Of a stretch of DNA of 64,000 nt, positions 1 to 64,000 are shown one piece after another. The DNA is from Candidatus Bipolaricaulota bacterium (GTDB lineage: Bacteria > Bipolaricaulota > Bipolaricaulia > UBA7950 > UBA9294). The DNA is taken from NCBI GenBank assembly GCA_028278555.1, contig JANQEA010000079.1, positions 1 through 64,000 of the forward strand, in the 5' to 3' direction. The notes beneath the pieces are model-generated. The model was not told the origin of the DNA, did not search any database, and saw only the letters and a list, made by a program, of their open reading frames with translations. Every line of letters starts with the position of its first letter. The first letter of the stretch is position 1. The position numbers were made by a program, and so were the translations under genes.

Positions 1-2
1 TG

Positions 3-212
3 ATGGGATGTTGTGGGATGAGTGGGACGTGGCGAACGGCGACGTACTTCAGCGCGACATCGGACGTGATCTTCGGCTGGGGGATGACGACGATGTCGGT
101 GGACGTGGGGTTGAGCGAGACGGTGAGTGGACGGCTGGCGATGGTGTGGCGATCGGGGGAGTTCGGCGACCCGACGCTGGAGCTGTCGTTCGGTGGGTCC
201 GTCCGTTGGTGA
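3..212 (+). CDS. C-terminal fragment of a beta-strand-rich protein (5' truncated by window edge)
   Basis: Only the last 69 or so codons lie in the window, so the true start is to the left. This frame has a strong preference for G or C in the third codon position, like the clear genes nearby, whereas the overlapping frame starting at base 8 reads as low-complexity Asp/Arg/Gly. The peptide alternates polar and hydrophobic residues (for example SDVIFGWGMTTMSVDVGL and RLAMVWRSGEF) and ends in an aromatic residue (SVRW). This resembles the closing strands of an outer-membrane barrel or a beta-sandwich surface protein. No family can be named from this fragment. A strong hairpin follows the stop. 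Confidence 0.5.
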   Translation: MGCCGMSGTWRTATYFSATSDVIFGWGMTTMSVDVGLSETVSGRLAMVWRSGEFGDPTLELSFGGSVRW

Positions 213-247
213 GATAGCGACTCTGCCTGGGAGGAGCCAATCGGCGT

Positions 248-278
248 GCGGCCCGTGCTTGAGACAAGCGCGGGCCGC
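248..278. terminator. Bidirectional hairpin terminator between convergent genes
   Basis: Arms GCGGCCCGTGCTTG (248-261) and CAAGCGCGGGCCGC (265-278) pair over 14 positions with one G-U pair and a 3-base loop. It sits between the plus-strand gene ending at 212 and pgl, which ends at 317 on the minus strand. A short T-containing run (TTCCCATTT) follows on the plus strand. Confidence 0.6.
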
Positions 279-316
279 TTCCCATTTCGGCGCGGCGCCG
301 TACACGAAACGATGAG

Positions 317-1021
317 CTACTCCGGGAGGGCCGACGCGGCTGCGCGATCGAGGAGGACCGTCAGCGTACCGTTCGCAGGGCGAACGAGCGCGGCCGGAAT
401 CGACTTGTCGGCGTCGAGCTGCCGAACGGCCTCGGCCTTCTCCGCTCCCGTGACGAGGAAGAGGACATGCCGCGCGGCGTTGATCGGGAGGAGGGTCAGC
501 GTCACGCGCCATGCCGGATCGACCGGCGCGTGAGCCGGGACAGCCCAGCGGTTCTGCTCGGCGAGACTCTGATGCCCAGGGAAGAGGGACGCGGTGTGTC
601 CGTCCGACCCGATCCCGAGGATCACCAAGTCGAAGCGTCCGTCTTCGGCGAGGATGCGCCGCAGCTCGGCTTCGTAGGCGTCGGCCGCGTCGCGCGGCGG
701 CTTCTCTCCTTCGATCCGGTGGATCCGATCGGCCGGAATCGGAACGTGGTCGAGAAGGGTCGTGCGTGCCATCGCGTAGTTGCTTCGAGCGTCCGTCGGA
801 GGGACGCAGCGTTCATCCGACCAGAAGACGTGAACGGACGACCAGTCGAGCTCGTGGGCGCGTGTCGCGAGGCGTTCGTAGAGCAGGCGCGGCGTCTCCC
901 CTCCGGAGAGGGCGACGAGAAACCGATCTCGTGCGGCGACCGCTTCGGAGCCGATCCGGATGACCCGGCCGGCGGCGTGCTCGTAGAGATCGTCGGGCGT
1001 CTCGAACCGGACGAGCTTCAT
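317..1021 (-). CDS. pgl: 6-phosphogluconolactonase
   Basis: Hydrolyses 6-phosphogluconolactone to 6-phosphogluconate, step two of the oxidative pentose phosphate pathway, in the cytoplasm. At 234 residues it has normal family length. Family motifs are intact: SGGETP at 39-44, DERCVPP at 69-75 followed by SNY, and GIGSDGHTASLFPG at 136-149 around the phosphate and catalytic His region. It is the last gene of the minus-strand run SBP-permeases-ATPase-glk-pgi-rpiA-zwf-pgl and lies 18 bases after zwf, so it is probably co-transcribed with it. A hairpin terminator lies just beyond its stop. Confidence 0.95.
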   Translation of the reverse strand: MKLVRFETPDDLYEHAAGRVIRIGSEAVAARDRFLVALSGGETPRLLYERLATRAHELDWSSVHVFWSDERCVPPTDARSNYAMARTTLLDHVPIPADRIHRIEGEKPPRDAADAYEAELRRILAEDGRFDLVILGIGSDGHTASLFPGHQSLAEQNRWAVPAHAPVDPAWRVTLTLLPINAARHVLFLVTGAEKAEAVRQLDADKSIPAALVRPANGTLTVLLDRAAASALPE

Positions 1022-1039
1022 CGGCGGCAGTCGGCTCGA

Positions 1040-2512
1040 TCAGTCATTCAGCCACACTCGCCCCGGCGCGTCGAACAGCCGGCCGGCGTCCTCGGGACCC
1101 CACGATCCGACCGAGTAGGGCGACGGGGAGAGGGACGCGCGAAGAAGCGGATCGATCAACCCCCAGGCCAGCTCGATCTCGTCGGATCGGATGAAGAGCG
1201 ACGGATCTCCGGTGAGCGCGTCGAGCAAGAGTCGCTCGTAGGCATCCGGGAGCCCGGTCGCTCCGAAATCGTCTTCGTAGTGATAGACCATGTCGACGGG
1301 ATGTGTCTCCATTCCGCTTCCCGGAACCTTCGCCTCGAATCGTAGATGAACCCCTTCGTCAGGCTGGATCTGTAGCGACAGGCGATTCGGAGCTGGGCCC
1401 CGTTCCTCGGAGAAGAGCCGGTGAGGCACGTCTTTGAATTGGAGGCGGATCTCGGTCTTCTTCTCGGCCAAACGCTTCCCCGAGCGGAGATAGAACGGGA
1501 CATCGCGCCATCGCCAGTTGTCGATCAGCAGGCGAACCGCGGCGTAGGTCGGGGTCGAAGACCCGGCGGCGACGTTCGGTTGGTCGCGATAGCCGGCGTA
1601 CTGCCCGAGGACGAAGTCCTTCCCGTCGATCGAGCGGACGGCATCGAGAACCTTCGCCTTTTCATCCCGGAGCGCCTTGGCCGAGGCCGAACCGGGCGGC
1701 TCCATTGCGACCAGCGTCAGCAGCTGGAGGAGGTGATTCTGGACGATGTCGCGAAGGACGCCGGCACGATCATAGTAGGCGGCCCGATGCTCGACACCGA
1801 TCGACTCGGCGACGGTGATCTGGACATGGTCGACGTAATCCCGGTTCCATAGCGGTTCGAAGATCGCGTTGGCAAAGCGGAGCGCGAGGATGTTCTGGAC
1901 CGTCTCCTTCCCGAGGTAGTGGTCGATCCGGAAGATCTGAGTTTCGTCGAAGACGGCATGCGCGGCCTGGTTGAGTTCCCGTGCGCTGCTCAGATCGGAA
2001 CCGAAGGGCTTCTCGAAGACGATACGGCGGAAGCCGCGATCCGACTTGGCCAATCCCGCATGGCCGAGGGATCGGAGGATGGCCGAGGCTGCTGCTGGTG
2101 GGACAGCCAGATAGAAGAGGACGTTCCCCTGACCGTCCACCGAACGCTCCGAACGGAGCCTCTCCGTCAGTCCGGCGAAGCCGGCAGTATCGAGATTTGG
2201 CATGCGGATGTAGGAGAAGCGCGTTTCGAATTGCGACCAGAGGTTGCAGAGCCTCGGGTCCGGCTTCAGCCGAGCGTAGGCCTGTACGCCTTCGAACAGG
2301 CGCGCGCGGAATGCGTCGTTCGTGATGTCGCTTCGACCGATGCCAAGGATGCTCGTTTCGGGAGAAAGCCGGCCGGCGCAGGCGAGGCTGTGCAGTGCGG
2401 GGGCGAGCTTCCGCTGCGTCAAGTCGCCCGACGCCCCGAAGATCACGACGGTGGAGGGAGGAGTTCGATCGGTCGCCGTCTCCAGTTCGCTGCCTGGCGG
2501 AAGCCCGCTCAT
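1040..2512 (-). CDS. zwf: Glucose-6-phosphate 1-dehydrogenase
   Basis: Oxidises glucose 6-phosphate to 6-phosphogluconolactone with NAD(P)+. The 490-residue product has the nucleotide-binding GASGDL at 26-31, EKPFG at 167-171 and the substrate/catalytic signature RIDHYLGKE at 195-203, which includes the active-site His. The open frame extends upstream to 2788, but that extension is Arg/Pro-rich out-of-frame rpiA sequence. The start chosen here (ATG ending at 2512) overlaps the rpiA stop as ATGA, implying translational coupling. Position between rpiA and pgl makes a complete oxidative entry into the pentose phosphate pathway. Confidence 0.96.
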   Translation of the reverse strand: MSGLPPGSELETATDRTPPSTVVIFGASGDLTQRKLAPALHSLACAGRLSPETSILGIGRSDITNDAFRARLFEGVQAYARLKPDPRLCNLWSQFETRFSYIRMPNLDTAGFAGLTERLRSERSVDGQGNVLFYLAVPPAAASAILRSLGHAGLAKSDRGFRRIVFEKPFGSDLSSARELNQAAHAVFDETQIFRIDHYLGKETVQNILALRFANAIFEPLWNRDYVDHVQITVAESIGVEHRAAYYDRAGVLRDIVQNHLLQLLTLVAMEPPGSASAKALRDEKAKVLDAVRSIDGKDFVLGQYAGYRDQPNVAAGSSTPTYAAVRLLIDNWRWRDVPFYLRSGKRLAEKKTEIRLQFKDVPHRLFSEERGPAPNRLSLQIQPDEGVHLRFEAKVPGSGMETHPVDMVYHYEDDFGATGLPDAYERLLLDALTGDPSLFIRSDEIELAWGLIDPLLRASLSPSPYSVGSWGPEDAGRLFDAPGRVWLND

Positions 2513-3219
2513 CGGCGGATGACCTCCGACAGGTCGGAGCCGCGGACGAAATGCTGGGTGCCCGTCTCCGACGCGACGACGAGATCGGTGGCAAGACTGA
2601 CGAACAGCCCGTGAGCGACGACTCCGGGGCGGGCATCGAGGCGGGTCGCCAGCTCGGCCGGAGACTCGATCGGGCCGAAGTCGCAGTCGAGGACGTAGTT
2701 CCTTTGGTCCGTGAGGAACGGATCGTCGCCGCCACGGCGGAGGACATGGGCGCCGAGGGATTCGAGGGCTTCCGCTTCGACGCGCCATCCGAACGGGACG
2801 ACCTCGACTGGCAGCGCAAATCGTGTTCCAAGCCGGGCCGACATCTTCGAGGCATCGACGATGATGATCTCTCTCTCGCTGGCGTCTGCGACGATCTTCT
2901 CGCGAAGGAGGGCGCCGCCTCCGCCCTTGATCAGGTCCATCGCCGGGTCAACCTCGTCGGCGCCGTCGATCGTCAGATCGATCGCCGGGTGAGCGTCGAG
3001 CGTCGTCAGGGGTAGACCGAGGCCCTCCGCATGCTGTGCGACCTCCTTCGAGCACGGGATGCAGACGATTCCCGGAAGGCTCCCGTCGCGACGCCGTTCG
3101 GCGATCCGCTCGACGGCGAAGGCGCTCGTCGAGCCATGGCCGAGTCCGAGGACCATCCCGTCCGTGACGAATCCGACTGCGCGCCACGCGGCTTGCCGCT
3201 TCAGCTCATCACTGGTCAC
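2509..3219 (-). CDS. rpiA: Ribose-5-phosphate isomerase A
   Basis: Interconverts ribulose 5-phosphate and ribose 5-phosphate. The 236-residue protein carries the RpiA phosphate loop GLGHGSTS (25-32), the DGADEVD motif (85-91) holding the catalytic acid, and KGGGGALLREK (98-108). Its start overlaps the pgi stop, and its own stop overlaps the zwf start (ATGA), so pgi-rpiA-zwf appear translationally coupled. No 6-phosphogluconate dehydrogenase gene lies next to it in this window. Confidence 0.95.
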   Translation of the reverse strand: MTSDELKRQAAWRAVGFVTDGMVLGLGHGSTSAFAVERIAERRRDGSLPGIVCIPCSKEVAQHAEGLGLPLTTLDAHPAIDLTIDGADEVDPAMDLIKGGGGALLREKIVADASEREIIIVDASKMSARLGTRFALPVEVVPFGWRVEAEALESLGAHVLRRGGDDPFLTDQRNYVLDCDFGPIESPAELATRLDARPGVVAHGLFVSLATDLVVASETGTQHFVRGSDLSEVIRR

Positions 3220-4871
3220 CGATTGCCTCCTTCTTGGGCGAGGTGTTGCGCGACCCGTCGGATCGAGTCCGTCGGATCCGGTGGAAGGATATAGGTCGCG
3301 ACCCGGCGTCCGGCCTCGAGGAGTGCCCGGCGGTCGCCGCCGGCCTGCGCGGCGATCAGGGTCCCGAAGGTGAGCGCCGATGCCGAGTCATCTGCACTGT
3401 CAGGAATGGAGAGATCGGCTTCGGGTGGCACGACGAGCTGGACGAAGTGTCCGTTTCCGCGGTCTCCCTTATGAAGCTGGCCGGTCGAGTGGAGGAATCG
3501 AGGGCCGTACCCGGATGTCGTTGCGATGCCGAAGCGAGTGCGAAGGATTGTCCGCAGCTCGGACAAAGCACGGTTCAGCTGTCCGTCCGGGGGGGCGTAG
3601 GCTTGGATCGCGACGTAGTCGCCGGGCCGGGTGTTGCGGAGGAACGTCGTGAGGCTGTCGGCGGTGAGCGGGGGCGGCTCGTTTGCTGGGAGCCTGCCGG
3701 TCTGCCGATAGTCGGCGACGAGCTCGCGTGCGAGGACCTTCGCCGATTCGACGTTCGGCTGGTCGAATGGGTTTACCCCGAGAGCGTGGGCCGCGATTGC
3801 CGTTGCCAACTCCCAGAGGAAGAACTGGCCGCCGAAGTCGAGGGGATCCTCAACGTGGATGTGGGCGACCGGGTGGCCCGCTCCTTCGAGAGCCCGGAGC
3901 GCTGCTTCGTCGGAGCCCTCGCCGGAGATCGTCATCGAGACGAACAGCCGGTCGTCTCCGTAGGCATCCGGGGCGGCGATCGGCTCGCCGACGATCGGGA
4001 GGATCCCCGTGCCGTCCTTCCCGGTGCTCTCGGCGATCAGCTGTTCGACCCAGCTGCCGAAGCTCGCGAGACTCGGAGAGAGAAGGAGCGTCAGCTTATC
4101 TCTCCCGCTCGACGCCGCTGCTCCGAGGATCGCGCCGAGCCGGGCCGCTGGATTCTCGGACGGGCTCACGTGTTGCGCGCATCCGATCGCCGTCGCCTGC
4201 GCACGCTCAAGGAGCGAGACGAGGTCGATGCCGAGGAGGGCGGCGGGGACGAGCCCGTAGTGCGACAGCGCGGAGTACCGGCCTCCGAGGTTCGGGTCGT
4301 TGAGGAAGATCGATCGAAAGCCGTGACCTGTCGCGAGGTCGACGAGCGGACTGCCGGGATCTGTGATCGCGACGAAGCGATCGCCGACTCCGTCCGTATC
4401 CTCGCCCTCCGACGTTCGCCGATAGAAGTAGCGGAAGAGGGAGAGCGTCTCCGTCGTCGTCCCGGACTTCGTCGCGACGAGGAAGAGCGTCTTCGCCGGA
4501 TCGAGCTTCCTCTCGACCTCCGCGATGGCGTCCGGGTGGGTCGAGTCGAGGACCGTCGGCTCGAGGTGTCCGGGTGTAGTGCCGAACGTCATTGCGTACG
4601 TCTCCGGGGCGAGGCTGGAGCCGCCCATCCCGAGCAGGAGTGCGTGCGTGAATCCATCGGTCACCGCATCTCGAGCGAACGATTCGAGGCGATCGATCTC
4701 GCGGGTCATTGCGAACGGCAGATGGAGCCACGACAGGCGATTCGTGATCTCGGCGGGGTCCGGCTTCCAGACACGGAAGTCGTGGGCCCAGATGCGCGGG
4801 AGGATCGAGGCGGACTCGAATCCGACGAGAAGCTCCCCGTATCGATCGGGGGCGTTGACCAAGCGGACCAT
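3216..4871 (-). CDS. pgi: Glucose-6-phosphate isomerase
   Basis: Interconverts glucose 6-phosphate and fructose 6-phosphate. The 551-residue product shows the sugar-phosphate-binding LLLGMGGSSLAPE (about 78-90) and the SIS-type VATKSGTTTET motif. The GMGGSSL wording resembles the isomerase half of bacterial transaldolase/isomerase fusions more than the E. coli type; here no transaldolase domain is attached. The start at 4871 is chosen because GGAGGAGAGGAGGAG lies just upstream; the open frame beyond it is antisense noise over glk. The last bases overlap the rpiA start. Confidence 0.93.
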   Translation of the reverse strand: MVRLVNAPDRYGELLVGFESASILPRIWAHDFRVWKPDPAEITNRLSWLHLPFAMTREIDRLESFARDAVTDGFTHALLLGMGGSSLAPETYAMTFGTTPGHLEPTVLDSTHPDAIAEVERKLDPAKTLFLVATKSGTTTETLSLFRYFYRRTSEGEDTDGVGDRFVAITDPGSPLVDLATGHGFRSIFLNDPNLGGRYSALSHYGLVPAALLGIDLVSLLERAQATAIGCAQHVSPSENPAARLGAILGAAASSGRDKLTLLLSPSLASFGSWVEQLIAESTGKDGTGILPIVGEPIAAPDAYGDDRLFVSMTISGEGSDEAALRALEGAGHPVAHIHVEDPLDFGGQFFLWELATAIAAHALGVNPFDQPNVESAKVLARELVADYRQTGRLPANEPPPLTADSLTTFLRNTRPGDYVAIQAYAPPDGQLNRALSELRTILRTRFGIATTSGYGPRFLHSTGQLHKGDRGNGHFVQLVVPPEADLSIPDSADDSASALTFGTLIAAQAGGDRRALLEAGRRVATYILPPDPTDSIRRVAQHLAQEGGNR

Positions 4872-4944
4872 CCCGGGCTCCTCCTCTCCTCCTCGCGAGT
4901 ATCGGTCCGAACCTCTCGACGATATCACAAGACGCATGAATCCG

Positions 4945-5988
4945 TCAGGCCGCCGCGGGGTCGTTGCTGGATCTCCGAGACCACTCCGCTGCTCCGCGAA
5001 GCGCGGCACGGGAGTCGAGGATGACGTGGACCGGTATCCGCTTGAGCGCTGGCTCGAACCGCCCCTTCGCGTGGATCGCCGCGAGGAATCGTTCGTCCTG
5101 CAGGAAGGGCAGGATGCGGGGCGGGAGCCCGCCGCCCAGGTAGATGCCGCCGGTCGCGAGGAGTCTGAGCGCCGCATCGCCGGCTTCGGACCCGAGGATC
5201 GACGCATACAGCCGGAGCGTCTCGGTGCAGAGGAGGGTCCTGGATTCGATGGCGGTCGCGACGATGATCGGCGTCGGATCGTCGGAGGACGCAAGCACCG
5301 AGCGAAGCTCGGCCGGCTCTTCGAGGCCTCGGACATCCCGCAGGAAGCGATAGAGAAGAGGAATTCCCTGTCCGGACGCGATCCGCTCGATGCTCACATG
5401 CTCATGCCCCGCACGGAGGAACGCCATCAGCTCCGACTGGAGATCGTCGGACGGGGCGAAGCCGGCATGGCCACCTTCCGAAGCATGCACGGCATACACG
5501 CCATCCTGTGGCGTGAGATACGCTTCGCCGAGGCCGGTTCCGGGAGCGATCACCACGATGGCTCCGTCGGGGTCTGGGCTCCCCGGATGGAGGGTGAGGA
5601 GATCGAGTGGGGGGAGTCGGGGGATCGACAACGCGATCGCCGCCGTGTCGTTGAGCAGATCAACGCGACCGAAACCAAACCGCTTGGCGATTCGCGGGCT
5701 GTCGACCGCCCACGGGCGGTTCGTCATCCGGACAACCGAACCGAAGACCGGTCCGGCGACGGCGAAGCACGCGACCGTGGCGTCGGCGCCCGTCTCTGTG
5801 AGGAAGGCCTCGACAATCGCTTCGAAGTCGGCGAACTCGGAGTTCCGATAGACCTTCTCGACGATCGGGCTCTCCGATGAGGCGAACTTCGAGTCGAGGG
5901 CGAGGGCCGTCTTCGTCCCACCGACGTCTCCGACGAGGATCGTTGAACCACGCTCGGAGGGCTCTCCGTCGCTCGCTCGGTCGTTCAT
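4945..5988 (-). CDS. glk: Glucokinase
   Basis: Phosphorylates cytoplasmic glucose with ATP. The 347-residue protein has the ATP-binding GDVGGTKT at 20-27, the LLNDTAA sugar-binding region, APGTGLG in the second phosphate loop and an EGGHAGF segment typical of the Glk (E. coli-like) glucokinase family rather than the ROK family, whose zinc Cys cluster is missing. It sits between the ABC importer ATPase and pgi, which fits capture of glucose released from an imported glucoside. Length is slightly above the usual 320. Confidence 0.92.
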   Translation of the reverse strand: MNDRASDGEPSERGSTILVGDVGGTKTALALDSKFASSESPIVEKVYRNSEFADFEAIVEAFLTETGADATVACFAVAGPVFGSVVRMTNRPWAVDSPRIAKRFGFGRVDLLNDTAAIALSIPRLPPLDLLTLHPGSPDPDGAIVVIAPGTGLGEAYLTPQDGVYAVHASEGGHAGFAPSDDLQSELMAFLRAGHEHVSIERIASGQGIPLLYRFLRDVRGLEEPAELRSVLASSDDPTPIIVATAIESRTLLCTETLRLYASILGSEAGDAALRLLATGGIYLGGGLPPRILPFLQDERFLAAIHAKGRFEPALKRIPVHVILDSRAALRGAAEWSRRSSNDPAAA

Positions 5989-6050
5989 GGTTCAGCCCAG
6001 ACCCAGCACGTGCACAGTGCGTCGAACCTTCACGGGCGGTTCGCTGTCCT

Positions 6051-7130
6051 CTACAGCAGCGTCTCCTGCGATTCCGGATCGAAGACGTGGAGCGTGTCGA
6101 GGTTGACGGTCAGATGGATCGTCGAGTCGATCTCGACCCGGCGGTGAGGGTCGAGGCTGGCGACGATCTGCGTCTCGTCGAGGTTCCCGTAGACGAGGAG
6201 CGAGTGTCCGAGCTGCTCGGTGACCGAGACCGTCAGCGTGATCGTTCCTTCGGCATCGGGCGCCGGACCGTCGAGGTCCTCCGGACGGACGCCGAGGACG
6301 ACGCTCGACGGGAGCGTCTGCTTCGATCGGGCTTCGGGAAGAGCGATCCGGAAGCCGGCGCTGGAGAGGACGGTCCGCCCGTTCTCGCTCGCCGCCTGCG
6401 CGGGGAGGAGATTCATCGCCGGGCTTCCGATGAATCCCGCGACGAACTGGTTGTTCGGGTGGTCGTAGGTCTCCTGCGGCGGCGCGTACTGCTGGACGAC
6501 GCCGTCCTTCATCACGGCGATCCGGTCTCCGAGCGTCATCGCCTCGACCTGATCGTGCGTCACGTAGATCGTCGTCGTCTGCAGCTTGTGATGGAGCTGC
6601 TCCAGCTCGGTTCTCATCTGAACGCGGAGCTTGGCGTCGAGATTCGACAGCGGCTCATCGAAGAGGAAGACCTTCGGATTCCGGACGATCGCCCGTCCGA
6701 CGGCGACACGCTGGCGCTGCCCGCCGGACAGCTCTCGTGGTTTGCTCTTCAGCTTGTCGGTGATGCCGAGAAGGTCGGCCGCTTCATGGACGCGCTCTCG
6801 GATCTGCGCCTTCGGCGTCTTTCGAAGCTTCAGACCGAACGCCATGTTGTTGAAGACGTCCATGTGGGGGTAGAGCGCGTAGTTCTGGAAGACCATTGCG
6901 ATGTCGCGGTCCTTCGGAGGGACGCGGTTGACGACGCGTTCCCCGATCTTGATGTCGCCCTCGGTGATCTCCTCGAGCCCGGCGACCATTCTGAGCGTCG
7001 TCGTCTTCCCGCAGCCGGACGGACCGACGAGGACGGTGAACTTCCCGTCCTCGATCTCCATCGTCAGTTCTTTGACTGCGGTGAAGTCGCCGAATCGCTT
7101 CGTGACGTTCTCGAGTGTGACTTCAGCCAT
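6051..7130 (-). CDS. ABC sugar importer ATP-binding subunit (MalK/UgpC/MsmK type)
   Basis: Energises sugar uptake with the two permeases upstream. The 359 residues contain Walker A GPSGCGKT (36-43), Q-loop at about 82, signature LSGGQRQR (134-141), Walker B FLFDEP (155-160), the H-loop in VTHDQ, and a C-terminal TOBE/regulatory domain from about 240, the layout of CUT1 carbohydrate ATPases. ATPases of this class sometimes serve several importers. It lies 42 bases after the second permease and 62 bases before glk on the minus strand. Confidence 0.94.
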   Translation of the reverse strand: MAEVTLENVTKRFGDFTAVKELTMEIEDGKFTVLVGPSGCGKTTTLRMVAGLEEITEGDIKIGERVVNRVPPKDRDIAMVFQNYALYPHMDVFNNMAFGLKLRKTPKAQIRERVHEAADLLGITDKLKSKPRELSGGQRQRVAVGRAIVRNPKVFLFDEPLSNLDAKLRVQMRTELEQLHHKLQTTTIYVTHDQVEAMTLGDRIAVMKDGVVQQYAPPQETYDHPNNQFVAGFIGSPAMNLLPAQAASENGRTVLSSAGFRIALPEARSKQTLPSSVVLGVRPEDLDGPAPDAEGTITLTVSVTEQLGHSLLVYGNLDETQIVASLDPHRRVEIDSTIHLTVNLDTLHVFDPESQETLL

Positions 7131-7172
7131 GCCTCCTCCTTGATCGCGTTCTCTTCCTGTGCATTGTACGAA

Positions 7173-8027
7173 CTAACCCTTCACCGACCCAGCGAGGATC
7201 CCGCGAACGAAGTATCGCTGGAGCGAGAAGAAGACGACGAGCGGGAGCGCCATTGAGACAAACGCCGCGGCCGTCAGCAGCTCCCAGTCCTGGCCACGGT
7301 TGGTGACCAGATTGGCGATCGACAACGTCAGCGGTGCGACGTTCGGTCTGGCGCTCAGGTAGATCAGCGCGACGAGCAAGTCATTCCAGATCCAGAGGAA
7401 CTGGAAGATGAAGACCGACGCGAGCGCGGGGACGGAGATCGGGATCACGATCCGCCAGAAGGTCATGAACGGCGACGCCCCGTCGATCGACGCCGAATCG
7501 AACAGGTCCTTGGGGATCCCGGCCATGAAGTTGTGAACCAGGTAGGTCGTGAGCGGGAGACCGTAGGCCGTGTGCGCGAGCCAGATGCCGGGGAACGTTC
7601 CGGCCAGCTGAAGCTTCTTGTAGATCGGCAGGACCGGGATGAACGTCATCTGAAGCGGGATGACCATCAGACCGACGACGAGCATGAACAGAACCTTCCG
7701 CCCGTTGAACCGCATCCACGCAAACCCGAAGGCGGCGAAGGACGCAATGAACGTCGAGATGGCCGTCGCCGGGACACTGATGATCAGGCTGTTCAGGAAC
7801 GATTGGCCAAGGCTTTGACCGCTGAGGACGCCGATGTAGTTCTCGAGAGAGTACTGCCCTCCGGAGAACAGCTTCGGAAAGACGGTCCACCAGCCAGTCC
7901 CGGCGATGTTGGTCGGATCGCGGAACGACGTGATCAGCAGGCCGAGCGTCGGGATGATCCAGATTGCGGCGAAGACGAGGATCGTCACATGAAGCGGCGT
8001 CTTGGCGATCAGCTTCCTCCGGTTCAT
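7173..8027 (-). CDS. ABC sugar importer permease, MalG type
   Basis: Inner-membrane half of the sugar translocation channel. The 284-residue protein has six predicted membrane segments, starting at about 13-33, and the cytoplasmic EAA loop (ASIDGASPFMTFWRIVIPIS) that contacts the ATPase. The start is the ATG at 8027, which shares its first base with the stop of the preceding permease (TAATG); the open frame further upstream is antisense noise. The downstream gene is the ATPase. Confidence 0.94.
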   Translation of the reverse strand: MNRRKLIAKTPLHVTILVFAAIWIIPTLGLLITSFRDPTNIAGTGWWTVFPKLFSGGQYSLENYIGVLSGQSLGQSFLNSLIISVPATAISTFIASFAAFGFAWMRFNGRKVLFMLVVGLMVIPLQMTFIPVLPIYKKLQLAGTFPGIWLAHTAYGLPLTTYLVHNFMAGIPKDLFDSASIDGASPFMTFWRIVIPISVPALASVFIFQFLWIWNDLLVALIYLSARPNVAPLTLSIANLVTNRGQDWELLTAAAFVSMALPLVVFFSLQRYFVRGILAGSVKG

Positions 8028-9073
8028 TATCGGCCCCCTTCCTGCTTCGCAAAGCGCCGGATGTTCATGATCATGAACGGCACGACGAGGATGAGGAGGA
8101 CGACGGCGATCGCGCTCGATCGCCCGTAGTTGTTGAACAGGAAGGCTTCCTTGTACATCCGGTTGGCGATGACCTCGGTGTCGAAGTTCCCGTTCGTCAT
8201 GACGTAGATGATGTCGAAGATCTTGAGCACCTGAACGACCATGGTCGTTGCGACGACCGCTGCGGTCGGCGCAAGGAGGGGGAGAATGATGTTTCGGAAG
8301 ACACGCCACTCATTGGCTCCATCGATCCGAGCTGCTTCGAGGAGTGGCTTCGGGATGTTCTTGTAGGCGGCCGAGAGGATGACCATGCAGAACCCGGTCC
8401 ACATCCAGATGCCGACGACGATCAGCAAGATGTTGTTCACCCAAGGCCGCTCAAGGAGCCAACCGACCGGTTGGCCGCCGAGTGCGACGACGATCGCATT
8501 GAGGATTCCGATCTGGTCGATGTGCGCCGGGCGAAACGCGTAGACGAACTTCCAGATGACGGCTACGCCGACCCCCGAGATGGCGGCGGGGATGAAGATG
8601 ATCGACTTGACGAACTTCTCGTACTTGACTCGATCGAGCATCACCGCGAGAACGAGTCCGAAGCCGACGGTGCATCCGGTGAACAGGACGGCCCAGAGGG
8701 CGTTGTTCCGGAGGGCGGTCAGCATGATCGGGCTGGTGAAGACGTACTTCCAGTTGGTCAGTCCGACGAACTCGACGTTGGGCCCAAACAGGTCGATCCC
8801 GCGCCCGAAGAACGAGCGTGCGATCGTGACAACGGTCGGATAGACGAGGAAGAACCCGATCAGAAGGAGCGCCGGCGCGACAAAACTCCATGATCGCCAT
8901 CGGACGGATCGGAACCAGCGGACCAGGCTACGAATGAGTCGAAGCAAGAGCCTCCCAGGGGCACCTCGTTCAAGAAAGCGGACGACAGCACCCGCGGGAT
9001 CTCGGATGAGTTTCAGGCCGACGGAATGGGCGATTCGCTTGAGCCTTCCCGGTCTCGCCCTGTGATCACCCAT
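8027..9073 (-). CDS. ABC sugar importer permease, MalF type
   Basis: First permease of the importer. The 348-residue protein has a basic N-terminal tail of about 50 residues, then six or seven membrane segments (first at about 62-82, SWSFVAPALLLIGFFLVYP) and the EAA loop with ARIDGANEWRVFRNIILP. The start at 9073 is set by GGAAGGAGGTG eight bases upstream; a longer reading from 9118 would run through the intercistronic hairpin. It follows the binding-protein gene after 72 bases and overlaps the MalG-type permease by one base. Confidence 0.93.
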   Translation of the reverse strand: MGDHRARPGRLKRIAHSVGLKLIRDPAGAVVRFLERGAPGRLLLRLIRSLVRWFRSVRWRSWSFVAPALLLIGFFLVYPTVVTIARSFFGRGIDLFGPNVEFVGLTNWKYVFTSPIMLTALRNNALWAVLFTGCTVGFGLVLAVMLDRVKYEKFVKSIIFIPAAISGVGVAVIWKFVYAFRPAHIDQIGILNAIVVALGGQPVGWLLERPWVNNILLIVVGIWMWTGFCMVILSAAYKNIPKPLLEAARIDGANEWRVFRNIILPLLAPTAAVVATTMVVQVLKIFDIIYVMTNGNFDTEVIANRMYKEAFLFNNYGRSSAIAVVLLILVVPFMIMNIRRFAKQEGGR

Positions 9074-9104
9074 GGAACCGCACCTCCTTCCGAGAGCAGA
9101 GGAT

Positions 9105-9132
9105 GGAACCGGGGGCATCTGCCCCCGGTTCC
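9105..9132 (-). other. Intercistronic hairpin between binding protein and permease genes
   Basis: Perfect 12-base arms GGAACCGGGGGC and GCCCCCGGTTCC with loop ATCT, placed after the binding-protein stop (9146) and before the permease ribosome site. There is no T-tract. In maltose-type operons such stems protect the binding-protein mRNA from 3' decay and lower permease yield; that role is inferred here. Confidence 0.6.
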
Positions 9133-9145
9133 GCAGTTAGGCCTG

Positions 9146-10405
9146 CTAGTAGGCGTCTTGGGCGGCCGCCTCGATGGCCGCGAGGACCGTATCGAGATCG
9201 ATGCCGCTGATGTAATCGAGGACACCGCTCCAGAAGGCGCCGGTCCCGATCTCGCCGGGCATCAAGTCGGAGCCGTCATAGCGCGATACCGTCGCGTTCA
9301 ACAGCATCTCCTGTGCCTTTCGCGTAATCGGGCTCTCGAAGTCCTCCGGATCGGCGTTGACGTGAGCCGAGAGCTCGCCGAGTTCCGAGCTCCAGATGTT
9401 CGCCGCCGTCTCCGAGGTGAGGAACTGCGCGAACTTGATGACTTCGGGGCGCTTGTTGAAGACCGTCACGACGTCGCCGGAGACGAGCAGCGGGATGCTG
9501 CCGTCCGGCGTCGCCTTCGGGGTGATCGTCGGCAGCGGGAAGATGTCGTAGTCCTCCCCGGCGACGAGACCGTCGAAGTGATCGTTGAAGAAGCCCTGGA
9601 TGAACGTTGCCTGGTGGTGCATGAAGGCGGCCGGCGGATCGAGGAACAGCGGATCGGCGGCGTCACCGAAGTTGGTCGTCAGCGCGCCGATCGGCCCACC
9701 GAGGACGTAGCCCTTGTCAAACAGGCTTCCGAAGGTCTCGAACGCCAGCTTGATTCGCGGATCAGTCCACGGGATTTCGTGGTTGACCCACTTGTCGTAG
9801 ACCTCGGCTCCGGCCGTTCTCAGGACGATGTCCTCGATCCAGTCGGTCCCAGGCCAGCCGCTCGCTGGGCCGGATTCGATCCCGATCGAGAACGGTGCCC
9901 CGCCATCGGCGAGGATCTGCTCGCTCAACGCGAGGAGCTCGTACCATGTGTTCGGGATCTCGTAGCCGTTGGCTGCGAACTGCTTCGGGTTGTACCAGAT
10001 CAGGCTCTTCACGTTCGGGAAGATGAACAAGCCGTAGAGGCCGCCCTTGTACTCCCCGATCGGAACGAGCGCCGGGTTGATCTCCGAGGTGTCGACGAGA
10101 TCGGTCAGGTCGACGATGACCCCCTGGTCGGCCCACTGCCGCATCGTGCCGATCCACGGATGGGGTGTGAGATCTGGGGGATTTCCGCCCGCCAGTTTCG
10201 TTGCCAGGATGGTTGGGCGGTCGCGACCGACGATCTCGACCACGACATCGATGTCCGGGTTCTCCGCCTCAAAGGCGTCCACGATCATCTGGAAGGCCGG
10301 CGCCTGTGCGCCTGGCCAGCCGTGCATCACGTTGACCACCTTCTGCGCAAACGCCGCCACACCGACGAGCGCTAGCACGAGAAGGGAAATCAGTAGCTTA
10401 CGCAT
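9146..10405 (-). CDS. ABC sugar importer substrate-binding protein
   Basis: Captures sugar outside the inner membrane and delivers it to the permeases. The 419 residues begin with a signal peptide (MRKLLISLLVLALVGVAAFA, likely cut near 20) without a lipobox Cys, so it is a soluble periplasmic or cell-wall-space protein. The mature part has the family 1 layout with a conserved start (VVNVMHGWPGAQAPAFQMI), ENPDIDVVVE and late aromatic residues. A glucoside such as trehalose, kojibiose or maltose is a reasonable guess from the GH65 phosphorylase, phosphoglucomutase and glucokinase nearby. The start is preceded by AAGGAGG. Confidence 0.92.
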   Translation of the reverse strand: MRKLLISLLVLALVGVAAFAQKVVNVMHGWPGAQAPAFQMIVDAFEAENPDIDVVVEIVGRDRPTILATKLAGGNPPDLTPHPWIGTMRQWADQGVIVDLTDLVDTSEINPALVPIGEYKGGLYGLFIFPNVKSLIWYNPKQFAANGYEIPNTWYELLALSEQILADGGAPFSIGIESGPASGWPGTDWIEDIVLRTAGAEVYDKWVNHEIPWTDPRIKLAFETFGSLFDKGYVLGGPIGALTTNFGDAADPLFLDPPAAFMHHQATFIQGFFNDHFDGLVAGEDYDIFPLPTITPKATPDGSIPLLVSGDVVTVFNKRPEVIKFAQFLTSETAANIWSSELGELSAHVNADPEDFESPITRKAQEMLLNATVSRYDGSDLMPGEIGTGAFWSGVLDYISGIDLDTVLAAIEAAAQDAY

Positions 10406-10524
10406 GTCTTTCCTCCTTGGTCATGTTTCAAGGGTGGTTCTCAACAGCTGGCCAAGATGTACTCCTGCGCGTACCACCTCCCGAGGAGTTCTTCGACAGG
10501 AATCGCAGACGGAGAGAAGCCGGA

Positions 10525-10546
10525 CGATCGGCCGTCCGGCCGATCG
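10525..10546 (-). terminator. Hairpin between the kinase gene and the importer operon
   Basis: Arms CGATCGGCC and GGCCGATCG with loop GTCC lie between the end of the P-loop kinase (10606) and the start of the binding-protein gene (10405). No T-tract follows, so termination strength is uncertain. The rest of the 200-base gap shows only the ribosome site of the importer operon; no convincing -35/-10 pair was found for it. Confidence 0.45.
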
Positions 10547-10605
10547 CTTCGCATTCCCTGAGCATCCATTCCCTGTGCATCTGCCGGCGTCCCTCCGATG
10601 ATTCG

Positions 10606-11259
10606 CTATGACTCGGGGACCAGCTCCTCGACGGAGTAGTCCGATGTGATCAGGTAATCGGCGAGATCCCTGTGCGTCGATATCACTTCGTGCTCGATCG
10701 CCAGGACGCGCTCGAGGAACGCATCCTGAGCCTCACGAGCACGCTCGATCCGCGCGGTTCGTGTTTCGCGGACCGTCCGATCGATGAAGACACGCACGTC
10801 GACACTGACGAGCAGCGACGTGTACGTCCCCTCGGCGATCAGTATGTCCGCGCCCTGAGGTCGCAAGGTTTCTTCACCGATTCGGTCTTCGTCATAGAAG
10901 ACGAGCGGTTTGTCGACCGAATCGGCTCCTTTGGCTAGCTGTGCAAGGTGAGCGTCGAGGAGATAGAGTCTGACCTCTTGGGGGCCGACCCATGCGATGT
11001 CCGACCGACGCTTCCGATCGTTGGTCTTCGGCGGATAGACGAAATAGTCGTCCTGCTGGATGATGAGGGACGAGACGTCGTGGCCACGGAGTGCATCGGC
11101 GAGTGCCGCCGTCAACTCGCTCTTCCCGCTTCCGGATTCCCCGGCGATGGCGACGACCAACGGCGACGGCCGGCTGAGCCACCGAGGCTTGAGGCGCGTG
11201 GCGAGCGTCTCCGCCGCTTCCCGATGGTGAGGTTCGATCAGCAATCGGTCACCGCGCAT
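10606..11259 (-). CDS. Uridine kinase-like P-loop kinase
   Basis: A 217-residue member of the uridine kinase/phosphoribulokinase family. Visible are Walker A GESGSGKS (about 40-47), IIQQDDYFVYPPKTNDRKRR, which matches the substrate-side DxxY region, and a lid-like REARIERAR-type basic stretch. The phosphorylated substrate cannot be read from sequence; uridine, a sugar or another small alcohol are possible. The ATG at 11259 is chosen because AGAGGTGA sits just upstream; a GTG at 11268 is possible. It overlaps the end of the glycosyltransferase gene, so the two are co-expressed. Confidence 0.75.
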   Translation of the reverse strand: MRGDRLLIEPHHREAAETLATRLKPRWLSRPSPLVVAIAGESGSGKSELTAALADALRGHDVSSLIIQQDDYFVYPPKTNDRKRRSDIAWVGPQEVRLYLLDAHLAQLAKGADSVDKPLVFYDEDRIGEETLRPQGADILIAEGTYTSLLVSVDVRVFIDRTVRETRTARIERAREAQDAFLERVLAIEHEVISTHRDLADYLITSDYSVEELVPES

Positions 11260-12490
11260 CCGGCTCACCTCTTGCTGGTGCTTCGTAGACGGCGAGATGC
11301 CGCCCTGCGATGACCTCCCAACTGTAGCCCTCCTCGACGATCTTCCGTCCTCGCTCTCCGAAGTCTCGCCGCTTGGCCGGGTCGCGGATGAGGAGTTCGA
11401 GCGCGTCGGCGAAGGCGTCGATGTCGGTTGTGTCGACCAGGAGCCCGGAGTCCCCCGGCTCGATCACGGTCGCCGGCCCCCCCTTGTCGGTCGCGATGAC
11501 TGGAATGCCGCAGGCCATCGCCTCGAGCATCACGATCCCGAACGGCTCGTACCGAGACGGAAGGACGAATAGGTCTGCCGCGCCGTAGTATCGCGGTAGA
11601 TCCGCCTCGGGAAGGACGGGGAGCCATCGGAGGCAGTCGCCGAGTTTGCGTTGCTCGGCGATCCGCTCCAGCTTCCGGCGCTCTTCCTCTTCCTCGGCGG
11701 CACCGTCCCCGGCGCTGAGAACACAGAGCGTCCGAGGTAGATGGTTGCGCTGGACGAGTGCGCCGGCAGCCTCGAGAAACAGGTCGAAGCCCTTCCGCTC
11801 GTCGAGCCGTCCGAGGGTGAAGACGATCACTGCATCGTTGGGGAGCCCGAGTTCCTTCCGAGCTGCACTCCGGTCGGGCAGCGGGGCGAAGACAGCCTCG
11901 TTCACGCCGGGCGGGATCACGGCGATCCTCTCGACGGGTACATCGTAGAGCCTGTGGATCTGCTCCTTCTCCGTCTCCGTCAGGGCGATGACGCGGTCGC
12001 AGCCTCTGTAGACCTCCGTTTCGATTCCGATCCGCTCGTCGTAGCGATACTGCGCACCATCAGGCAGAGCCGCTTGCTTCAGCTTGCCGATCGAATGCGT
12101 CGTATGAAGCCAGCGATGGTCTCCCTGGTGTCGGAGTACGCCAGCGACGTGGCCGCCGTCCCAGTAGTGCGAGTGGAGGATCTCGCCGCCATCGAGTTCA
12201 GCACGGACGCGCTCGGCGAACTCGGGGAGGTGGGGAAGGAGCTCTTCCTTCGGGATGAACTGGGCCGGGCCGCAGCGAACGCGGATCACCGTCGCGTTCG
12301 CTGCGAACTCCTCGCGGACTGGCTTCCCCTCATCACGATCCCTCGTGTAGATGCGAACTTCGTGATCGGCCTTCGCCAGGTGGGACGACAGCTCGCGGAT
12401 GTAGATGCACTGACCGCCGATGTCCGGCTCGCCGATCCGGCCGAGCGGATCCCCGTGCGGTGTGATCATCGCGAACCGGTGGCTAGGCAA
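11249..12490 (-). CDS. GT4 family glycosyltransferase (sucrose-phosphate synthase/MshA-like)
   Basis: Retaining glycosyltransferase of 413 residues. The N-terminal domain has GEPDIGGQCIYIRELSSHL followed by HEVRIYTRD, the wording typical of the sucrose-phosphate synthase and MshA branch of GT4. The C-terminal domain has LGRLDERKGFDLFLEA and the donor-binding YEPFGIVMLEAMACGIPV with its E-x7-E pair. Donor is presumably a nucleotide sugar; acceptor unknown. The start is a TTG at 12490, supported by GGAGGT five bases upstream within the end of the DeoR gene; an ATG at 12469 lacks a ribosome site. It overlaps the regulator by 8 bases. Confidence 0.82.
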   Translation of the reverse strand: MPSHRFAMITPHGDPLGRIGEPDIGGQCIYIRELSSHLAKADHEVRIYTRDRDEGKPVREEFAANATVIRVRCGPAQFIPKEELLPHLPEFAERVRAELDGGEILHSHYWDGGHVAGVLRHQGDHRWLHTTHSIGKLKQAALPDGAQYRYDERIGIETEVYRGCDRVIALTETEKEQIHRLYDVPVERIAVIPPGVNEAVFAPLPDRSAARKELGLPNDAVIVFTLGRLDERKGFDLFLEAAGALVQRNHLPRTLCVLSAGDGAAEEEEERRKLERIAEQRKLGDCLRWLPVLPEADLPRYYGAADLFVLPSRYEPFGIVMLEAMACGIPVIATDKGGPATVIEPGDSGLLVDTTDIDAFADALELLIRDPAKRRDFGERGRKIVEEGYSWEVIAGRHLAVYEAPARGEPDAR

Positions 12491-13244
12491 CGACCACCTC
12501 CAGTTTCGGATGGGCGCGCGCCAAGCGCTTCATGGCCGCCGCTGGAATCTCCGATTCGGTGACCAGAATGTCGACCCGGGCGAGTCCGTCGATCCGAACG
12601 AGGCTGTCCCGTCCGACCTTGGACGAATCGGCGAGGACGATGACGCACTCGGACTGCTCGATCATCTTCCGCTTGATCCCCGCTTCCTGCGGGTTGTTGA
12701 CGGAGATCCCGCGTGCGGTCAAACCGTTGACGCCGAGAACGGCCTTGTCGAAGTGAAGGCGGTCGAGAAACCCCTCGGCAAGCTCCCCGGTGTAGCTGAG
12801 CGCGGGCTTGAAAAGCGTGCCGCCGACGAGGATCAGCTCGACGTTCGGTGCGTCGACGAGCTTGTTCATCGAGTAGACGGAGTTGACCGCGATCGTCATC
12901 TGGCGGGTGCAGAGATGATCCGCCAGGTAAAGGGTCGTGCTCCCTGCATCGAGCAACACCCGATCACCGTCGAGGATGAGCTCCGCCGCCTTTGCCGCGA
13001 TCGATTGCTTTGCTTCGCGATTGAGGCTCGTCTGCTGCTGGAACGCCGGAGTGAATCGAGAGACCCGGTTTGCCACCGCGCCGCCGCGATTCCGCGTCAG
13101 CGTACCGGCCCGCTCGAGGGCCTCGAGGTCGGTTCGGATGGTGACTTGAGAGACGCCAAACTCTTCGCTCAAATCGGCGACGGTGGCCGCTCCACGAGCG
13201 ATGACCGACTCCGCTATCAGGTGTCGCCTTTCATCAACTAGCAT
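12483..13244 (-). CDS. DeoR family transcriptional regulator
   Basis: A 253-residue sugar-responsive regulator. The N-terminal winged helix-turn-helix spans about 5-58 (VADLSEEFGVSQVTIRTDLEAL) and the C-terminal isomerase-like sensor domain includes DAGSTT (about 100), ILVGGTLF and GVNGLTARGISVNNPQEA, with a late ADSSKVG segment. Effectors in this family are usually phosphorylated sugars. It heads the minus-strand unit with the GT4 enzyme and kinase, and is divergent from galT; the shared promoter region contains TCGAAA repeats that are its likely operator. Confidence 0.92.
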   Translation of the reverse strand: MLVDERRHLIAESVIARGAATVADLSEEFGVSQVTIRTDLEALERAGTLTRNRGGAVANRVSRFTPAFQQQTSLNREAKQSIAAKAAELILDGDRVLLDAGSTTLYLADHLCTRQMTIAVNSVYSMNKLVDAPNVELILVGGTLFKPALSYTGELAEGFLDRLHFDKAVLGVNGLTARGISVNNPQEAGIKRKMIEQSECVIVLADSSKVGRDSLVRIDGLARVDILVTESEIPAAAMKRLARAHPKLEVVVA

Positions 13245-13255
13245 TTTCCTTGTGT

Positions 13256-13284
13256 TTGACAGTCATTCACTTTCGAAATACTAT
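13256..13284 (+). promoter_or_regulatory. Sigma70-type promoter for galT with TCGAAA repeats
   Basis: TTGACA (13256-13261), 17-base spacer, TACTAT (13279-13284). Repeats TCGAAA at 13273-13278 and 13284-13289, eleven bases apart, overlap the -10 and are the best candidate DeoR operator. The leader to galT is about 120 bases. Confidence 0.65.
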
Positions 13285-13307
13285 CGAAACGCGTCCCGAC
13301 TTGTCAA
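13278..13307 (-). promoter_or_regulatory. Sigma70-type promoter for the DeoR unit
   Basis: On the minus strand, TTGACA (13307-13302), an 18-base spacer and TAGTAT (13283-13278). The -10 is read from the same bases as the galT -10 on the other strand, so the two promoters cannot be occupied together. Confidence 0.6.
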
Positions 13308-13411
13308 GTCCGAGACGCCGAATCGGGTTCCATCGTGCAGAAGCGATGTCCAGGTCCACCGATCGGTCATCGCTGCGGTCGGAGTCAACTCGAAAGGGAG
13401 GGAGGGCGGAG

Positions 13412-14431
13412 ATGACGGAGCTGCGCCGAAGCGGGTTTCGCAGGGAGTGGGTCATCATCGCACCCGAGCGAGGCGGCCGGCCGATGGTCACTGAGACCGC
13501 TGAGCACGGCGGAGACGAAGTCGGATCCGATCGGTGCCCGTTCTGCCCAGGAAACGAGTCGATGACTCCGCGTGAGATCTGCCGCCTCCCTGGGCCGGAC
13601 GACACGTGGGCGGTCCGCGTGGTGCCGAACAGGTTTCCCGCGCTGGCGGACTGCAAGGACGGGGAGAGGCGCTCCTCCACAGGGTTGTCCGGCTGTCGAG
13701 AGGGGAACGGCGCACATGAGGTGGTCATCGAGACACCCGACCATCGGAGGCAGCTTGCGGATCTCTCGGCGAGCGAGATCGAGAGGGTCTTCGAGGCGAT
13801 CATCCTCCGGCTCCGCGCATTGATAGAGAATCCGGAGCACCGCTACGTGCTGGTCTTCAAGAATCACGGGCGCGATGCGGGAGCGTCGCTGTTCCATTCG
13901 CATTCGCAGATCCTCGCGATGCCGATCGTTCCTGAGGCGATCCGGAGTGAATTGCGCATGGCATCGGCCTTTCTAGAGTCGGAGGGCCGATGTATCTTCT
14001 GCGATACGCTGGAGGAAGAACTCCACGACGGCCGACGCGTGGTCGATGAAGGCGACGGCTTCGCAACCGTGGTCCCGTACGATGCTCGAGTTCCGTTCGA
14101 GGTCGCGATCTATCCGCTGCAGCATCAGGCCGATTTCGGGTCGATCGACGACACGTCGCGCCATGGCTTGGCCAAGACACTGAACCGGGCGTTGGCCCGG
14201 CTCCGGAGTCTCCATGGCGACGTTCCGTACACGCTCGTTCTCCAGACGGTCCCGAATCCGCTGTCGAACTCCGATGGTGAGACATGGGTGCATGCCTATC
14301 ACTGGCGGCTTGAACTCCTGCCACGGACAGGGAGGTTGGGAGGCGTCGAGTGGGGAACCGGCGTGCACATCAACACGGTTCGGCCTGAAGAGGCGGCCCG
14401 TGTGCTGCGAGACGCGGGCGGCGGTGCCTAG
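13412..14431 (+). CDS. galT: Galactose-1-phosphate uridylyltransferase-like protein
   Basis: Transfers UMP between UDP-glucose and a hexose 1-phosphate. The 339 residues include the zinc-site CPFC at 42-45, FKNHGRDAGASLFHSHSQ with the active-site H-x-H-x-Q at 162-166, and a second CIFC pair near 193. The usual HPHGQ reads HSHSQ. Family members without a complete Leloir neighbourhood can act on glucose 1-phosphate or with other nucleotides, so galactose is not proven. The start is the ATG at 13412 behind GGAGGGCGGAG. No galK or galE lies nearby. Confidence 0.88.
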   Translation: MTELRRSGFRREWVIIAPERGGRPMVTETAEHGGDEVGSDRCPFCPGNESMTPREICRLPGPDDTWAVRVVPNRFPALADCKDGERRSSTGLSGCREGNGAHEVVIETPDHRRQLADLSASEIERVFEAIILRLRALIENPEHRYVLVFKNHGRDAGASLFHSHSQILAMPIVPEAIRSELRMASAFLESEGRCIFCDTLEEELHDGRRVVDEGDGFATVVPYDARVPFEVAIYPLQHQADFGSIDDTSRHGLAKTLNRALARLRSLHGDVPYTLVLQTVPNPLSNSDGETWVHAYHWRLELLPRTGRLGGVEWGTGVHINTVRPEEAARVLRDAGGGA

Positions 14432-14548
14432 CGCACGCGGAAGGTGGCAGGGCGATGGATCTTCGACCTGGCACGAGGCGCTGCGCCCACGAGTGCGGAT
14501 CGGTATGATCGGGGCCGGGCCGGGCGAGCGGTCCGAGGAGGATGGAGT

Positions 14549-16123
14549 ATGCGAACAGGCGGGGACCGTTCGGCGGGCATCGATGCGGTGATCTTCGATC
14601 TCGACGGGGTCGTGACGCTAACGGCATCGGTTCACGCGGCGGCGTGGAAGCAGCTGTTCGATGAGTTCCTCGACGGTCGCGCGGCCGAGCGCGGCGAGCC
14701 ATTCGTCCCTTTCGAGCTGGAGTCCGACTACCACACCTACGTCGATGGGAAGCCGAGGATCGAGGGGGTGAAGAGCTTCCTCGCGTCGCGGGGTATCGAG
14801 CTTCCGACCGGAACGCCGGAGGATGGGCCGGACGAGCCGACTGCATGGGGGCTCGGAAATCGGAAGAACGGCTACTTCCGCGCGATCCTCGAGGAGAAGG
14901 GGGCCGAGGTCGACGATCGGACGGTTGCGTTCATCCGGCAGTTGCTCGACGAGGGCATCCGCGTCGCCGTCGCATCCTCGAGCAAGAACTGCGGCCCGAT
15001 CCTCGAACGGGCCGGGCTGAGCGATCTGTTCGAGGCACGCGTCGACGGCGTAGTCTCGGAGGAGATCGGTCTGAAGGGGAAGCCGGATCCGGACATCTTC
15101 CTCGAAGCGGCGCGGCGGGTCGGGGCGACGCCGGAACGGACGGTTGTCGTCGAGGATGCGATCTCCGGCGTTGCGGCGGGGCGTGCCGGGGCGTTCGGCC
15201 TTGTGATCGGGATCGATCGGGTCGGAGCGGCTGCGGCTCTTCGGGAGCACGGAGCCGATCTGGTGATCGAGTCCTTCGATGAGCGGTCGCTCGATCTGAT
15301 CGAGGCGTGGTTCGAGGATCGGGCCGACCGGCGGCCTTCAGCGCTTCAGGAATGGGCGACCTTGGGCGAGCGGCTGGTCGGGAAGCGCCCCGCCCTTTTC
15401 CTCGACTACGACGGGACCCTGACGCCGATCGTCGCGAAGCCGGAGCTGGCCATCCTGACCGACGCGCGGCGCGCGATCCTCAATCGGATCGCGGCGCGCT
15501 ACCCGACGGCAATCATCAGCGGGCGAGGCCGCGAGGACGTCGAGCGCCTTGTCGGCCTGCCGGATCTCGCGTACGCCGGAAGCCACGGCTTCGACATCGT
15601 CGGACCGAGTGGCTCGTCGATCGGTCATGCGGTCGCCGATTGGATCGAACCGGTGATCGAGCGGGTCATCGGCGACATCACCTCGAAGCTGGCGAGAATC
15701 GACGGCGCCTTGGTAGAGGCGAAGCGGTTCTCGGTCGCGATCCACTACCGGCTTGTCGAGGAGGCGTCGGTGCCGACGATCGAGGCGATCGTCGACGAAG
15801 CGGTTCGAACCGACACCCGGCTGAAGAAGGCTCACGGGAAGAAGGTCTTCGAGATCCGGCCGGACATCGATTGGGACAAGGGGAAAGCGCTTCTCTTCTT
15901 CCTCGATGCGCTCGAGCTGGATGCGCCGGACGTGGTCCCGTTCTACATCGGGGATGACGTCACCGACGAAGACGCGTTCGCGGTTCTCCAGGATCGGGGG
16001 ATCGGGATCCTCGTCTCCGAAGCGCCGAGGCCGACAAAGGCGGCGTATTGGCTCCAGGCGCCGTGGGAGGTCTATGCGTTCTTCGAGCGGCTGCTCGGAT
16101 GGGAGGAAGGGACGGGCGAATGA
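14549..16123 (+). CDS. Fusion: beta-phosphoglucomutase-like HAD domain + trehalose-6-phosphate phosphatase domain
   Basis: A 524-residue two-domain HAD protein. Residues about 10-250 match beta-phosphoglucomutase, with FDLDGVVT (nucleophile D17, acid D19), VASSSKNC and VVVEDAISGV. Residues about 270-515 match OtsB, with FLDYDGTLTPI (nucleophile D286), SGRGREDVE, a basic AHGKKVFEIRP loop and YIGDDVTDEDAF. The first domain would turn beta-glucose 1-phosphate into glucose 6-phosphate; the second would release trehalose or a related disaccharide from its phosphate. The stop overlaps the GH65 start (ATGA). The same domain order plus GH65 occurs in one chain in mycobacterial OtsB1 (Rv2006). Start chosen at the ATG behind GAGGAGG. 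Confidence 0.9.
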   Translation: MRTGGDRSAGIDAVIFDLDGVVTLTASVHAAAWKQLFDEFLDGRAAERGEPFVPFELESDYHTYVDGKPRIEGVKSFLASRGIELPTGTPEDGPDEPTAWGLGNRKNGYFRAILEEKGAEVDDRTVAFIRQLLDEGIRVAVASSSKNCGPILERAGLSDLFEARVDGVVSEEIGLKGKPDPDIFLEAARRVGATPERTVVVEDAISGVAAGRAGAFGLVIGIDRVGAAAALREHGADLVIESFDERSLDLIEAWFEDRADRRPSALQEWATLGERLVGKRPALFLDYDGTLTPIVAKPELAILTDARRAILNRIAARYPTAIISGRGREDVERLVGLPDLAYAGSHGFDIVGPSGSSIGHAVADWIEPVIERVIGDITSKLARIDGALVEAKRFSVAIHYRLVEEASVPTIEAIVDEAVRTDTRLKKAHGKKVFEIRPDIDWDKGKALLFFLDALELDAPDVVPFYIGDDVTDEDAFAVLQDRGIGILVSEAPRPTKAAYWLQAPWEVYAFFERLLGWEEGTGE

Positions 16124-18534
16124 CCGACGGTTGGCGGCTCGTCTACAAGGGATTCGACCCGGAGGCGGAAGGACTCCGCGAAGCCCTCTGCGCTCTCGGA
16201 AACGGCCGGTTCGCGACCCGCGGCGCGGCGTCGGAGTCGCGTGCCGACGACATCCACTACCCAGGCACGTACCTCGCCGGAGGGTACAATCGATTGACGA
16301 GCGTCGTGGCCGGCCGCGACGTGGTGAACGAGGACCTGGTCAACTTCCCGAATTGGCTACCACTCTCCTTCCGCCCGGCCGGATGCGTCTGGCTCGGCGA
16401 AGGGGATCACGAGATCGTCGGCTACCGACAGGAACTCGACCTTCGGGGCGGCATCCTCCATCGGGAGCTCACCGTCCGCGATACCGAGGGGCGCGAGACA
16501 CGGCTTGTGGAGCAGCGGATCGTGCACATGGCGGACCCGCATCTCGCCGCGATCGCGTTGGATCTTGTCCCACTCAACTGGAGCGGACCGATAGAGATTC
16601 GCTCCGGGCTCGACGGTGGGGTGACGAACTGGGGCGTCGCTCGATACCGGGAGCTTCGCGGGGATCACGTCGAGGTCCTCGGAATCGGCGGAACGGACAA
16701 CGGACTGATCCACCTCCATGCGACGACGGTGCAATCGCGGCTGGAGGTGGCGCTCGCGGCGAGGACGAAGATCTGGGTTCGGGATCGGCTGGCCGCCCCG
16801 GATGGGGAGATCGATCCGCAGGGTGATGCGGTCTGGCAGATCCTCGGGCTGGAGGCGGAGGCCGAGTGCCCGATCCGGGTTGAGAAGGTCGTCGCCCTCC
16901 ACACGTCGCGCGATCCGGCGGTCGGCGATCTCGTCGAGGACGGGATGCTCGCCGTGCGGCGCGCACCGGACTTCGAAAGACTGCTCGCTACGCACCGGAG
17001 CGCATGGAACGCGCTATGGGGGCGATACGACGTCGAGGTCGACGTCTCGCCGGAGGCCGATCTCGAACCGCACTCGATCCAACTGATCCTCCGGCTTCAC
17101 ACGTTCCATCTCCTCCAGACGGCGTCGCCGCATTCGATCGGCCTCGATGCGAGCGTCCCGGCGCGCGGCCTTCATGGCGAGGCGTATCGCGGGCACATCT
17201 TCTGGGACGAGATGTACGTCCTCCCGTTCTACCTCCACCGGGATCCGGGTCTGGCCCGGTCGCTCCTTCTCTACCGCGTGAACCGGCTCCGCGCCGCGAA
17301 AGCGAACGCGGCTGCCGACGGCCGTGACGGCGCGATGTATCCCTGGCAGAGCGGATCGAACGGTCGCGAGGAGACGCAGATCATCCACCTGAATCCCCGG
17401 TCGGGTGCGTGGGATCCGGATCACAGTCACCTCCAACGGCACGTGAACGGGGCGATCGCCAAGAACGTCTGGGATTACGTGCGGACGACCGACGATCGCG
17501 GTTTCCTCGCGCGGGGTGGGGCGGAGACCCTTCTCGAGATCGCGCGATTCTGGGCGAGTATGGCCGGAGAAGCAGTGGACGGCCGATTCGGCATCGCCGG
17601 TGTGATGGGCCCGGACGAGTTCCACGAGAGCTATCCGGGAGCATCCGAGGGCGGGCTCCGGAACAACGCGTACACGAACATCCTCGCCGCCTGGTGCATC
17701 GATCGGGCTCTGGCCGCGATCGACCTGCTCGACGAAACGGATCGAACCGAGGTCGTCGAGACGATCGGACTGACGTCCGCTGAGACGGAGCGCTGGTGCG
17801 CCATCGTCGCCCGGATGACGATCCCCGTTCTCGACAACGGTCTAATCGAGCAGTTCGAGGGGTACGGAGGGCTGGAGGAACTCGATTGGGAAGCCTACCG
17901 CGCGAAGTACGGGAGCATCGGGCGGCTCGATCGGATTCTGAAGGCGGAGGGGGATTCCCCGGATTGGTACAAGCTCTCGAAGCAGGCCGATCTGTGTATG
18001 CTCTTCTACGTCTTCGATCGCGACGAGCTTGCATCACTCCTTGCCAGAACCGGTTACGAGCTGACCGAGGCGAAGATGCGCGAGACGATCGAGTACTACC
18101 GGCGGCGAACCTCCCACGGGTCGACGCTCAGTCACATCGTCTTCGCGGCGATCCTCGACGAGCTCGATCGGGAGGCGAGCTGGGCCCACTTCATCGAGGC
18201 GCTCCGCAGCGACGTCGATGACGTGCAGGGGGGGACGACACCCGAAGGGATCCATACTGCGGTTATGGCGGGAACCGTCCGCCACACGCTCGAGCGGTTC
18301 GCCGGGCTCCGTTTGACCGCGGAGTGCCTGTCTGTGGCGCCCCGCCTCCCGGATGGGATCGACCGGATCCGGTTCGCCGTCCGTTGGCGTGACGTGCTTG
18401 TATCGGTCGAAGTCGACCGCCTGCGGGTCCGGTTCGAGGTCCAGGCCGGTGCTCGTTCCGGCGTCCCGGTCCGAGTGGACGATGCGTCCGGGACAGCGAT
18501 GCCCGGCGAGCCACTCGACGTTCCGCTCGCGTAG
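16120..18534 (+). CDS. GH65 family disaccharide phosphorylase
   Basis: Phosphorolyses an alpha-glucosidic disaccharide to beta-glucose 1-phosphate and glucose. The 804 residues have the GH65 N-terminal beta-sandwich, HGEAYRGHIFWDEMYVLPF at the start of the barrel, GVMGPDEFHE with the general acid E500, and THGSTLS-like TSHGSTLSH in the phosphate-binding region, which favours phosphorylase over hydrolase. Trehalose, kojibiose, maltose or nigerose are possible substrates. Start overlaps the upstream stop as ATGA, placing the product next to the phosphoglucomutase that would use it. Confidence 0.9.
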   Translation: MTDGWRLVYKGFDPEAEGLREALCALGNGRFATRGAASESRADDIHYPGTYLAGGYNRLTSVVAGRDVVNEDLVNFPNWLPLSFRPAGCVWLGEGDHEIVGYRQELDLRGGILHRELTVRDTEGRETRLVEQRIVHMADPHLAAIALDLVPLNWSGPIEIRSGLDGGVTNWGVARYRELRGDHVEVLGIGGTDNGLIHLHATTVQSRLEVALAARTKIWVRDRLAAPDGEIDPQGDAVWQILGLEAEAECPIRVEKVVALHTSRDPAVGDLVEDGMLAVRRAPDFERLLATHRSAWNALWGRYDVEVDVSPEADLEPHSIQLILRLHTFHLLQTASPHSIGLDASVPARGLHGEAYRGHIFWDEMYVLPFYLHRDPGLARSLLLYRVNRLRAAKANAAADGRDGAMYPWQSGSNGREETQIIHLNPRSGAWDPDHSHLQRHVNGAIAKNVWDYVRTTDDRGFLARGGAETLLEIARFWASMAGEAVDGRFGIAGVMGPDEFHESYPGASEGGLRNNAYTNILAAWCIDRALAAIDLLDETDRTEVVETIGLTSAETERWCAIVARMTIPVLDNGLIEQFEGYGGLEELDWEAYRAKYGSIGRLDRILKAEGDSPDWYKLSKQADLCMLFYVFDRDELASLLARTGYELTEAKMRETIEYYRRRTSHGSTLSHIVFAAILDELDREASWAHFIEALRSDVDDVQGGTTPEGIHTAVMAGTVRHTLERFAGLRLTAECLSVAPRLPDGIDRIRFAVRWRDVLVSVEVDRLRVRFEVQAGARSGVPVRVDDASGTAMPGEPLDVPLA

Positions 18535-18572
18535 CTTCGGCTTCGGGGCACTTCCCTCGGGAAGGAGGATCC

Positions 18573-19502
18573 GTGTCGAGTTCGATCGAACGGCCGCCCC
18601 TTCCGGTGAAGGGTTTCGCGCACCTGGGAATAGTTTATCTGGTCTGGGGGAGCACCTACCTCGCGATCCGATTGGCCGTCCGGGAGGGGGCTGGCTTTCC
18701 GCCGTTCGCCCTCGGAGCGATTCGCGTCCTTGTTGCCGGCTCGTTCCTCCTCGGCTGGGCGGTTGTCCGGCGGATGCGTGTCCGCCTATCGAGAGGGGAG
18801 TGGGTGACGCTGGCGATTGCGGGGCTTCTGATGTGGCCCGGCGCGAATGGACTCGTCAACTGGGGCGAGCAGCGCGCCGATTCGAGCTACGCAGCTCTCC
18901 TGGTCGGCGCCTTGCCGATCTGGACGGCGACGATCGAAGCGATCCTCGATCGTCGTCGCCCTTCCTGGCGGCTCGGGCTGTCGCTTCTCGTCGGGTTCGC
19001 GGGTCTGGGTCTGCTGACCCTGCCGAGGCTAGCCGGTGCCGGTGGTGTGGACGTGCTGACGATCCTCGCGTTGCTGATCGCCCCGATCTCGTGGGCGATT
19101 GGATCTGTTCTTCAACTTCGCAGGCCGGTCGGGGTGACGCCGCTGGTCAGCGCTGCGTACCTCCACCTGTTCGGAGGGATCGGATTCGCGGTCCTCTTCT
19201 TCCTCACTCGCGAGCCGCTTCCGGGGCCGACGGTCGAAGCCTGGGGCGCCCTCGCCTATCTGATTGTTGCCGGATCGATCCTGGCATTCACGTCCTACAT
19301 CCGCTCGCTGCGGCTCCTCCCGATCAACGTGGTGATGACGTTCGCATACGTCAATCCCGCGATCGCCGTCCTCCTCGGCTGGGCGATTCTTCGCGAGCCG
19401 ATCACCCCGCCGATTCTCGGCGGGATGACGCTGATTCTTCTCGGTGTCTGGGGGATCTTCCGCGAGAAGTACGGCGTGCGCATGCGTCAAGAACGGAGGT
19501 AG
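18573..19502 (+). CDS. EamA/DMT family transporter
   Basis: A 309-residue inner-membrane protein with about ten helices in two EamA repeats: GIVYLVWGSTYLAIRLAV near the N-terminus and a second repeat from about 155. The WGSTYLAIR and VGALPIWTA wording fits the YedA/RhaT-like branch of drug/metabolite transporters. The substrate is unknown; export of an amino acid, sugar or overflow metabolite is usual. A GTG start at 18573 follows GGAAGGAGG. It lies 38 bases after the GH65 gene and is probably in the same transcript. Confidence 0.88.
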   Translation: MSSSIERPPLPVKGFAHLGIVYLVWGSTYLAIRLAVREGAGFPPFALGAIRVLVAGSFLLGWAVVRRMRVRLSRGEWVTLAIAGLLMWPGANGLVNWGEQRADSSYAALLVGALPIWTATIEAILDRRRPSWRLGLSLLVGFAGLGLLTLPRLAGAGGVDVLTILALLIAPISWAIGSVLQLRRPVGVTPLVSAAYLHLFGGIGFAVLFFLTREPLPGPTVEAWGALAYLIVAGSILAFTSYIRSLRLLPINVVMTFAYVNPAIAVLLGWAILREPITPPILGGMTLILLGVWGIFREKYGVRMRQERR

Positions 19503-19504
19503 AG

Positions 19505-19705
19505 ATGCTAGGGATTAGTGGGCTTGTCTTCGCAATCTCCGGGACAGGGCTTCTGGGCATGTACGGTTTTCCGATGAACCTGACTCCAGTACGGTGGCAG
19601 ACCTCATGGCAAAGCTGGCTAGGGTTCGGACTCCTACTGGTCGGTCTTGCACTCCAGCTTACAGCCGAAATCATGCGGAAAGTGAGACGCCAGGGAGCAA
19701 GGTAG
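19505..19705 (+). CDS. Small two-helix membrane protein (66 residues)
   Basis: Starts two bases after the EamA stop with an ideal ribosome site (GGAGGT then AGAG before ATG), so it is very likely translated. Two hydrophobic stretches are visible, about 2-22 and 38-56, joined by a loop with Trp residues, and a basic tail (RKVRRQGAR). Codon use is more AT-rich than its neighbours (several A- or T-ending codons in the first 20), hinting at a separate origin. No family recognised; it could be a helper of the transporter upstream. Confidence 0.7.
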   Translation: MLGISGLVFAISGTGLLGMYGFPMNLTPVRWQTSWQSWLGFGLLLVGLALQLTAEIMRKVRRQGAR

Positions 19706-19711
19706 GGGGGA

Positions 19712-19993
19712 TTACTCGACGACCTCGACGTCCTTCCAGAAGGCGAGGTGATCCCTGACCTCTGCGGCCGCCTCCTTCGGTTCCGGATAGAACCAGGCGG
19801 CGTTCCGGCTCTTCTTGCCTTCGGCGACCACGTTGTAGTAGTGCGCCTCGCCCTTCCAGGGGCAGGTCGATCGATGTCTGCTCTCCTGGAGGAACTTCCG
19901 GTTCACCGACTCGGGTGGGAAGTAATGGTTGTTCTCGATGACAACCGTCCGATCGCTCTCGGCAATGACGTGGCCGTTCCAGATCGCTCGCAT
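19712..19993 (-). CDS. DUF427 domain protein
   Basis: A 93-residue protein covering the complete DUF427 fold: an AIWNGHVIAESDRTVVIENNHYFP start, then STCPWKGEAHYYNVV and the C-terminal AAWFYPEPKEAAAEVRDHLAFW. These proteins are small, beta-rich and of unknown biochemical role. It is convergent with the 66-residue membrane protein, six bases away, and starts behind GGAGGGATC. It seems to form its own transcript. Confidence 0.9.
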   Translation of the reverse strand: MRAIWNGHVIAESDRTVVIENNHYFPPESVNRKFLQESRHRSTCPWKGEAHYYNVVAEGKKSRNAAWFYPEPKEAAAEVRDHLAFWKDVEVVE

Positions 19994-20076
19994 GATCCCT
20001 CCTTGGGTTTCCTACCGTAGCAGGTTCGCGCGGGCGCGTGAAGGAGACGTGAGGATTGCATCGGGCGCAAATGAAA

Positions 20077-20105
20077 CGGCGGCTCCGCCTCGTACGGAGC
20101 CGCCG
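20077..20105 (-). terminator. Rho-independent-like terminator of the small membrane protein gene
   Basis: Arms CGGCGGCTCCG and CGGAGCCGCCG with a 7-base loop. On the minus strand the stem is followed by TTTCATTTG. It lies 22 bases after the stop of the gene ending at 20128. Confidence 0.65.
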
Positions 20106-20127
20106 AGCGAATCGGTTATTGTGCGAC

Positions 20128-20511
20128 TCAGAGGTTCAGCGCGTCGAGGATGATCCGGACGATCAGCAGCACCCAGCCGACGATGATCCCGATCCAGATG
20201 ATCCGCCGGGCGAAGTCGAGAAGCCCGAAGAGCAGCAGGATGAGGGTGATGAAGGCGAGATAGCCGATTGGCTTCTCCAGATCGGTCGAGACGCGGTCGT
20301 TGGTGATCAGATTGAGGATGTACAGGACGCCCTGTCCGAGATACGTGGCGACGCTATCGATGTAGGTGAGCGCTTGGTTGACGGCGGTCTCGGTCGCCTC
20401 CTGCACCGGCTCGGGGATGGCGGGCTGCGCGTCTTGCGCCAGCCCAGTGAGTGGAATCAGACAGATCACACCGAGTAACACGTAGACAACGGCATGCTTC
20501 TTTGGAGTCAT
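20128..20511 (-). CDS. Small secreted/membrane protein of unknown function
   Basis: 127 residues. A cleavable signal peptide is visible at 1-25 (VYVLLGVICLIPLTGLAQDA), followed by a short acidic region and then two membrane helices at about 80-97 and 101-123 separated by a short basic loop (DFARRIIW). The start is set by AAAGGGGGG upstream of the ATG at 20511. No family recognised. A hairpin terminator follows, so it looks like a single-gene unit. Confidence 0.65.
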   Translation of the reverse strand: MTPKKHAVVYVLLGVICLIPLTGLAQDAQPAIPEPVQEATETAVNQALTYIDSVATYLGQGVLYILNLITNDRVSTDLEKPIGYLAFITLILLLFGLLDFARRIIWIGIIVGWVLLIVRIILDALNL

Positions 20512-20646
20512 CGGCCCCCCTTTCGATGGCCGCACAACTCTATCACGGAGATTCGGGGCCCGTGAGACGCCGCCTGTCCCGTCCGGTCCCTCCACTCGCC
20601 ACCAAGCAGGTGGGTGCGAGTGTCCGCCGTCTGGGGGGCGCGTCTG

Positions 20647-22020
20647 TCAGCTGTTTGACGAGTCGACGGCTCGGGGGTCGATCCCGGCCCGGAACGCCTT
20701 GAGCAATCGGGCCATCAGCACGGCGGTGACTACGGCGGCGAGTCCGTCGGCGATCGGGAACGCCGTCCAGATGCCGGGCAGACCGATGAACCGAGGGAGG
20801 ATGAAGACGAGCGGGATCAGGAGGATGACCTGACGGAGGACGGCGAGAATGAACGCCGGGAGCGCGTGGCCGAGGGCCTGGTACATCCCCCCGGCGACGA
20901 TCTGAAACCCGACGGTCGGCAGCGCGATGACGATGATCCGGATCGCCCGCGCGCCGAGTGCGACGACCTCCGGGTCCCGGAGGAAGATCCGCATGAATCC
21001 GTGCGGGAACAACAAGAGCAGCGCGGAGACAAGGACCGAGAAGGCGGTCGTGATCCAGATCGAAAGGCGGACCGCCTCCCGCGCCCGCGGCATCAGTCCG
21101 GCGCCGTAGCTGTACCCGACGATCGGCATCATCCCCTGGATCACCCCGAACATCGGGAGGAAGAGAACCATGAACAGCCGGTTGATCACGCCGTACGCGG
21201 CGATCGCCGGCGTGCCGCCGTAGAATCCGAGCGACCGGTTGAGGAAGACGACCGCGAAACTCCCCGCGACCATCCGCGCGAACGAGCCGGATCCGATCCG
21301 GAACATCTCGACGGCAAGCTCCCAGCGTGGCTTGAGATCTCGCAACCGGATCCGGAGTTCACTCTTCCCGCGCCGATAATGGAGGCCGATGTAGATCGCG
21401 GCGATCCCCTGGGCGATGATCGTGGCGAGGGCGGCTCCGCGTGTCCCCATCGAGTAGTAGCCGATGAACGCCAGATCCAGAACGATGTTGAGCCCTGAAC
21501 CGGCTGCCATTGCGATCATCGCCGTCCGCGCGTCCCCCTCGGCACGTACAAGGAAGTTGCCGGTCATCGAGAAGACGAAGAACGGGCTGCCGATCAGGAT
21601 GACTGTCAGGTAATCGACGACATGAGGGAGGGCCTCCGGGGTCGCTCCGAGAACGTGGGCAGCCGATCGGATCAAGACGAGGCAGGCGATCGCGACGATC
21701 GCGCTCAGCCCAAGCGAGAGGGAGACGGCGTTGCCGAGGCCGAGCTCGGCACGGTCCCGATCGCCGGCGCCGAGACTCCGGGAGATGATCGAGGCGCCCC
21801 CGATTCCGATCGTCTGCGCGATCGCCATCAGGAAGATCTGAACCGAGAAGGAGACGGCGAGCCCGGCGACCGCCTCGGAACCGACCCAGTACCCGAGGGC
21901 GGCAGTGTCGGCGAGGTTGTACGCCGCGTTGACGAGAAGGGCGGCCGTCGCCGGCGCGGCGAGGCGCGTGAGGAGCGTGGATACCCGCTCGGTTCCCAAT
22001 CGAGAGCTGTAGTCCGGCAC
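20647..22020 (-). CDS. MATE family multidrug/metabolite exporter
   Basis: A 457-residue inner-membrane antiporter with about twelve helices in two bundles. The first helix region reads LAAPATAALLVNAAYNLADTAALGYWVG, the family's usual opening, and GNFLVRAEGDARTAMIAM is the MATE loop motif around helix 5. It is likely driven by sodium or protons; the substrate is unknown. The GTG at 22020 behind a run of six G is preferred to a TTG at 22044 that lacks a ribosome site. Convergent or independent of neighbours; a hairpin lies upstream. Confidence 0.88.
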   Translation of the reverse strand: MPDYSSRLGTERVSTLLTRLAAPATAALLVNAAYNLADTAALGYWVGSEAVAGLAVSFSVQIFLMAIAQTIGIGGASIISRSLGAGDRDRAELGLGNAVSLSLGLSAIVAIACLVLIRSAAHVLGATPEALPHVVDYLTVILIGSPFFVFSMTGNFLVRAEGDARTAMIAMAAGSGLNIVLDLAFIGYYSMGTRGAALATIIAQGIAAIYIGLHYRRGKSELRIRLRDLKPRWELAVEMFRIGSGSFARMVAGSFAVVFLNRSLGFYGGTPAIAAYGVINRLFMVLFLPMFGVIQGMMPIVGYSYGAGLMPRAREAVRLSIWITTAFSVLVSALLLLFPHGFMRIFLRDPEVVALGARAIRIIVIALPTVGFQIVAGGMYQALGHALPAFILAVLRQVILLIPLVFILPRFIGLPGIWTAFPIADGLAAVVTAVLMARLLKAFRAGIDPRAVDSSNS

Positions 22021-22049
22021 CGGTCCCCCCTCTATCGAAGCCAAGGCGT

Positions 22050-22067
22050 TGCGGCCATCAGGCCGCA
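22050..22067. terminator. Short hairpin between MATE and the LolA-like gene
   Basis: Arms TGCGGCC and GGCCGCA with loop ATCA, 45 bases after the stop of the LolA-like gene on the minus strand. No T-run follows, so a terminator role is only likely. Confidence 0.4.
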
Positions 22068-22111
22068 GCCGTTGATACTACTCGAGTCGATCGTCAGAAG
22101 GAAGGCCGACG

Positions 22112-22864
22112 CTACGGCGGTCCGAGGGCGTCGGGGTCGAAGAGGGATGGGTCGAGCGTCTCCGTGCCGATCTCGAGGATCACGGAGGTCGTGATCCGTC
22201 CGAGCAACAGCCGGTTGACGATCCGCTGGGTCCTGACGTAGACGTCTCCCCCCTCGCGTTCCTCGTAGTCCTCGTAGAAGACCTCGTAGAAGGGGAGGCC
22301 GCTGACGGCATAGAGGATCGCCGAGAGCGGTCGGAGGGATTCCGGATCGACGGTGACGGTCACCGCCTGGAAGGCGACGGTGAAGTCGATCGCGACGAGA
22401 TCGATCTCCCATCGCTCGGTCCCGGGCTCGTCGCTGACCGACCGGCGTTCCTCGACGACGTACGAGTCGGCGAAACGGATCCCGCTCGTCTGCGCGACGG
22501 CCGAATCGCCGAAGACCTCGGTGGTGGCGCTTGTCTTGATCGGGAAGTCGAGTTCCGGGCCGAAGAAGAAGGTCGCGTCCGGGGTCGAGAGGAAGATCTG
22601 CCCCGCGAGTTCTTCGGGTTCGGCGAACTCGATCCGCGCGAACGATCCGTCCTCCGACTCGAAGAAGGAGAGAGACAACTGCGCTTCGCGGGTCTCGTCC
22701 GGCGTCTCGGAGACGATCCGGATGGTAAGGGTGGTGATGTCGTCGTCAGTGAATCGGGCCGCATCGAGCGCGGCGAGGAGTTCGGCGTCGGTCGGCTCCT
22801 GCGCGAGCGCAGGAGCGGCGGCAAGCGCCACGAGGACGGTGAGAGCGATCAGTGCGCGTTTCAT
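22112..22864 (-). CDS. LolA-superfamily outer-membrane lipoprotein-sorting-like protein
   Basis: A 250-residue secreted protein with a signal peptide at about 1-21 (ending APALAQ). The mature part is beta-rich: ARFTDDDITTLTIRIVSETPDETREAQLSLSFF and a long half-barrel-like series of strands ending in the DVYVRTQRIVNRL region. This matches the LolA/LppX-like proteins that are often encoded beside FtsX-type ABC exporters. It presumably carries or senses a lipid or lipoprotein in the periplasm. It follows the permease gene by 22 bases. Start chosen at the ATG behind AAAGGAG. Confidence 0.75.
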   Translation of the reverse strand: MKRALIALTVLVALAAAPALAQEPTDAELLAALDAARFTDDDITTLTIRIVSETPDETREAQLSLSFFESEDGSFARIEFAEPEELAGQIFLSTPDATFFFGPELDFPIKTSATTEVFGDSAVAQTSGIRFADSYVVEERRSVSDEPGTERWEIDLVAIDFTVAFQAVTVTVDPESLRPLSAILYAVSGLPFYEVFYEDYEEREGGDVYVRTQRIVNRLLLGRITTSVILEIGTETLDPSLFDPDALGPP

Positions 22865-22886
22865 GGGATCTCCTTTCGTGGGTTCA

Positions 22887-24098
22887 TCAGACACTCCTCA
22901 GCGCGTCGACGATCTCGATCCGCGCGTTCCGCCACGAGGGGAAGAGCGCGCTGAGCAGGGTCGAGAGGAGGACGGTCAGGACGGGCATCAGCACGACCTC
23001 GGTGCTCAGGCCGAGCCGGATTGCCTGCGGAATGGCGGCTCCCGGAGGCGTCCACGTGAATCCGATCCCATTGAAGAGGAGGATCAGCGCGACGCTGATC
23101 AGCGCACCGGCCACCGCGCCGATCAGTCCGAGGAATCCGGCCTCCAGAAGGAACGAGCGGAAGACCCGCCCTCTCGGCGTTCCGAACGCTCTCAACGTTC
23201 CGACCTCCCGCGATCGCTCGAGGAACGAAATCGTCAGCACCTCGAGGACACTGAAGAAGACGAGGATCGCGACGCCGATCATCGCCAGGCCGGAGAAGGC
23301 ACCGTAGAACGATGAGATCGATTCGTAGGACGGGTTCAGCTCCTCCCACGTCCGCGTGACGAGCGGGATGTCCGCGTCTGTCAGCCGCGCCTGAAGCGCC
23401 GCGGCGAAGGCGGCGGCCTCGCCGAGATCCTCGAGCCCGATCAGGATCCGCTCGACACCGTCGGTCTTCAGCAAACGCTGAACGAAGGAGATCGGGAAGA
23501 GACCGAGCTGTCCTTCCAGCTCCTCGAAGGCGTACGTAACCTCGCCGATGACATCGACGGTCGCCGCGTTGAAGTTGCCGGAGACGGTCCCGGTGGCGAT
23601 GTTGATCCGGTCTCCCGGGCCGACGTTCAGCTTCCGAGCCAGCGCGCGGCCGAGGACAACCTGCCGATCCGACGATTCACCGAGCGGGTCGCCGATCGTC
23701 ACGATGCACTCGTAGTCCTGAACGTCGCTGCATGGGACGACGCCCCGGCCGATGATCAGTGTGCTCCCCGACTCATCGCCGACGAGCCCGGCGAAGTTCA
23801 GCTGCCACGAGACTCCGACGACCCCCGGAAGGGCGGAGACTTCGCTCAAGACCCGATCGAGGCGGACGGGATCGATCAAGTACTCGAATCCGTCGGTCGT
23901 GTTCTCGAAGAGACCCTCGGCGGCGACCTGGACGGCGCCGGATTCGCTCGCCAGTGAGACCTGGGTCGAGCGGAGCGCTTCTTCGATGAATCCGAGGACG
24001 GAGGCGAGGACGGCGAATCCGACGACGATTACGGTGAGGCTGAACAGGGTTCGTCGCCGGTTTCGGAAGACGTTTCGCAAGGCGGTCTTGATCTGCAT
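22887..24098 (-). CDS. FtsX/MacB-type ABC permease, second copy
   Basis: A 403-residue permease with one N-terminal helix (about 21-42), a large periplasmic domain and three C-terminal helices, the LolC/MacB plan. The cytoplasmic motif SFLERSREVGTLRAFGTPRGRVF precedes the last helices. It has the same length as the permease upstream and matches it in both end regions (FRNRRRTLFS at the start, RTREIGTIRALGT-like motif near the end), so the pair arose by duplication. Works with the LolD-like ATPase; substrate probably a lipoprotein or lipid. Confidence 0.88.
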   Translation of the reverse strand: MQIKTALRNVFRNRRRTLFSLTVIVVGFAVLASVLGFIEEALRSTQVSLASESGAVQVAAEGLFENTTDGFEYLIDPVRLDRVLSEVSALPGVVGVSWQLNFAGLVGDESGSTLIIGRGVVPCSDVQDYECIVTIGDPLGESSDRQVVLGRALARKLNVGPGDRINIATGTVSGNFNAATVDVIGEVTYAFEELEGQLGLFPISFVQRLLKTDGVERILIGLEDLGEAAAFAAALQARLTDADIPLVTRTWEELNPSYESISSFYGAFSGLAMIGVAILVFFSVLEVLTISFLERSREVGTLRAFGTPRGRVFRSFLLEAGFLGLIGAVAGALISVALILLFNGIGFTWTPPGAAIPQAIRLGLSTEVVLMPVLTVLLSTLLSALFPSWRNARIEIVDALRSV

Positions 24099-24108
24099 TC
24101 GGGTCCCC

Positions 24109-25320
24109 CTATTCCACCCTCAACGCGTCGACGACGCGGAGTCCGGATGTCTGAATCGCCGGGAAGAGCGCCGACAGAAGCGTCGCGATCAGGCTGACCA
24201 CGAACGGCGGAACGGCTGTCATCCAAGTGAGCCGTACGGCAAGGAGGCTTGACTCGACGGTCCCCGGCGGGCGCCATTCGATCCCGAGTCCGTTGAAGCC
24301 GAGGCCGAGCAAGAACCCGGCTGCGACGCCGGCGAGGCTTCCGATCAGGGCGAGCCATCCGCTCTCGATCAGCAACTGGCCGAAGACCTGGCCGCGGGTC
24401 GTCCCGAGGGCTCGGATGGTTCCGATTTCGCGGGTCCGCTCGAGAAACGCGAGGGTAAGCACCTGGAGGATGATGAAGAAGACAAGAACGAAGACCGCGA
24501 GCGTGAGGAACCCGAACAGGATATCGAAGAACCCGGCGAGCTGCCGATAGATCGGCGAGAGCTCGTACCAGGTTCGTACCTCGAGGGCGAGGCCTGCGTC
24601 GGCCAGCTGGCGATCGATCGCTGTTGCGGCACGATCGGTGTCGGCGATGTCGCTCAGGCCGATGATCAGCCGATCGACGCCGGCCGTGTTGAGCAGGAGT
24701 TTGGCGAACGTCTGCGGCATGAAGAGCGTCTGCAGTTCGACCTGCTCGGACGTGAATCGATAGATGCCGACAATCTGGAGCGGTGTCGCGTTGAACGCCC
24801 CGGCGACAGTCGTCAGAGTGAGGGTGACGGCGTCGCCGACGCCAACCCCGAGCCGCCCGGCGAGCGACCGACCGATCAGGATCGATGCGACGTCGGACGG
24901 ATCGAGGGGGCGACCCTCGACGATCAGACCATCGGCGTTCAGCGTTGGGTTCCCCGGAACCTGGGCGGTGATCCGGACGACCTGCGTCTGATTGCCTGCA
25001 GCGAGAAGCCCGGGGAACTGAACCTGCGTCGTCACCCCTGTGATCCCGGCGTGCTCGGCGAGGAGTTCGAGAATCTCAGCCTCCGTCTCCGGGGCGATCA
25101 GATAGTCGTATCCATCCGCCGTGTCGTTCCACAGGACCGGAGAGGCGATTTGGAGGTTCCCGTACTCTCCGACGGTCGTTGCCTGAATCTGCGTCCGGGA
25201 GTCCTCGAGAAACCCGTAGACGAAGAGCGAAATGGCCGTTCCCAGGCCGATGATCGCGACCGAGAGGATCGTCCGCCGCCGGTTACGAAGGAGACTTCGG
25301 AGCGGAATCCACCAGGTCAT
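24109..25320 (-). CDS. FtsX/MacB-type ABC permease, first copy
   Basis: A 403-residue permease with the same topology as its paralogue: helix at about 15-36, periplasmic domain to about 275, and three C-terminal helices. The conserved cytoplasmic element LAFLERTREIGTIRALGTTRGQVF is present. Its first 38 bases overlap the end of the ATPase gene, and it is 10 bases from the second permease, so the ATPase and two permeases form one asymmetric transporter in the LolCDE style. Confidence 0.88.
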   Translation of the reverse strand: MTWWIPLRSLLRNRRRTILSVAIIGLGTAISLFVYGFLEDSRTQIQATTVGEYGNLQIASPVLWNDTADGYDYLIAPETEAEILELLAEHAGITGVTTQVQFPGLLAAGNQTQVVRITAQVPGNPTLNADGLIVEGRPLDPSDVASILIGRSLAGRLGVGVGDAVTLTLTTVAGAFNATPLQIVGIYRFTSEQVELQTLFMPQTFAKLLLNTAGVDRLIIGLSDIADTDRAATAIDRQLADAGLALEVRTWYELSPIYRQLAGFFDILFGFLTLAVFVLVFFIILQVLTLAFLERTREIGTIRALGTTRGQVFGQLLIESGWLALIGSLAGVAAGFLLGLGFNGLGIEWRPPGTVESSLLAVRLTWMTAVPPFVVSLIATLLSALFPAIQTSGLRVVDALRVE

Positions 25321-26035
25321 CCGTGCCTCCCTCCATCAAGTGCCCGTCGTGGATCCGGATCCGCCGCCGGGCATAGCCGGCGACTGCCGGGTCGTGCGTC
25401 ACCACGATGAAGACAACGCAGTGCTCCTCGTTCAGCGTCCGCATCAGTGCCATCACCTGGGCACCGGTCTCGGAGTCGAGATTGGCGGTCGGCTCATCGG
25501 CGAGGACGAGCTTCGGCTGAGTGATCAGGGCGCGAGCGATCGCGATCCTCTGCCGCTGCCCTCCGGAGAGTTCGTTTGGGCGGCGACGTGCGAGATCCTC
25601 CAACCCCACTTCGGCGAGGATGCTCTGGACGCGATCGGAACGCTCCGCACGTGACAGCTTCTGCAGCAGAAGCGGGTACTCGGCGTTTTCGGCGGCCGTG
25701 AGCACCGGGATCAGGTTGAACGTCTGAAAGATCAACCCGATCTTGTCCTTCCGAAGCTGGGCGAGCTGCCGTTCGGAGAGGGCGGCGGTCGAGGCCCCCT
25801 CGATCAGAACGTCGCCCTCGGTCGGTCGATCGATTGCCGAGATCAGGTTGAGGAACGTCGTCTTCCCGCTCCCCGAGGGTCCGTTGATGACGACGAAGTC
25901 GCCCTGCGCGGCGGTGAAGTCGACGTCACGGAGCGCGTGGACCGTCGAGCCCCCGACGCGATACGTCTTGGTCAGCGACTGAGCCTCGAGAAACGGGAGC
26001 CCTCGCTCGTGACAGAATTGGCTCTCGTGACTCAT
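25283..26035 (-). CDS. LolD/MacB-type ABC transporter ATPase
   Basis: A 250-residue ATPase of the FtsE/LolD/MacB class. Motifs: Walker A GPSGSGKTT, signature LSGGQRQRIAIARAL, Walker B LVLADEPTANLD, and the H-loop in VVTHDPAVAGYARR. The 'DEPTANLDSETG' wording is specific for the exporter/lipoprotein branch. The ATG at 26035 is preferred to one 60 bases upstream because AAGGAAGAG precedes it. Leads the operon with the two permeases and the LolA-like protein. Confidence 0.92.
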   Translation of the reverse strand: MSHESQFCHERGLPFLEAQSLTKTYRVGGSTVHALRDVDFTAAQGDFVVINGPSGSGKTTFLNLISAIDRPTEGDVLIEGASTAALSERQLAQLRKDKIGLIFQTFNLIPVLTAAENAEYPLLLQKLSRAERSDRVQSILAEVGLEDLARRRPNELSGGQRQRIAIARALITQPKLVLADEPTANLDSETGAQVMALMRTLNEEHCVVFIVVTHDPAVAGYARRRIRIHDGHLMEGGTDDLVDSAPKSPS

Positions 26036-26174
26036 GATCTCTTCCTTCCCTTGGGAATCCCGAACCAGCATCCGCTGAGGGTCCGCAAGATGCAAACATC
26101 ACCCAGAGGAATGGAGGACTTCTGTGGCCCGTTTGGGGATGCCGTGAACAGACTCCGTTCCGACGTGTGATGCG

Positions 26175-26180
26175 TATACT
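26175..26180 (+). promoter_or_regulatory. Candidate -10 element for the DsrE-amidase unit
   Basis: TATACT lies 40 bases upstream of the GTG at 26220. No good -35 is visible at 17 bases. The 184-base divergent gap around it (26036-26219) shows nothing else beyond the two ribosome sites. Confidence 0.35.
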
Positions 26181-26219
26181 CGGCAGCGAACGGAATCCGA
26201 ATCGGAGGGGTGATCGACC

Positions 26220-26555
26220 GTGAGCGATCGGCTGGCGATCGTGTTGGCGAGCGGGGATCCGCACGTTCTCGAGATGGGACTGATGTACGCGCGGAACACC
26301 GCCAAGCACGGGTGGATGAAGGAGACGAAGCTGTATCTGTTCGGACCGTCGGAGACGCAGATCGCGACCGATCCGAAGTTGCAGGAGATGGTCCGAACGA
26401 TCGTCGACGAGGGGACGACACCGGTCGCGTGCAAGTTCTGCTCGGACCAGTACTCGGTCAGCGATCTCCTTGCTGACCTCGGCTGCGAGATCGAGTACGT
26501 CGGCGAACCGATCTCCCGGGCGATCCGCGATGGATTCGTCCCGATGGTCTGGTGA
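26220..26555 (+). CDS. DsrE/DsrF-like small protein
   Basis: 111 residues in a single alpha/beta domain with the DsrE-like start (LAIVLASGDPHVLEMGLMYARNTAKHGW) and a CKFC pair at about 70-73. DsrE-family proteins handle sulfur or act as small redox/regulatory proteins; the two Cys could be redox active, but the role here is open. Starts at a GTG behind GGAGGGG. It is followed after 10 bases by the acetamidase gene, so they are co-transcribed. Confidence 0.75.
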   Translation: MSDRLAIVLASGDPHVLEMGLMYARNTAKHGWMKETKLYLFGPSETQIATDPKLQEMVRTIVDEGTTPVACKFCSDQYSVSDLLADLGCEIEYVGEPISRAIRDGFVPMVW

Positions 26556-26565
26556 CGAGGGCGCG

Positions 26566-27462
26566 ATGAAGACGATCCCGATCGATTGCCAGATCTACGC
26601 ATTCAACAGCCAGATGAAACCGGCAGTGCGGACGGAACTCGGCTCGACGCTCCTCTTCGAGACGCAGGACGCCCTCGGGGGGCAGGTTCGTTCGCCGGAC
26701 GACATCCTCGCCGATCTCGACTTCACGCGGATCAATCTGGCGACCGGTCCGGGCTACGTTGACGGCGTGAATCCCGGCGACACGCTGGTTGTCTGCATCC
26801 ATTCGATCGAGCCGGCCGACTCCGGAGCGATCGTCACCGGCCCGGGTCTCGGCGTCCTCGGGAACGAGATGAAGAAGCACGCGACGCGGATCCTCCCGAT
26901 CGAGGACGGGTTCGTCCTCTTCGATGACCTGAGGCTTCCGATCCGGCCGATGATCGGTGTGATCGGTGTAGCGCCGGAGGAAGGGCACTACGCGACGGGG
27001 ACGGCGCACAAACACGGCGGGAACATGGACACAAAGGAGATCGTTGCAGGGCGAATCGTCTACTTCCCGGTCGCGCAACCCGGGGCGCTTCTCGCGCTCG
27101 GCGACGTCCACGCAGTCCAGGGCGACGGGGAGGTCTGCGTCTCCGCCTGTGAGGTCGACGCGCGGGTAACCGTCGAGGTCGCTTCGATCGCAGGTCGCCA
27201 GCCGGAGTGGCCGATCGTCGAGACGGACGACGCGTTCCTGATCCTCGTTTCGCTCCCGACGATCGACGAGGCGCTCGAGGAAGCGACCCGACAGGCCGTG
27301 AAACTGCTCGGGAAAGCACGAGAGCTTCCCGCGGAGGATGCCTGCATGCTCGCCAGCCTCGCCGTCGACATCGAGATCAGCCAGCTCGTCGACCCGAACA
27401 AGACCGCGCGGGCGAGGATCCCGAAGTCGATCCTCGGGGCGCCGCTCGCCGAGCTCCTCTGA
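26566..27462 (+). CDS. Acetamidase/formamidase family amidohydrolase
   Basis: A 298-residue cytoplasmic enzyme of the AmdA/FmdA family, which hydrolyses short amides to ammonia and the carboxylate. The family hallmark GDVHAVQGDGEVCVSACEV is intact, together with GTAHKHGGNMDTKEI in the metal/active-site region. Substrate may be formamide, acetamide or an amino-acid amide. The start at 26566 matches the family N-terminus; earlier in-frame codons read through the DsrE gene. Forms a unit with the DsrE-like protein. Confidence 0.85.
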   Translation: MKTIPIDCQIYAFNSQMKPAVRTELGSTLLFETQDALGGQVRSPDDILADLDFTRINLATGPGYVDGVNPGDTLVVCIHSIEPADSGAIVTGPGLGVLGNEMKKHATRILPIEDGFVLFDDLRLPIRPMIGVIGVAPEEGHYATGTAHKHGGNMDTKEIVAGRIVYFPVAQPGALLALGDVHAVQGDGEVCVSACEVDARVTVEVASIAGRQPEWPIVETDDAFLILVSLPTIDEALEEATRQAVKLLGKARELPAEDACMLASLAVDIEISQLVDPNKTARARIPKSILGAPLAELL

Positions 27463-27489
27463 AGGGATTGCGGGGTCGATATACTCTGC

Positions 27490-27637
27490 GTGTCGGGCTC
27501 CGCCCGACACGGACGAGTTTCTCCGCATCCGCGGACAAACTCGTGTGGGCGAAGTAGCACGATGAAGTGCAGCGGACCTGTCCGGTTTGGCGGAGCTCGA
27601 CGCGGGCGAGTTTCGCCGCTTGGGTGCCGAAACTCGC
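27490..27637 (+). other. Array of consecutive hairpins upstream of the amidohydrolase
   Basis: Within the 219-base gap 27463-27681 several stems follow one another: GTGTCGGGC/GCCCGACAC (27490-27510, loop TCC); ACGAGTTT/AAACTCGT (27513-27544) enclosing CCGC/GCGG; GCAC/GTGC (27557-27570); CGGAC/GTCCG (27573-27584); and GCGAGTTTCG/CGAAACTCGC (27606-27637). The second and last share the CGAGTTTC core. A TATACT at 27480-27485 could place all of them in the amidohydrolase leader. Confidence 0.6.
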
Positions 27638-27681
27638 ATCGGATGAGCTTGCAGCGCAAAGACGGAAGGGGATGAGATCGA

Positions 27682-28875
27682 GTGATCGCGATTCGTGGCG
27701 GTACGGTGTTGACTCCGACGGAGACGGTCGAGGGCGGCGTCGTCCTGATCGAGGACGGGAAGATCGCGGGTGTAGGCGCGGGTCTCGAGATCCCGGCAGA
27801 CGCCGAGGTGATCGACGCGACAGGGCAGGTTGTCATGCCGGGGATGATCGATGCCCATTGTCATACCGGCGTGTTCAACGACGGGGTCGGGTGGGCTCAC
27901 TCGGACGGGAACGAGATGACCGACCCGATCACCCCGCATCTCCGAGCGATCGACGCGATCCATCCGGAGGACATAGCATTCAAGGATCTCCGCGAAGCGG
28001 GCGTCACGACGATCAACACCGGCCCCGGCAGCGGGAACCTGATCGGCGGGCAGACGGCCGTGATCAAGACGGCCGGCCGGACGGTCGAGGAGATGCTCGT
28101 TGCGTTCCCAGTCGGGATGAAGATGGCGCTTGGCGAGAACCCGAAGCGCGTCTACGGCGAGCAGAAGAAGACCCCGTCGACGCGGATGGGGAACGCGGGG
28201 AAGCTCCGGGAGTGGCTGACGAAGGCGCAGGGGTACCTCGAGAAGAGTGCCCGCCACGAGACGAAGGTCGCCGACTTTCACGCCGGTGCCGAGGGAGCCG
28301 CTGAGCCGGAGCCGTTCGAAATCGATCTGAAGCTCGATGCCCTCGCGCAGGTGATCCGCCGCGAGATCCCGGCGCACATCCATGCCCATCGCGCCGACGA
28401 CATCATGACGGCTGTCCGGATCGCCGAGGAGTTCGAGCTCGATCTCGTACTGATTCACGCAACCGAGGGGTACAAGGTCGCGGACATCCTGGCGAAGAAG
28501 ATGATCCCCTGCATTCCCGGGCCGATCCTCTTCTCGCGTGCGAAGGTCGAACTTCGCGAGATGACTCCGAAGAACGCCGGGGCGCTCGCCAACGCCGGAG
28601 TGAAGGTTGCGATCCAAACCGACCAGATGTCGGCCGTTCGATACCTGCGGCTCGACGCGGCGATCGCCGTCAACGAAGGGATGACCGACGAAGACGCGCT
28701 TCGTGCGATCACGCTGACGCCGGCCGAGATCCTCGGAATCGACGATCGCGTTGGCAGTCTCGAGCCGGGAAAGGATGCAGACATCTTGATCCTGTCTGCC
28801 CATCCGCTCGACGTTGCGCACGGGCGCGTCCAGCGCGTCCTGATCGACGGGCAGACGGTCTTCGTGCGCGAGTAG
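27682..28875 (+). CDS. Amidohydrolase (imidazolonepropionase-like)
   Basis: A 397-residue metal-dependent hydrolase of the amidohydrolase superfamily. The metal-binding H-x-H is in GMIDAHCHTG (H59, H61), followed by later His residues in AHIHAHRADD and LIHATEG, and a Q-T-D motif (QTDQMSAVRYL) supplies the catalytic Asp. The C-terminal EPGKDADILIL strand closes the small composite beta domain. Similar proteins act on cyclic amides or peptides; the substrate is unknown. GTG start at 27682; preceded by an unusual run of hairpins. Confidence 0.85.
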   Translation: MIAIRGGTVLTPTETVEGGVVLIEDGKIAGVGAGLEIPADAEVIDATGQVVMPGMIDAHCHTGVFNDGVGWAHSDGNEMTDPITPHLRAIDAIHPEDIAFKDLREAGVTTINTGPGSGNLIGGQTAVIKTAGRTVEEMLVAFPVGMKMALGENPKRVYGEQKKTPSTRMGNAGKLREWLTKAQGYLEKSARHETKVADFHAGAEGAAEPEPFEIDLKLDALAQVIRREIPAHIHAHRADDIMTAVRIAEEFELDLVLIHATEGYKVADILAKKMIPCIPGPILFSRAKVELREMTPKNAGALANAGVKVAIQTDQMSAVRYLRLDAAIAVNEGMTDEDALRAITLTPAEILGIDDRVGSLEPGKDADILILSAHPLDVAHGRVQRVLIDGQTVFVRE

Positions 28876-28901
28876 GCAAAAGTAGAGGGAGGCGATGGTC
28901 G

Positions 28902-29909
28902 ATGGAGTACCGGCTTCTCGGACGGACCGGCATCCGGGTCTCGAGCCTCTGCTTCGGGACGATGTCGTTCGGCGACATCGCCGATGACGAGACCTCGGCG
29001 GCGATGTACCGTCGCTGCCGCGAGGCGGGGATCAACGTCTTCGACTGTGCGAACGTCTACTCCGCCGGCCGGTCGGAGGAAATCCTCGGGAGGCTGATCG
29101 CCCACGAGCGCGATCGGATCGTCCTGACGACGAAGGTCGGGTTCCCGATGGGAACCGATCCGAACGAGCGGGGGCTGTCGCGACGGCACGTTCGGTCTTC
29201 GGTCGAAGCGAGCTTGAAACGGCTCGGCACCGACCGAGTCGAGATCCTGTTCGTCCACACCTTCGATCCGGAGACGCCGATCGACGAGACACTCCGTGCG
29301 CTCGACCTCCTCGTCCGTGACGGGAAGGTCCTCCATGTCGGGGTGAGCAATTGGGCGGCCTGGCAGATCGCGATGGGGCTTGGAGTTGCTGCGAAGCTCG
29401 ATCTCCCCGTCTTCGTCTGTGTCCAGCCGATGTACAACCTCGCCAAGCGTCAGGCGGAGGTCGAGATCCTTCCGCTCGCTCATTCGGAGCAGCTCGGCGT
29501 GATCACCTACAGCCCGCTCGGCGGTGGGCTCCTGACCGGGAAGTACGGGGTCGGAAAGCGCCCGGATCGCGGGCGTCTCGTCGAGAACGACATGTATCGG
29601 GCCCGCTATGGTGACGATCGCTGCTATGAGACGGCCGATCGATTCGTCGCCTATGCGGAGGCGCGGGGGATTCATCCGGTGACGCTCGCCGTTGCATGGG
29701 TGGCGCGCCATCCGGCGGTGACCACGCCGATCATCGGGGCGCGTGATGTCGAGCAGCTGGAGCCGTCGCTCCGCGCTGCCGATCTCGCGCTCGACGACGA
29801 CGTCTACGCCGAGATCTCCGCGCTCTCTCCGGCGCCGCCTCCGGCGACCGACCGGACCGAAGAGCGGGCCGGATTCGCGTACAAGGGGAGCGAGGAGAAG
29901 TACAAGTGA
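28902..29909 (+). CDS. Aldo/keto reductase
   Basis: A 335-residue NADPH-dependent oxidoreductase with a TIM-barrel fold. The catalytic tetrad is visible as D48, Y53, K78 and H119 (FDCANVYSAG, TTKVG, LFVHTFD). VGVSNWAAWQI and the C-terminal TTPIIGARDVEQLEPSL cofactor segment fit the AKR11/YajO-like group. Substrate unknown. It lies 26 bases after the amidohydrolase and is probably co-transcribed with it. Confidence 0.92.
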   Translation: MEYRLLGRTGIRVSSLCFGTMSFGDIADDETSAAMYRRCREAGINVFDCANVYSAGRSEEILGRLIAHERDRIVLTTKVGFPMGTDPNERGLSRRHVRSSVEASLKRLGTDRVEILFVHTFDPETPIDETLRALDLLVRDGKVLHVGVSNWAAWQIAMGLGVAAKLDLPVFVCVQPMYNLAKRQAEVEILPLAHSEQLGVITYSPLGGGLLTGKYGVGKRPDRGRLVENDMYRARYGDDRCYETADRFVAYAEARGIHPVTLAVAWVARHPAVTTPIIGARDVEQLEPSLRAADLALDDDVYAEISALSPAPPPATDRTEERAGFAYKGSEEKYK

Positions 29910-29928
29910 CGATCGGGCGTCGAGGCCG

Positions 29929-30024
29929 ATGAGCGTTGCGATCCTCGATTTCGGGTCGCTCGAACCGAAGTGCGGCTGCACTTCGGGGCATTTGGACCAT
30001 ATCAAACTCGGGGAACGAGCATGA
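29929..30024 (+). CDS. Leader ORF repeating the first ten codons of guaA
   Basis: A 31-codon frame ([20 protein letters not shown] to GERA) whose TGA overlaps the guaA start as ATGA. Its first ten residues differ from those of GuaA by one (A for V). At the DNA level 26 of the first 30 bases match, and three of the four differences are silent. The rest has no similarity to GuaA and spans a perfect hairpin. It may be a translated coupling peptide or a relic of a duplication; a weak GAGG lies three bases upstream. Confidence 0.4.
29965..29986 (+). other. Perfect hairpin inside the guaA leader
   Basis: Arms CCGAAGTGC and GCACTTCGG with loop GGCT, placed between the duplicated start of guaA and the real guaA start. 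No T-run. It could be part of an inserted repeat or an RNA structure controlling guaA. Confidence 0.5.
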
Positions 30025-31535
30025 GCGTTGTGATCCTGGACTTCGGTTCGCAGTACACACGGCTGATCGCCCGCCGGATGCGCGAGCTGAATGCCTTCTC
30101 GGTCGTCCTTCCCGGGACTGCCCCGATCGAGAGGATTCGCGAAGCGGCGCCAACGGCGGTCGTCCTTTCCGGCGGCCCCCGATCCGTCTTCGAAGCCGGT
30201 GCTCCGAAACCGGATGATGCGCTCTACGGCCTCGAGGTTCCGATCCTCGGCGTCTGCTACGGGATGCACTTGCTGGCGGAGCGCTTCGGCGGACGGGTCA
30301 TCGATGCCGGCGAGCGTTCCTACGGCTCGGATCGGCTCGCGCACGCCGACGGCCCGCTCTTCGAGGGGTTGGAGCCGCCGGTGGCCATCTGGATGAGCCA
30401 CGCGGACGCCGTCACCGAGCTCCCCGAGGGATGGTCGAGCATCGCTGCGACGGCGACGAATCCGAACGTGGCGGTTGCCTCACCGGACGGGAGACGGCTC
30501 GGCGTCCAATTCCATCCGGAGGTCGTCCACACACCGGACGGGGCACGGATCCTCTCCAACTTCCTCGACGCGTCCGGCGTCCCTCGGGATTGGACGCCGG
30601 AGCGGAACCTCGAACGGATCACCGAGGATGCAAGGGCACGTGTCGGTGGCGATCGCGTCCTTCTCGGCGTCTCCGGAGGCGTCGACTCCTCGGCGCTCGC
30701 GCTCCTGCTCGCTCGAGCGGGAGTCGACCATCTCGCCGTCTTCGTCGATCACGGTCTCCTCCGAGCCGGAGAACGTGCCGAGGTCGAGGACGGGCTTCGC
30801 GCCCTCGGCGTCAACCTCCTGACGGTCGATGCGGGAGAGCGCTTCTTGAGCGCACTGGCCGGGATCGTCGATCCGGAGGCGAAGCGGAAGGCGATCGGGC
30901 GCGAGTTCGTCGCGGTCTTCCGGGAGGAAGCCCAACGGCACGGCCCATTCCGGTTCCTTGCGCAGGGGACGCTCTACCCGGACGTGATCGAGTCGGCCGG
31001 CGGAGAAGGGGCGGCGAACATCAAGAGCCATCACAACGTCGGGGGGCTTCCCGAGGAGCTCGGGTTCGAGCTCCTCGAGCCGTTTCGCATGCTGTTCAAG
31101 GACGAGGTTCGGGAGGTCGCGCGCCTCCTCGGCCTTCCGGACGCGATCCGGCTTCGGCATCCGTTCCCCGGCCCAGGCCTCGCAGTCCGGATCCTCGGAG
31201 AGGTCACGAGCGAGCGCATTGAGATCGTCCGCAAGTCGGACGCCATCTTCCTCGAGGTCCTCCGGGAGCATGGTGCGTACCACGATGCGTGGCAGGCGCT
31301 CGCTGTGCTGACGCCGATCCAATCGGTCGGTGTCGCCGGGGATGAGCGACGCTACGGGCACGTCGTCGCTCTTCGCGCGGTCACGAGCGTCGACGCGATG
31401 ACCGCCGACTGGGCCCGTCTCTCACACGAGGTCCTCGACGACGCGGCACGCCGGATCACCCGGGAGATCCCCGAGGTCGGACGCGTCGTCTACGACATCA
31501 CCAGCAAGCCGCCGGCGACGATCGAGTGGGAGTAG
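30021..31535 (+). CDS. guaA: GMP synthase (glutamine-hydrolysing)
   Basis: Converts XMP, ATP and glutamine to GMP. The 504-residue chain has the full three-domain layout: class I amidotransferase domain with the nucleophile C79 ([10 protein letters not shown]) and the His/Glu pair in QFHPEV; ATP pyrophosphatase domain with the P-loop GVSGGVDSS near 213; and the dimerisation domain with [17 protein letters not shown] and the C-terminal [12 protein letters not shown] that closes the XMP site. Start at 30021 is fixed by family alignment and follows CGGGGAA. Convergent with the Asp-box gene, only 8 bases apart. Confidence 0.97.
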
Positions 31536-31543
31536 GTCGACGA

Positions 31544-34500
31544 CTACGGCGCCATCAGTAGCACGAGGATCATGCCGGACTCTCCGGTCATCGGCTCGAG
31601 CGCTTTCCCGACCAGCGCACAAGGGCAAGGACCTGAGCCGGACCAGCGCATCGCGTGGCCTGAGGTAGAGGATGTGACGAGAAGGTCTCCGGGTAGGATG
31701 GGCCCGCCCTCGTTCGTGACGCGAACGGGCACGATGCCGGCAAGAGCAAGCAGGGCCTGCTGCTCGAGTGCGCCGTCCTTCCCTAACACCACTCCCGGTT
31801 CGGTCGAAACCACGCCGGCGACCCGCTCGGAGCATGCCTCAGATGTGGGCTTGTACCCACCCGGAATGCTCGAATCGAGCATAACGACAGTCCCGGACTG
31901 AGCAGGACCGCTCAGAGAGACCCACTCAGCAATGTCCCCGAACGAACTCTGGATCGATGCCGAGTAGACGGTGCCATCGGCGTACATGTGGCCGCTATAA
32001 CCGACGCGGAAGGTAGCGGGTGTCCCGGTGGTCGGCGGCGTCTCCTGTCCACGCAGCACGCGACGGAAGACACCGGCGCCATGCGTTCCCAAGTAGAGAG
32101 TCGATCCGTCTGCAGACAGAGCCATCGTGTCGGTCACGTTGTTCCCGTTCGTTGCCGGATCGAGACCGCCCAGCCCTTCGTTCCATGGGATCCACGATCC
32201 GCCTGCATCAGTACTGATATGGACGCCGTCGTGTCGAGAAGCCAGGTACAACGTATCGGGTTCGGCCGGATCGACGATGATCGTATAGAACTCGTTTTCG
32301 GTGTCCAACCCCGTCGTGATCTCGAACCAGGATTCCCCGCCATTCGTCGACTTCATCACCGTGCCGCGGAACCCTTCGCGTCCCGTTCCTTCGTTCTCCC
32401 CGTTCTTCGAACAGGCGTACATCACGTCGGCGTCTCTCGGATCGAACGCGATCGAGAAGACCCACTGCTCCGGCGGCATTCCTTCATCCCACATCGCCCA
32501 ATGCTCGCCGAAATCGCTCGACCGGTTCATCCCGTTGTACGTTCCGGCGTAGACGATCTCCGGATCATCCGGGTGAGTGACAAGGCTGAAGACACCATCG
32601 AACGTCCAGCCGACGTTCCTCTCCCTCCACGTGGATCCGCCGTCGGTGGATTTGTAGATCCCTGCCGGGAATGTCCCGATCAGCATTCGGAGGGGATCGG
32701 TCGGGTGGAACAGGAGGGTCGTGTACTGGTAGAGCGGGCGGTCGTCCCAGATCGGCCAAAACACTCCCCAAACTCTCCAGTTCTGAGCCACCCAGCTGCT
32801 TCCGCTCCATTTGTACAGGCCGTAGCCCCGCGTTCCCGCGTACATATCGCCGCTTGGTCCGATGTAGAGGGACCGCACGTCGGTCGACTCGAGGCCCGTG
32901 TTGATCGCCTCCCACGAATCGCCGCCGTCGGAGGTTCTGTAGACGCCTTCCTCAGTCGCGACGTAGACGGTACCGATCGAGTCAATTGCGATCTGCGTGA
33001 CGTGCTTGCCATACATCTCCATCGTCGTTCCGTTGGCGGTGATGTCGAAATCCATCCCGTCGTAGGACTTGAAGATTCCCTTCCCCCAAGTTCCGAGCCA
33101 GACCTCTTCCGGGTCGCTCGGATTGATCGCGAATGTGTAATAGCCCTGACGGTACGGATCATCGACGATGACGCTTGGGGTGAGGAAGTTCTTGTCGTAG
33201 AAGGTCCCGCCGTTGTCGTCGGACCGATAGAGGCCTCCGGGGTTTGCCCCGACGAAGATCCGGCTCGAGTCGCTCGGGTCGACCCGGATCTCCAGGCTGT
33301 AGACGAACGGCACCGGCTTGTTGCTTCGCGACGGCTGCCAGGTGATCGACCAGTCGTTGGTATCGATATCCCCCGCGTAAACACCGCATCCCTGTGTTCC
33401 GACGTAGATCCTCTCCCCGGCGACGGCGCAGGATGTCAGGACTTGGGTGTCAAGGCCGGTGTTGTAGGGCATCCACGTCGCACCGCCGTCGGTCGACACC
33501 TGCAGCCCATCGTCCATCGCCGCGGCGAAGACGACGAGGTGATTCGACGGATGGAGCCGGACGGCACGGCACTCGTTGCTCGTGGCCAGCATCTGGGTCC
33601 ACGTCGCCCCGGAGTCGGTCGACTTGTAGACGCCGGCGGTGTCGGTAAACGTATAGCCGCTCGGCTTCATACACCAGGCAGGCACTGAGCCTCCCAGTCC
33701 GCAGGCGTAGAGGGTCGACGGCGTTACCGGATCGACCTCGATGTCATAGCCTCCGATGTCGGGGAAGCCGGCCATCTCGACCCATGTCGTCCCGCCGTTC
33801 GTCGACTTGTACGCTCCGTAGATATGGGTCGTCACATACAGCGTGTTCGGATCGCTTGGGTTGATCGCCAAGTCGAGGACGCTCCGAGGCAGGATCCCGG
33901 TGATGTCAGACCAGTTCGTCCCACCGTCGGTCGACTTGTACAACCGCCCGCCATGGATCCCCGGCCCGAACGTTGCGGCGTAGACCGTTGTCCCGTCGGC
34001 CACGACGCGGTTGAGGAGGAACCCGCCACTCGAGGAGAAATCCGCCACCTCGGTCCAGCCCGATCCGCCGGTCGTCGACTTCCAAACCTTCGGTGCCGTC
34101 CGGTCGGCCGAGTAGACGGTGTTGCTCCCCGGAGCATCGAGGCAGAGCGCCGTCGACGAGACCGGCGCCTCGCCGAGCAGATCCCAATCGTTGCCGGCAT
34201 TCGTCGTCTTCCACGTGCCGCCGAGCCACGTCGCGGCGTAGGCCGTCTCCGGGTTGGATGGATCGACGATCAGCTGCGGCTGTCCCCAAACGGTTAGCAT
34301 GATGAAGTGGTCGTTCAGGACCGTCCACGAATTGCCGCTGTTCGTGCTCCGGTAGACCTCGCCGCGCGTGCCGGTGCTCCCGGCGTAGAGCGTGCTCGGG
34401 CTGCTCGGATCGATCGCGACGCTGGTGATCCCGCTCGAACCGAAGACGTTCAGAGACGTATCCCACGAGTCTCCGCCGTCGGTCGTCCGTCGGACCATCG

Positions 34501-36127
34501 CGAAGTCCTGGAACGGCTTCGGGATGTACCCACTGTAGGCGATATTGGCGTTCATCGGGTGAACGGCGAGGCTGTAGGAGTAGTCGACCTCCGATTGGTG
34601 GAGGAACGTCCAGGACCAGTTGCCGCCCGACGGTCCCTCGCCCTTGAAGATGCCAAACCCACTGTCGAGGAAGTAGATGGTGTCGGGATCGGAGGACTGG
34701 CCGATTGCGTAGATCGAGTTGAAGTTGAAAGTCCCTTTCTGAGCGTGCCGGTTTCCGTCGCTGCTTGGATTCACGGGCGTCCACGAATCGCCGCGGTTCG
34801 TGCTCTTGAAGATGTAGGGCACATCGGCGACGTACCAAACCGTGTCCGAGTCATGCGGGTCGACGTTCAACTGATCGCCCCAGGGATGGTGGATGTCGGA
34901 GCTGATCGAGTGCCACGTGTCTCCGTAGTCGTCGGTTCGGAAGATACCCTGGCCATACCCGGACGACGCGTAGAACGTCCATGGGCGATCGGGGTCGATA
35001 GCAATCAGATTCATGCTGGTGACAGACAGACCGTTGTTCTTGTGTGCCCAAGAGCTGCCGCAATCGTCGGAGTGTGCGATGCCGGAGCCTCTGAGTGGGA
35101 GGTACAGGACGTTCGAGTTTGCGGGGTGAGCAGCGATGTCGGCAAAGTCGGCGAAATCCATCTCATCGGCCGGGGGGGTGATGTCCACGAACGATACGCC
35201 GCCGTTGTCTGTGCGGGCAAGATTGCTGCCCCCTGCGACAAACGTCTTGCCATCTGAAGTCGAGCCGATGACCCGAATCTGAGTGTCGTCGAAAGGCAAG
35301 CCGGAGACCGTCACAGAGGACCAGCTTGTGCTCCCATTGACGGATTTGAAGATGGCCGGCTGCGTGATCCCTTCGTTGAAGCGTGGGCCCTCGCTGATCC
35401 AGATCTCCTGGAGATTGAACGGGTTGACGAAGATGCTCTTGATCGACCGCTCGCCGTGCGGGCTACCATAGTCCACACGACTCCAGCTCAGGCCATCGTT
35501 GCTCGAGTAGTAGACCCTACCTTCGTTCCATGTGCTCCACTGCCAGTCGTTGATGCCGATGAGGAGCTTCCCGGTGCCGAGCGCTACCAGGGCATCGACG
35601 TCGCCGTTGGCGGGAGATGGTAGATCCGAAGTGATGTCTGTCCACGTTGCGCCAGCGTCTGTGGTCTTGTAGACGACGCATCTCGCGTGATCGTAGGTTC
35701 TGCCAGCTCGGTAAAGCGAGCTGGGATTCAGAGGATCCATCGCGAAGGCGTGAGTCCATGCGATATCACCGTATGTGTCGTTGATCTCCTGCCACGTTGT
35801 CCCGCCGTCGGTGCTCTTCGAGAGGCCGCTGTAGTCAAGGTACAAGGTTGTTGGAGTTGTCGGGTCGACGATCAGGTTCACCGCCATGGCGGTGGCAGGA
35901 GTGGGGAAGGGAAGGATCGTCCACTCGTCTCCTCCGTCGATGGTCTTGTACAGCCCTTCCCGAGACCCTGCGGCGTAGAGGATCGAGGGATTCGAAGGGA
36001 CGATCTCGATATCATCGATGGCCCCGCCGGGAGGACCGCCGGTCCGTTCCCACTCCGAAACCCCGATTGCCGACGACGCGAGTACAGCCACGATGAGCAG
36101 AGCAACGACCGCCAGTGAACGGCACAT
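31544..36127 (-). CDS. Very large secreted Asp-box (BNR/sortilin-like) beta-propeller protein
   Basis: A 1527-residue exported protein. The signal peptide is MCRSLAVVALLIVAVLASS with cleavage near 22; the ATG at 36127 is chosen because GGAGGAGGT lies upstream. About 23 Asp-box motifs of the form S-T-D-G-G-x-x-W recur through most of the chain (for example STDGGTTW, TTDAGATW, STNSGNSW), spaced as in stacked ten- or seven-bladed propellers of the sortilin/Ycf48 kind. Blades also share DP-x-x-P-x-T-L-Y-A strands. The last 140 residues form a separate module (FGDIAEWVSL, VAGVVSTEPGVVLG) like C-terminal modules of other secreted bacterial proteins. Binding or adhesion at the surface is likely; no catalytic site seen. 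Confidence 0.85.
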   Translation of the reverse strand: MCRSLAVVALLIVAVLASSAIGVSEWERTGGPPGGAIDDIEIVPSNPSILYAAGSREGLYKTIDGGDEWTILPFPTPATAMAVNLIVDPTTPTTLYLDYSGLSKSTDGGTTWQEINDTYGDIAWTHAFAMDPLNPSSLYRAGRTYDHARCVVYKTTDAGATWTDITSDLPSPANGDVDALVALGTGKLLIGINDWQWSTWNEGRVYYSSNDGLSWSRVDYGSPHGERSIKSIFVNPFNLQEIWISEGPRFNEGITQPAIFKSVNGSTSWSSVTVSGLPFDDTQIRVIGSTSDGKTFVAGGSNLARTDNGGVSFVDITPPADEMDFADFADIAAHPANSNVLYLPLRGSGIAHSDDCGSSWAHKNNGLSVTSMNLIAIDPDRPWTFYASSGYGQGIFRTDDYGDTWHSISSDIHHPWGDQLNVDPHDSDTVWYVADVPYIFKSTNRGDSWTPVNPSSDGNRHAQKGTFNFNSIYAIGQSSDPDTIYFLDSGFGIFKGEGPSGGNWSWTFLHQSEVDYSYSLAVHPMNANIAYSGYIPKPFQDFAMVRRTTDGGDSWDTSLNVFGSSGITSVAIDPSSPSTLYAGSTGTRGEVYRSTNSGNSWTVLNDHFIMLTVWGQPQLIVDPSNPETAYAATWLGGTWKTTNAGNDWDLLGEAPVSSTALCLDAPGSNTVYSADRTAPKVWKSTTGGSGWTEVADFSSSGGFLLNRVVADGTTVYAATFGPGIHGGRLYKSTDGGTNWSDITGILPRSVLDLAINPSDPNTLYVTTHIYGAYKSTNGGTTWVEMAGFPDIGGYDIEVDPVTPSTLYACGLGGSVPAWCMKPSGYTFTDTAGVYKSTDSGATWTQMLATSNECRAVRLHPSNHLVVFAAAMDDGLQVSTDGGATWMPYNTGLDTQVLTSCAVAGERIYVGTQGCGVYAGDIDTNDWSITWQPSRSNKPVPFVYSLEIRVDPSDSSRIFVGANPGGLYRSDDNGGTFYDKNFLTPSVIVDDPYRQGYYTFAINPSDPEEVWLGTWGKGIFKSYDGMDFDITANGTTMEMYGKHVTQIAIDSIGTVYVATEEGVYRTSDGGDSWEAINTGLESTDVRSLYIGPSGDMYAGTRGYGLYKWSGSSWVAQNWRVWGVFWPIWDDRPLYQYTTLLFHPTDPLRMLIGTFPAGIYKSTDGGSTWRERNVGWTFDGVFSLVTHPDDPEIVYAGTYNGMNRSSDFGEHWAMWDEGMPPEQWVFSIAFDPRDADVMYACSKNGENEGTGREGFRGTVMKSTNGGESWFEITTGLDTENEFYTIIVDPAEPDTLYLASRHDGVHISTDAGGSWIPWNEGLGGLDPATNGNNVTDTMALSADGSTLYLGTHGAGVFRRVLRGQETPPTTGTPATFRVGYSGHMYADGTVYSASIQSSFGDIAEWVSLSGPAQSGTVVMLDSSIPGGYKPTSEACSERVAGVVSTEPGVVLGKDGALEQQALLALAGIVPVRVTNEGGPILPGDLLVTSSTSGHAMRWSGSGPCPCALVGKALEPMTGESGMILVLLMAP

Positions 36128-36313
36128 CCCCGCTACCTCCTCCATGGTCACGGTTGTTTGACATGCGGTTCCCGGCTCATCGGACGTGAACAGATCGACA
36201 GCATGAGCCTGAGTCGTGCGGATACACATGTCAACCCAACATCACTGTTGGTAGAGAATTCTAATAGGTGGATCGAAACCAGGCAATCGCGATGGAGCCT
36301 TGCCGTTCCCGAA

Positions 36314-37030
36314 TTAGTCCGTGCCAGCGAGGTTCGCTGCCGCGCCCCGCAGAATCGCGAACCGCTCCTCGGCCTGCTCCTCGGTGAAGGTCATGTGCGG
36401 CATCCCGCAGGGGAGGGTGATCAGGTCGCCCGGCTGGAAGTCGGCGGCGTCCGCGAGCTGTTCGATCCCCCAAGCGATCCTCGTCTCCCTGCGAGAGGCA
36501 TCGTAGTACTTGGTGATGTCGTATGCCGACGCGTCGAAACTGATGATGTCGATCGGCGCGGCGAACAGGTGGTCCCACTGCATGTTGCAGCAGAGATGCA
36601 CTCCGCGGACGACGGGGAAGGACTCGAACAGCGGCGACCAGAGGCGTTCGTAGTCGAATCCGACGCAGCAGAGCCCAGGCTCGTCGAGGAAGAGGAGGAT
36701 CTCGTCGGCGACGAGGCCATCGAGGATTGCCTCGATGTGGTTGTAGATGCGTGAGATCGCGTCGTCCTCCTCGAAGCCGGAGCAGAGGAGGGTCGCCGGC
36801 CCGATGCATTGGACCTTGACGGTCTCGAACCGATGCGCCTTGAATGCCTCCAGACAGCTCAGTTGGCCCGGTTCGCGGATGTACTGGAGCATCGCGTCGC
36901 CAAGCGCCGTCAGCTCCGGGAGAAACGGGATGTCGTGTTTCAGGCTGTAGGCGACCGCCCGTTCGACGTCGGCGAACGGAAGCGATCCGATCTGCGTGAT
37001 CAGCTTTCCCTGTTCCGCATAGCGATGCAT
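36314..37030 (-). CDS. MetE-like (cobalamin-independent methionine synthase II family) protein
   Basis: A 238-residue protein resembling the C-terminal barrel of MetE and related UroD-fold methyltransferases. It begins LITQIGSLPFADVERAVAYSLKHDIPFLPEL, the usual opening of such stand-alone proteins, and continues with VKVQCIGPATLL, LFLDEPGLCCVGFD and CGMPHMTF. The methyl donor and acceptor are unknown and it is shorter than the MetE C-terminal half (about 330), so it may be a minimal version. The ATG at 37030 has no ribosome site, but a TATACT ends seven bases upstream, suggesting a leaderless mRNA. Confidence 0.7.
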   Translation of the reverse strand: MHRYAEQGKLITQIGSLPFADVERAVAYSLKHDIPFLPELTALGDAMLQYIREPGQLSCLEAFKAHRFETVKVQCIGPATLLCSGFEEDDAISRIYNHIEAILDGLVADEILLFLDEPGLCCVGFDYERLWSPLFESFPVVRGVHLCCNMQWDHLFAAPIDIISFDASAYDITKYYDASRRETRIAWGIEQLADAADFQPGDLITLPCGMPHMTFTEEQAEERFAILRGAAANLAGTD

Positions 37031-37036
37031 GGGGCG

Positions 37037-37042
37037 AGTATA
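37037..37042 (-). promoter_or_regulatory. -10 element giving a probable leaderless transcript
   Basis: TATACT on the minus strand ends six bases before the ATG of the MetE-like gene, so transcription would start at or next to the A of the start codon. The base run between them has no Shine-Dalgarno sequence. No strong -35 at 17-18 bases. Confidence 0.45.
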
Positions 37043-37121
37043 CGTTCGAGGATCGATGCACCGCACGCTCCATGACGGCCGGATGTCCGAGTGCATACGG
37101 GTCCTCGTCAAGGCCTACATG

Positions 37122-37160
37122 GGGACCGAACAGGGAACCGATTTCCCCTGTCCGGTTCCC
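37122..37160. repeat. Long imperfect inverted repeat in a divergent gap
   Basis: Arms of 4+3+6 paired bases (GGGA, CCG, ACAGGG against CCCTGT, CGG, TCCC) with one bulge, one mismatch and a 10-base loop. A competing stem GGGAACCG/CGGTTCCC uses part of the same bases. It lies about 90 bases upstream of the lipoprotein gene in the gap 37031-37250; no promoter is evident there. Confidence 0.4.
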
Positions 37161-37250
37161 GTCGATCCCCCGGTCAGCGAGATGCCGGAGCTACTCTCGG
37201 TTTGCTCGTGAATCGGCGGGTCATCTGAGACCAAGCCAGAGGAGAGTGCG

Positions 37251-38201
37251 ATGAAAAGGACGAATCTGATCGGATCAGTTCTGGTTCTGGGCTTGGTATT
37301 GCTGGCTGGCTGCATGCGTGTTCAGACACTGCTCGTCACCCCGCTGTCGGCCCTCGTCGAACCGGGGGAGACCGTTGCCTTCACGGCGACCGATGAGCTG
37401 GCCAACCCGATCGTCGTTACGTGGGCGGTCGACTCCGGGCCGGGGGCGATTTCGGCCGCGGGCGTCTACACGGCTCCAGCGACGATCACGGAGGTAGCTG
37501 CAGCGACGATTACCGCCACCTACACGGGCGTCACGACGATCACCGGATCTGCGGTCGTCACGCTCGTTCCGCCGGTGCTGGCGGAGATCGTCGACGCGGA
37601 GGGCGACACGTTCGGTCCGGCGACCTACGATGTCTTGAGCATCTCGACGGCGAGAACCCCGACGGAACTGACGATCACGGTGGTGTTCGATTCGACGACC
37701 CCGCCGGACATCCCGGCTGCCGGGGCGATTGCGGTACCCGGCGAGCTGACCGGCTTCATCGATTTCGACCTCGACGAGTCGGATGCGACCGGATTCGCGT
37801 CGGCGAACGCGATGTACTGCCCATGCGCTCCGATCTCCGCGATCGGCACCGACCTGTTCATCTCGCTGTTCGAGCGAAACGCAGCGGGGAACTATGACAT
37901 CATCTCGGCGACGACGCTCGTCGATGTCGGCGACGCCGAGCCGGATGTCACCGGGGATGTCCTGACGCTAACGATCGAGATTGCCGATCTTGGTGGCGAC
38001 GACGGGATCACCAACCTGAGCTCGGTCCTCGGCGACTTCCTCGGGCCGACCGACTGCATGCCGGATGAGGGTGCAGCGGTGACGACCTCGGTCGATCCGA
38101 TGGGCGTCGAGCCCGAAGTCGATCTGGTCCACGCGTACTTCCTCTGGTCGCAGTACGACGAATTCGAGTGGGGGGTTCAGACCGAACCGATCACCCCCTA
38201 G
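37251..38201 (+). CDS. Lipoprotein with an Ig-like domain
   Basis: 316 residues with a type II signal peptide and lipobox LLAG-C (Cys about 21), so it is lipid-anchored. After the anchor, about 28-105 looks like a bacterial Ig-like (BIG2-type) domain (VEPGETVAFTATDELANPIVVTWAVDSG, AAGVYTAPA). The remaining beta-rich part (IVDAEGDTFGPATYDVLSIS and FIDFDLDESDATG) resembles domains found in secreted proteins that describe thin beta-sandwiches. A ribosome site GAGAG precedes the ATG and a strong hairpin follows the stop. Function unknown. Confidence 0.75.
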   Translation: MKRTNLIGSVLVLGLVLLAGCMRVQTLLVTPLSALVEPGETVAFTATDELANPIVVTWAVDSGPGAISAAGVYTAPATITEVAAATITATYTGVTTITGSAVVTLVPPVLAEIVDAEGDTFGPATYDVLSISTARTPTELTITVVFDSTTPPDIPAAGAIAVPGELTGFIDFDLDESDATGFASANAMYCPCAPISAIGTDLFISLFERNAAGNYDIISATTLVDVGDAEPDVTGDVLTLTIEIADLGGDDGITNLSSVLGDFLGPTDCMPDEGAAVTTSVDPMGVEPEVDLVHAYFLWSQYDEFEWGVQTEPITP

Positions 38202-38230
38202 ACGAGACTCTGGCTGCGAATTCATCAGGG

Positions 38231-38257
38231 CCGAGAAGAGGCGCACCCTCTTCTCGG
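38231..38257 (+). terminator. Strong hairpin terminator after the lipoprotein gene
   Basis: Perfect 11-base arms CCGAGAAGAGG and CCTCTTCTCGG with loop CGCAC, 30 bases after the stop, followed by TCTTGC. It separates the lipoprotein gene from the hydrogenase promoter. Confidence 0.75.
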
Positions 38258-38359
38258 TCTTGCGCATGATCTCAGCGGTAACTCGTCACTTCCTGCTCGT
38301 CATCGGACACGGCCCTAGGATTCCTCTCGTCTCCTTAGTTCTGCCCCGACGCTCCGGAT

Positions 38360-38388
38360 TTCACATCCCCACCGAGTTTCCCTATAGT
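38360..38388 (+). promoter_or_regulatory. Sigma70-type promoter of the hydrogenase-metVF operon
   Basis: TTCACA (38360-38365), 17-base spacer and TATAGT (38383-38388). The leader to the first start codon is about 56 bases and ends with GGAGGGTGAG. Confidence 0.65.
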
Positions 38389-38450
38389 GATTTGTAGCTC
38401 TTTCCACACGAGAACCGCGCGGCGAAACCGCCTCGAGGGAGGGTGAGACA

Positions 38451-39311
38451 ATGGCAGCAACTCGAGAAATCCCGGTGGTCTGGATCCAGACTGCCACGTG
38501 CAGCGGCTGTTCCGTGTCCGTGTTGAACTCGGCTTCGCCGAAGATCACGGACCTCCTCCTGAGCGAGGTGATTCCAGGACGCCACATCAACCTCCGGTTC
38601 CAGGCCACGGTGATGGCCGGATCCGGAGAGCCGGTCATCGAGGTCCTCGATGCAGCGGCCAAGGGCGAGCCGGGAACGTACGTGCTCGTCGTCGAGGGAT
38701 CGATCCCGACGAAGGACGGCGGCATCTACGGGACGCTCGGAGAGGAGCCGATGGTCGACCGAGCGATCGCGTTGGCCAAGAACGCGATGGCTGTCGTCGG
38801 GCTCGGGACGTGCGCCTCGTTCGGCGGAATCTTCGCCGCCGGACCGAACCCGGGCGGATGCATCAGCGTCGGCCGGCTCTTCGAACAAGAGGGGATCGAC
38901 ACGCCGTTGATCAACATTCCCGGCTGTCCGCCGCACCCGGACTGGTTCATCGGAACGATCGCGACGGTCCTCGTCGGGGGACTCGAAGCGGTCGACGTCG
39001 ATGAACTCGGACGCCCGACCCGCTTCTACGGCCAACTCATCCACGAGAATTGCCCGCGCAGAGCGTACTTCGATGAGGGGAAGTTTGCTGCGCATCTGAG
39101 CGACGAGGGGTGTCTGTACGAGCTCGGCTGCAAAGGGACGATCACCCATGCCGATTGCCCATTGCGCCGATGGAACAACGGGACGAACTGGGTGATCGGC
39201 AGCGGCGCCCCGTGCAACGGGTGCGTCGAGCCGGAATTCCCGGACTTGATCTCACCGTTCTACGAACGGCTCCCGGAAGAGGCCCTTCTGGTGCCGAGGA
39301 AGGAGTCCTGA
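38451..39311 (+). CDS. [NiFe] hydrogenase small subunit (cytoplasmic, group 1/2-like)
   Basis: Electron-transfer subunit carrying the iron-sulfur chain from the Ni-Fe site. The 286 residues have CSGCSVSVLN (C17, C20) and CPPHPDW for the proximal cluster, then NCPRRAYFDEG, CLYELGCKG and CPLRRWNNGTNW plus APCNGCVEPEFPD for the medial and distal clusters, the complete group 1/2 set. There is no twin-arginine signal peptide and no C-terminal membrane helix, so the enzyme should be cytoplasmic and soluble. Next gene begins after 2 bases. Uptake or bidirectional mode cannot be decided from sequence. Confidence 0.93.
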   Translation: MAATREIPVVWIQTATCSGCSVSVLNSASPKITDLLLSEVIPGRHINLRFQATVMAGSGEPVIEVLDAAAKGEPGTYVLVVEGSIPTKDGGIYGTLGEEPMVDRAIALAKNAMAVVGLGTCASFGGIFAAGPNPGGCISVGRLFEQEGIDTPLINIPGCPPHPDWFIGTIATVLVGGLEAVDVDELGRPTRFYGQLIHENCPRRAYFDEGKFAAHLSDEGCLYELGCKGTITHADCPLRRWNNGTNWVIGSGAPCNGCVEPEFPDLISPFYERLPEEALLVPRKES

Positions 39312-39313
39312 CC

Positions 39314-40849
39314 ATGCGAACGATCGTCATCGATCCTGTCACTCGGATCGAAGGGCACCTGAAGATCGAGGCGACCGTCGACGACGGGGTTGTCAAGGAG
39401 GCGCGGAGCACCGGGACGCTCTTCCGTGGCATCGAACTGATCCTCCAGGGACGTGACCCGCGGGATGCTCCGCGGATCACGCAGCGGATCTGCGGCGTCT
39501 GCCCGACCGCCCATGCAACGGCGTCGACGTTCGCTCTCGACGAGGCGTTCGGGATCGCCGACCGTATTCCGACGGACGGACGGGTCATCCGGAACCTGAT
39601 CTTCGGCTGCAACTACATCCAGTCGCACGTCCTGCACTTCTATCACCTGGCGGCGCTCGACTACGTCGACGTCACGGCGGTCGCCGATTACGAGGGAACC
39701 GACCCCGGACTCCTCGCGGCGAAGGAGTTCCTCGGCCGTGGCGAGCTTGGCCCATTCGTCCCTCGCTACGAAGGGGACTATCGCTTCCCGGCCGACGTGT
39801 CGCGGACCCTTGCGGCTCACTACGTCCAGGCGTTCGAGATCCGCCGAAAGGCGCACGAGCTCCTCGCGATGTTCGGCGGGAAGATGCCTCACAACGTCGG
39901 GATCGTCCCCGGCGGGGTGACCCAGACGGCTGAGGTCGACCTGATCGCGGCGTTCCTCTGGCGTCTGAATGAGCTCCGGCATTTCATCGATCACGTCTAT
40001 CTGCCCGACGTGCTCGAGGTCGCGCGCGTCTACTCTGACTACGCCGAGATCGGCGCCGGGTCGGGCAACTTCCTCGACTACGGCGGGTTCCCGAGCGCGA
40101 GCGGCCGCTTCTTCGATGCCGGCACGATCTCGATGGATCTGCAGCCGCATGATCTCGACGTGGCGAAGATCACCGAATCGATCGCCCACTCCTGGTACGA
40201 GGATGGCTCCGACGGACTCCATCCTGCGACCGGAAAGACGGAGCCGAACGCGACGAAGGAGGCCGGCTACTCGTGGCTGAAGGCGCCCCGGTACGACGGG
40301 CGGGTTCACGAAGGCGGGCCGCTCGCCCGGATGCTCCTCAGCTACGCGCGCGGAGACGGCATGGTTGTCGGGCTGATCGACACGGTTCTCGGAGCGCTCG
40401 ACCTCCCGGCATCCGCCTTGAACTCGGTTCTTGGGCGGCACGCAGCGCGCGCCGTCGAGTGCAAGATCGTCGCCGATGCGATGGCCGAGTGGATCCTCGA
40501 TCTCGTCCCCGGCGGGCCGGTCTACGCGCCCTACGACATCCCCGACGAGGGAGAGGGCGCTGGCCTGACGTCCGCGCCGCGCGGCGCGCTCGGCCACTGG
40601 GTCCGGCTGAAAGGTGGCGTGATCGATCACTACCAGTGCGTCGTCCCGACGACGTGGAACGCGTCGCCGAAAGACGAGAAGGGCAACCCGGGACCGATCG
40701 AACAGGCGATCGTCGGAACGCCGATCCGAGACGAGGAGAACCCGTTCGAGATCGTTCGGATCGTCCGTTCGTTCGACCCGTGCCTCGCTTGCGCGGTTCA
40801 TCTGGTCACTCCCCGCGGACGATCGCTCGGCCGATTCGTGGTCGGCTAG
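39314..40849 (+). CDS. [NiFe] hydrogenase large subunit
   Basis: Catalytic subunit that splits or makes H2. The 511-residue precursor shows the N-terminal ligand motif RICGVCPTAH (C60, C63) and the C-terminal DPCLACAVH (C490, C493), followed by a 15-residue tail that a maturation protease would remove after H496. Four Cys ligands for the Ni-Fe(CN)2CO centre are therefore present. The start at 39314 is fixed by RIEGHLKIE being near the N-terminus; earlier frames overlap the small subunit. The protease gene is 8 bases downstream. Confidence 0.95.
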   Translation: MRTIVIDPVTRIEGHLKIEATVDDGVVKEARSTGTLFRGIELILQGRDPRDAPRITQRICGVCPTAHATASTFALDEAFGIADRIPTDGRVIRNLIFGCNYIQSHVLHFYHLAALDYVDVTAVADYEGTDPGLLAAKEFLGRGELGPFVPRYEGDYRFPADVSRTLAAHYVQAFEIRRKAHELLAMFGGKMPHNVGIVPGGVTQTAEVDLIAAFLWRLNELRHFIDHVYLPDVLEVARVYSDYAEIGAGSGNFLDYGGFPSASGRFFDAGTISMDLQPHDLDVAKITESIAHSWYEDGSDGLHPATGKTEPNATKEAGYSWLKAPRYDGRVHEGGPLARMLLSYARGDGMVVGLIDTVLGALDLPASALNSVLGRHAARAVECKIVADAMAEWILDLVPGGPVYAPYDIPDEGEGAGLTSAPRGALGHWVRLKGGVIDHYQCVVPTTWNASPKDEKGNPGPIEQAIVGTPIRDEENPFEIVRIVRSFDPCLACAVHLVTPRGRSLGRFVVG

Positions 40850-40857
40850 GAGGAACG

Positions 40858-41310
40858 ATGAGAACAGCGATCGTCGGGGTTGGGAACAGCCTAATGCGGG
40901 ATGAGGGCATCGGCGTTCACGTCGCCCGAGCCCTGGCCGACGAGACGCTTCCTGAGGGGGTCGAGGTGATCGACGCGGGGACCGATCCGGACGTCGCGTT
41001 CGATCTCGACCGGTTCGACAGGCTGATCGTCGTCGACGCGACGGAGGGCGGAAGAGCGCCGGGAACGGTCTATCGCTTCTCCGATGACGTCGGCCTCGAC
41101 GTCGGCGAGAAGCGGCAGGCGTGCCATGACGTCGGCTTTCTGCAGACGCTCCGGAGGATCTCGCGCTCCACACCCGAGGTCGTGATTATCGGCGTCGAGC
41201 CGGAGGCGATCGACTGGGGGCTCGATCTCTCACCGGTTGTCCAGCAATCGATCCCTCGCGTGATCGAGGTTGTCCGACAGGAGCTCAGTCAGGACCTGAG
41301 GAGGATATAG
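40858..41310 (+). CDS. Hydrogenase maturation endopeptidase (HyaD/HybD family)
   Basis: A 150-residue protease that trims the C-terminal tail of the large subunit once nickel is inserted. It begins RTAIVGVGNSLMRDEGIGVHV with the metal-sensing D15-E16 region, then VVDATEGG and a His in QACHDVGFL, the three metal-ligand positions of the family. Starts behind AGGAACG. Its stop is immediately followed by the metV start, with no gap, tying the hydrogenase to the folate genes. Confidence 0.93.
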   Translation: MRTAIVGVGNSLMRDEGIGVHVARALADETLPEGVEVIDAGTDPDVAFDLDRFDRLIVVDATEGGRAPGTVYRFSDDVGLDVGEKRQACHDVGFLQTLRRISRSTPEVVIIGVEPEAIDWGLDLSPVVQQSIPRVIEVVRQELSQDLRRI

Positions 41311-42006
41311 ATGCTCGTATCGGAGAGAAAACCGATCGAAGAAATCATGGAGTTCATCGGAGGTGAGCGCACCGTCTTCCTGCTTGGCTGCGACGGGTGC
41401 GCCGCCGCCTCCGGGACGGGGGGCGAACCGGAAATCCGGGAGCTGAAAGCCGAGCTGGAGGGGCGCGGCATCACGGTGACCGGAACGAAGGTGATCGACT
41501 TCCTCTGCCAGAAGGCGTTGATCCGGACCGGCCTCCGCCCGTTCGCGACTGCGCTCGACGAGGCTGACTCGGTCGTCGTCTCGACATGCGGGATCGGGAT
41601 CCAGGCGACGGCGACGGTCCTCGATCAGGCCGTCCACCCGGCGTGCAACACGGTCTCGCTCGGCGGCATCCGCGGAGAGTGGCAGGGTGAGGAGCGGTGC
41701 GCCGAGTGCGGGCAGTGCTTCCTCGACGTGACCGCCGGGATCTGCCCGCTGACGGCCTGCGCGAAACGACTGGTGAACGGCCCGTGCGGCGGCGCGAAGG
41801 ACGGCAGCTGCGAAGTCGAGCCGGAGGCACGACGCTGCGCGTGGGAGGTCATCTACGAGCGCCTCGAGCGACAGGGACGGACGAATCTGCTCCGACGTGC
41901 ACCGCTTCAGGTGAAGGACTACGCGAAGATGCAGCCGCCGGTGGATCTGCGAGGAACCCGCAAGTGGGCCGTGGACATGAAGACGACGGAGGGCGTGACC
42001 TCATGA
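41311..42006 (+). CDS. metV: MetV, Cys-rich subunit of methylene-THF reductase
   Basis: A 231-residue partner of MetF in MetVF-type methylenetetrahydrofolate reductases. Cysteines are at 27, 30, 66, 93, 112 and in the dense cluster CAECGQC (130-136), C145, C150, NGPCGG (C159), C167 and C176, matching the MTHFR C-terminal family. In related complexes this subunit carries iron-sulfur or zinc sites and feeds electrons to the MetF flavin. Start follows GAGGATATAG directly after the protease stop; its stop overlaps metF as ATGA. Confidence 0.93.
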   Translation: MLVSERKPIEEIMEFIGGERTVFLLGCDGCAAASGTGGEPEIRELKAELEGRGITVTGTKVIDFLCQKALIRTGLRPFATALDEADSVVVSTCGIGIQATATVLDQAVHPACNTVSLGGIRGEWQGEERCAECGQCFLDVTAGICPLTACAKRLVNGPCGGAKDGSCEVEPEARRCAWEVIYERLERQGRTNLLRRAPLQVKDYAKMQPPVDLRGTRKWAVDMKTTEGVTS

Positions 42007-42869
42007 AACTGAGCGATCTGTTCAACGCAGGCCAGTTCGTGATCACCTCCGAGGTCGCCCCACCGAAGGGGATCGACCTCGGGGAGATGATCGAGAACGC
42101 GGAACTCCTCAAGCCGCGCGTCTCCGCGATCAACATCACCGACCAGCAGTCATCGGTCATGCGGCTCGGCTCGCTCGCCGCGTCGCAGATGCTGAAGGAA
42201 CGCGGGATCGAGCCGGTCTTCCAGGTGACGTGCCGCGATCGAAACCGGATTGCGCTTCAGTCCGATCTCCTTTCGGCATGGGCGCTCGGGATCGAGAACG
42301 TCCTCTGCCTCACCGGGGATCACGTCAGTCTCGGCGACTTTCCGGACGCAATGCCGGTCTTCGATCTCGACTCGGTCTCGCTCCTCGCCGCGGCGAAGGG
42401 GCTGAACGGCGGAGTCGACATGGGCGACAACGAGCTCGAGGGGAGCCCCGACTTCTGCCTTGGGGCCGTCGTCACCCCCGGAGCCGATCCGATCGAGCCG
42501 CAGCTGATCAAGATGGAGAAGAAGATCGCCGCCGGAGCAACGTTCTTCCAGACGCAGGCCGTCTTCGACGCCGAAGCTTTCGCCACCTTCATGAAGGTGG
42601 CGAAGGGGTTCGGCGTGCCGGTGATGGCCGGAATCATCCTGCTGAAATCGCCCGGGATGGCGCGATTCATGAACAAGAACGTCGCCGGCGTTCACGTCCC
42701 GGATGCGCTGATCGACGAGATGGCGAACACCGAGGATCGCCCGTCGACGAGCGTCGGGATCGCCGCCCGGCTGATCCGGGAGATCAAGGATCTCTGCCAA
42801 GGGGTTCACATCATGCCGCTCGGTTGGGAGAAGCGGGTCCCGAAGGTGTTGGAGGCGGCAGGGCTGTAG
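42003..42869 (+). CDS. metF: Methylenetetrahydrofolate reductase catalytic subunit
   Basis: Reduces 5,10-methylene-THF to 5-methyl-THF with FMN in a TIM barrel. The 288-residue chain shows VITSEVAPPKG with the catalytic Glu near 17, INITDQQSS, FQVTCRDRN, and NVLCLTGDH typical of the family. Its length matches bacterial MetF without the eukaryotic extension. Overlap with metV (ATGA) indicates a MetVF complex rather than the NADH-dependent stand-alone form. A hairpin separates it from the next gene. Confidence 0.94.
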   Translation: MKLSDLFNAGQFVITSEVAPPKGIDLGEMIENAELLKPRVSAINITDQQSSVMRLGSLAASQMLKERGIEPVFQVTCRDRNRIALQSDLLSAWALGIENVLCLTGDHVSLGDFPDAMPVFDLDSVSLLAAAKGLNGGVDMGDNELEGSPDFCLGAVVTPGADPIEPQLIKMEKKIAAGATFFQTQAVFDAEAFATFMKVAKGFGVPVMAGIILLKSPGMARFMNKNVAGVHVPDALIDEMANTEDRPSTSVGIAARLIREIKDLCQGVHIMPLGWEKRVPKVLEAAGL

Positions 42870-42889
42870 GCAGGGCGCAGTGTCGGGCG

Positions 42890-42916
42890 GCGGCGGATCC
42901 CTTCAGGATCCGCCGC
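42890..42916 (+). other. Perfect intercistronic hairpin after metF
   Basis: Arms GCGGCGGATCC and GGATCCGCCGC with loop CTTCA, 20 bases after the metF stop and 26 before the next start codon. No T-tract, so a partial terminator or mRNA-processing element is more likely than a full stop. Confidence 0.55.
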
Positions 42917-42942
42917 TGGTCGTGAGCACAGGGAGGCGGAGC

Positions 42943-44106
42943 ATGGGGATGACATCGCGCGAGCGGGTCCTTGCGGCGATCCATCACGAAGAGCCGGATC
43001 GCGTTCCGATCATCCTCGGGGTGAGCAACGCGACGGGGATCAAGATGCGCCCGTACCGGGCGTTGAAACGGCTGATCGGCGTCGAAGCACCGGATGCCTA
43101 TATCTACGACTGGCCGGAGCTCGGGACGGCCGCCGTCGACGAGGAGACGCTCCGACGGCTCCACAGTGACGTCCGCGGCGTCCTCGATCGCGAGCCGGCA
43201 TCGATCCTCGGACGGAATCGACAGCGCGAGCCGCACTCGCCGTTCATCGACTCGTGGGGATCCGGGCAGAGGGAGGTGCAGCCCGGGGTCTGGTTCCCCG
43301 GAGTCCACCCGCTTGCCGCAGCGACGACGGTCGAGGAGATCGACGCGTACCCTTGGCCGGACATGGACGATCCGAGCCGGGTCGCCCACGTCGGCGAGGA
43401 GGCACGACGTCTCCGAGAAGCGGACGAGTATGCAATCATGGCCACCCCGTGGCTCCTCTTCCCGTTCGAGCGGGCGTTCGCGATGCAGGGGATGGATCGG
43501 TTCCTCCTGAACATGGCCTCTCGCCCGGACTTCGCTGCCGCTCTCCTCCGGAAGCTCGGGGATCTGTGCCAAGTGCTGATGCGGAACTTCCTCCTCGCCA
43601 TCGGCGAGAACATCGATATCATCAAGATCGGCGACGACCTCGGCACACAGCAGAGCCTCCTGATCTCCCCGGAGATGTACCGCGAGATGCTCAAGCCGGT
43701 CCATGCCGACTTCATTCGACTGATCAAGGATCACACCGACGCCAAGATCCTCTTCCACACCGACGGTGACGTCTTCCCGCTGATCGAGGACTTCATCGAG
43801 ATCGGGGTCGACATCCTGAATCCGATTCAGACCTCGGCCGGCAAGATGGCCGACTTGAAGACATTGAAGGAGCGGTTCGGCAAGAGGATCATCCTTTGCG
43901 GCGGGATCGACACGAGCCACATCCTGCCGAACGGGACGCCGGAGGACGTCCGCCAGGAGGTCAAACGCGTCATCGAGATCCTCGGCCCCGGCGGCGGCTA
44001 TCTCGTCTCGTCGGTGCACACCGTCATGGACGACGTTCCACCGGAGAACATCCTGGCGATGGTCGACGCGGTGGAGGAGTTCGGCGGCTACCCGATCGGA
44101 GGGTAG
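42943..44106 (+). CDS. UroD-fold methyltransferase-like protein lacking the zinc Cys
   Basis: A 387-residue member of the uroporphyrinogen decarboxylase family that includes methyltransferases MtaA, MtbA and CmuA. It begins MTSRERVLAAIHHEEPDRVPI and shows the shared LGTQQSLLISPEMYREMLKP and NPIQTSAGKMADLKTL segments. The H-x-C zinc ligand of MtaA-type enzymes reads H272-T-D274, and the later Cys is Thr (SVHTVMDD), so zinc binding of that type is unlikely. It may act on another methyl carrier or be a non-zinc paralogue. GGGAGG precedes the ATG. Confidence 0.78.
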   Translation: MGMTSRERVLAAIHHEEPDRVPIILGVSNATGIKMRPYRALKRLIGVEAPDAYIYDWPELGTAAVDEETLRRLHSDVRGVLDREPASILGRNRQREPHSPFIDSWGSGQREVQPGVWFPGVHPLAAATTVEEIDAYPWPDMDDPSRVAHVGEEARRLREADEYAIMATPWLLFPFERAFAMQGMDRFLLNMASRPDFAAALLRKLGDLCQVLMRNFLLAIGENIDIIKIGDDLGTQQSLLISPEMYREMLKPVHADFIRLIKDHTDAKILFHTDGDVFPLIEDFIEIGVDILNPIQTSAGKMADLKTLKERFGKRIILCGGIDTSHILPNGTPEDVRQEVKRVIEILGPGGGYLVSSVHTVMDDVPPENILAMVDAVEEFGGYPIGG

Positions 44107-44163
44107 CCGCATCACCGAGTCGCAAGGAACGCGACGCCGAAACGCCCAACTTGACGTCCCCCG

Positions 44164-44169
44164 TATAAT
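44164..44169 (+). promoter_or_regulatory. Consensus -10 before the MttB homologue
   Basis: TATAAT, 42 bases upstream of the start codon. The base pairs at 17-18 upstream do not form a good -35. It may give extra expression from within the operon. Confidence 0.4.
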
Positions 44170-44211
44170 GGCCGTCATCGCCACGAGCCGACGCGACACT
44201 GGGGGAACGCC

Positions 44212-45678
44212 ATGCGGGATGAGAAGCTGTTCGGCAGGCTCAAGATCCTATCGGACGACGAGGTCGACCGAATCCACGACGGTGCCCTCCGGACCCTTTC
44301 GTCCGTCGGGATCGTCTTCGAGGATGCCGCAGCGCGAGAGACACTTCGCGCTGCGGGAGCGAAGGTCGACGGCGAACGCGTTCGGATTCCTGAAGAGCTG
44401 GTCGATGCGTCTCTTGCCATCGGTCCGGGACGAGTCGTCCTCGGCGCTCGAGCCAGCGATCGCTCGATCGAGCTTGGCCGTCGGCGCTTCGTCACGACGA
44501 ACGGGTTCGGTACGACGCACGTCCTCGGATCCGAGGGTGTGGGACTCCGCGAGGCGACGGCCGACGACCTGCGGCGCCTGACGCGGCTCGCGGACGGTCT
44601 CGAGCAAGTCGGCTTCTGTCAGAACCAGGTCTCCCCGTCCGACCTGCCGCAGGACCTCCTCGATGTTGCGCTGGCGGCGATCGTCCTCGCGAACACCTCG
44701 AAGCACGCGCACATCAGCGTCTACTCGGCGCGTTTCGCGGACGAGGTCATCGAACTCGGACGGATCGCCGGTGGCGACCGACCGTCGGAGATCCCGCATG
44801 TCTTCTCCCTCGGCTGCTGTTCGGTCTCGCCGCTCCGGTATCCGGCCGAAGCGACGGTCTTGCTCGGCGAAGCGGCGAAGCGCCGGATCCCGTTCTTGCT
44901 CGTGAGCGGTGCGGTCGCCGGCGTGATGTCGCCGGTGACGCTGGCCGGATCGCTTGTTGTGCAGACGGCCGAGCATCTGGCGGCGACGGTTCTCGCTCGG
45001 GCGATCGAGGCTGATGCGCCGGTCGCGTGGGGCTCGTTCACCAGTCCGATGGATCCGCGGACGTCGCGCCAACGCCTCGGCGCGAGCGAGCTGGCGCTCC
45101 TCAACGGGGCGACGGCGCAGCTGTGCGAACGCTGCGGGATCCCGTTCGGCTACGGGACGGGTGGGGTGACCGATTCGAGCGAGGTTGGCTTCCAATCGGG
45201 GATCGAGAAGGGGCTCACGACGCTCGCAGCGGCCCTTGCCGGCGCCGAGGTCATCCACGACGCCGCCTCCGGGATCCTCGCGTCCGGGCTTGTGGTCAGC
45301 TACGAGCAGATGGTGATCGATGCCGAGATGTGTCGGATCGTTCGGCGGTTCCTCGAGGGGATCCGCGTCGACGACGAAACCCTCGCCCTTCCTGTCATCG
45401 AGGATGTCGGTCCGGGCGGGACGTTCTTGACGACGCAGCACACCGCAACGAACTTCCGGAACGAGCTCCTCCTTTCCGATCTGTGGGTACAGGGCGACGG
45501 ACGAGAACCGGAGGACCTCCTCGGCTCTGCGCACGATCGGGTCGAATCGATGCTCGCGGCGCACCGTCCCGATCCGCTGTCGGACGAGCAGATCAAAGCG
45601 ATGCTCGCCATTTGGAAGCGGGTCGGCCTCGATGAAGGGGCCGGACGGCGCTTGGTCACAACGGAGGGCGCGGCGTGA
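44212..45678 (+). CDS. MttB superfamily methyltransferase without pyrrolysine
   Basis: A 488-residue protein of the trimethylamine methyltransferase superfamily (COG5598), which moves a methyl group from a methylated amine such as glycine betaine, proline betaine or carnitine to a corrinoid protein. Visible: NGFGTTHVLG near the barrel start, HISVYSARF, SLGCCSVSPL and the late IHDAASGILASGLVVSYEQ region. The reading frame has no internal TAG, so it belongs to the non-pyrrolysine branch. No corrinoid protein gene is next to it. Its stop overlaps the start of the MoaD-like gene. Confidence 0.85.
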   Translation: MRDEKLFGRLKILSDDEVDRIHDGALRTLSSVGIVFEDAAARETLRAAGAKVDGERVRIPEELVDASLAIGPGRVVLGARASDRSIELGRRRFVTTNGFGTTHVLGSEGVGLREATADDLRRLTRLADGLEQVGFCQNQVSPSDLPQDLLDVALAAIVLANTSKHAHISVYSARFADEVIELGRIAGGDRPSEIPHVFSLGCCSVSPLRYPAEATVLLGEAAKRRIPFLLVSGAVAGVMSPVTLAGSLVVQTAEHLAATVLARAIEADAPVAWGSFTSPMDPRTSRQRLGASELALLNGATAQLCERCGIPFGYGTGGVTDSSEVGFQSGIEKGLTTLAAALAGAEVIHDAASGILASGLVVSYEQMVIDAEMCRIVRRFLEGIRVDDETLALPVIEDVGPGGTFLTTQHTATNFRNELLLSDLWVQGDGREPEDLLGSAHDRVESMLAAHRPDPLSDEQIKAMLAIWKRVGLDEGAGRRLVTTEGAA

Positions 45679-45968
45679 TGGACGAGACCCGGATCCGGAT
45701 CGCGGTTCGACTCCTCGGCGAGCTTGCGGCGCGATTCGGGGGGCGGGATCTCGATCTCGAGGTCCCCGTCGAGGCGTCGGTCGACGAGGCTCTGAGGATG
45801 CTGCTCAGCCGTGCCGACGTGGAGGCGGAGGCCGGCGGACAGCCGTTGGTCCGCGAGCATCTCGTTGCGTTCCTCAACGGTCGGAACGTCGACCTGCTGA
45901 CCCCGTCCGAGCGTCGCCTTCACGAGGGAGATCTTCTCCTCATCACGCGGCCGATCGGAGGAGGATAG
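45678..45968 (+). CDS. MoaD/ThiS family ubiquitin-like sulfur carrier, first copy
   Basis: 96 residues with a beta-grasp layout (RIRIAVRLLGELAARFGGRDLDLEV) and the C-terminal Gly-Gly tail (RPIGGG) that is activated and thiolated in MoaD and ThiS. It could serve tungsten or molybdenum cofactor formation for the aldehyde ferredoxin oxidoreductase downstream, or another sulfur-transfer reaction. The ATG at 45678 shares its A with the upstream stop (TGATG); a GTG at 45675 is possible. It is coupled to the MttB gene, which is unusual. Confidence 0.8.
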   Translation: MDETRIRIAVRLLGELAARFGGRDLDLEVPVEASVDEALRMLLSRADVEAEAGGQPLVREHLVAFLNGRNVDLLTPSERRLHEGDLLLITRPIGGG

Positions 45969-46003
45969 GTGATGGCAACCAGGCCGAGTCGGAAGGAAGG
46001 GAG

Positions 46004-46711
46004 ATGGGCATGATGCGGATCGTCGGTTTGTCTGGGAGCCCTCGACACGGGAATACGGAGATCCTCGTCCGGGAGGCGCTGACGGCGGCCGCGGAAGCGC
46101 CGGTTGATGTCGAAGCGGTCTATGTCAGCCTCGCCGGACGGAAGATCGAGCCGTGCGTCGACTGTCAGGTTTGTGCCACGCAAGCGCGACCGTGCATCAA
46201 ACAAGACGACTGGGCGACGACGATCGACGAGGTCCTCAACCCGATCCCCGATGGACTGATCATCGGATCGCCGGTCTACTTCTTCGGCGAGACGGCGCTC
46301 CTCCGCGCACTGTTCGAGCGATGTACGTCTCTCCTGAAGGGGATCTGGGTCGAGGATTTCCCCACGCCCCCGCCCGATCTATCTCGGACTGCGGCGGCGG
46401 CGATTGCCGTCGGCTACCACCGTCACGGAGGGGTCGAGCATACGATCGGTTCCCTCCTCCACTGGCTGATGGTGATGGGCTGTGCGTGCACCGGTGTCGA
46501 CTACATCGGGGGGAGTGCTTGGCAGCGCGTCGACGGCCTCGACACGGTTCGGAGCGATCCGATCGGGATGCGGAACGCCCGGGCGACCGGCCGCCGCGTC
46601 GCCTACCTGGCAAACCTGCTCCATGCCGGAACGGCGCACGTCGCAGAAGGAGTCGACGACTGGGTCGCCTATCGAAATCTCGAAGAGCCTCACGCAGCGA
46701 ACCCCGAGTGA
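46004..46711 (+). CDS. Flavodoxin-like NADPH-dependent FMN reductase, first copy
   Basis: A 235-residue flavoprotein. The FMN loop reads GLSGSPRHGNTEIL and is followed by a CVDCQVCATQARPC cluster (four Cys at about 52-64), the pattern of iron-sulfur flavoproteins that bind a [4Fe-4S] cluster. Next comes the IGSPVYFFG flavin-side segment. It would shuttle electrons to or from ferredoxin or the corrinoid system. Starts behind GGAAGGAAGG and is followed by the racemase gene after 16 bases. Confidence 0.82.
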   Translation: MGMMRIVGLSGSPRHGNTEILVREALTAAAEAPVDVEAVYVSLAGRKIEPCVDCQVCATQARPCIKQDDWATTIDEVLNPIPDGLIIGSPVYFFGETALLRALFERCTSLLKGIWVEDFPTPPPDLSRTAAAAIAVGYHRHGGVEHTIGSLLHWLMVMGCACTGVDYIGGSAWQRVDGLDTVRSDPIGMRNARATGRRVAYLANLLHAGTAHVAEGVDDWVAYRNLEEPHAANPE

Positions 46712-46727
46712 AGACGGAGGAAGCCCT

Positions 46728-47405
46728 ATGCGTATGATCGTCAATGTCCTGATCCCAGTCCGCCTGCCCGACTGGTGGCGCGAGCTGGCGGTTGAGCGCT
46801 ACGCGAAACACGCCAGCAAAGAGACGGACGTCGTTGGGATCGACCTGACGCCGGAGCAGCAGGAAAGGGTAACTGACAAGCGTCTGCCCGGCTTCCTCCT
46901 CGAGAATGCGCGTCTGCAGGAAGAGGCCGGCGCTGACGCGCAGATCATCGATTGCTTCAGCGACCCGGGGCTCGAGGCTCTCTCACGCGAGCTGAAGGGC
47001 GTCATCCTCGGAGTCGGTCAGGCCGGTCTCTGGTTTGCGCACGGACGTTTCTCGCGGTTCGCCGTGATCACCAGTGAGCAGGAGACCGCGGAGAGGATCC
47101 AAACGAACGCGGCGCGCTGGAATCTCGAGGGTCGGTTGATCGACGTCCGCTCGATCGAGATTCCGGCTGTCGAGATCCCCGGAGACGCCGACCGTGCTTT
47201 CGACGCCGTCGCTGCATGGGCTGAGGAGCTTGCCGATCGTGTCGACGGGTTGGTCCTCGGCTGCACCGAGCTGGCCGAGTTCGCTCCGAGGCTCGAGGCG
47301 CGGCTGATAGACGGCGAGGATCCTCGTGTTCGGGTGGTCAACCCGATTGCTGCCGCCATCCGACTCGCGGAACTCCGGATCTGGTTCGAGCGCATGCACC
47401 CGTAG
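46728..47405 (+). CDS. Asp/Glu/hydantoin racemase family protein
   Basis: A 225-residue cofactor-independent racemase-like protein. The two catalytic Cys of hydantoin racemases are present as IIDCFSDPGLEALSREL (C near 85) and LGCTEL (near 183). Hydantoin or aspartate derivatives are possible substrates; a role in handling N-methylated hydantoins or creatinine-type compounds would fit this methyl-transfer locus but is speculative. Starts behind GGAGGAAG. Confidence 0.82.
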   Translation: MRMIVNVLIPVRLPDWWRELAVERYAKHASKETDVVGIDLTPEQQERVTDKRLPGFLLENARLQEEAGADAQIIDCFSDPGLEALSRELKGVILGVGQAGLWFAHGRFSRFAVITSEQETAERIQTNAARWNLEGRLIDVRSIEIPAVEIPGDADRAFDAVAAWAEELADRVDGLVLGCTELAEFAPRLEARLIDGEDPRVRVVNPIAAAIRLAELRIWFERMHP

Positions 47406-47513
47406 GCTTCGCACGGTCTTGCTACTGAGTCTGCGAGTGCGAGGCGCGCGATGGAAGAACGTTCAGGGTCGGCCTAGGATGTCGGCTCGCACGACAGCGA
47501 AGGAGGAGTCGCC

Positions 47514-48089
47514 ATGGGAGAGCAGCGTATCGTCGTCCTGGTCGGGAGCCCTCGGCCGGAAGGGAACACCACGATCCTGGTCGATCGGCTGAAGTCCGGG
47601 GCCGAGACGCTGGGAGCGTCGGTCGAGGTCGTCCGCTTGCACGATCTAGACATCCGCCCGTGCACAGCGTGCGGTGCGTGCAAGGATGACGATGACGCGG
47701 ACTGCATCATCGAAGACGACATGGTGGAGATCTATTCGAAGATCCGCGCCGCCGATGCCGTGGTGATTGCCAGCCCGATCTACTGGTGGAACGTTTCGGC
47801 GCAGACGAAGCTGTTCATCGATCGATGCGACGCGCTCGACGGACCGAGCGGGAACGTCCTCGGGACGAAGCGGATCGGGGTGATCCTCGTCTACGGCGGC
47901 TCGGACGCCTTCTCCTCGGGTGCGGTCAATGCGCTCCGTGCCTTCCAGGATGCCTTCCGGTATATCGGCGCCGACGTCGTCGGAATGATTCACGGCTCCG
48001 CTTGGGAGGCGGGCTCCGTCCTGAGCAACGAGAAGCTGCTCGATCAGGCGTCCGATCTCGGCAGGCGTCTGGCGGAGAACCTCGACTAG
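47514..48089 (+). CDS. Iron-sulfur flavoprotein-like FMN reductase, second copy
   Basis: A 191-residue flavodoxin-fold protein with GSPRPEGNTTIL at the FMN phosphate and C-x2-C-x2-C plus a later Cys (PCTACGACKDDDDADC, about 49-64), again suggesting a [4Fe-4S] cluster. ASPIYWWNVSAQTKLFIDR matches the family's flavin-side motif. It is separate from the first copy by the racemase gene and starts behind AGGAGGAG. The 108-base gap before it holds no clear promoter. Confidence 0.84.
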   Translation: MGEQRIVVLVGSPRPEGNTTILVDRLKSGAETLGASVEVVRLHDLDIRPCTACGACKDDDDADCIIEDDMVEIYSKIRAADAVVIASPIYWWNVSAQTKLFIDRCDALDGPSGNVLGTKRIGVILVYGGSDAFSSGAVNALRAFQDAFRYIGADVVGMIHGSAWEAGSVLSNEKLLDQASDLGRRLAENLD

Positions 48090-48136
48090 CCCTCGCTGCG
48101 CACATCTCGCGATTCCGGTTCTGGGCGTGGCGCGAG

Positions 48137-48198
48137 TTGACATCTGCTGCTCTCTCAGATAGAGTAGTGATAATCGCATAGGAAGTAGTGATTATCGC
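48137..48198 (+). promoter_or_regulatory. Promoter and direct-repeat operator of the IclR unit
   Basis: TTGACA (48137-48142), 17-base spacer, TAGAGT (48160-48165). Right after it two direct repeats, GTAGTGATAATCGC (48164-48177) and GTAGTGATTATCGC (48185-48198), differ at one base and are 21 bases (two helical turns) apart. This is the expected place for autorepression by the IclR protein. Confidence 0.65.
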
Positions 48199-48202
48199 TA
48201 TC

Positions 48203-49039
48203 ATGGGCGTGGCGAAGGGGAGTCCACTTCAGAAGGGGCTGACGATTCTCGAGGCGCTTGCCTCCTCGCCGGACGGCCACACAGCACAGGAACTGGCCGA
48301 GATCGTCGGCGTCCACAAGACCAACGTCTACCACTACCTGCGCGTTCTGCAGGACACCCAGTACGTACGTCGTGACGAGCGAGGCCGCTTCAGGATTGGG
48401 CACAAGATCCTCGAACTCGGTGGCCGACTCCTGCAGCGGATGCCGCTTCGCGAGGCGGCACACGAGCATCTTCTCAAGCTGAGCCGAGAAACGGCGAAGA
48501 CGATTCACCTGAGCGTGCTCGAAGGATCTGAGCTGTTGTACATCGACAAGGTCGAGGGTCCGAACACGCTCCCGATGCGGTCGCGGATCGGAACCCGCGC
48601 TCCGGTCCACAGCACCGCTTCAGGGAAGATCCTGCTCGCCCATCTCCCGTCGGCAGAGCGAGAGCGGGTGCTGGCCGAGTGTTCAATGGAGAGGCGGACG
48701 CCGGCGACGGTCGTCGACCGCGATCAGCTGAAAGGAGAGCTGCGGGAATCGTCGGAGCGAGGCTACGCTGTCGACCACGGGGAGAACGAAGAGCACATCT
48801 GCTGCTTCGCCGCGCCGATCTTCGACCAATCCGGGCGCGCGATTGCCGCGATCAGTCTGACCGGGCTCAGCTCGGAGCTGATCGATCCGGAAGAGCATCG
48901 GAGGATCCGCCAGCTCGTCCTCTCGACTGCGGGTCGGATCTCGGAGGAGAGAGGCTATGCAGGATCTCCCTCTCGGGCCGAAATCCCGGCCCAGCCGACA
49001 TCCGTCGGAGCATCTCACCAAGGAGGTTCGCCGAAGTGA
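48203..49039 (+). CDS. IclR family transcriptional regulator
   Basis: A 278-residue regulator. The N-terminal winged helix (about 12-65, LQKGLTILEALASS and HTAQELAEIVGVHKTNVYHYL) binds DNA; the C-terminal effector domain runs from about 80 to 245 and includes GTRAPVHSTASGKILLA and AAISLTGLSSEL. The ATG at 48203 is preferred; a GTG at 48188 lies inside the operator. IclR proteins commonly control aromatic or amine catabolism. It leads the octopine-type dehydrogenase and aldehyde dehydrogenase genes; the stop overlaps the next start as GTGA. Confidence 0.9.
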   Translation: MGVAKGSPLQKGLTILEALASSPDGHTAQELAEIVGVHKTNVYHYLRVLQDTQYVRRDERGRFRIGHKILELGGRLLQRMPLREAAHEHLLKLSRETAKTIHLSVLEGSELLYIDKVEGPNTLPMRSRIGTRAPVHSTASGKILLAHLPSAERERVLAECSMERRTPATVVDRDQLKGELRESSERGYAVDHGENEEHICCFAAPIFDQSGRAIAAISLTGLSSELIDPEEHRRIRQLVLSTAGRISEERGYAGSPSRAEIPAQPTSVGASHQGGSPK

Positions 49040-50148
49040 AACAGGGCGGTATAACGGTTTGCGGTGTCGGCGCGGCGGGGACGGCGATTGCCGCCGATCT
49101 GGCGCTGAAGGGACTCCCGGTGACGCTTTACGAGCTTCCGGCGTTCGGCGCGGAGATCGAGGGGATCGCCGCGCGCGGGGGGATCGAGCTGACGCCGGAC
49201 TCGCGATCGACCGCAAGAAAGACCGGGTTCGCGCCGCTCGTGCGGACGACGACCGACGCCCGCGAAGCATCGGCGGAGGCGGAAGTGCTGATGATCACCT
49301 GCCCCGCGCTCCATCACGACGTCTTCTTCGAGGAGCTGTTGCCCTATCTCCGACCGGGGCAGTACGTGTTGTTCAACACGGGCTACTGGGGAAGTCTTCG
49401 CTTCCAGCGTCGTCTTGCGGCGGCCGGACTGGCCGAGGGCGTCACCCTGTGTGAGACGAACATCATGCCGTACCTGAGCAAGCGCGTCGGCCCACACGAG
49501 ACGAAGATCTTCAATGCGAAGCGCGTGATGACGGTCGCCGCGTTTCCGGGGATCCGGACGGAGCGGGCCTTCTCGATTCTGTCCAAGGCCTACCGCGAGT
49601 ACCGGGGCGTTCCGAACGTGCTCTGGACGAACATCTCCTCTGGCGGGAATCCGTGCATCCACGTGCAGCTGACGTTGCCGATCATGGGATACGTCTTCGA
49701 TCGATTCCAAGGCTGCAAGTTCTACACCGAAGCGACGGAGCAATTCTCACGCCTCTCCGCTGCGTTCGATCGAGAGCGCGCTCCTCTCGCCGAGGGGCTC
49801 GGCTGCGCTCCGATCGAGACGGGACCCGAGTGGGCCGAGAACGCCTATGGATACACCGGCCGGGACCTCGCGGACGCCTTCCGCAAGTCGCCCCACGCTG
49901 ATCGCTACTCGCCGATGGCCGCGCTCGATCGGGTCCTCGACGAGGACATCGGCTACGCGTTCGTCCCGATGGTTCGACTGGCCGATCAGCTCGGACTCGG
50001 GATGCCGGCGACCCGGGGGATGATCGAGGTCTGCGGTGTCATGCTCGGGAAGGACTACTGGGATCTGGGGCTCGATCTGAGCGACCTCGGACTGGAGGGG
50101 ATGACCGCGGCGGAGATCATCCGCTACGTCGAGACCGGGGAGGTTTGA
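49036..50148 (+). CDS. Octopine/nopaline dehydrogenase family protein
   Basis: A 370-residue NAD(P)-dependent oxidoreductase. N-terminal Rossmann fold with GVGAAGTAIAADLALKG (about 8-24); C-terminal helical domain with the opine-dehydrogenase His-Asn region (CIHVQLTLPIM). Such enzymes make or break secondary amines between amino acids and keto acids. In this setting it may open an N-alkyl amino acid, consistent with the methylated-amine theme. GTG start at 49036 behind AAGGAGGTT, overlapping the regulator's stop. Confidence 0.83.
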   Translation: MKQGGITVCGVGAAGTAIAADLALKGLPVTLYELPAFGAEIEGIAARGGIELTPDSRSTARKTGFAPLVRTTTDAREASAEAEVLMITCPALHHDVFFEELLPYLRPGQYVLFNTGYWGSLRFQRRLAAAGLAEGVTLCETNIMPYLSKRVGPHETKIFNAKRVMTVAAFPGIRTERAFSILSKAYREYRGVPNVLWTNISSGGNPCIHVQLTLPIMGYVFDRFQGCKFYTEATEQFSRLSAAFDRERAPLAEGLGCAPIETGPEWAENAYGYTGRDLADAFRKSPHADRYSPMAALDRVLDEDIGYAFVPMVRLADQLGLGMPATRGMIEVCGVMLGKDYWDLGLDLSDLGLEGMTAAEIIRYVETGEV

Positions 50149-50183
50149 TCGTTCGACTCGCTCGGGTCCGAAAGGAGCGGAGC

Positions 50184-51671
50184 ATGGCCATCTTGGAAGC
50201 GCCGATCCAGGAACCGAAGCACATTCGGAACTACATTGGCGGCGAATGGGTCGAGTCATCCGGAGAGCATCGCGAGGTGGTCAACCCGGCGACCGGGGGG
50301 ACGATCGCCCACGCGCCGCAGTCGACGGATGAGGAAGTCGGCCGGGCGGTGCAGGCTGCGACCGAGGCGTTCCCCGCATGGCGACAGACGCCGCCGGTGG
50401 CGCGTGCCCGCCTCCTCTTCCGACTGAAGGAGCTGATGGAGGAGGCGTTCGAGCGAGCGAGCCGAATCCAGACGCAGGAGCACGGAAAAACGATCGACGA
50501 ATCGCGCGGGGAATCTCGACGCGGGATCGAGAACGTCGAAGTGTCATGCGGAGTTCCCTCGCTGATGCAGGGCGCCTACGCCCAGGATGTCGCGAGCGGG
50601 ATCGACGAGTGGCTCGCTCCGACACCGCTTGGGGTCTACGGAGTCATCGCACCGTTCAACTTCCCGTGGATGATCCCTCTCTGGTCGGCTCCGTATGCGG
50701 TGGCGACGGGGAACTGCGTCGTTGTGAAGCCGTCGGACGAAGTCCCGCTCAGCCAAGACCTCGTCGCGGAGCTCGTCGAAGAGGCCGGGTTCCCGCCCGG
50801 CGTCTGGAACGTCGTTCACGGCGGCGCGTCATCGGCGAGTGCCCTGCTCGACCATCCGGATGTCGTGGGGATCACGTTCGTCGGCTCGACGCCGATCGGT
50901 CGGGACGTGATCTACAAGCGGTGCGGGGAGACCGGGAAGCGGGTGATCGCGCAGTGCGGGGCGAAGAACTTCCTGACGGTGATGCCCGACTGCGATATCG
51001 ACCGGACGATCGCCGCGATGATGACGTCTTTCTTCGGGAACGCAGGGCAACGGTGCCTTGCTGCGGCGAACTGCGTCGTCGTCGGGGACGATCGCTTCTA
51101 CAAGGACTTCGTCGGACGCGTCGTCGATCGGACATCACGAATTCGGCTCGGATACGGGCTCGACGAGTCGGTCCAGATGGGGCCGCTTCGTGATGCAGGG
51201 AAGAAGGCGAACGTCGTTCGGTACATCGACGCGGGCATCCGTGAAGGCGCGAAGCTCCTCCTCGACGGGCGCGAGCCGGCGCTTGTCGGCGACTACCCAG
51301 ATACCTGCTTCCTTGGACCGACGATCTTCGAGGGCGTCGATCCGGGATCGACGATCGGAGCGGAGGAGATCTTCGGTCCGGTGATGAGCGTGATGCGGGC
51401 GGCCGACCTGGATGAGGCCCTGCGGATCACCAATCGAAATCCGTACGGGAACGGTCACTCGATCTTCACTCAGGACGGACGCGCCGCGCGCGAGTTCGCC
51501 TACAACGTCGAGAGCGGAAACGTGGGGATCAACATCGGGATCACGGCCCCGATGGCGTTCTTCCCGTTCGGCGGAATGAAGGATTCGTTCTTCGGCGTGC
51601 TGCACACACAGGGAGCCGATGCGATCCGGTTCTTCACCGAGAGCAAGGTGGTCATCCAGCGATGGTTCTGA
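50184..51671 (+). CDS. CoA-acylating aldehyde dehydrogenase (MmsA-like)
   Basis: A 495-residue aldehyde dehydrogenase. The catalytic Cys is C291 in GNAGQRCLAAANC. The Glu that hydrolytic ALDHs use as general base is missing: the site reads QCGAKNF with C258. That loss is typical of methylmalonate-semialdehyde dehydrogenases, which release acyl-CoA and CO2 rather than acid. FNFPWMIP and FGPVMSVMR are conserved family segments. Substrate may be a short semialdehyde. Starts behind AAAGGAGCGGAG, 35 bases after the octopine-type gene. Confidence 0.82.
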   Translation: MAILEAPIQEPKHIRNYIGGEWVESSGEHREVVNPATGGTIAHAPQSTDEEVGRAVQAATEAFPAWRQTPPVARARLLFRLKELMEEAFERASRIQTQEHGKTIDESRGESRRGIENVEVSCGVPSLMQGAYAQDVASGIDEWLAPTPLGVYGVIAPFNFPWMIPLWSAPYAVATGNCVVVKPSDEVPLSQDLVAELVEEAGFPPGVWNVVHGGASSASALLDHPDVVGITFVGSTPIGRDVIYKRCGETGKRVIAQCGAKNFLTVMPDCDIDRTIAAMMTSFFGNAGQRCLAAANCVVVGDDRFYKDFVGRVVDRTSRIRLGYGLDESVQMGPLRDAGKKANVVRYIDAGIREGAKLLLDGREPALVGDYPDTCFLGPTIFEGVDPGSTIGAEEIFGPVMSVMRAADLDEALRITNRNPYGNGHSIFTQDGRAAREFAYNVESGNVGINIGITAPMAFFPFGGMKDSFFGVLHTQGADAIRFFTESKVVIQRWF

Positions 51672-51681
51672 GGACACGGCG

Positions 51682-52128
51682 ATGACACTTCGCACGGCAT
51701 CGGAGGGGATCAGTTTTGCGCGGGAGCTGGAAACCCGACTTGGCGCGTTCTACGGGGCGATTGGCGAACGCTGGCCGGAGGTCCGGGACGTTCTCGCGCC
51801 CTTCGCCGCCGGTTCGGCCAAGTGCATCGCCGACGTGCAGCGCGCGTACTACGGCGTGATCACCGATGCGATCGAGGGCGGGTTCTGTTTCGAGCTCGAA
51901 CCGACGGACTACCCTGCAGCCGATCCGAGCGCGCTTCCGGAGGATGTGGAGGAGGCGGTCGCACAGGCTGCCGTTGCCGAGGAGTCGATCTGCCGCTTCT
52001 ACGAGGACGCGGCGGAGCAATCCCGCGGCCTGCTCGCCGACATGCCGCGGATCTTCGATCGAATCGTCTTGCGCCGCCGGGCGGCCCTTGCCGAGCTGAA
52101 GGCGTTCGCGGCGAAGAAGGAGGCATGA
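51682..52128 (+). CDS. Small helical, ferritin-like protein of unknown function
   Basis: A 148-residue helical protein with acidic helices such as GERWPEVRDVLAPFA and AEESICRFYEDAAEQS, the second of which resembles a ferritin-like E-x-x-x-x-Y-E helix. Metal binding is possible but the full ligand set is not evident. It lies between the aldehyde dehydrogenase and the M29-like enzyme, each separated by a few bases, so it belongs to that operon. No name can be given with confidence. Confidence 0.6.
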   Translation: MTLRTASEGISFARELETRLGAFYGAIGERWPEVRDVLAPFAAGSAKCIADVQRAYYGVITDAIEGGFCFELEPTDYPAADPSALPEDVEEAVAQAAVAEESICRFYEDAAEQSRGLLADMPRIFDRIVLRRRAALAELKAFAAKKEA

Positions 52129-52129
52129 C

Positions 52130-53170
52130 GTGTTTCAGGAGTTCGAACTCGGTGCCGGAGCACACAAGCTGATCTTCGAGATGCTCAGGCTGCAGCCGGA
52201 CGAGACGTGTCTCGTGACGGTCGACACGGAGGGCGATTTCCGGATGGCCCAGGCCGTAGCGAGTGCAGCGATGGCGGCCGGCGGCCGTCCGATCATCGCA
52301 CTGACGGCCACCCCGGAAGCGGGCGGAAAGGCGGGGGAGACGGTCTGGCCGGTCGAGGCGCTCACCGCGCTCCTGTCCTCAGTCGATGCGTGGGTCGAGC
52401 TGAACCGGATGGGGATCTTCTACTCAACGCCCTACGACGTGGCGTTCGAGACGAACGAGAAGCTTCGCCATGTCTGTCTGCTCGGGATGCGGGCTGCGTT
52501 TATGACCCGCGCAATCGCGAGGACCGATTTCTCCGTCCTCGGCCCGTTCCTCGAACGCGTGGCGGCGATGACCCAGGCGGCGAAGCAGATCCGGATCACG
52601 AATCCGGCGGGGACGGACGTCCTCTTCTCGAACCATCGGGATCATCCATTCAACACGGAGACGGGTGACTGCAGCGCCCCCGGCTCGCACATGATCCCCG
52701 GCCAAATCGGCTGGGCACCCGACTTCGAGACGATTCGCGGAACGATCGCATTCGACGCGTCGATCTCGAAGGTTCCCGGAGCGAACATCCTGAGCGAGCC
52801 GATCCTCTTGGCGATCGAGCAGGGCGAGATCGTCGGCTTCGAGGGAGGGCGCGAGGCGAAGGCGATGGAGACGTGGCTGAAAGGGTGGGAACACCCGCAG
52901 ATGCTGAAGCTCGCCCACGTCTGCTACGGATTCCTCCCGAACGCACAGCTGACCGGGGTGATCGCCGAGGACGAGCGGATCTGGGGCTCGACCCAGTGGG
53001 GAATTGGAAACGTCGGACCGACTGCAGTTCCCGCCGGGATTCCTGCCCCCTCTCATATGGACGGGATCTGCCTGAACTCGTCGGTTTGGCTCGATGACGA
53101 TCCGATCACCGAGCGTGGGAAGGTTGTCCACAAGGGTCTCGTCGACATGGCGAAGGCGCTCGGGCGGTGA
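52130..53170 (+). CDS. M29 aminopeptidase / dihydroxypyridine dioxygenase-like metalloenzyme
   Basis: A 346-residue protein of the aminopeptidase T/NicX-like family. The metal-site region reads GDCSAPGSHMIPGQIGWAPDFE and the C-terminal HMDGICLNSSVWLDD resembles the family's last ligands. Members cleave peptide bonds or a pyridine ring, so the reaction is open; in this operon it could hydrolyse an amide or ring in the substrate's side chain. GTG start at 52130 behind AGAAGGAGG. Confidence 0.68.
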   Translation: MFQEFELGAGAHKLIFEMLRLQPDETCLVTVDTEGDFRMAQAVASAAMAAGGRPIIALTATPEAGGKAGETVWPVEALTALLSSVDAWVELNRMGIFYSTPYDVAFETNEKLRHVCLLGMRAAFMTRAIARTDFSVLGPFLERVAAMTQAAKQIRITNPAGTDVLFSNHRDHPFNTETGDCSAPGSHMIPGQIGWAPDFETIRGTIAFDASISKVPGANILSEPILLAIEQGEIVGFEGGREAKAMETWLKGWEHPQMLKLAHVCYGFLPNAQLTGVIAEDERIWGSTQWGIGNVGPTAVPAGIPAPSHMDGICLNSSVWLDDDPITERGKVVHKGLVDMAKALGR

Positions 53171-53204
53171 ACGGGCGGCCGATGAAAGGAGCAGGGATCC
53201 CGGG

Positions 53205-53627
53205 ATGAGCGGTGGGCGCTTGGAGGTCGATGCGGCGCGGTGCACCGGATGCAACAGCTGTGTGCTGACGTGCGCGTTCGTTCACGAGGGTACGTTCAGC
53301 CTGTCCGGCGCGAGAATTCGCGTCGATGCGGATCCGATTTCGGCTGAGTACACGCCGCGCGTCTGCATTCAGTGTGCCGAAGCGCGGTGCATCGTCGCCT
53401 GTCCTGTCAATGCGCTCTCACGAGATCAGGGGACGAATACGATCGCTCTCGACGAGGCGGCATGTACAGGCTGTCGGATCTGTGTGGGCGCCTGTCCGTA
53501 CGGTGGGATCGGCTTCGACGAAGAGAGCCGGCGACCGCGGATCTGCGACCTCTGCGGCGGTGCGCCGGCTTGCGTCGACGTCTGCCGCCTCCCCGAGGCG
53601 ATCCGCTCCATCTGCCCGGACGGCTAG
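53205..53627 (+). CDS. Four-cluster ferredoxin (HycB-type) partner of the aldehyde ferredoxin oxidoreductase
   Basis: A 140-residue electron carrier with sixteen Cys in four groups: CTGCNSC, CIQCAEARCIVAC, CTGCRICVGAC and CDLCGGAPACVDVC, predicting four [4Fe-4S] clusters. Such proteins are made beside tungsten aldehyde oxidoreductases and pass electrons to other ferredoxins or a membrane or hydrogenase acceptor. It precedes the AOR gene by 8 bases and begins behind AAAGGAGCAGG. Confidence 0.88.
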   Translation: MSGGRLEVDAARCTGCNSCVLTCAFVHEGTFSLSGARIRVDADPISAEYTPRVCIQCAEARCIVACPVNALSRDQGTNTIALDEAACTGCRICVGACPYGGIGFDEESRRPRICDLCGGAPACVDVCRLPEAIRSICPDG

Positions 53628-53635
53628 GAGGTCCG

Positions 53636-55537
53636 ATGCGCTGCGCGAACGAACAGGTCGTCCTTCACGTCGATCTGAGTTACCGAAAGATGTGGCATGA
53701 GATCGTCCCGGAGATGGTCGTCCGGCGATTCCTCGGGGGACGGGGAATCGGCGACTGGCTCCTCTGGCGCGACCTGAAGCCGGGCGTCGACCCGCTCGGA
53801 CCGGACAACCCGCTCATCTTCAGTGCCGGGGCGCTTCTCGGGACGGCCGCTCCGACCGCCGGGCGCGCGACGATCCTCTGTCGGAGTCCGTTGACCGGCT
53901 TCTATCTGAAGACCGGGGCCGGGGGGCGTTTCGGGGCGGCGCTCCGTTTTGCCGGAGTCGATCACATCGCGGTCCGCGGCGTCAGCGAGGCGCCGGTCGT
54001 CCTATGGATCGAGCCCGGCAGCACGGAAATCCGCGATGCGTCCGAGCTCTGGGGGGCGGGTGTCCGCGAGACGCATCGGCGGCTCCAGGAGGACTGCGAG
54101 GATTCGATCGAGACTGCGTGTATCGGTCCGGCCGGGGAACACCGTGTTCGCTATGCCAACGTCATGCTCTCCGTCTATCACTCGGCGTCGCGCGGCGGAG
54201 CCGGCGCCGTGATGGGGAGCAAGGGATTGAAAGCGGTCGTCGCCCGGCCGGGCCGAGGGTCGATCGGCGTGATGGATCCGGAAGGATTTCACCTCGCCTC
54301 CGATCGGGCACGGGCGAATCTGCTCGAGGATCCAATGGCGAACAACCTCTATCACTACGGGACGGCCGGGGACGTCACGGTCTTCAACGACATCCGCCGG
54401 CTGCCGTCGAAGAACTGGCAGGTCGCTCACATCGAAGACGAGGAGGCAGAGTCTCTCGGCGGGCGGTCGTGGGAGGAGGCGGGCTATCTGAAGCGGCGCC
54501 GCGGCTGCAGCGCTTGCTCGATCCACTGCCACCGGTTCACCGAGGTCGGAGACGGGCCGTATGGCGGGACGGCGTCCGGCGGGCCGCAGCTGGCCACCGT
54601 CACCCGCGGCGGACCGAACTGCGGCGTCGGCAACGTCGAAGCCGTCTTCCGGTTCAACGAGTTGTGCAACGATCTCGGACTGGACGCGATCTCGACCGGT
54701 TCGTCGATCGCTTGGCTGATGGAGACCTACGAGCGCGGCCTGATCTCCTCGGAACAGGCTGACGGCATCGAGCCGGTCTGGGGGAGCGAGGAAGCTCTCC
54801 TCGGGTTGACCGGGCGGATCGCCCACCGACAAGGAATCGGCGATCTGCTCGCCGACGAGACGCTAGCCGCGAGCCAGCGGGTCGGGGGCGACTCGTGGCA
54901 ATGGGCCGTCCAGGCGAAGGGGATGTCGCCGTCGGGGGTCGCGATGCAGAGCGCGCTCGGGTACGCGCTCGCGTTCGCGGTCAACCCGCGAGGCCCGGAT
55001 CATCTACACACCGAGACGATCGCGGAATTCGGGGCGACCCCCCAGGCGCGCGAAGTGATCCAGCGGATCACCGGGGACGAGCGCTACGCCGTCTCCGATA
55101 TCGTCGACAAGCGGGGCGAGATCGTCCGCTGGCACGAGGACATCTATGCGGTTACTGACGCCCTCGGTCTCTGTGCGTTCACGACGACCTGCGCCTACGG
55201 AATCGACGAAGGCCTTCTCGCCAAGCTGTTTGCCACCGCGACCGGGGTCCCAATGTCGTCCGAGGAGATCATGACTGCAGGGCGCAGGATGATGACCCTC
55301 GAGCGGGCGATCAACCTGCGTGAGGGACTGACGCGCGCCGACGACACGCTGCCGTGGCGGATCATGAACGAGCCGAATCACGATCTCACCGGCGTCGAGG
55401 ATCCGATCGTCAGCCGTGCGAAGCTCGATCGGATGCTCGACGCGTACTACGATCTGCACGGATGGGATCGCGAGCGGGGCGCTCCGGCTCCTCAGACGCT
55501 CCGCGAACTCGATCTCGAGTTCGCCCTCGACGGATGA
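53636..55537 (+). CDS. Aldehyde ferredoxin oxidoreductase (tungsten AOR family)
   Basis: A 633-residue enzyme that oxidises aldehydes to acids with a bis-pterin tungsten cofactor. The N-terminal domain opens VVLHVDLSYRKMWHEIVPE and FLGGRGIGDWLL (about 30-41, pterin binding). The [4Fe-4S] ligands are C291-x2-C294-x3-C298 and the late Cys is C513 in DALGLC (508-513). The last gene in this unit encodes a MoaD-like protein, which tungstopterin biosynthesis needs. Starts behind GGAGGTCCG, and its stop overlaps the next start. Confidence 0.9.
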   Translation: MRCANEQVVLHVDLSYRKMWHEIVPEMVVRRFLGGRGIGDWLLWRDLKPGVDPLGPDNPLIFSAGALLGTAAPTAGRATILCRSPLTGFYLKTGAGGRFGAALRFAGVDHIAVRGVSEAPVVLWIEPGSTEIRDASELWGAGVRETHRRLQEDCEDSIETACIGPAGEHRVRYANVMLSVYHSASRGGAGAVMGSKGLKAVVARPGRGSIGVMDPEGFHLASDRARANLLEDPMANNLYHYGTAGDVTVFNDIRRLPSKNWQVAHIEDEEAESLGGRSWEEAGYLKRRRGCSACSIHCHRFTEVGDGPYGGTASGGPQLATVTRGGPNCGVGNVEAVFRFNELCNDLGLDAISTGSSIAWLMETYERGLISSEQADGIEPVWGSEEALLGLTGRIAHRQGIGDLLADETLAASQRVGGDSWQWAVQAKGMSPSGVAMQSALGYALAFAVNPRGPDHLHTETIAEFGATPQAREVIQRITGDERYAVSDIVDKRGEIVRWHEDIYAVTDALGLCAFTTTCAYGIDEGLLAKLFATATGVPMSSEEIMTAGRRMMTLERAINLREGLTRADDTLPWRIMNEPNHDLTGVEDPIVSRAKLDRMLDAYYDLHGWDRERGAPAPQTLRELDLEFALDG

Positions 55538-55851
55538 GACGGTCGGGCGGATCGAGCGAGAACCGCGCGATTCGCGTCGAGGTCCGTCTCTACGGGGAAG
55601 CGGCCCGGGTGGTCAGGAAGGAACGCTTCATCTCCGAACTGTCTGAGGGATCGATCGTCCGCGACGCCGTCGAAGATCTGTGCGGCGCGTATCCGGCTGT
55701 CGCGGAGCATCTCCTGACTGAGAATGGCGACGTGCGCCCGGCTGTCAACCTCCTCCTCAATGGCCGTCCGGTTCGGTCGATCGCTGGCCTGGAAACACGG
55801 CTCGAAGACGGGGATCGTCTGTTCGTCCTTCACGCGTACGGAGGAGGGTAG
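55534..55851 (+). CDS. MoaD/ThiS family ubiquitin-like sulfur carrier, second copy
   Basis: A 105-residue beta-grasp protein (VEVRLYGEAARVVRKERFIS) ending HAYGGG with the Gly-Gly tail used in thiocarboxylate formation. It overlaps the AOR stop as ATGA, so it probably supplies sulfur for that enzyme's pterin cofactor. It differs clearly from the first copy near 45678, so the two may serve different targets. Confidence 0.83.
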   Translation: MRRSGGSSENRAIRVEVRLYGEAARVVRKERFISELSEGSIVRDAVEDLCGAYPAVAEHLLTENGDVRPAVNLLLNGRPVRSIAGLETRLEDGDRLFVLHAYGGG

Positions 55852-55878
55852 GCCGCCGGCTGGAAGCGTGCCGCGGCT

Positions 55879-56388
55879 TCAATCGCAGTCGGTCTTCTCG
55901 TAGACGCCCGGCGCGTCGTGGTAGTCGGCGTAATCGTGAATCAACGCCACTCCGTCACGATGGATCGCCGAGTCGACGACCTTCCCGATGAGAACGATGT
56001 GATCACCAAAGACGCGACGGAAGATGACTTCGCACTCGAGGTGCGCGAGGCAGTCTTCGAGGATCGGGAGCCCGGAGATGCCGGATCGGGTGTCGAAGCC
56101 TTCCAGCTTGTCGAGTTGCCGACCGCACGTCTGGCCGAAGTGCCGCGCGACGTCCTGCTGTCCTTCTTCGAGGATGTGAACGGCGAAGTGGGCGGCATCC
56201 TGGGCCAGCTTGTAGGAGTAGTTCTCCTCCCAGACGGCCACCTGGAGGATGACCGGCACCTCGGAGACGCGAACGACCCAGCCCGCAGCGTACCCGTTGA
56301 TCCGCTCCCCCGAGCTCAAGGTGACGACGAAAACGCCGCTTGGGACCATCCACTCCGGCCTCATCTCGTTCGGATCGTACGGTGCCAC
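55879..56388 (-). CDS. Flavin reductase-like, FMN-binding protein
   Basis: A 169-residue split-barrel flavoprotein of the flavin reductase/FMN-binding family (PWMVPSGVFVVTLSSGERINGYAAGWV start, then LQVAVWEENYSYKLAQDAAHFAVHIL, DIRSGISGLPIL). It is likely an NAD(P)H:FMN reductase or a flavin-binding redox protein. The GTG at 56388 is chosen because AAGGAGG lies five bases upstream; the longer frame runs through the divergent regulatory region. Only minus-strand gene in this part of the locus; convergent with the MoaD-like gene. Confidence 0.82.
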   Translation of the reverse strand: MAPYDPNEMRPEWMVPSGVFVVTLSSGERINGYAAGWVVRVSEVPVILQVAVWEENYSYKLAQDAAHFAVHILEEGQQDVARHFGQTCGRQLDKLEGFDTRSGISGLPILEDCLAHLECEVIFRRVFGDHIVLIGKVVDSAIHRDGVALIHDYADYHDAPGVYEKTDCD

Positions 56389-56410
56389 ATCGGCCTCCTT
56401 GTCGAGTCTG

Positions 56411-56439
56411 TTGACGGGTTTTCGGTCGCTGGCTATACT
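56411..56439 (+). promoter_or_regulatory. Sigma70-type promoter of the DUF917 unit
   Basis: TTGACG (56411-56416), 17-base spacer and TATACT (56434-56439), divergent from the flavin reductase gene whose start is at 56388. Predicted start of transcription is near 56446. Confidence 0.65.
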
Positions 56440-56449
56440 GTACATCGTG

Positions 56450-56485
56450 GCATTATATGCATCAAGTGTCGCATATAACGCGACA
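56450..56485 (+). promoter_or_regulatory. Operator-like repeats downstream of the DUF917 promoter
   Basis: GCATTATATGC (56450-56460) and GCATATAACGC (56471-56481) are near-perfect reverse complements 21 bases apart. The second lies within the palindrome TGTCGCATATAACGCGACA (56467-56485). A regulator bound here would block the start of transcription. Confidence 0.55.
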
Positions 56486-56502
56486 GTGAATGAAGGGATG
56501 CG

Positions 56503-56643
56503 ATGTCCGCTCAGCTCCTGCGAACTGCGACGAGACATACCGATGAGCCTGATCCCTTCTATCGATTCGTCCACTTCCCTCCGCTGAACCTCGGCGCGTC
56601 CCGGCGTCGGACAACCCCTGAAGAGAGGATGACCAAGCGATGA
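56503..56643 (+). CDS. Possible 46-residue leader protein coupled to DUF917
   Basis: ATG at 56503 behind GAAGGG, frame MSAQLLRTATRHTDEPDPF onward, ending in TGA that overlaps the DUF917 start as ATGA. The sequence (DPFYRFVHFPPLNLG) is not low-complexity, but no family matches by eye. It may be a real small protein or a coupling peptide. Confidence 0.4.
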   Translation: MSAQLLRTATRHTDEPDPFYRFVHFPPLNLGASRRRTTPEERMTKR

Positions 56644-57770
56644 CGATCCGCACGCTGGACAACCCCGCAGATCTGGATGCCCTACTGATCGGCCTCGGCA
56701 TCATGGGGACCGGAGGAGGAGGCGACCCGAAGGGCTGGGGACGGAGCGTCTTCGATGCCGATCGCGCAGCCGGGCGGACGTATCGGCTCGCCGATCCGGC
56801 GTCGATCTCGGACGATGCGTTCATCCTGAGCGGTGGGTATCTCGGATCGGTCGCCGACGACCACGGGCTGAACCGGGTTCTCGAGGGCTGGGAAACCGAC
56901 TTCGAGCTCGAACGCGCGATCCACATTCTCGAAGCTGAGCACGATCGGACCGTCGACTATCTTGTCCCCTTCGAACTCGGCGGAGGAAACACGCCGGTGG
57001 TCATGTCCTGCGCAGCGCGCCTCGGGATCCCCGTCATCGACGGAGATGGAGTCGGGCGCGCAGCCCCCGAAACGCACATGTGCAGCTTCCTCGGTCATGG
57101 GATCTCGTTGACCCCGATGCCGCTTGTCGGGGGAGACGGAACGATTGTCCTCGTCCGCGACGGCGATCTCTTCCTCGCCGATGCCGTCGGACGGTGCGTC
57201 TCCGGGCGGAAGCAGGGGTTCCTTGCCAACGCGCACTTCGGGATGAGCGGTGCCGAACTGAAGCGAACTGTCGTTGCAGGCTCGATCACGCAGGCCCTCG
57301 AACTGGGGCGGTTCATTCGCGACCTCGGACCGTCCGACGATCCGCTCGATGCGGTCAGCCGATTCGTCGGAGGCGTGCCGCTGCTGCGCGGTCGCGTGAC
57401 GGTGCGAACCGAGATCGCGCAGCAGGGATTCTACGTCGCCGTTGTCGAACTCGCGGGAGCCGGCGAGGACGAAGGGCGCGCGCTTGAGCTCGTGATCAAG
57501 AATGAGGTGATGTGTGCCAAGCGGTCCGGCGAGCCGCTCGTGATCTTCCCGGATCTCGTCTACCTCCTCGATCCGGCGACTGGGGAGGGCGTCATGTCGA
57601 TCGACCTGGTCGAGGGATGTGAGGTCTGCGTGCTCGGCGCTCCGTGCGCTCAGGTCGTCCGAGAGGCAATCCGGAGCGAATCGGGGCGGGCCGCGTTCTC
57701 GTCGACGCGGTACGGCGAGTCGTTCGACTTCACCCCGATCGAAGAGCTGGTGGAGGGATTCGCGTCGTGA
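56640..57770 (+). CDS. DUF917 family protein
   Basis: A 376-residue protein of the DUF917 family, often found beside hydantoinase/oxoprolinase subunits but of unknown reaction. Visible segments: GLGIMGTGGGGDPKGWG near the start, FELGGGNTPVVMSCAARLGIPVIDGDGVGRAAPETHM in the core, and TYRLADPAS, MSFLGHG-like conserved spots. It may handle ring-opened or carbamoylated amines, which would match the hydantoin racemase-like gene upstream. Starts behind AGAGAGGATG. The next gene overlaps its stop (GTGA). Confidence 0.82.
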   Translation: MTIRTLDNPADLDALLIGLGIMGTGGGGDPKGWGRSVFDADRAAGRTYRLADPASISDDAFILSGGYLGSVADDHGLNRVLEGWETDFELERAIHILEAEHDRTVDYLVPFELGGGNTPVVMSCAARLGIPVIDGDGVGRAAPETHMCSFLGHGISLTPMPLVGGDGTIVLVRDGDLFLADAVGRCVSGRKQGFLANAHFGMSGAELKRTVVAGSITQALELGRFIRDLGPSDDPLDAVSRFVGGVPLLRGRVTVRTEIAQQGFYVAVVELAGAGEDEGRALELVIKNEVMCAKRSGEPLVIFPDLVYLLDPATGEGVMSIDLVEGCEVCVLGAPCAQVVREAIRSESGRAAFSSTRYGESFDFTPIEELVEGFAS

Positions 57771-59011
57771 ACGCAGGGTCCGAAGCCTCTGGACGTGCAA
57801 CGCCGCGCGACCGCTTCCTCGCTGCGGTCGACAGAATCCCAGGGCACGGGGTCAGTTGGGATCTCGGCTACGGGGTCACCGGCTTCTCTCGCGTCGCCCA
57901 TGACAACCTCTGCACTCACCTTGGCATTCCGGTTGGCGAGCCATCCTTCTGGTCAGTAATGCTCCAGACGGTCTATCCGAACCCGGGGTTGCACGAGTCG
58001 ATCTGCGGCGATCTACGGCTCGTCAGCATTCGAGGGCCGATGCAGTCGCCGGACGCTCCGGCGGAGGATGGAACTCCGACGACCTACCGCGATGAGTGGG
58101 GGATTGTCCGGAAGCGCTCCGCCAACGGCCTTTACTACGACATCATCGAGTCGCCGCTTGCCGATTGCGACTCGGCGGGTGCTTGCCTGGCCAGCTTGAC
58201 CGCCCCCGAGAACCCTGTGGAGCGGGTCGCTGGATTGCGTGCCGAGGCGGAGGCGATTCGAGAGGAAGGATACGTCGTCGGTGCATCCTGTTTCGCAGGT
58301 ATCTTCGAGATGCTCTTCTGGCTGCGAGGATTCCAGAACGCGTACCTCGACATCGCGCGCGGGAAGGGCGTGGCGGAGGCAGTCATGGATCGGCTCCTCG
58401 ACGTCCAAAAGGAGTTCTGGGGAGCGATCTGCGACGAGTTGCATGGACTCCTGGACGTTGCATTGCTGACCGAGGATCTCGGAACCCAGCGCGCACTGAT
58501 GATCTCGCCGGGACACTTCCGGACGATGGTCCGTCCGCGAATCGCGGAGCTGATCGCACATATCAAGAGTCGAAGCCCGGAGACGCGGATCCTCCTTCAT
58601 AGCTGTGGTGCCATCGTTCCGCTGATCGGTGATCTGATCGACATCGGCGTCGATCTCCTCAATCCGGTGCAGCCGAAGGCCGCCGGGATGGAACCGCGTG
58701 GGTTGAAGGCCGAGTTCGGAGACGACATCACCTTCCACGGCGGCGTCGACATCCAATCGATCCTCTGCGATGCCTCCCCGACGGAGATCGTCGAGCACGT
58801 CGGGCTTCTTATCGACATCTTGGGAGAACGAGGAGGGTACGTCGTTGCCCCCGCTCACTGTGTCCAGGCCGATGTTCCGCCTGGGAACATCGTTGCCATG
58901 GTGGAGGCGGTGCGAGGAGCGGGGTCGTACCCAGGATTTGAAGAGCAAACTGAACCATCGGGAAAGGAGGTGGCCTCCGTTCAAGGCGAGAGTGGGGAGT
59001 CTCTTCACTAG
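57767..59011 (+). CDS. UroD-fold methyltransferase with zinc-ligand motif
   Basis: A 414-residue UroD-family protein. It has H278-x-C280 (LLHSCGAI) and a later C365 (PAHCVQADV), the H-x-C...C zinc set of MtaA/MtbA/CmuA-type methyltransferases, together with LGTQRALMISPGHFRTMVRP and NPVQPKAAGMEPRGLK. It is thus a better candidate for transfer of a methyl group to or from a corrinoid or thiol than the paralogue at 42943. GTG start at 57767 overlaps the DUF917 stop (GTGA). No corrinoid protein gene is adjacent. Confidence 0.82.
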   Translation: MNAGSEASGRATPRDRFLAAVDRIPGHGVSWDLGYGVTGFSRVAHDNLCTHLGIPVGEPSFWSVMLQTVYPNPGLHESICGDLRLVSIRGPMQSPDAPAEDGTPTTYRDEWGIVRKRSANGLYYDIIESPLADCDSAGACLASLTAPENPVERVAGLRAEAEAIREEGYVVGASCFAGIFEMLFWLRGFQNAYLDIARGKGVAEAVMDRLLDVQKEFWGAICDELHGLLDVALLTEDLGTQRALMISPGHFRTMVRPRIAELIAHIKSRSPETRILLHSCGAIVPLIGDLIDIGVDLLNPVQPKAAGMEPRGLKAEFGDDITFHGGVDIQSILCDASPTEIVEHVGLLIDILGERGGYVVAPAHCVQADVPPGNIVAMVEAVRGAGSYPGFEEQTEPSGKEVASVQGESGESLH

Positions 59012-59068
59012 ATCAATGGCATTTCGGCCGGTTGGCCGACACCCTAGGGAGTCACAAGGGGGAGACAC

Positions 59069-60655
59069 ATGAAGCGTAGTTTGGTTGTTCTACTCAGCAT
59101 GCTGGTGGGGTTGGCGCTGTGCGCCCCGCTGGCTTTGGCGGGAGATTTCACCGTCGCAGTCGGGGCAGAGCTCGAGGGATGGGATCCGCACACCGCGATC
59201 TTCTTCCTCGCCAACGAGATCAACTGGAACACCTACGATCGTCTGTTGACGTTCGAGACGATTCCGGCTGACGAGAGCCCATATGGCGTCGAGATGATCG
59301 ACTCGACGAGGTTGAAGGGAATGCTTGCCGAGTCCTGGGAGCTTGAGGAGAACGGCAAGGTCGTCGTCTTCCATCTCCGCAAGGGCGTCATCTTCCCTTC
59401 GGGGAACGAGTTCACCTCGGAAGACGTCCGCTACTCGATCGAGCGGAAGTGGGAGATCCCGACGGCGAGCCGCTGGATCCTGAACGTCATGGGGCTATCG
59501 ACGCTCGACAACATGGTCGTCGTCGACGACTACACCATCAAGTTCATCCTCGATGCGCCGAACGCGATCTTCCTTCCCGGCTGGGCATTCCTCAGCACGA
59601 TGTCGATCGTCGACGCAACCGAGCTGAAGAAGCACGTGACGGATGACGATCCATACGGCCACGACTACCTGAACCTGAACATCGTTCCGACGGGACCCTA
59701 CACGTTGGAGAGCTATGTCCCGGGTTCGGAAGTCATCCTGAAGGCCTACGAAGGGTACTGGGGCGGCGTTCCGACGACCGATCGGATCATCTACAAGGTC
59801 GTTCCGGAAGAGGCGAACCGCGTTCTCCTGCTGAAGAGCGGCGACGTCGATATGGCTTACTTCATTTCGGCGGAGCAGGTCAGCTCTCAGCTGATGGACG
59901 CGCCGGGCGTCAATGTCTTCTCGATCCCGACCGCGGGCTCGCAGTACTTCTGCCTGCAGACGACGAGAGAGCCCCTCTACAACACCCTCGTCCGCCGCGC
60001 GATCGCCTACGCGGTCCCGTACGACGATCTGATCGAGAACGTCATGTACGGCTTCGCGTCTCGTGCGACCAGCCCGGTCCCGACACTCACCGCATTCCAC
60101 AAGGACGTCTATCCGTACGACTACAACCCGGACAAGGCGCGCGAGCTGCTCGCTCAGGCCGGATACGGCCCTGGCGACATCACGCTGACGCTGAGCTATC
60201 GGCTCGACAATCCCGACGAAGAGGCTGTGGCCATCTATCTCAAGGATGCCCTCGACGACGTCGGGATCAACGTCATCATCGACAAGGTCGCGTCGACGCG
60301 CTTCTCCGAGATGCGCGGGTCGCAGGACTACGAGATGGCCCTGCTGTTCTGGATTCCGTACGTCAACAACCCGGTCTATCAGCTGAGCTACGGCTATCAC
60401 AGCTCGAGCGGCTGCTGCAACTACGGCCGCTACACGAACGCGACGTTCGATGCGATGCTCGACGCCGCGAAGGCCGAGACGGATCCGGTCGTGCAGGAAG
60501 GCCTGGTGAACGCGATGCAGGAACTGATCGCGGGCGAAGTCCCGATCATCCTCCTGTACCATCCGAATCGCCAGATCACCATACGAGACAACGTGACGGG
60601 CTACGTCTACTGGACGAACTTCCTCGTTCGCTACGACGTGATGAGCGCGGAGTAG
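59069..60655 (+). CDS. Oligopeptide/dipeptide-type ABC substrate-binding protein
   Basis: A 528-residue SBP of the family 5 type. Signal peptide 1-24 (MKRSLVVLLSMLVGLALCAPLALA, cleavage after ALA); no lipobox Cys at the processing site. The mature start GDFTVAVGAELEGWDPHT and GVIFPSGNEFTSEDVRYSIERK are family motifs. Substrate could be a peptide, an amino-acid derivative or an amine, in keeping with the catabolic genes before it. It leads the importer genes and starts behind AAGGGGGAGA. Confidence 0.9.
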   Translation: MKRSLVVLLSMLVGLALCAPLALAGDFTVAVGAELEGWDPHTAIFFLANEINWNTYDRLLTFETIPADESPYGVEMIDSTRLKGMLAESWELEENGKVVVFHLRKGVIFPSGNEFTSEDVRYSIERKWEIPTASRWILNVMGLSTLDNMVVVDDYTIKFILDAPNAIFLPGWAFLSTMSIVDATELKKHVTDDDPYGHDYLNLNIVPTGPYTLESYVPGSEVILKAYEGYWGGVPTTDRIIYKVVPEEANRVLLLKSGDVDMAYFISAEQVSSQLMDAPGVNVFSIPTAGSQYFCLQTTREPLYNTLVRRAIAYAVPYDDLIENVMYGFASRATSPVPTLTAFHKDVYPYDYNPDKARELLAQAGYGPGDITLTLSYRLDNPDEEAVAIYLKDALDDVGINVIIDKVASTRFSEMRGSQDYEMALLFWIPYVNNPVYQLSYGYHSSSGCCNYGRYTNATFDAMLDAAKAETDPVVQEGLVNAMQELIAGEVPIILLYHPNRQITIRDNVTGYVYWTNFLVRYDVMSAE

Positions 60656-60671
60656 CCCAAGTCTAGACAGG

Positions 60672-60703
60672 GCAGAGGGGGCGGCCCCGTCCGCCCCCTC
60701 TGC
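60672..60703 (+). other. Intercistronic hairpin after the binding-protein gene
   Basis: Perfect 13-base arms GCAGAGGGGGCGG and CCGCCCCCTCTGC with a 6-base loop, 17 bases after the binding-protein stop and 17 before the permease start. No T-tract. Same place and style as the hairpin at 9105 in the sugar importer. Confidence 0.6.
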
Positions 60704-60720
60704 GTCCAACGAGGTGCTCG

Positions 60721-61734
60721 ATGCGGCTTACCTTCTTCGTGATTCGGAGACTCCTCCAGCTGATTCCCGTGCTGATCGGCGTCTCCGTGATCACGTTCAC
60801 GACCGCGCGTCTCCTTCCCGGAAACGCAGCGATCATGGCCGCGGGTCCGCTTGCTTCGCCGGAGGACATCGAGCGTCTCGAGAAGCACATGAAGCTCGAT
60901 CGCCCGATCTGGGAGCAGTACTTCGCGTACGTGAACGACATCTTCCATGGCGACTTTGGCAAGTCGTGGCGGACGGGGCGTCCGGTGCTCGTCGAGCTCT
61001 GGGAGCACTTCCCCGCATCCTTTGAGTTGGTCACCTTCTCCCTGTTCGTCGCGATCCTGATCGGGATTCCATTGGGCGTGGTCGCCGCGATACGACAAGG
61101 GTCCCGCCTGGACCAGCTGCTGAGAGGGATCTCGGTCGGGGGGATCTCGATTCCCGTCTTCTGGTCCGGTTTGGTCGCCATCTTCGTCTTCTACTTCCTG
61201 CTGAAGATCGCGCCGCCACCGATCGGCCGGATTGGGTTCTCGGTTCGACCGCCGGAGCATGTCACCGGCTTCTACATTCTCGATTCGATCCTGACGTTGA
61301 ACGGACCGGCGCTCGCCTCGAGCCTGTCGCAGCTGGCGCTTCCGTCGCTGACCCTGATCATCGCAATGACGTCTCCGATCATCCGGATCACCCGGTCGAG
61401 CATGCTCGATGTCCTGAAGGAAGACTACATCCGCTCGGCGAAGGCGTCCGGCCTCCGTCGCCCCGTCATCCTCTTCCGGGATGCTCTGAAGAACGCACTC
61501 CTCCCGGTGATCACGCTGATCGGCGGATACTACGGCTACTCGCTCGGAGGCGAGGTCCTGGTCGAGCAGATCTTCTCCTGGCCTGGAATGGGGCGGTACT
61601 CGGTCGAGGCGATCTTCAACCTCGACTACGCGCCGGTCCAAGCGTTCGTCATGTTGACCGCCGTCCTCTACGTCGCCATCTACACCATCGTCGATGTCCT
61701 GTACGCCATCATCGATCCGAGGATCCGATACTGA
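60721..61734 (+). CDS. ABC peptide-type permease, DppB/OppB family
   Basis: A 337-residue inner-membrane permease with six helices, opening FFVIRRLLQLIPVLIGVSVITFTT, the DppB signature, and the cytoplasmic loop YIRSAKASGLRRPVILFRDALKNALLP that contacts the ATPase. The first gene after the binding protein; ATG follows GAGGTGCTCG. The partner DppC starts two bases after its stop. Confidence 0.93.
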   Translation: MRLTFFVIRRLLQLIPVLIGVSVITFTTARLLPGNAAIMAAGPLASPEDIERLEKHMKLDRPIWEQYFAYVNDIFHGDFGKSWRTGRPVLVELWEHFPASFELVTFSLFVAILIGIPLGVVAAIRQGSRLDQLLRGISVGGISIPVFWSGLVAIFVFYFLLKIAPPPIGRIGFSVRPPEHVTGFYILDSILTLNGPALASSLSQLALPSLTLIIAMTSPIIRITRSSMLDVLKEDYIRSAKASGLRRPVILFRDALKNALLPVITLIGGYYGYSLGGEVLVEQIFSWPGMGRYSVEAIFNLDYAPVQAFVMLTAVLYVAIYTIVDVLYAIIDPRIRY

Positions 61735-61736
61735 CC

Positions 61737-62657
61737 ATGCGACGACGAACGGAGAACACGCCGGTAGCGATCGAGCGATTGACGAGGCAGGCGAACCGCT
61801 TCGCCGAGATTACGAAACGGCGATTCGGGTTCGCGTATCTCGTCTTCCGGTTGAATCCGGCATCCCTGCTCGGCCTGATCATCGTGGTTGCGCTCTTTCT
61901 GAGCGCCTTCTTCGGGCCGCTCGCGCTCCCCTACTCGCCGGACAAGACGAACGCGCCGGAGCGATTCCAAGCGCCGTCTTCGTCCCACTTCTTCGGGACC
62001 GACAAGTACGGGCGGGATGTCTTCACGCGAGTTCTCTCCGCGGCTCGGGTCGACTTGTTGATCGCGCTCGGGTCGATCGGCCTGGCGTTCGTGATCGGCA
62101 CGGCGATCGGATCCCTCGCCGCCTACTTCGGGAAGGCCGTCGACGCTGTGCTGATGAGGATCATGGATATGATCAAGTCCTTCCCGCAGTTCATCCTGGC
62201 GATGGCGCTGGTCGCCGCACTCGGGCCGGGCGTTCGGAATCTGATCATCGTCATCACCGTCATCATGGTGCCGAGCTTCGCGCGGATGATCCGGAGCCGC
62301 GTCCTCTCGCTCCGCGAGATGGCCTACGTCGATGCCGCCCGGACGAGCGGAGTTCCGTGGTGGAAGATCATCACCGCCTATCTCATCCCCAACAGCCTGG
62401 GGACGCTGGTTGTCACCGCGGCGCTGAACGTCAGCTATGCGATGCTCGACGCAGCCGGACTTAGCTACCTCGGGCTCGGCGTACGACCCCCGCAGGCCGA
62501 GTGGGGGACGATGATCAGCGAGGGGACGAGCCAGCTTCTCGCCGGCCGGTGGTGGATCAGCGTCTTTCCCGGACTGGCCCTCTTCCTGGCGGTCCTCGGG
62601 TTCAACCTCCTGGCCGACGGGCTCCGCGACATCATCGATCCGAGGATGAGACGATGA
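61737..62657 (+). CDS. ABC peptide-type permease, DppC/OppC family
   Basis: A 306-residue permease. N-terminal soluble part, then six helices beginning LLGLIIVVALFLSAFFG, the DppC motif FFGTDKYGRDVFTRVL at about 85-100 and the EAA-type loop YVDAARTSGVPWWKIITAYLIPN. Overlaps the downstream ATPase as ATGA, so the subunits are translated in order. Confidence 0.93.
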   Translation: MRRRTENTPVAIERLTRQANRFAEITKRRFGFAYLVFRLNPASLLGLIIVVALFLSAFFGPLALPYSPDKTNAPERFQAPSSSHFFGTDKYGRDVFTRVLSAARVDLLIALGSIGLAFVIGTAIGSLAAYFGKAVDAVLMRIMDMIKSFPQFILAMALVAALGPGVRNLIIVITVIMVPSFARMIRSRVLSLREMAYVDAARTSGVPWWKIITAYLIPNSLGTLVVTAALNVSYAMLDAAGLSYLGLGVRPPQAEWGTMISEGTSQLLAGRWWISVFPGLALFLAVLGFNLLADGLRDIIDPRMRR

Positions 62658-63643
62658 CGAACGCCGTGATCGAGATCCGAGACCTGAACGTCCGCTTCTT
62701 CACGTACTACGGCGTCGTCCGCGCCGTGAATGGGGTCACGTTCTCCGTCTACGCCGACGAGACGCTCGGGATCGTTGGGGAATCGGGCTCCGGGAAGTCG
62801 GTGACCGCCCTCTCGATGATGGGACTGATTGAGCCTCCCGGGTACGTCGCCGGTGGCGAGATCCTCTTCTCCGGTCGCGACCTAACGCGGATCACGCCGG
62901 ACGAATGGCTCCGTCTGCGGGGCGATGAGATTACGATGTGCTTCCAGAACCCGATGCGCGCTCTCAACCCTGTGATGAAGATCGGCCGTCAGCTTGCGCG
63001 CGTTCACATGACGCACAACGACTCGACGCTCAAGGAAGCGACCGACCGCGCGATCGCGCTCCTCGAAGAGGTGAACATCGCTGACGCCGAGCGGCTGATG
63101 AGTCGGTACCCGCACCAGCTCTCCGGCGGAATGTGTCAGCGCGTGATGACGGTGATGGCGCTGATCTGCGAGCCGCGTGTGCTGATTCTCGACGAGCCGA
63201 CGACAGGGCTCGACGTCACGGTGCAGAAGCAGCTGCTGCACCTTCTCCGGGAGTTGAGGGAGCGGACCTCCGCTTCTCAGATGCTGATCACCCATGATCT
63301 TGGCGTCGTTGCGAACATCTGCGATCGGGTCGTCGTCATGTATGGCGGACGTGTGATGGAGAGCGCAGGAATCGATGCGCTCTTCGGGAGACCTCAGCAC
63401 CCGTACACGATCGCGCTGCTCCATTCGATTCCCCAAGTCGATGCGCGAACTCAGCTGAGGCCGATCCCCGGGGCCGTCCCGGAACCGCTGAATCTCCCGA
63501 GTGGTTGTCCGTTCCACCCGCGTTGTTCGCACACGATGCCGATCTGCTCCGCGACCGTCCCGCCACTCTTCGATGTCGCGGAGGGTCAGCAGGCAGCCTG
63601 CCATCTCTTCAGCAAGGAGGTCGCCGATGTCGCCGTTGCTTGA
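62654..63643 (+). CDS. ABC peptide-type ATPase, DppD/OppD family
   Basis: A 329-residue ATPase with Walker A GESGSGKS (about 42-49), signature LSGGMCQRVM, in which the usual Q is M, Walker B LILDEPTTGLD, and the C-terminal Fe-S-like Cys region (SGCPFHPRCSHTMPIC) present in DppD/OppD. Start overlaps the upstream stop (ATGA). It overlaps the second ATPase gene by 17 bases. Confidence 0.92.
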   Translation: MTNAVIEIRDLNVRFFTYYGVVRAVNGVTFSVYADETLGIVGESGSGKSVTALSMMGLIEPPGYVAGGEILFSGRDLTRITPDEWLRLRGDEITMCFQNPMRALNPVMKIGRQLARVHMTHNDSTLKEATDRAIALLEEVNIADAERLMSRYPHQLSGGMCQRVMTVMALICEPRVLILDEPTTGLDVTVQKQLLHLLRELRERTSASQMLITHDLGVVANICDRVVVMYGGRVMESAGIDALFGRPQHPYTIALLHSIPQVDARTQLRPIPGAVPEPLNLPSGCPFHPRCSHTMPICSATVPPLFDVAEGQQAACHLFSKEVADVAVA

Positions 63644-64000
63644 GGCTGTCAACCTGGTGAAGCACTTCCAGGTCAAGGGGGACGTGCCGTTCCTCTCGAA
63701 GACGGTCCATGCCGTCGACGGGATCAGCTTCAGCATCGAGCCGGATCGGTCGCTCGGGATCGTCGGAGAGAGCGGCTCGGGGAAGACGACGATCGCACGA
63801 TGTCTCGTCCGGCTCTACAAGCCGACCGCCGGCGATGTTTGCCTCGAAGGGAAGAGCATCTCCACGCGAGCGGGGATCCGGCAGCTGCGAAAGCGGGTGC
63901 AGATGGTCTTCCAGGATCCGGGCGGCTCGTTGAACCCGAAGTTCTCTGCTGAACGGATCATCCGCGAGTCGCTTCTCCATCTCCGCGTTGCCAAGCGCCG
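63627..64000 (+). CDS. ABC peptide-type ATPase, DppF/OppF family (partial, runs off the right edge)
   Basis: The first 124 or so residues are visible: MSPLLEAVNLVKHFQVKGD, then Walker A GESGSGKTT (about 52-60) and VQMVFQDPGGSLNPKFS, the Q-loop wording of the OppF family. Signature and Walker B lie outside the window. Start at 63627 follows AAGGAGG and lies inside the end of the DppD gene. Full length is normally about 320. Confidence 0.9.
   Translation, partial: MSPLLEAVNLVKHFQVKGDVPFLSKTVHAVDGISFSIEPDRSLGIVGESGSGKTTIARCLVRLYKPTAGDVCLEGKSISTRAGIRQLRKRVQMVFQDPGGSLNPKFSAERIIRESLLHLRVAKR

Follow-up and report, generated by a model that had tools for sequence, protein, structure and literature searches.

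A Dispersed Double-Palindrome Repeat Probably Accounts for the Hairpins Upstream of an Amidohydrolase Gene in Candidatus Bipolaricaulota

The Locus and Its Genes

The window (the whole stretch of DNA analyzed, 64,000 nucleotides) is part of contig 69 of a Candidatus Bipolaricaulota genome of 2.9 Mb (88 contigs, 88% complete). Region 27463–27681 is the spacer between an FmdA_AmdA gene and an amidohydrolase gene. A sequence-only reading had described it as the leader of the latter, which is only half of its setting: the segment does lie 5′ of the amidohydrolase but equally forms the fmdA/amidohydrolase spacer. The features of the locus are as follows.

26566–27462, + strand: fmdA/amdA-like acetamidase/formamidase gene, the upstream neighbor (Pfam FmdA_AmdA, PF03069, E 1.8e-31)
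27480–27485, + strand: −10-like box TATACT, recurring before 7 of 14 family orthologues
27489–27511, + strand: copy 1, hairpin A; a perfect 10-bp stem closing a 3-nt loop (TCC)
27512, + strand: unpaired single G joining hairpins A and B of copy 1
27513–27544, + strand: copy 1, hairpin B (ACGAGTTT...AAACTCGT), 8 bp plus an inner 5-bp stem; the covarying helix
27545–27552, + strand: copy 1, conserved tail GTGGGCGA; positions 1–7 downstream stand out (21 copies)
27583–27605, + strand: copy 2, degenerate A region; only a 3′-arm-like part, an A hairpin was not found
27606–27637, + strand: copy 2, hairpin B (GCGAGTTTCG...CGAAACTCGC), 10 bp with a 12-nt loop
27638–27647, + strand: copy 2, diverged tail ATCGGATGAG
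27682–28875, + strand: amidohydrolase gene with a GTG start (Pfam Amidohydro_1, E 1e-22), with orthologues in related genomes

The amidohydrolase start is preceded by GGAAGGGG at 27664–27671, which by eye resembles a Shine-Dalgarno sequence. Among named records, the nearest relatives of the protein are mostly from Candidatus Bipolaricaulota/Acetothermia MAGs, and an fmdA homologue also lies close upstream of the amidohydrolase at five other loci (L023, L183, L184, L185, and L195). Gene calls came from a simple codon-usage script that mislabels some regions; an ABC-ATPase-like gene at 25283–26095 (named by eye) is absent from these calls. Elsewhere in the window, 31544–36229 and a second locus (L004, 68–1222) encode otherwise different-looking proteins with a C-terminal stretch in common (GDLLV.SST.G.AMRW...ALVGKALEPMT.ESG.ILVLL, with a near copy in the other protein).

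Hairpins in the Spacer

The spacer holds two neighboring copies of one repeat unit, a complete one at 27489–27552 and a partly decayed one at 27583–27647. Both CGAGTTT stems were confirmed exactly where the earlier reading had placed them (27513–27544 and 27606–27637). That reading also counted five or more hairpins; as many can indeed be drawn, but the strong ones are three (27489–27511, 27513–27544, and 27606–27637) and the rest are weak or alternative. The weak stems include GCAC/GTGC at 27557–27570, GGAC/GTCC around 27575–27584 and, in one predicted fold, a 7-pair stem with G-U pairs at 27470–27489. The minimum-energy fold further permits long-range pairing of 27489–27504 with 27589–27604 (16 nt, 88% complementary) as a predicted alternative.

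Folding of 27463–27681 is better than that of dinucleotide shuffles, with z-scores of −2.9 on the plus strand, a value reached by 1 of 200 shuffles, and −4.8 on the minus strand, reached by 0 of 200. With the pair span limited to 45 nt, the respective values are −2.8 (3 of 300) and −3.4 (0 of 300). Among 180 intergenic regions of 120–400 bp from the sampled genome, the segment takes 9th place in an approximate ranking by folding based on 25 shuffles per region, so its folding is unusual, not unique. When searched as one repeat, the entire leader is single-copy in the genome.

Architecture of the Repeat Unit

The unit, about 65 bp long, has the consensus TK-[hairpin A]-G-[hairpin B]-GTKGGYGA. 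Hairpin A, with CGYG...CRCG at its base in most copies, is followed by a single unpaired base (usually G), hairpin B (RCGAGWW...WWCTCGY), and the tail. The pattern CGAGTTTN8-30AAACTCG occurs six times per strand in the 2.9-Mb genome, including the two sites of the window, and the reversed control pattern does not occur. The looser CGAGTTN4-34AACTCG gives 40 sites versus 4 for its control, and 32 of the 40 fall within the sampled sequence, where the codon-usage calls class 13 as intergenic and 19 as coding. A second perfect hairpin (at least 7 bp, within 4 nt) accompanies 9 of the 13 intergenic sites and none of the 19 coding ones, versus 79 of 3000 random intergenic positions.

Two models of the repeat were built, the second a covariance model (R2, below). 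Helix A was left out of both because its arms vary in length and were misaligned by MAFFT. Model R1, made from nine aligned and oriented copies with helix A unpaired, matches 21 sites at E ≤ 1, 12 of them beyond its training set. One is copy 2 of the window, which lies outside the nine training copies and is matched at 27583–27646 (32.1 bits, E 0.003). In our reading, hairpin A adjoins B in eight of these 12 further sites, including four of the six unseen in earlier searches, although A is partly selected among R1 sites since the A columns of the model carry sequence. Site C84:220947 is probably a false match, because no A hairpin adjoins it. Model R2 (22 copies) has 24 matches in its own genome at E ≤ 0.1, of which 22 sequences are the training set; E-values of the models are rough.

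Hairpin A was scored as adjoining B in 18 of 25 elements, with a spacer of 1 nt in 16 and of 2 nt in two; the adjacency script overlooked the hairpin A that other comparisons show in two elements (L211 and L228). The spacer itself, in 19 copies, is G in 13, T in four, GG in one, and absent in one. Tail positions 1–7 after B carry 0.36–0.88 bits (21 copies; null mean 0.10, 99th percentile 0.37), followed mostly by background, and conservation is also strong at the two upstream positions nearest A (0.85 and 0.87 bits in 19 copies). Similarity between copies thus largely ends at both boundaries of the unit. A handful of scattered flank columns also exceed 0.37 bits; flanks shared by copies of the C38 tRNA cluster and by those of the C41 arrays are probably part of the reason.

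Neighboring copies, as in the window, were also found at L222 and L227. At L111 (5731–6263) and L222 (1050–1600), arrays of about 190-bp units alternate copies of the element with another hairpin (GCAAGAACGGAGC...GCTCCGTTCTTGC), which is likewise followed by GTTGATGAG or GTGGATGAC.

Covariation of Helix B

Despite sequence differences among the 22 copies, 98.9% of helix B cells are paired. The covariation score is 0.547 versus 0.151 in shuffled alignments (0 of 500 as high) and 0.135 in the best slid one, and 32 cells are altered on both sides versus 8.6 when shuffled (0 of 500). Weaker measures are the pairs changed on both sides (6 of 8; 12 of 500 shuffles as high) and the further pair types (8; 60 of 500). 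The 22-copy alignment was fitted to the structure and hence leans towards pairing. The nine-copy alignment gives 98.6% paired cells, a score of 0.493 versus 0.170 shuffled (0 of 500), five pairs changed on both sides (3 of 500), and six further pair types (77 of 500).

Because the CGAGTT pattern led to the first sighting of most copies, selection by this pattern partly fixes the inner pairs of helix B. This bias does not reach the outermost and innermost pairs, which therefore provide the fairest evidence: the outermost is GC in 13 copies, AU in six, CG in two, and GU in one, and the innermost is UA in 13, CG in seven, and unpaired in two. The earlier reading had expected a plain repeat family to show one core at many sites and no covariation. 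We found the many sites with a single core, but the copies clearly covary.

Distribution in the Genome and in Relatives

Copies occupy convergent, codirectional, and divergent spacers and can be on either strand with respect to genes and tRNAs. Some are located in tRNA clusters (L103, L104, and L106), and the C38 tRNA cluster includes a pair of copies in opposite orientation, tails inward, resembling the dimers formed by REPs. At L103 (6006–6054), tRNA-Arg(ccg) is closely followed on its 3′ side by a hairpin of some 20 bp that repeats the GGGCGT acceptor end of the tRNA.

Across the other 32 genomes of the family, R2 yielded four weak matches (150 candidates scored per genome). Genome G028 has a clear distant copy with an A-G-B-GTTGGTGAGC layout (E 0.012), the match in G032 is close to other paired hairpins, and those in G005 and G021 lack the unit layout by eye. 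Under stricter filters (52 candidates scored per genome), 99 other genomes of the class gave no match at E ≤ 0.01. Of 59 other genomes, 14 have CGAGTTT hairpins, usually a single one (15 of 60 genomes with the own one), the next highest being G014 with four. Only this last count looked notable, since the reversed control equals such counts in several genomes. A sister family in G014 (tail AGGTTACGARTCCG) was considered and dropped, being confined to three places, all in that genome. A tRNA-Ser/Arg cluster of G014 (L157, 7350–9100) has a long spacer dense in GAGTTTG hairpins with tandem copies of about 165 bp; its hairpin pairs have 3-nt spacers and a CAGGTTACGAATCC-like tail and may be a sister repeat type.

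In arbitrary samples, adjacent intergenic hairpin pairs number three in 400 kb of the own genome (0.67 when shuffled), none in G014 (0.33), and none in G036 (0.0). This result is modest, and our claim consequently rests on the defined element, not on hairpin density. An all-against-all blastn search of sampled intergenic regions revealed no high-copy sequence repeat among 101 matches, which were mainly local duplications and tRNAs.

A Promoter-Like Box and the Orthologous Loci

The −10 that had been proposed just upstream of the hairpins exists as TATACT and recurs before orthologues, but a full promoter was not recovered: a scan with the sigma-70 consensus called none here and a good −35 was not seen. 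A transcript from this box would begin near 27491. In 33 family genomes (own included), we found a clear amidohydrolase orthologue in 14 others (best match 65–77% identical). TATACT lies 52–108 bp before the start in seven of them (L182, L183, L186, L188, L191, L192, and L195); two others have TACACT, one has TATCCT, and four have none of these boxes. The box was picked post hoc, after its sighting in the window. Shuffled upstream stretches contain it in 22 of 2800 cases (0.11 expected per 14), and on the reverse strand it is found in none of the same 14 upstream stretches.

In the window, TATACT is 202 bp upstream of the start, versus 52–108 bp in the orthologues. None of the 14 family orthologues has the repeat upstream, and at 20 orthologous loci besides that of the window (the 14 plus six named records, at least four of them apparently from genomes already among the 14) the element model found no copy, the sole match being the window's own. 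Three of the 14 carry one unrelated hairpin upstream (at least 8 pairs, within 230 nt). The simplest reading is an insertion of the repeat that separated an ancestral promoter from the amidohydrolase start and gave the gene a structured 5′ UTR. The closest orthologues share 73–77% protein identity and their spacers are not alignable by eye, so an empty site is not available for comparison.

Interpretation of the Hairpins

We consider it likely that the segment carries, in two copies, a REP-like repeat about 65 bp long that is dispersed and lineage-restricted, presumably spread as DNA palindromes, and was inserted locally. The clustered REP-like repeats suggested from the letters alone are supported by the occurrence of the same stem at about twenty sites in the genome. 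Given this scatter, the hairpins probably belong to a dispersed repeat rather than to a riboswitch of the amidohydrolase.

The alternative suggestion, a structured regulatory RNA of the amidohydrolase, found no support: orthologues lack the element, copies lie on either strand, and Rfam gave no match above threshold. A broader version proposes an RNA element of many mRNAs or tRNA precursors (for stability, processing, or regulation) that is selected for RNA folding and is not mobile DNA. The compensatory changes in the B stem, the spacer nearly fixed at 1 nt, the conserved single-stranded tail, the copies adjoining tRNA genes, and the probable promoter upstream of the window copy would all suit such an RNA. 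We nevertheless regard it as unlikely, as copies run in both directions relative to neighboring genes and tRNAs and orthologous loci lack the element. Stem mismatches on the A-to-B strand moreover include seven A.C versus three G.T, thus no wobble preference, although the numbers are small. The Rfam scan of the window gave no match at the gathering score, with only sub-threshold miRNA models at 27400–27750; a further scan placed tRNAs alone above threshold and nothing for the repeat element.

That the hairpins are intrinsic terminators of fmdA and other genes is very improbable. The first base of hairpin A lies 27 nt beyond the fmdA stop codon, and spacers between convergent genes have the highest density of intergenic hairpins (6.1 and 4.1 per kb in two samples, versus 1.2 and 1.4 shuffled), but 27300–27800 has no terminator-like site, the tail is GTKGGYGA and not a U run, and a −10-like box lies upstream of the hairpins. 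In addition, the copies at L111 and L154 are antisense to both neighbors and that at L222 sits in a divergent spacer. Duplication might instead have dispersed an array of binding sites for a DNA-binding or nucleoid protein. Such an array would match the palindromes with conserved bases, the clustered copies (L222 array), and the lack of a strand rule, but it is equally remote, as the stem interiors vary with pairing kept, a better fit to a cruciform or hairpin than to recognition of duplex sequence. Hammerhead-like and attC-like readings of the tail were dropped, as their core motifs do not fit.

Returning to the dispersed repeat, its spread may have proceeded as DNA palindromes or as a folded single strand, through a transposase, single-strand or replication-based copying, or replication slippage. 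Since hairpin A starts approximately where the transcript would begin, the likeliest local effect would be that of a 5′-terminal stem-loop, which could alter mRNA stability or insulate against fmdA read-through; ligand sensing is not expected. With its defined architecture, bounded core, about two dozen model matches, covarying stem, and absence at orthologous loci, the repeat forms a new, previously unnamed, lineage-restricted double-palindrome family, whose spread and function we infer. More tentatively, it might be a new class of small element in Bipolaricaulota, with unlike hairpins one base apart, a conserved tag, and stems that turn over yet stay paired, which is copied as a folded single strand by some machinery or serves as a strand-indifferent hairpin device. 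If so, the covariation would mark selection on DNA secondary structure. The family is a clean test set for the question of whether stem pairing is maintained by folding of DNA or of RNA, and it carries a warning: covariation among paralogous leader hairpins can stem from a dispersed repeat and not from a riboswitch.

Comparison With REP-Type Systems

Judged by titles and abstract openings, the open PMC literature yielded no papers on such repeats in Bipolaricaulota. GTAG-REPs are recognized by an unpaired GTAG at one palindrome end, and by eye GTAG/CTAC stands directly at the stem end in none of 21 downstream and none of 19 upstream flanks; at L211, GTAG lies upstream two bases from hairpin A. 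CGTC-REPs have an unpaired CGTC at one end of an 8–9 bp stem and a short tail that is mostly CCA. By eye, GACG (CGTC on the other strand) is found at the stem end in one of 21 tails (L226) and 7–8 bases in for five of 21, and the CGTC tag is not a general feature of the repeat. RAYT-REPs flank a RAYT (Y1_Tnp) gene. The 88%-complete genome has one such RAYT/TIRYT-like gene (L022, 1190–1950; G000:C63, about 89713–90473), flanked by TTCGGGGGACACATACC inverted repeats, which are unlike the repeat element and fit the GGGGWSAS motif described for TIRYT genes (PMC3733652). A link between this gene and the repeat was rejected, as the gene has its own unrelated inverted repeats and its contig contains no CGAGTT hairpins. 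On these three results, the repeat was not filed in any of these families.

According to Di Nocera et al. (2013; PMC3733652), GTAG/CGTC-tagged REPs and BIMEs are small intergenic palindromes, with some families confined to a single species, and tagged REPs have alternative complementary stem residues, a conserved unpaired end motif, dimers, and clusters. Our repeat shares the intergenic palindromes, narrow host range, complementary stem changes, unpaired end motif, dimers, and clusters with the systems so described, but each of its units joins two unlike hairpins, its copies number about two dozen, and it has no RAYT link. REPs usually exceed 100 copies (PMC2817692); the repeat, dispersed and mostly intergenic with its 24 matches at E ≤ 0.1, is low in copy number for a REP. 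PMC3733652 also describes double-palindrome TIRs that flank RAYT/TIRYT genes, in which degenerate GTAG-1 units are joined to unrelated stem-loops, with hundreds in P. putida and P. fluorescens. As portrayed there, they resemble the repeat in having two adjoining stem-loops per repeated unit but differ in that the only Y1_Tnp gene found in this genome has GGGGWSAS-type repeats and no visible link to the element.

The repeat adds a defined double-palindrome family in a little-studied phylum, as a rule without either of the two described REP tags and with no linked RAYT. A REPIN consists of two inverted copies of one REP. REPINs (PMC3116915) and our repeat both combine two palindromes in a miniature unit, but hairpins A and B of the repeat differ from each other and stand in a fixed order.
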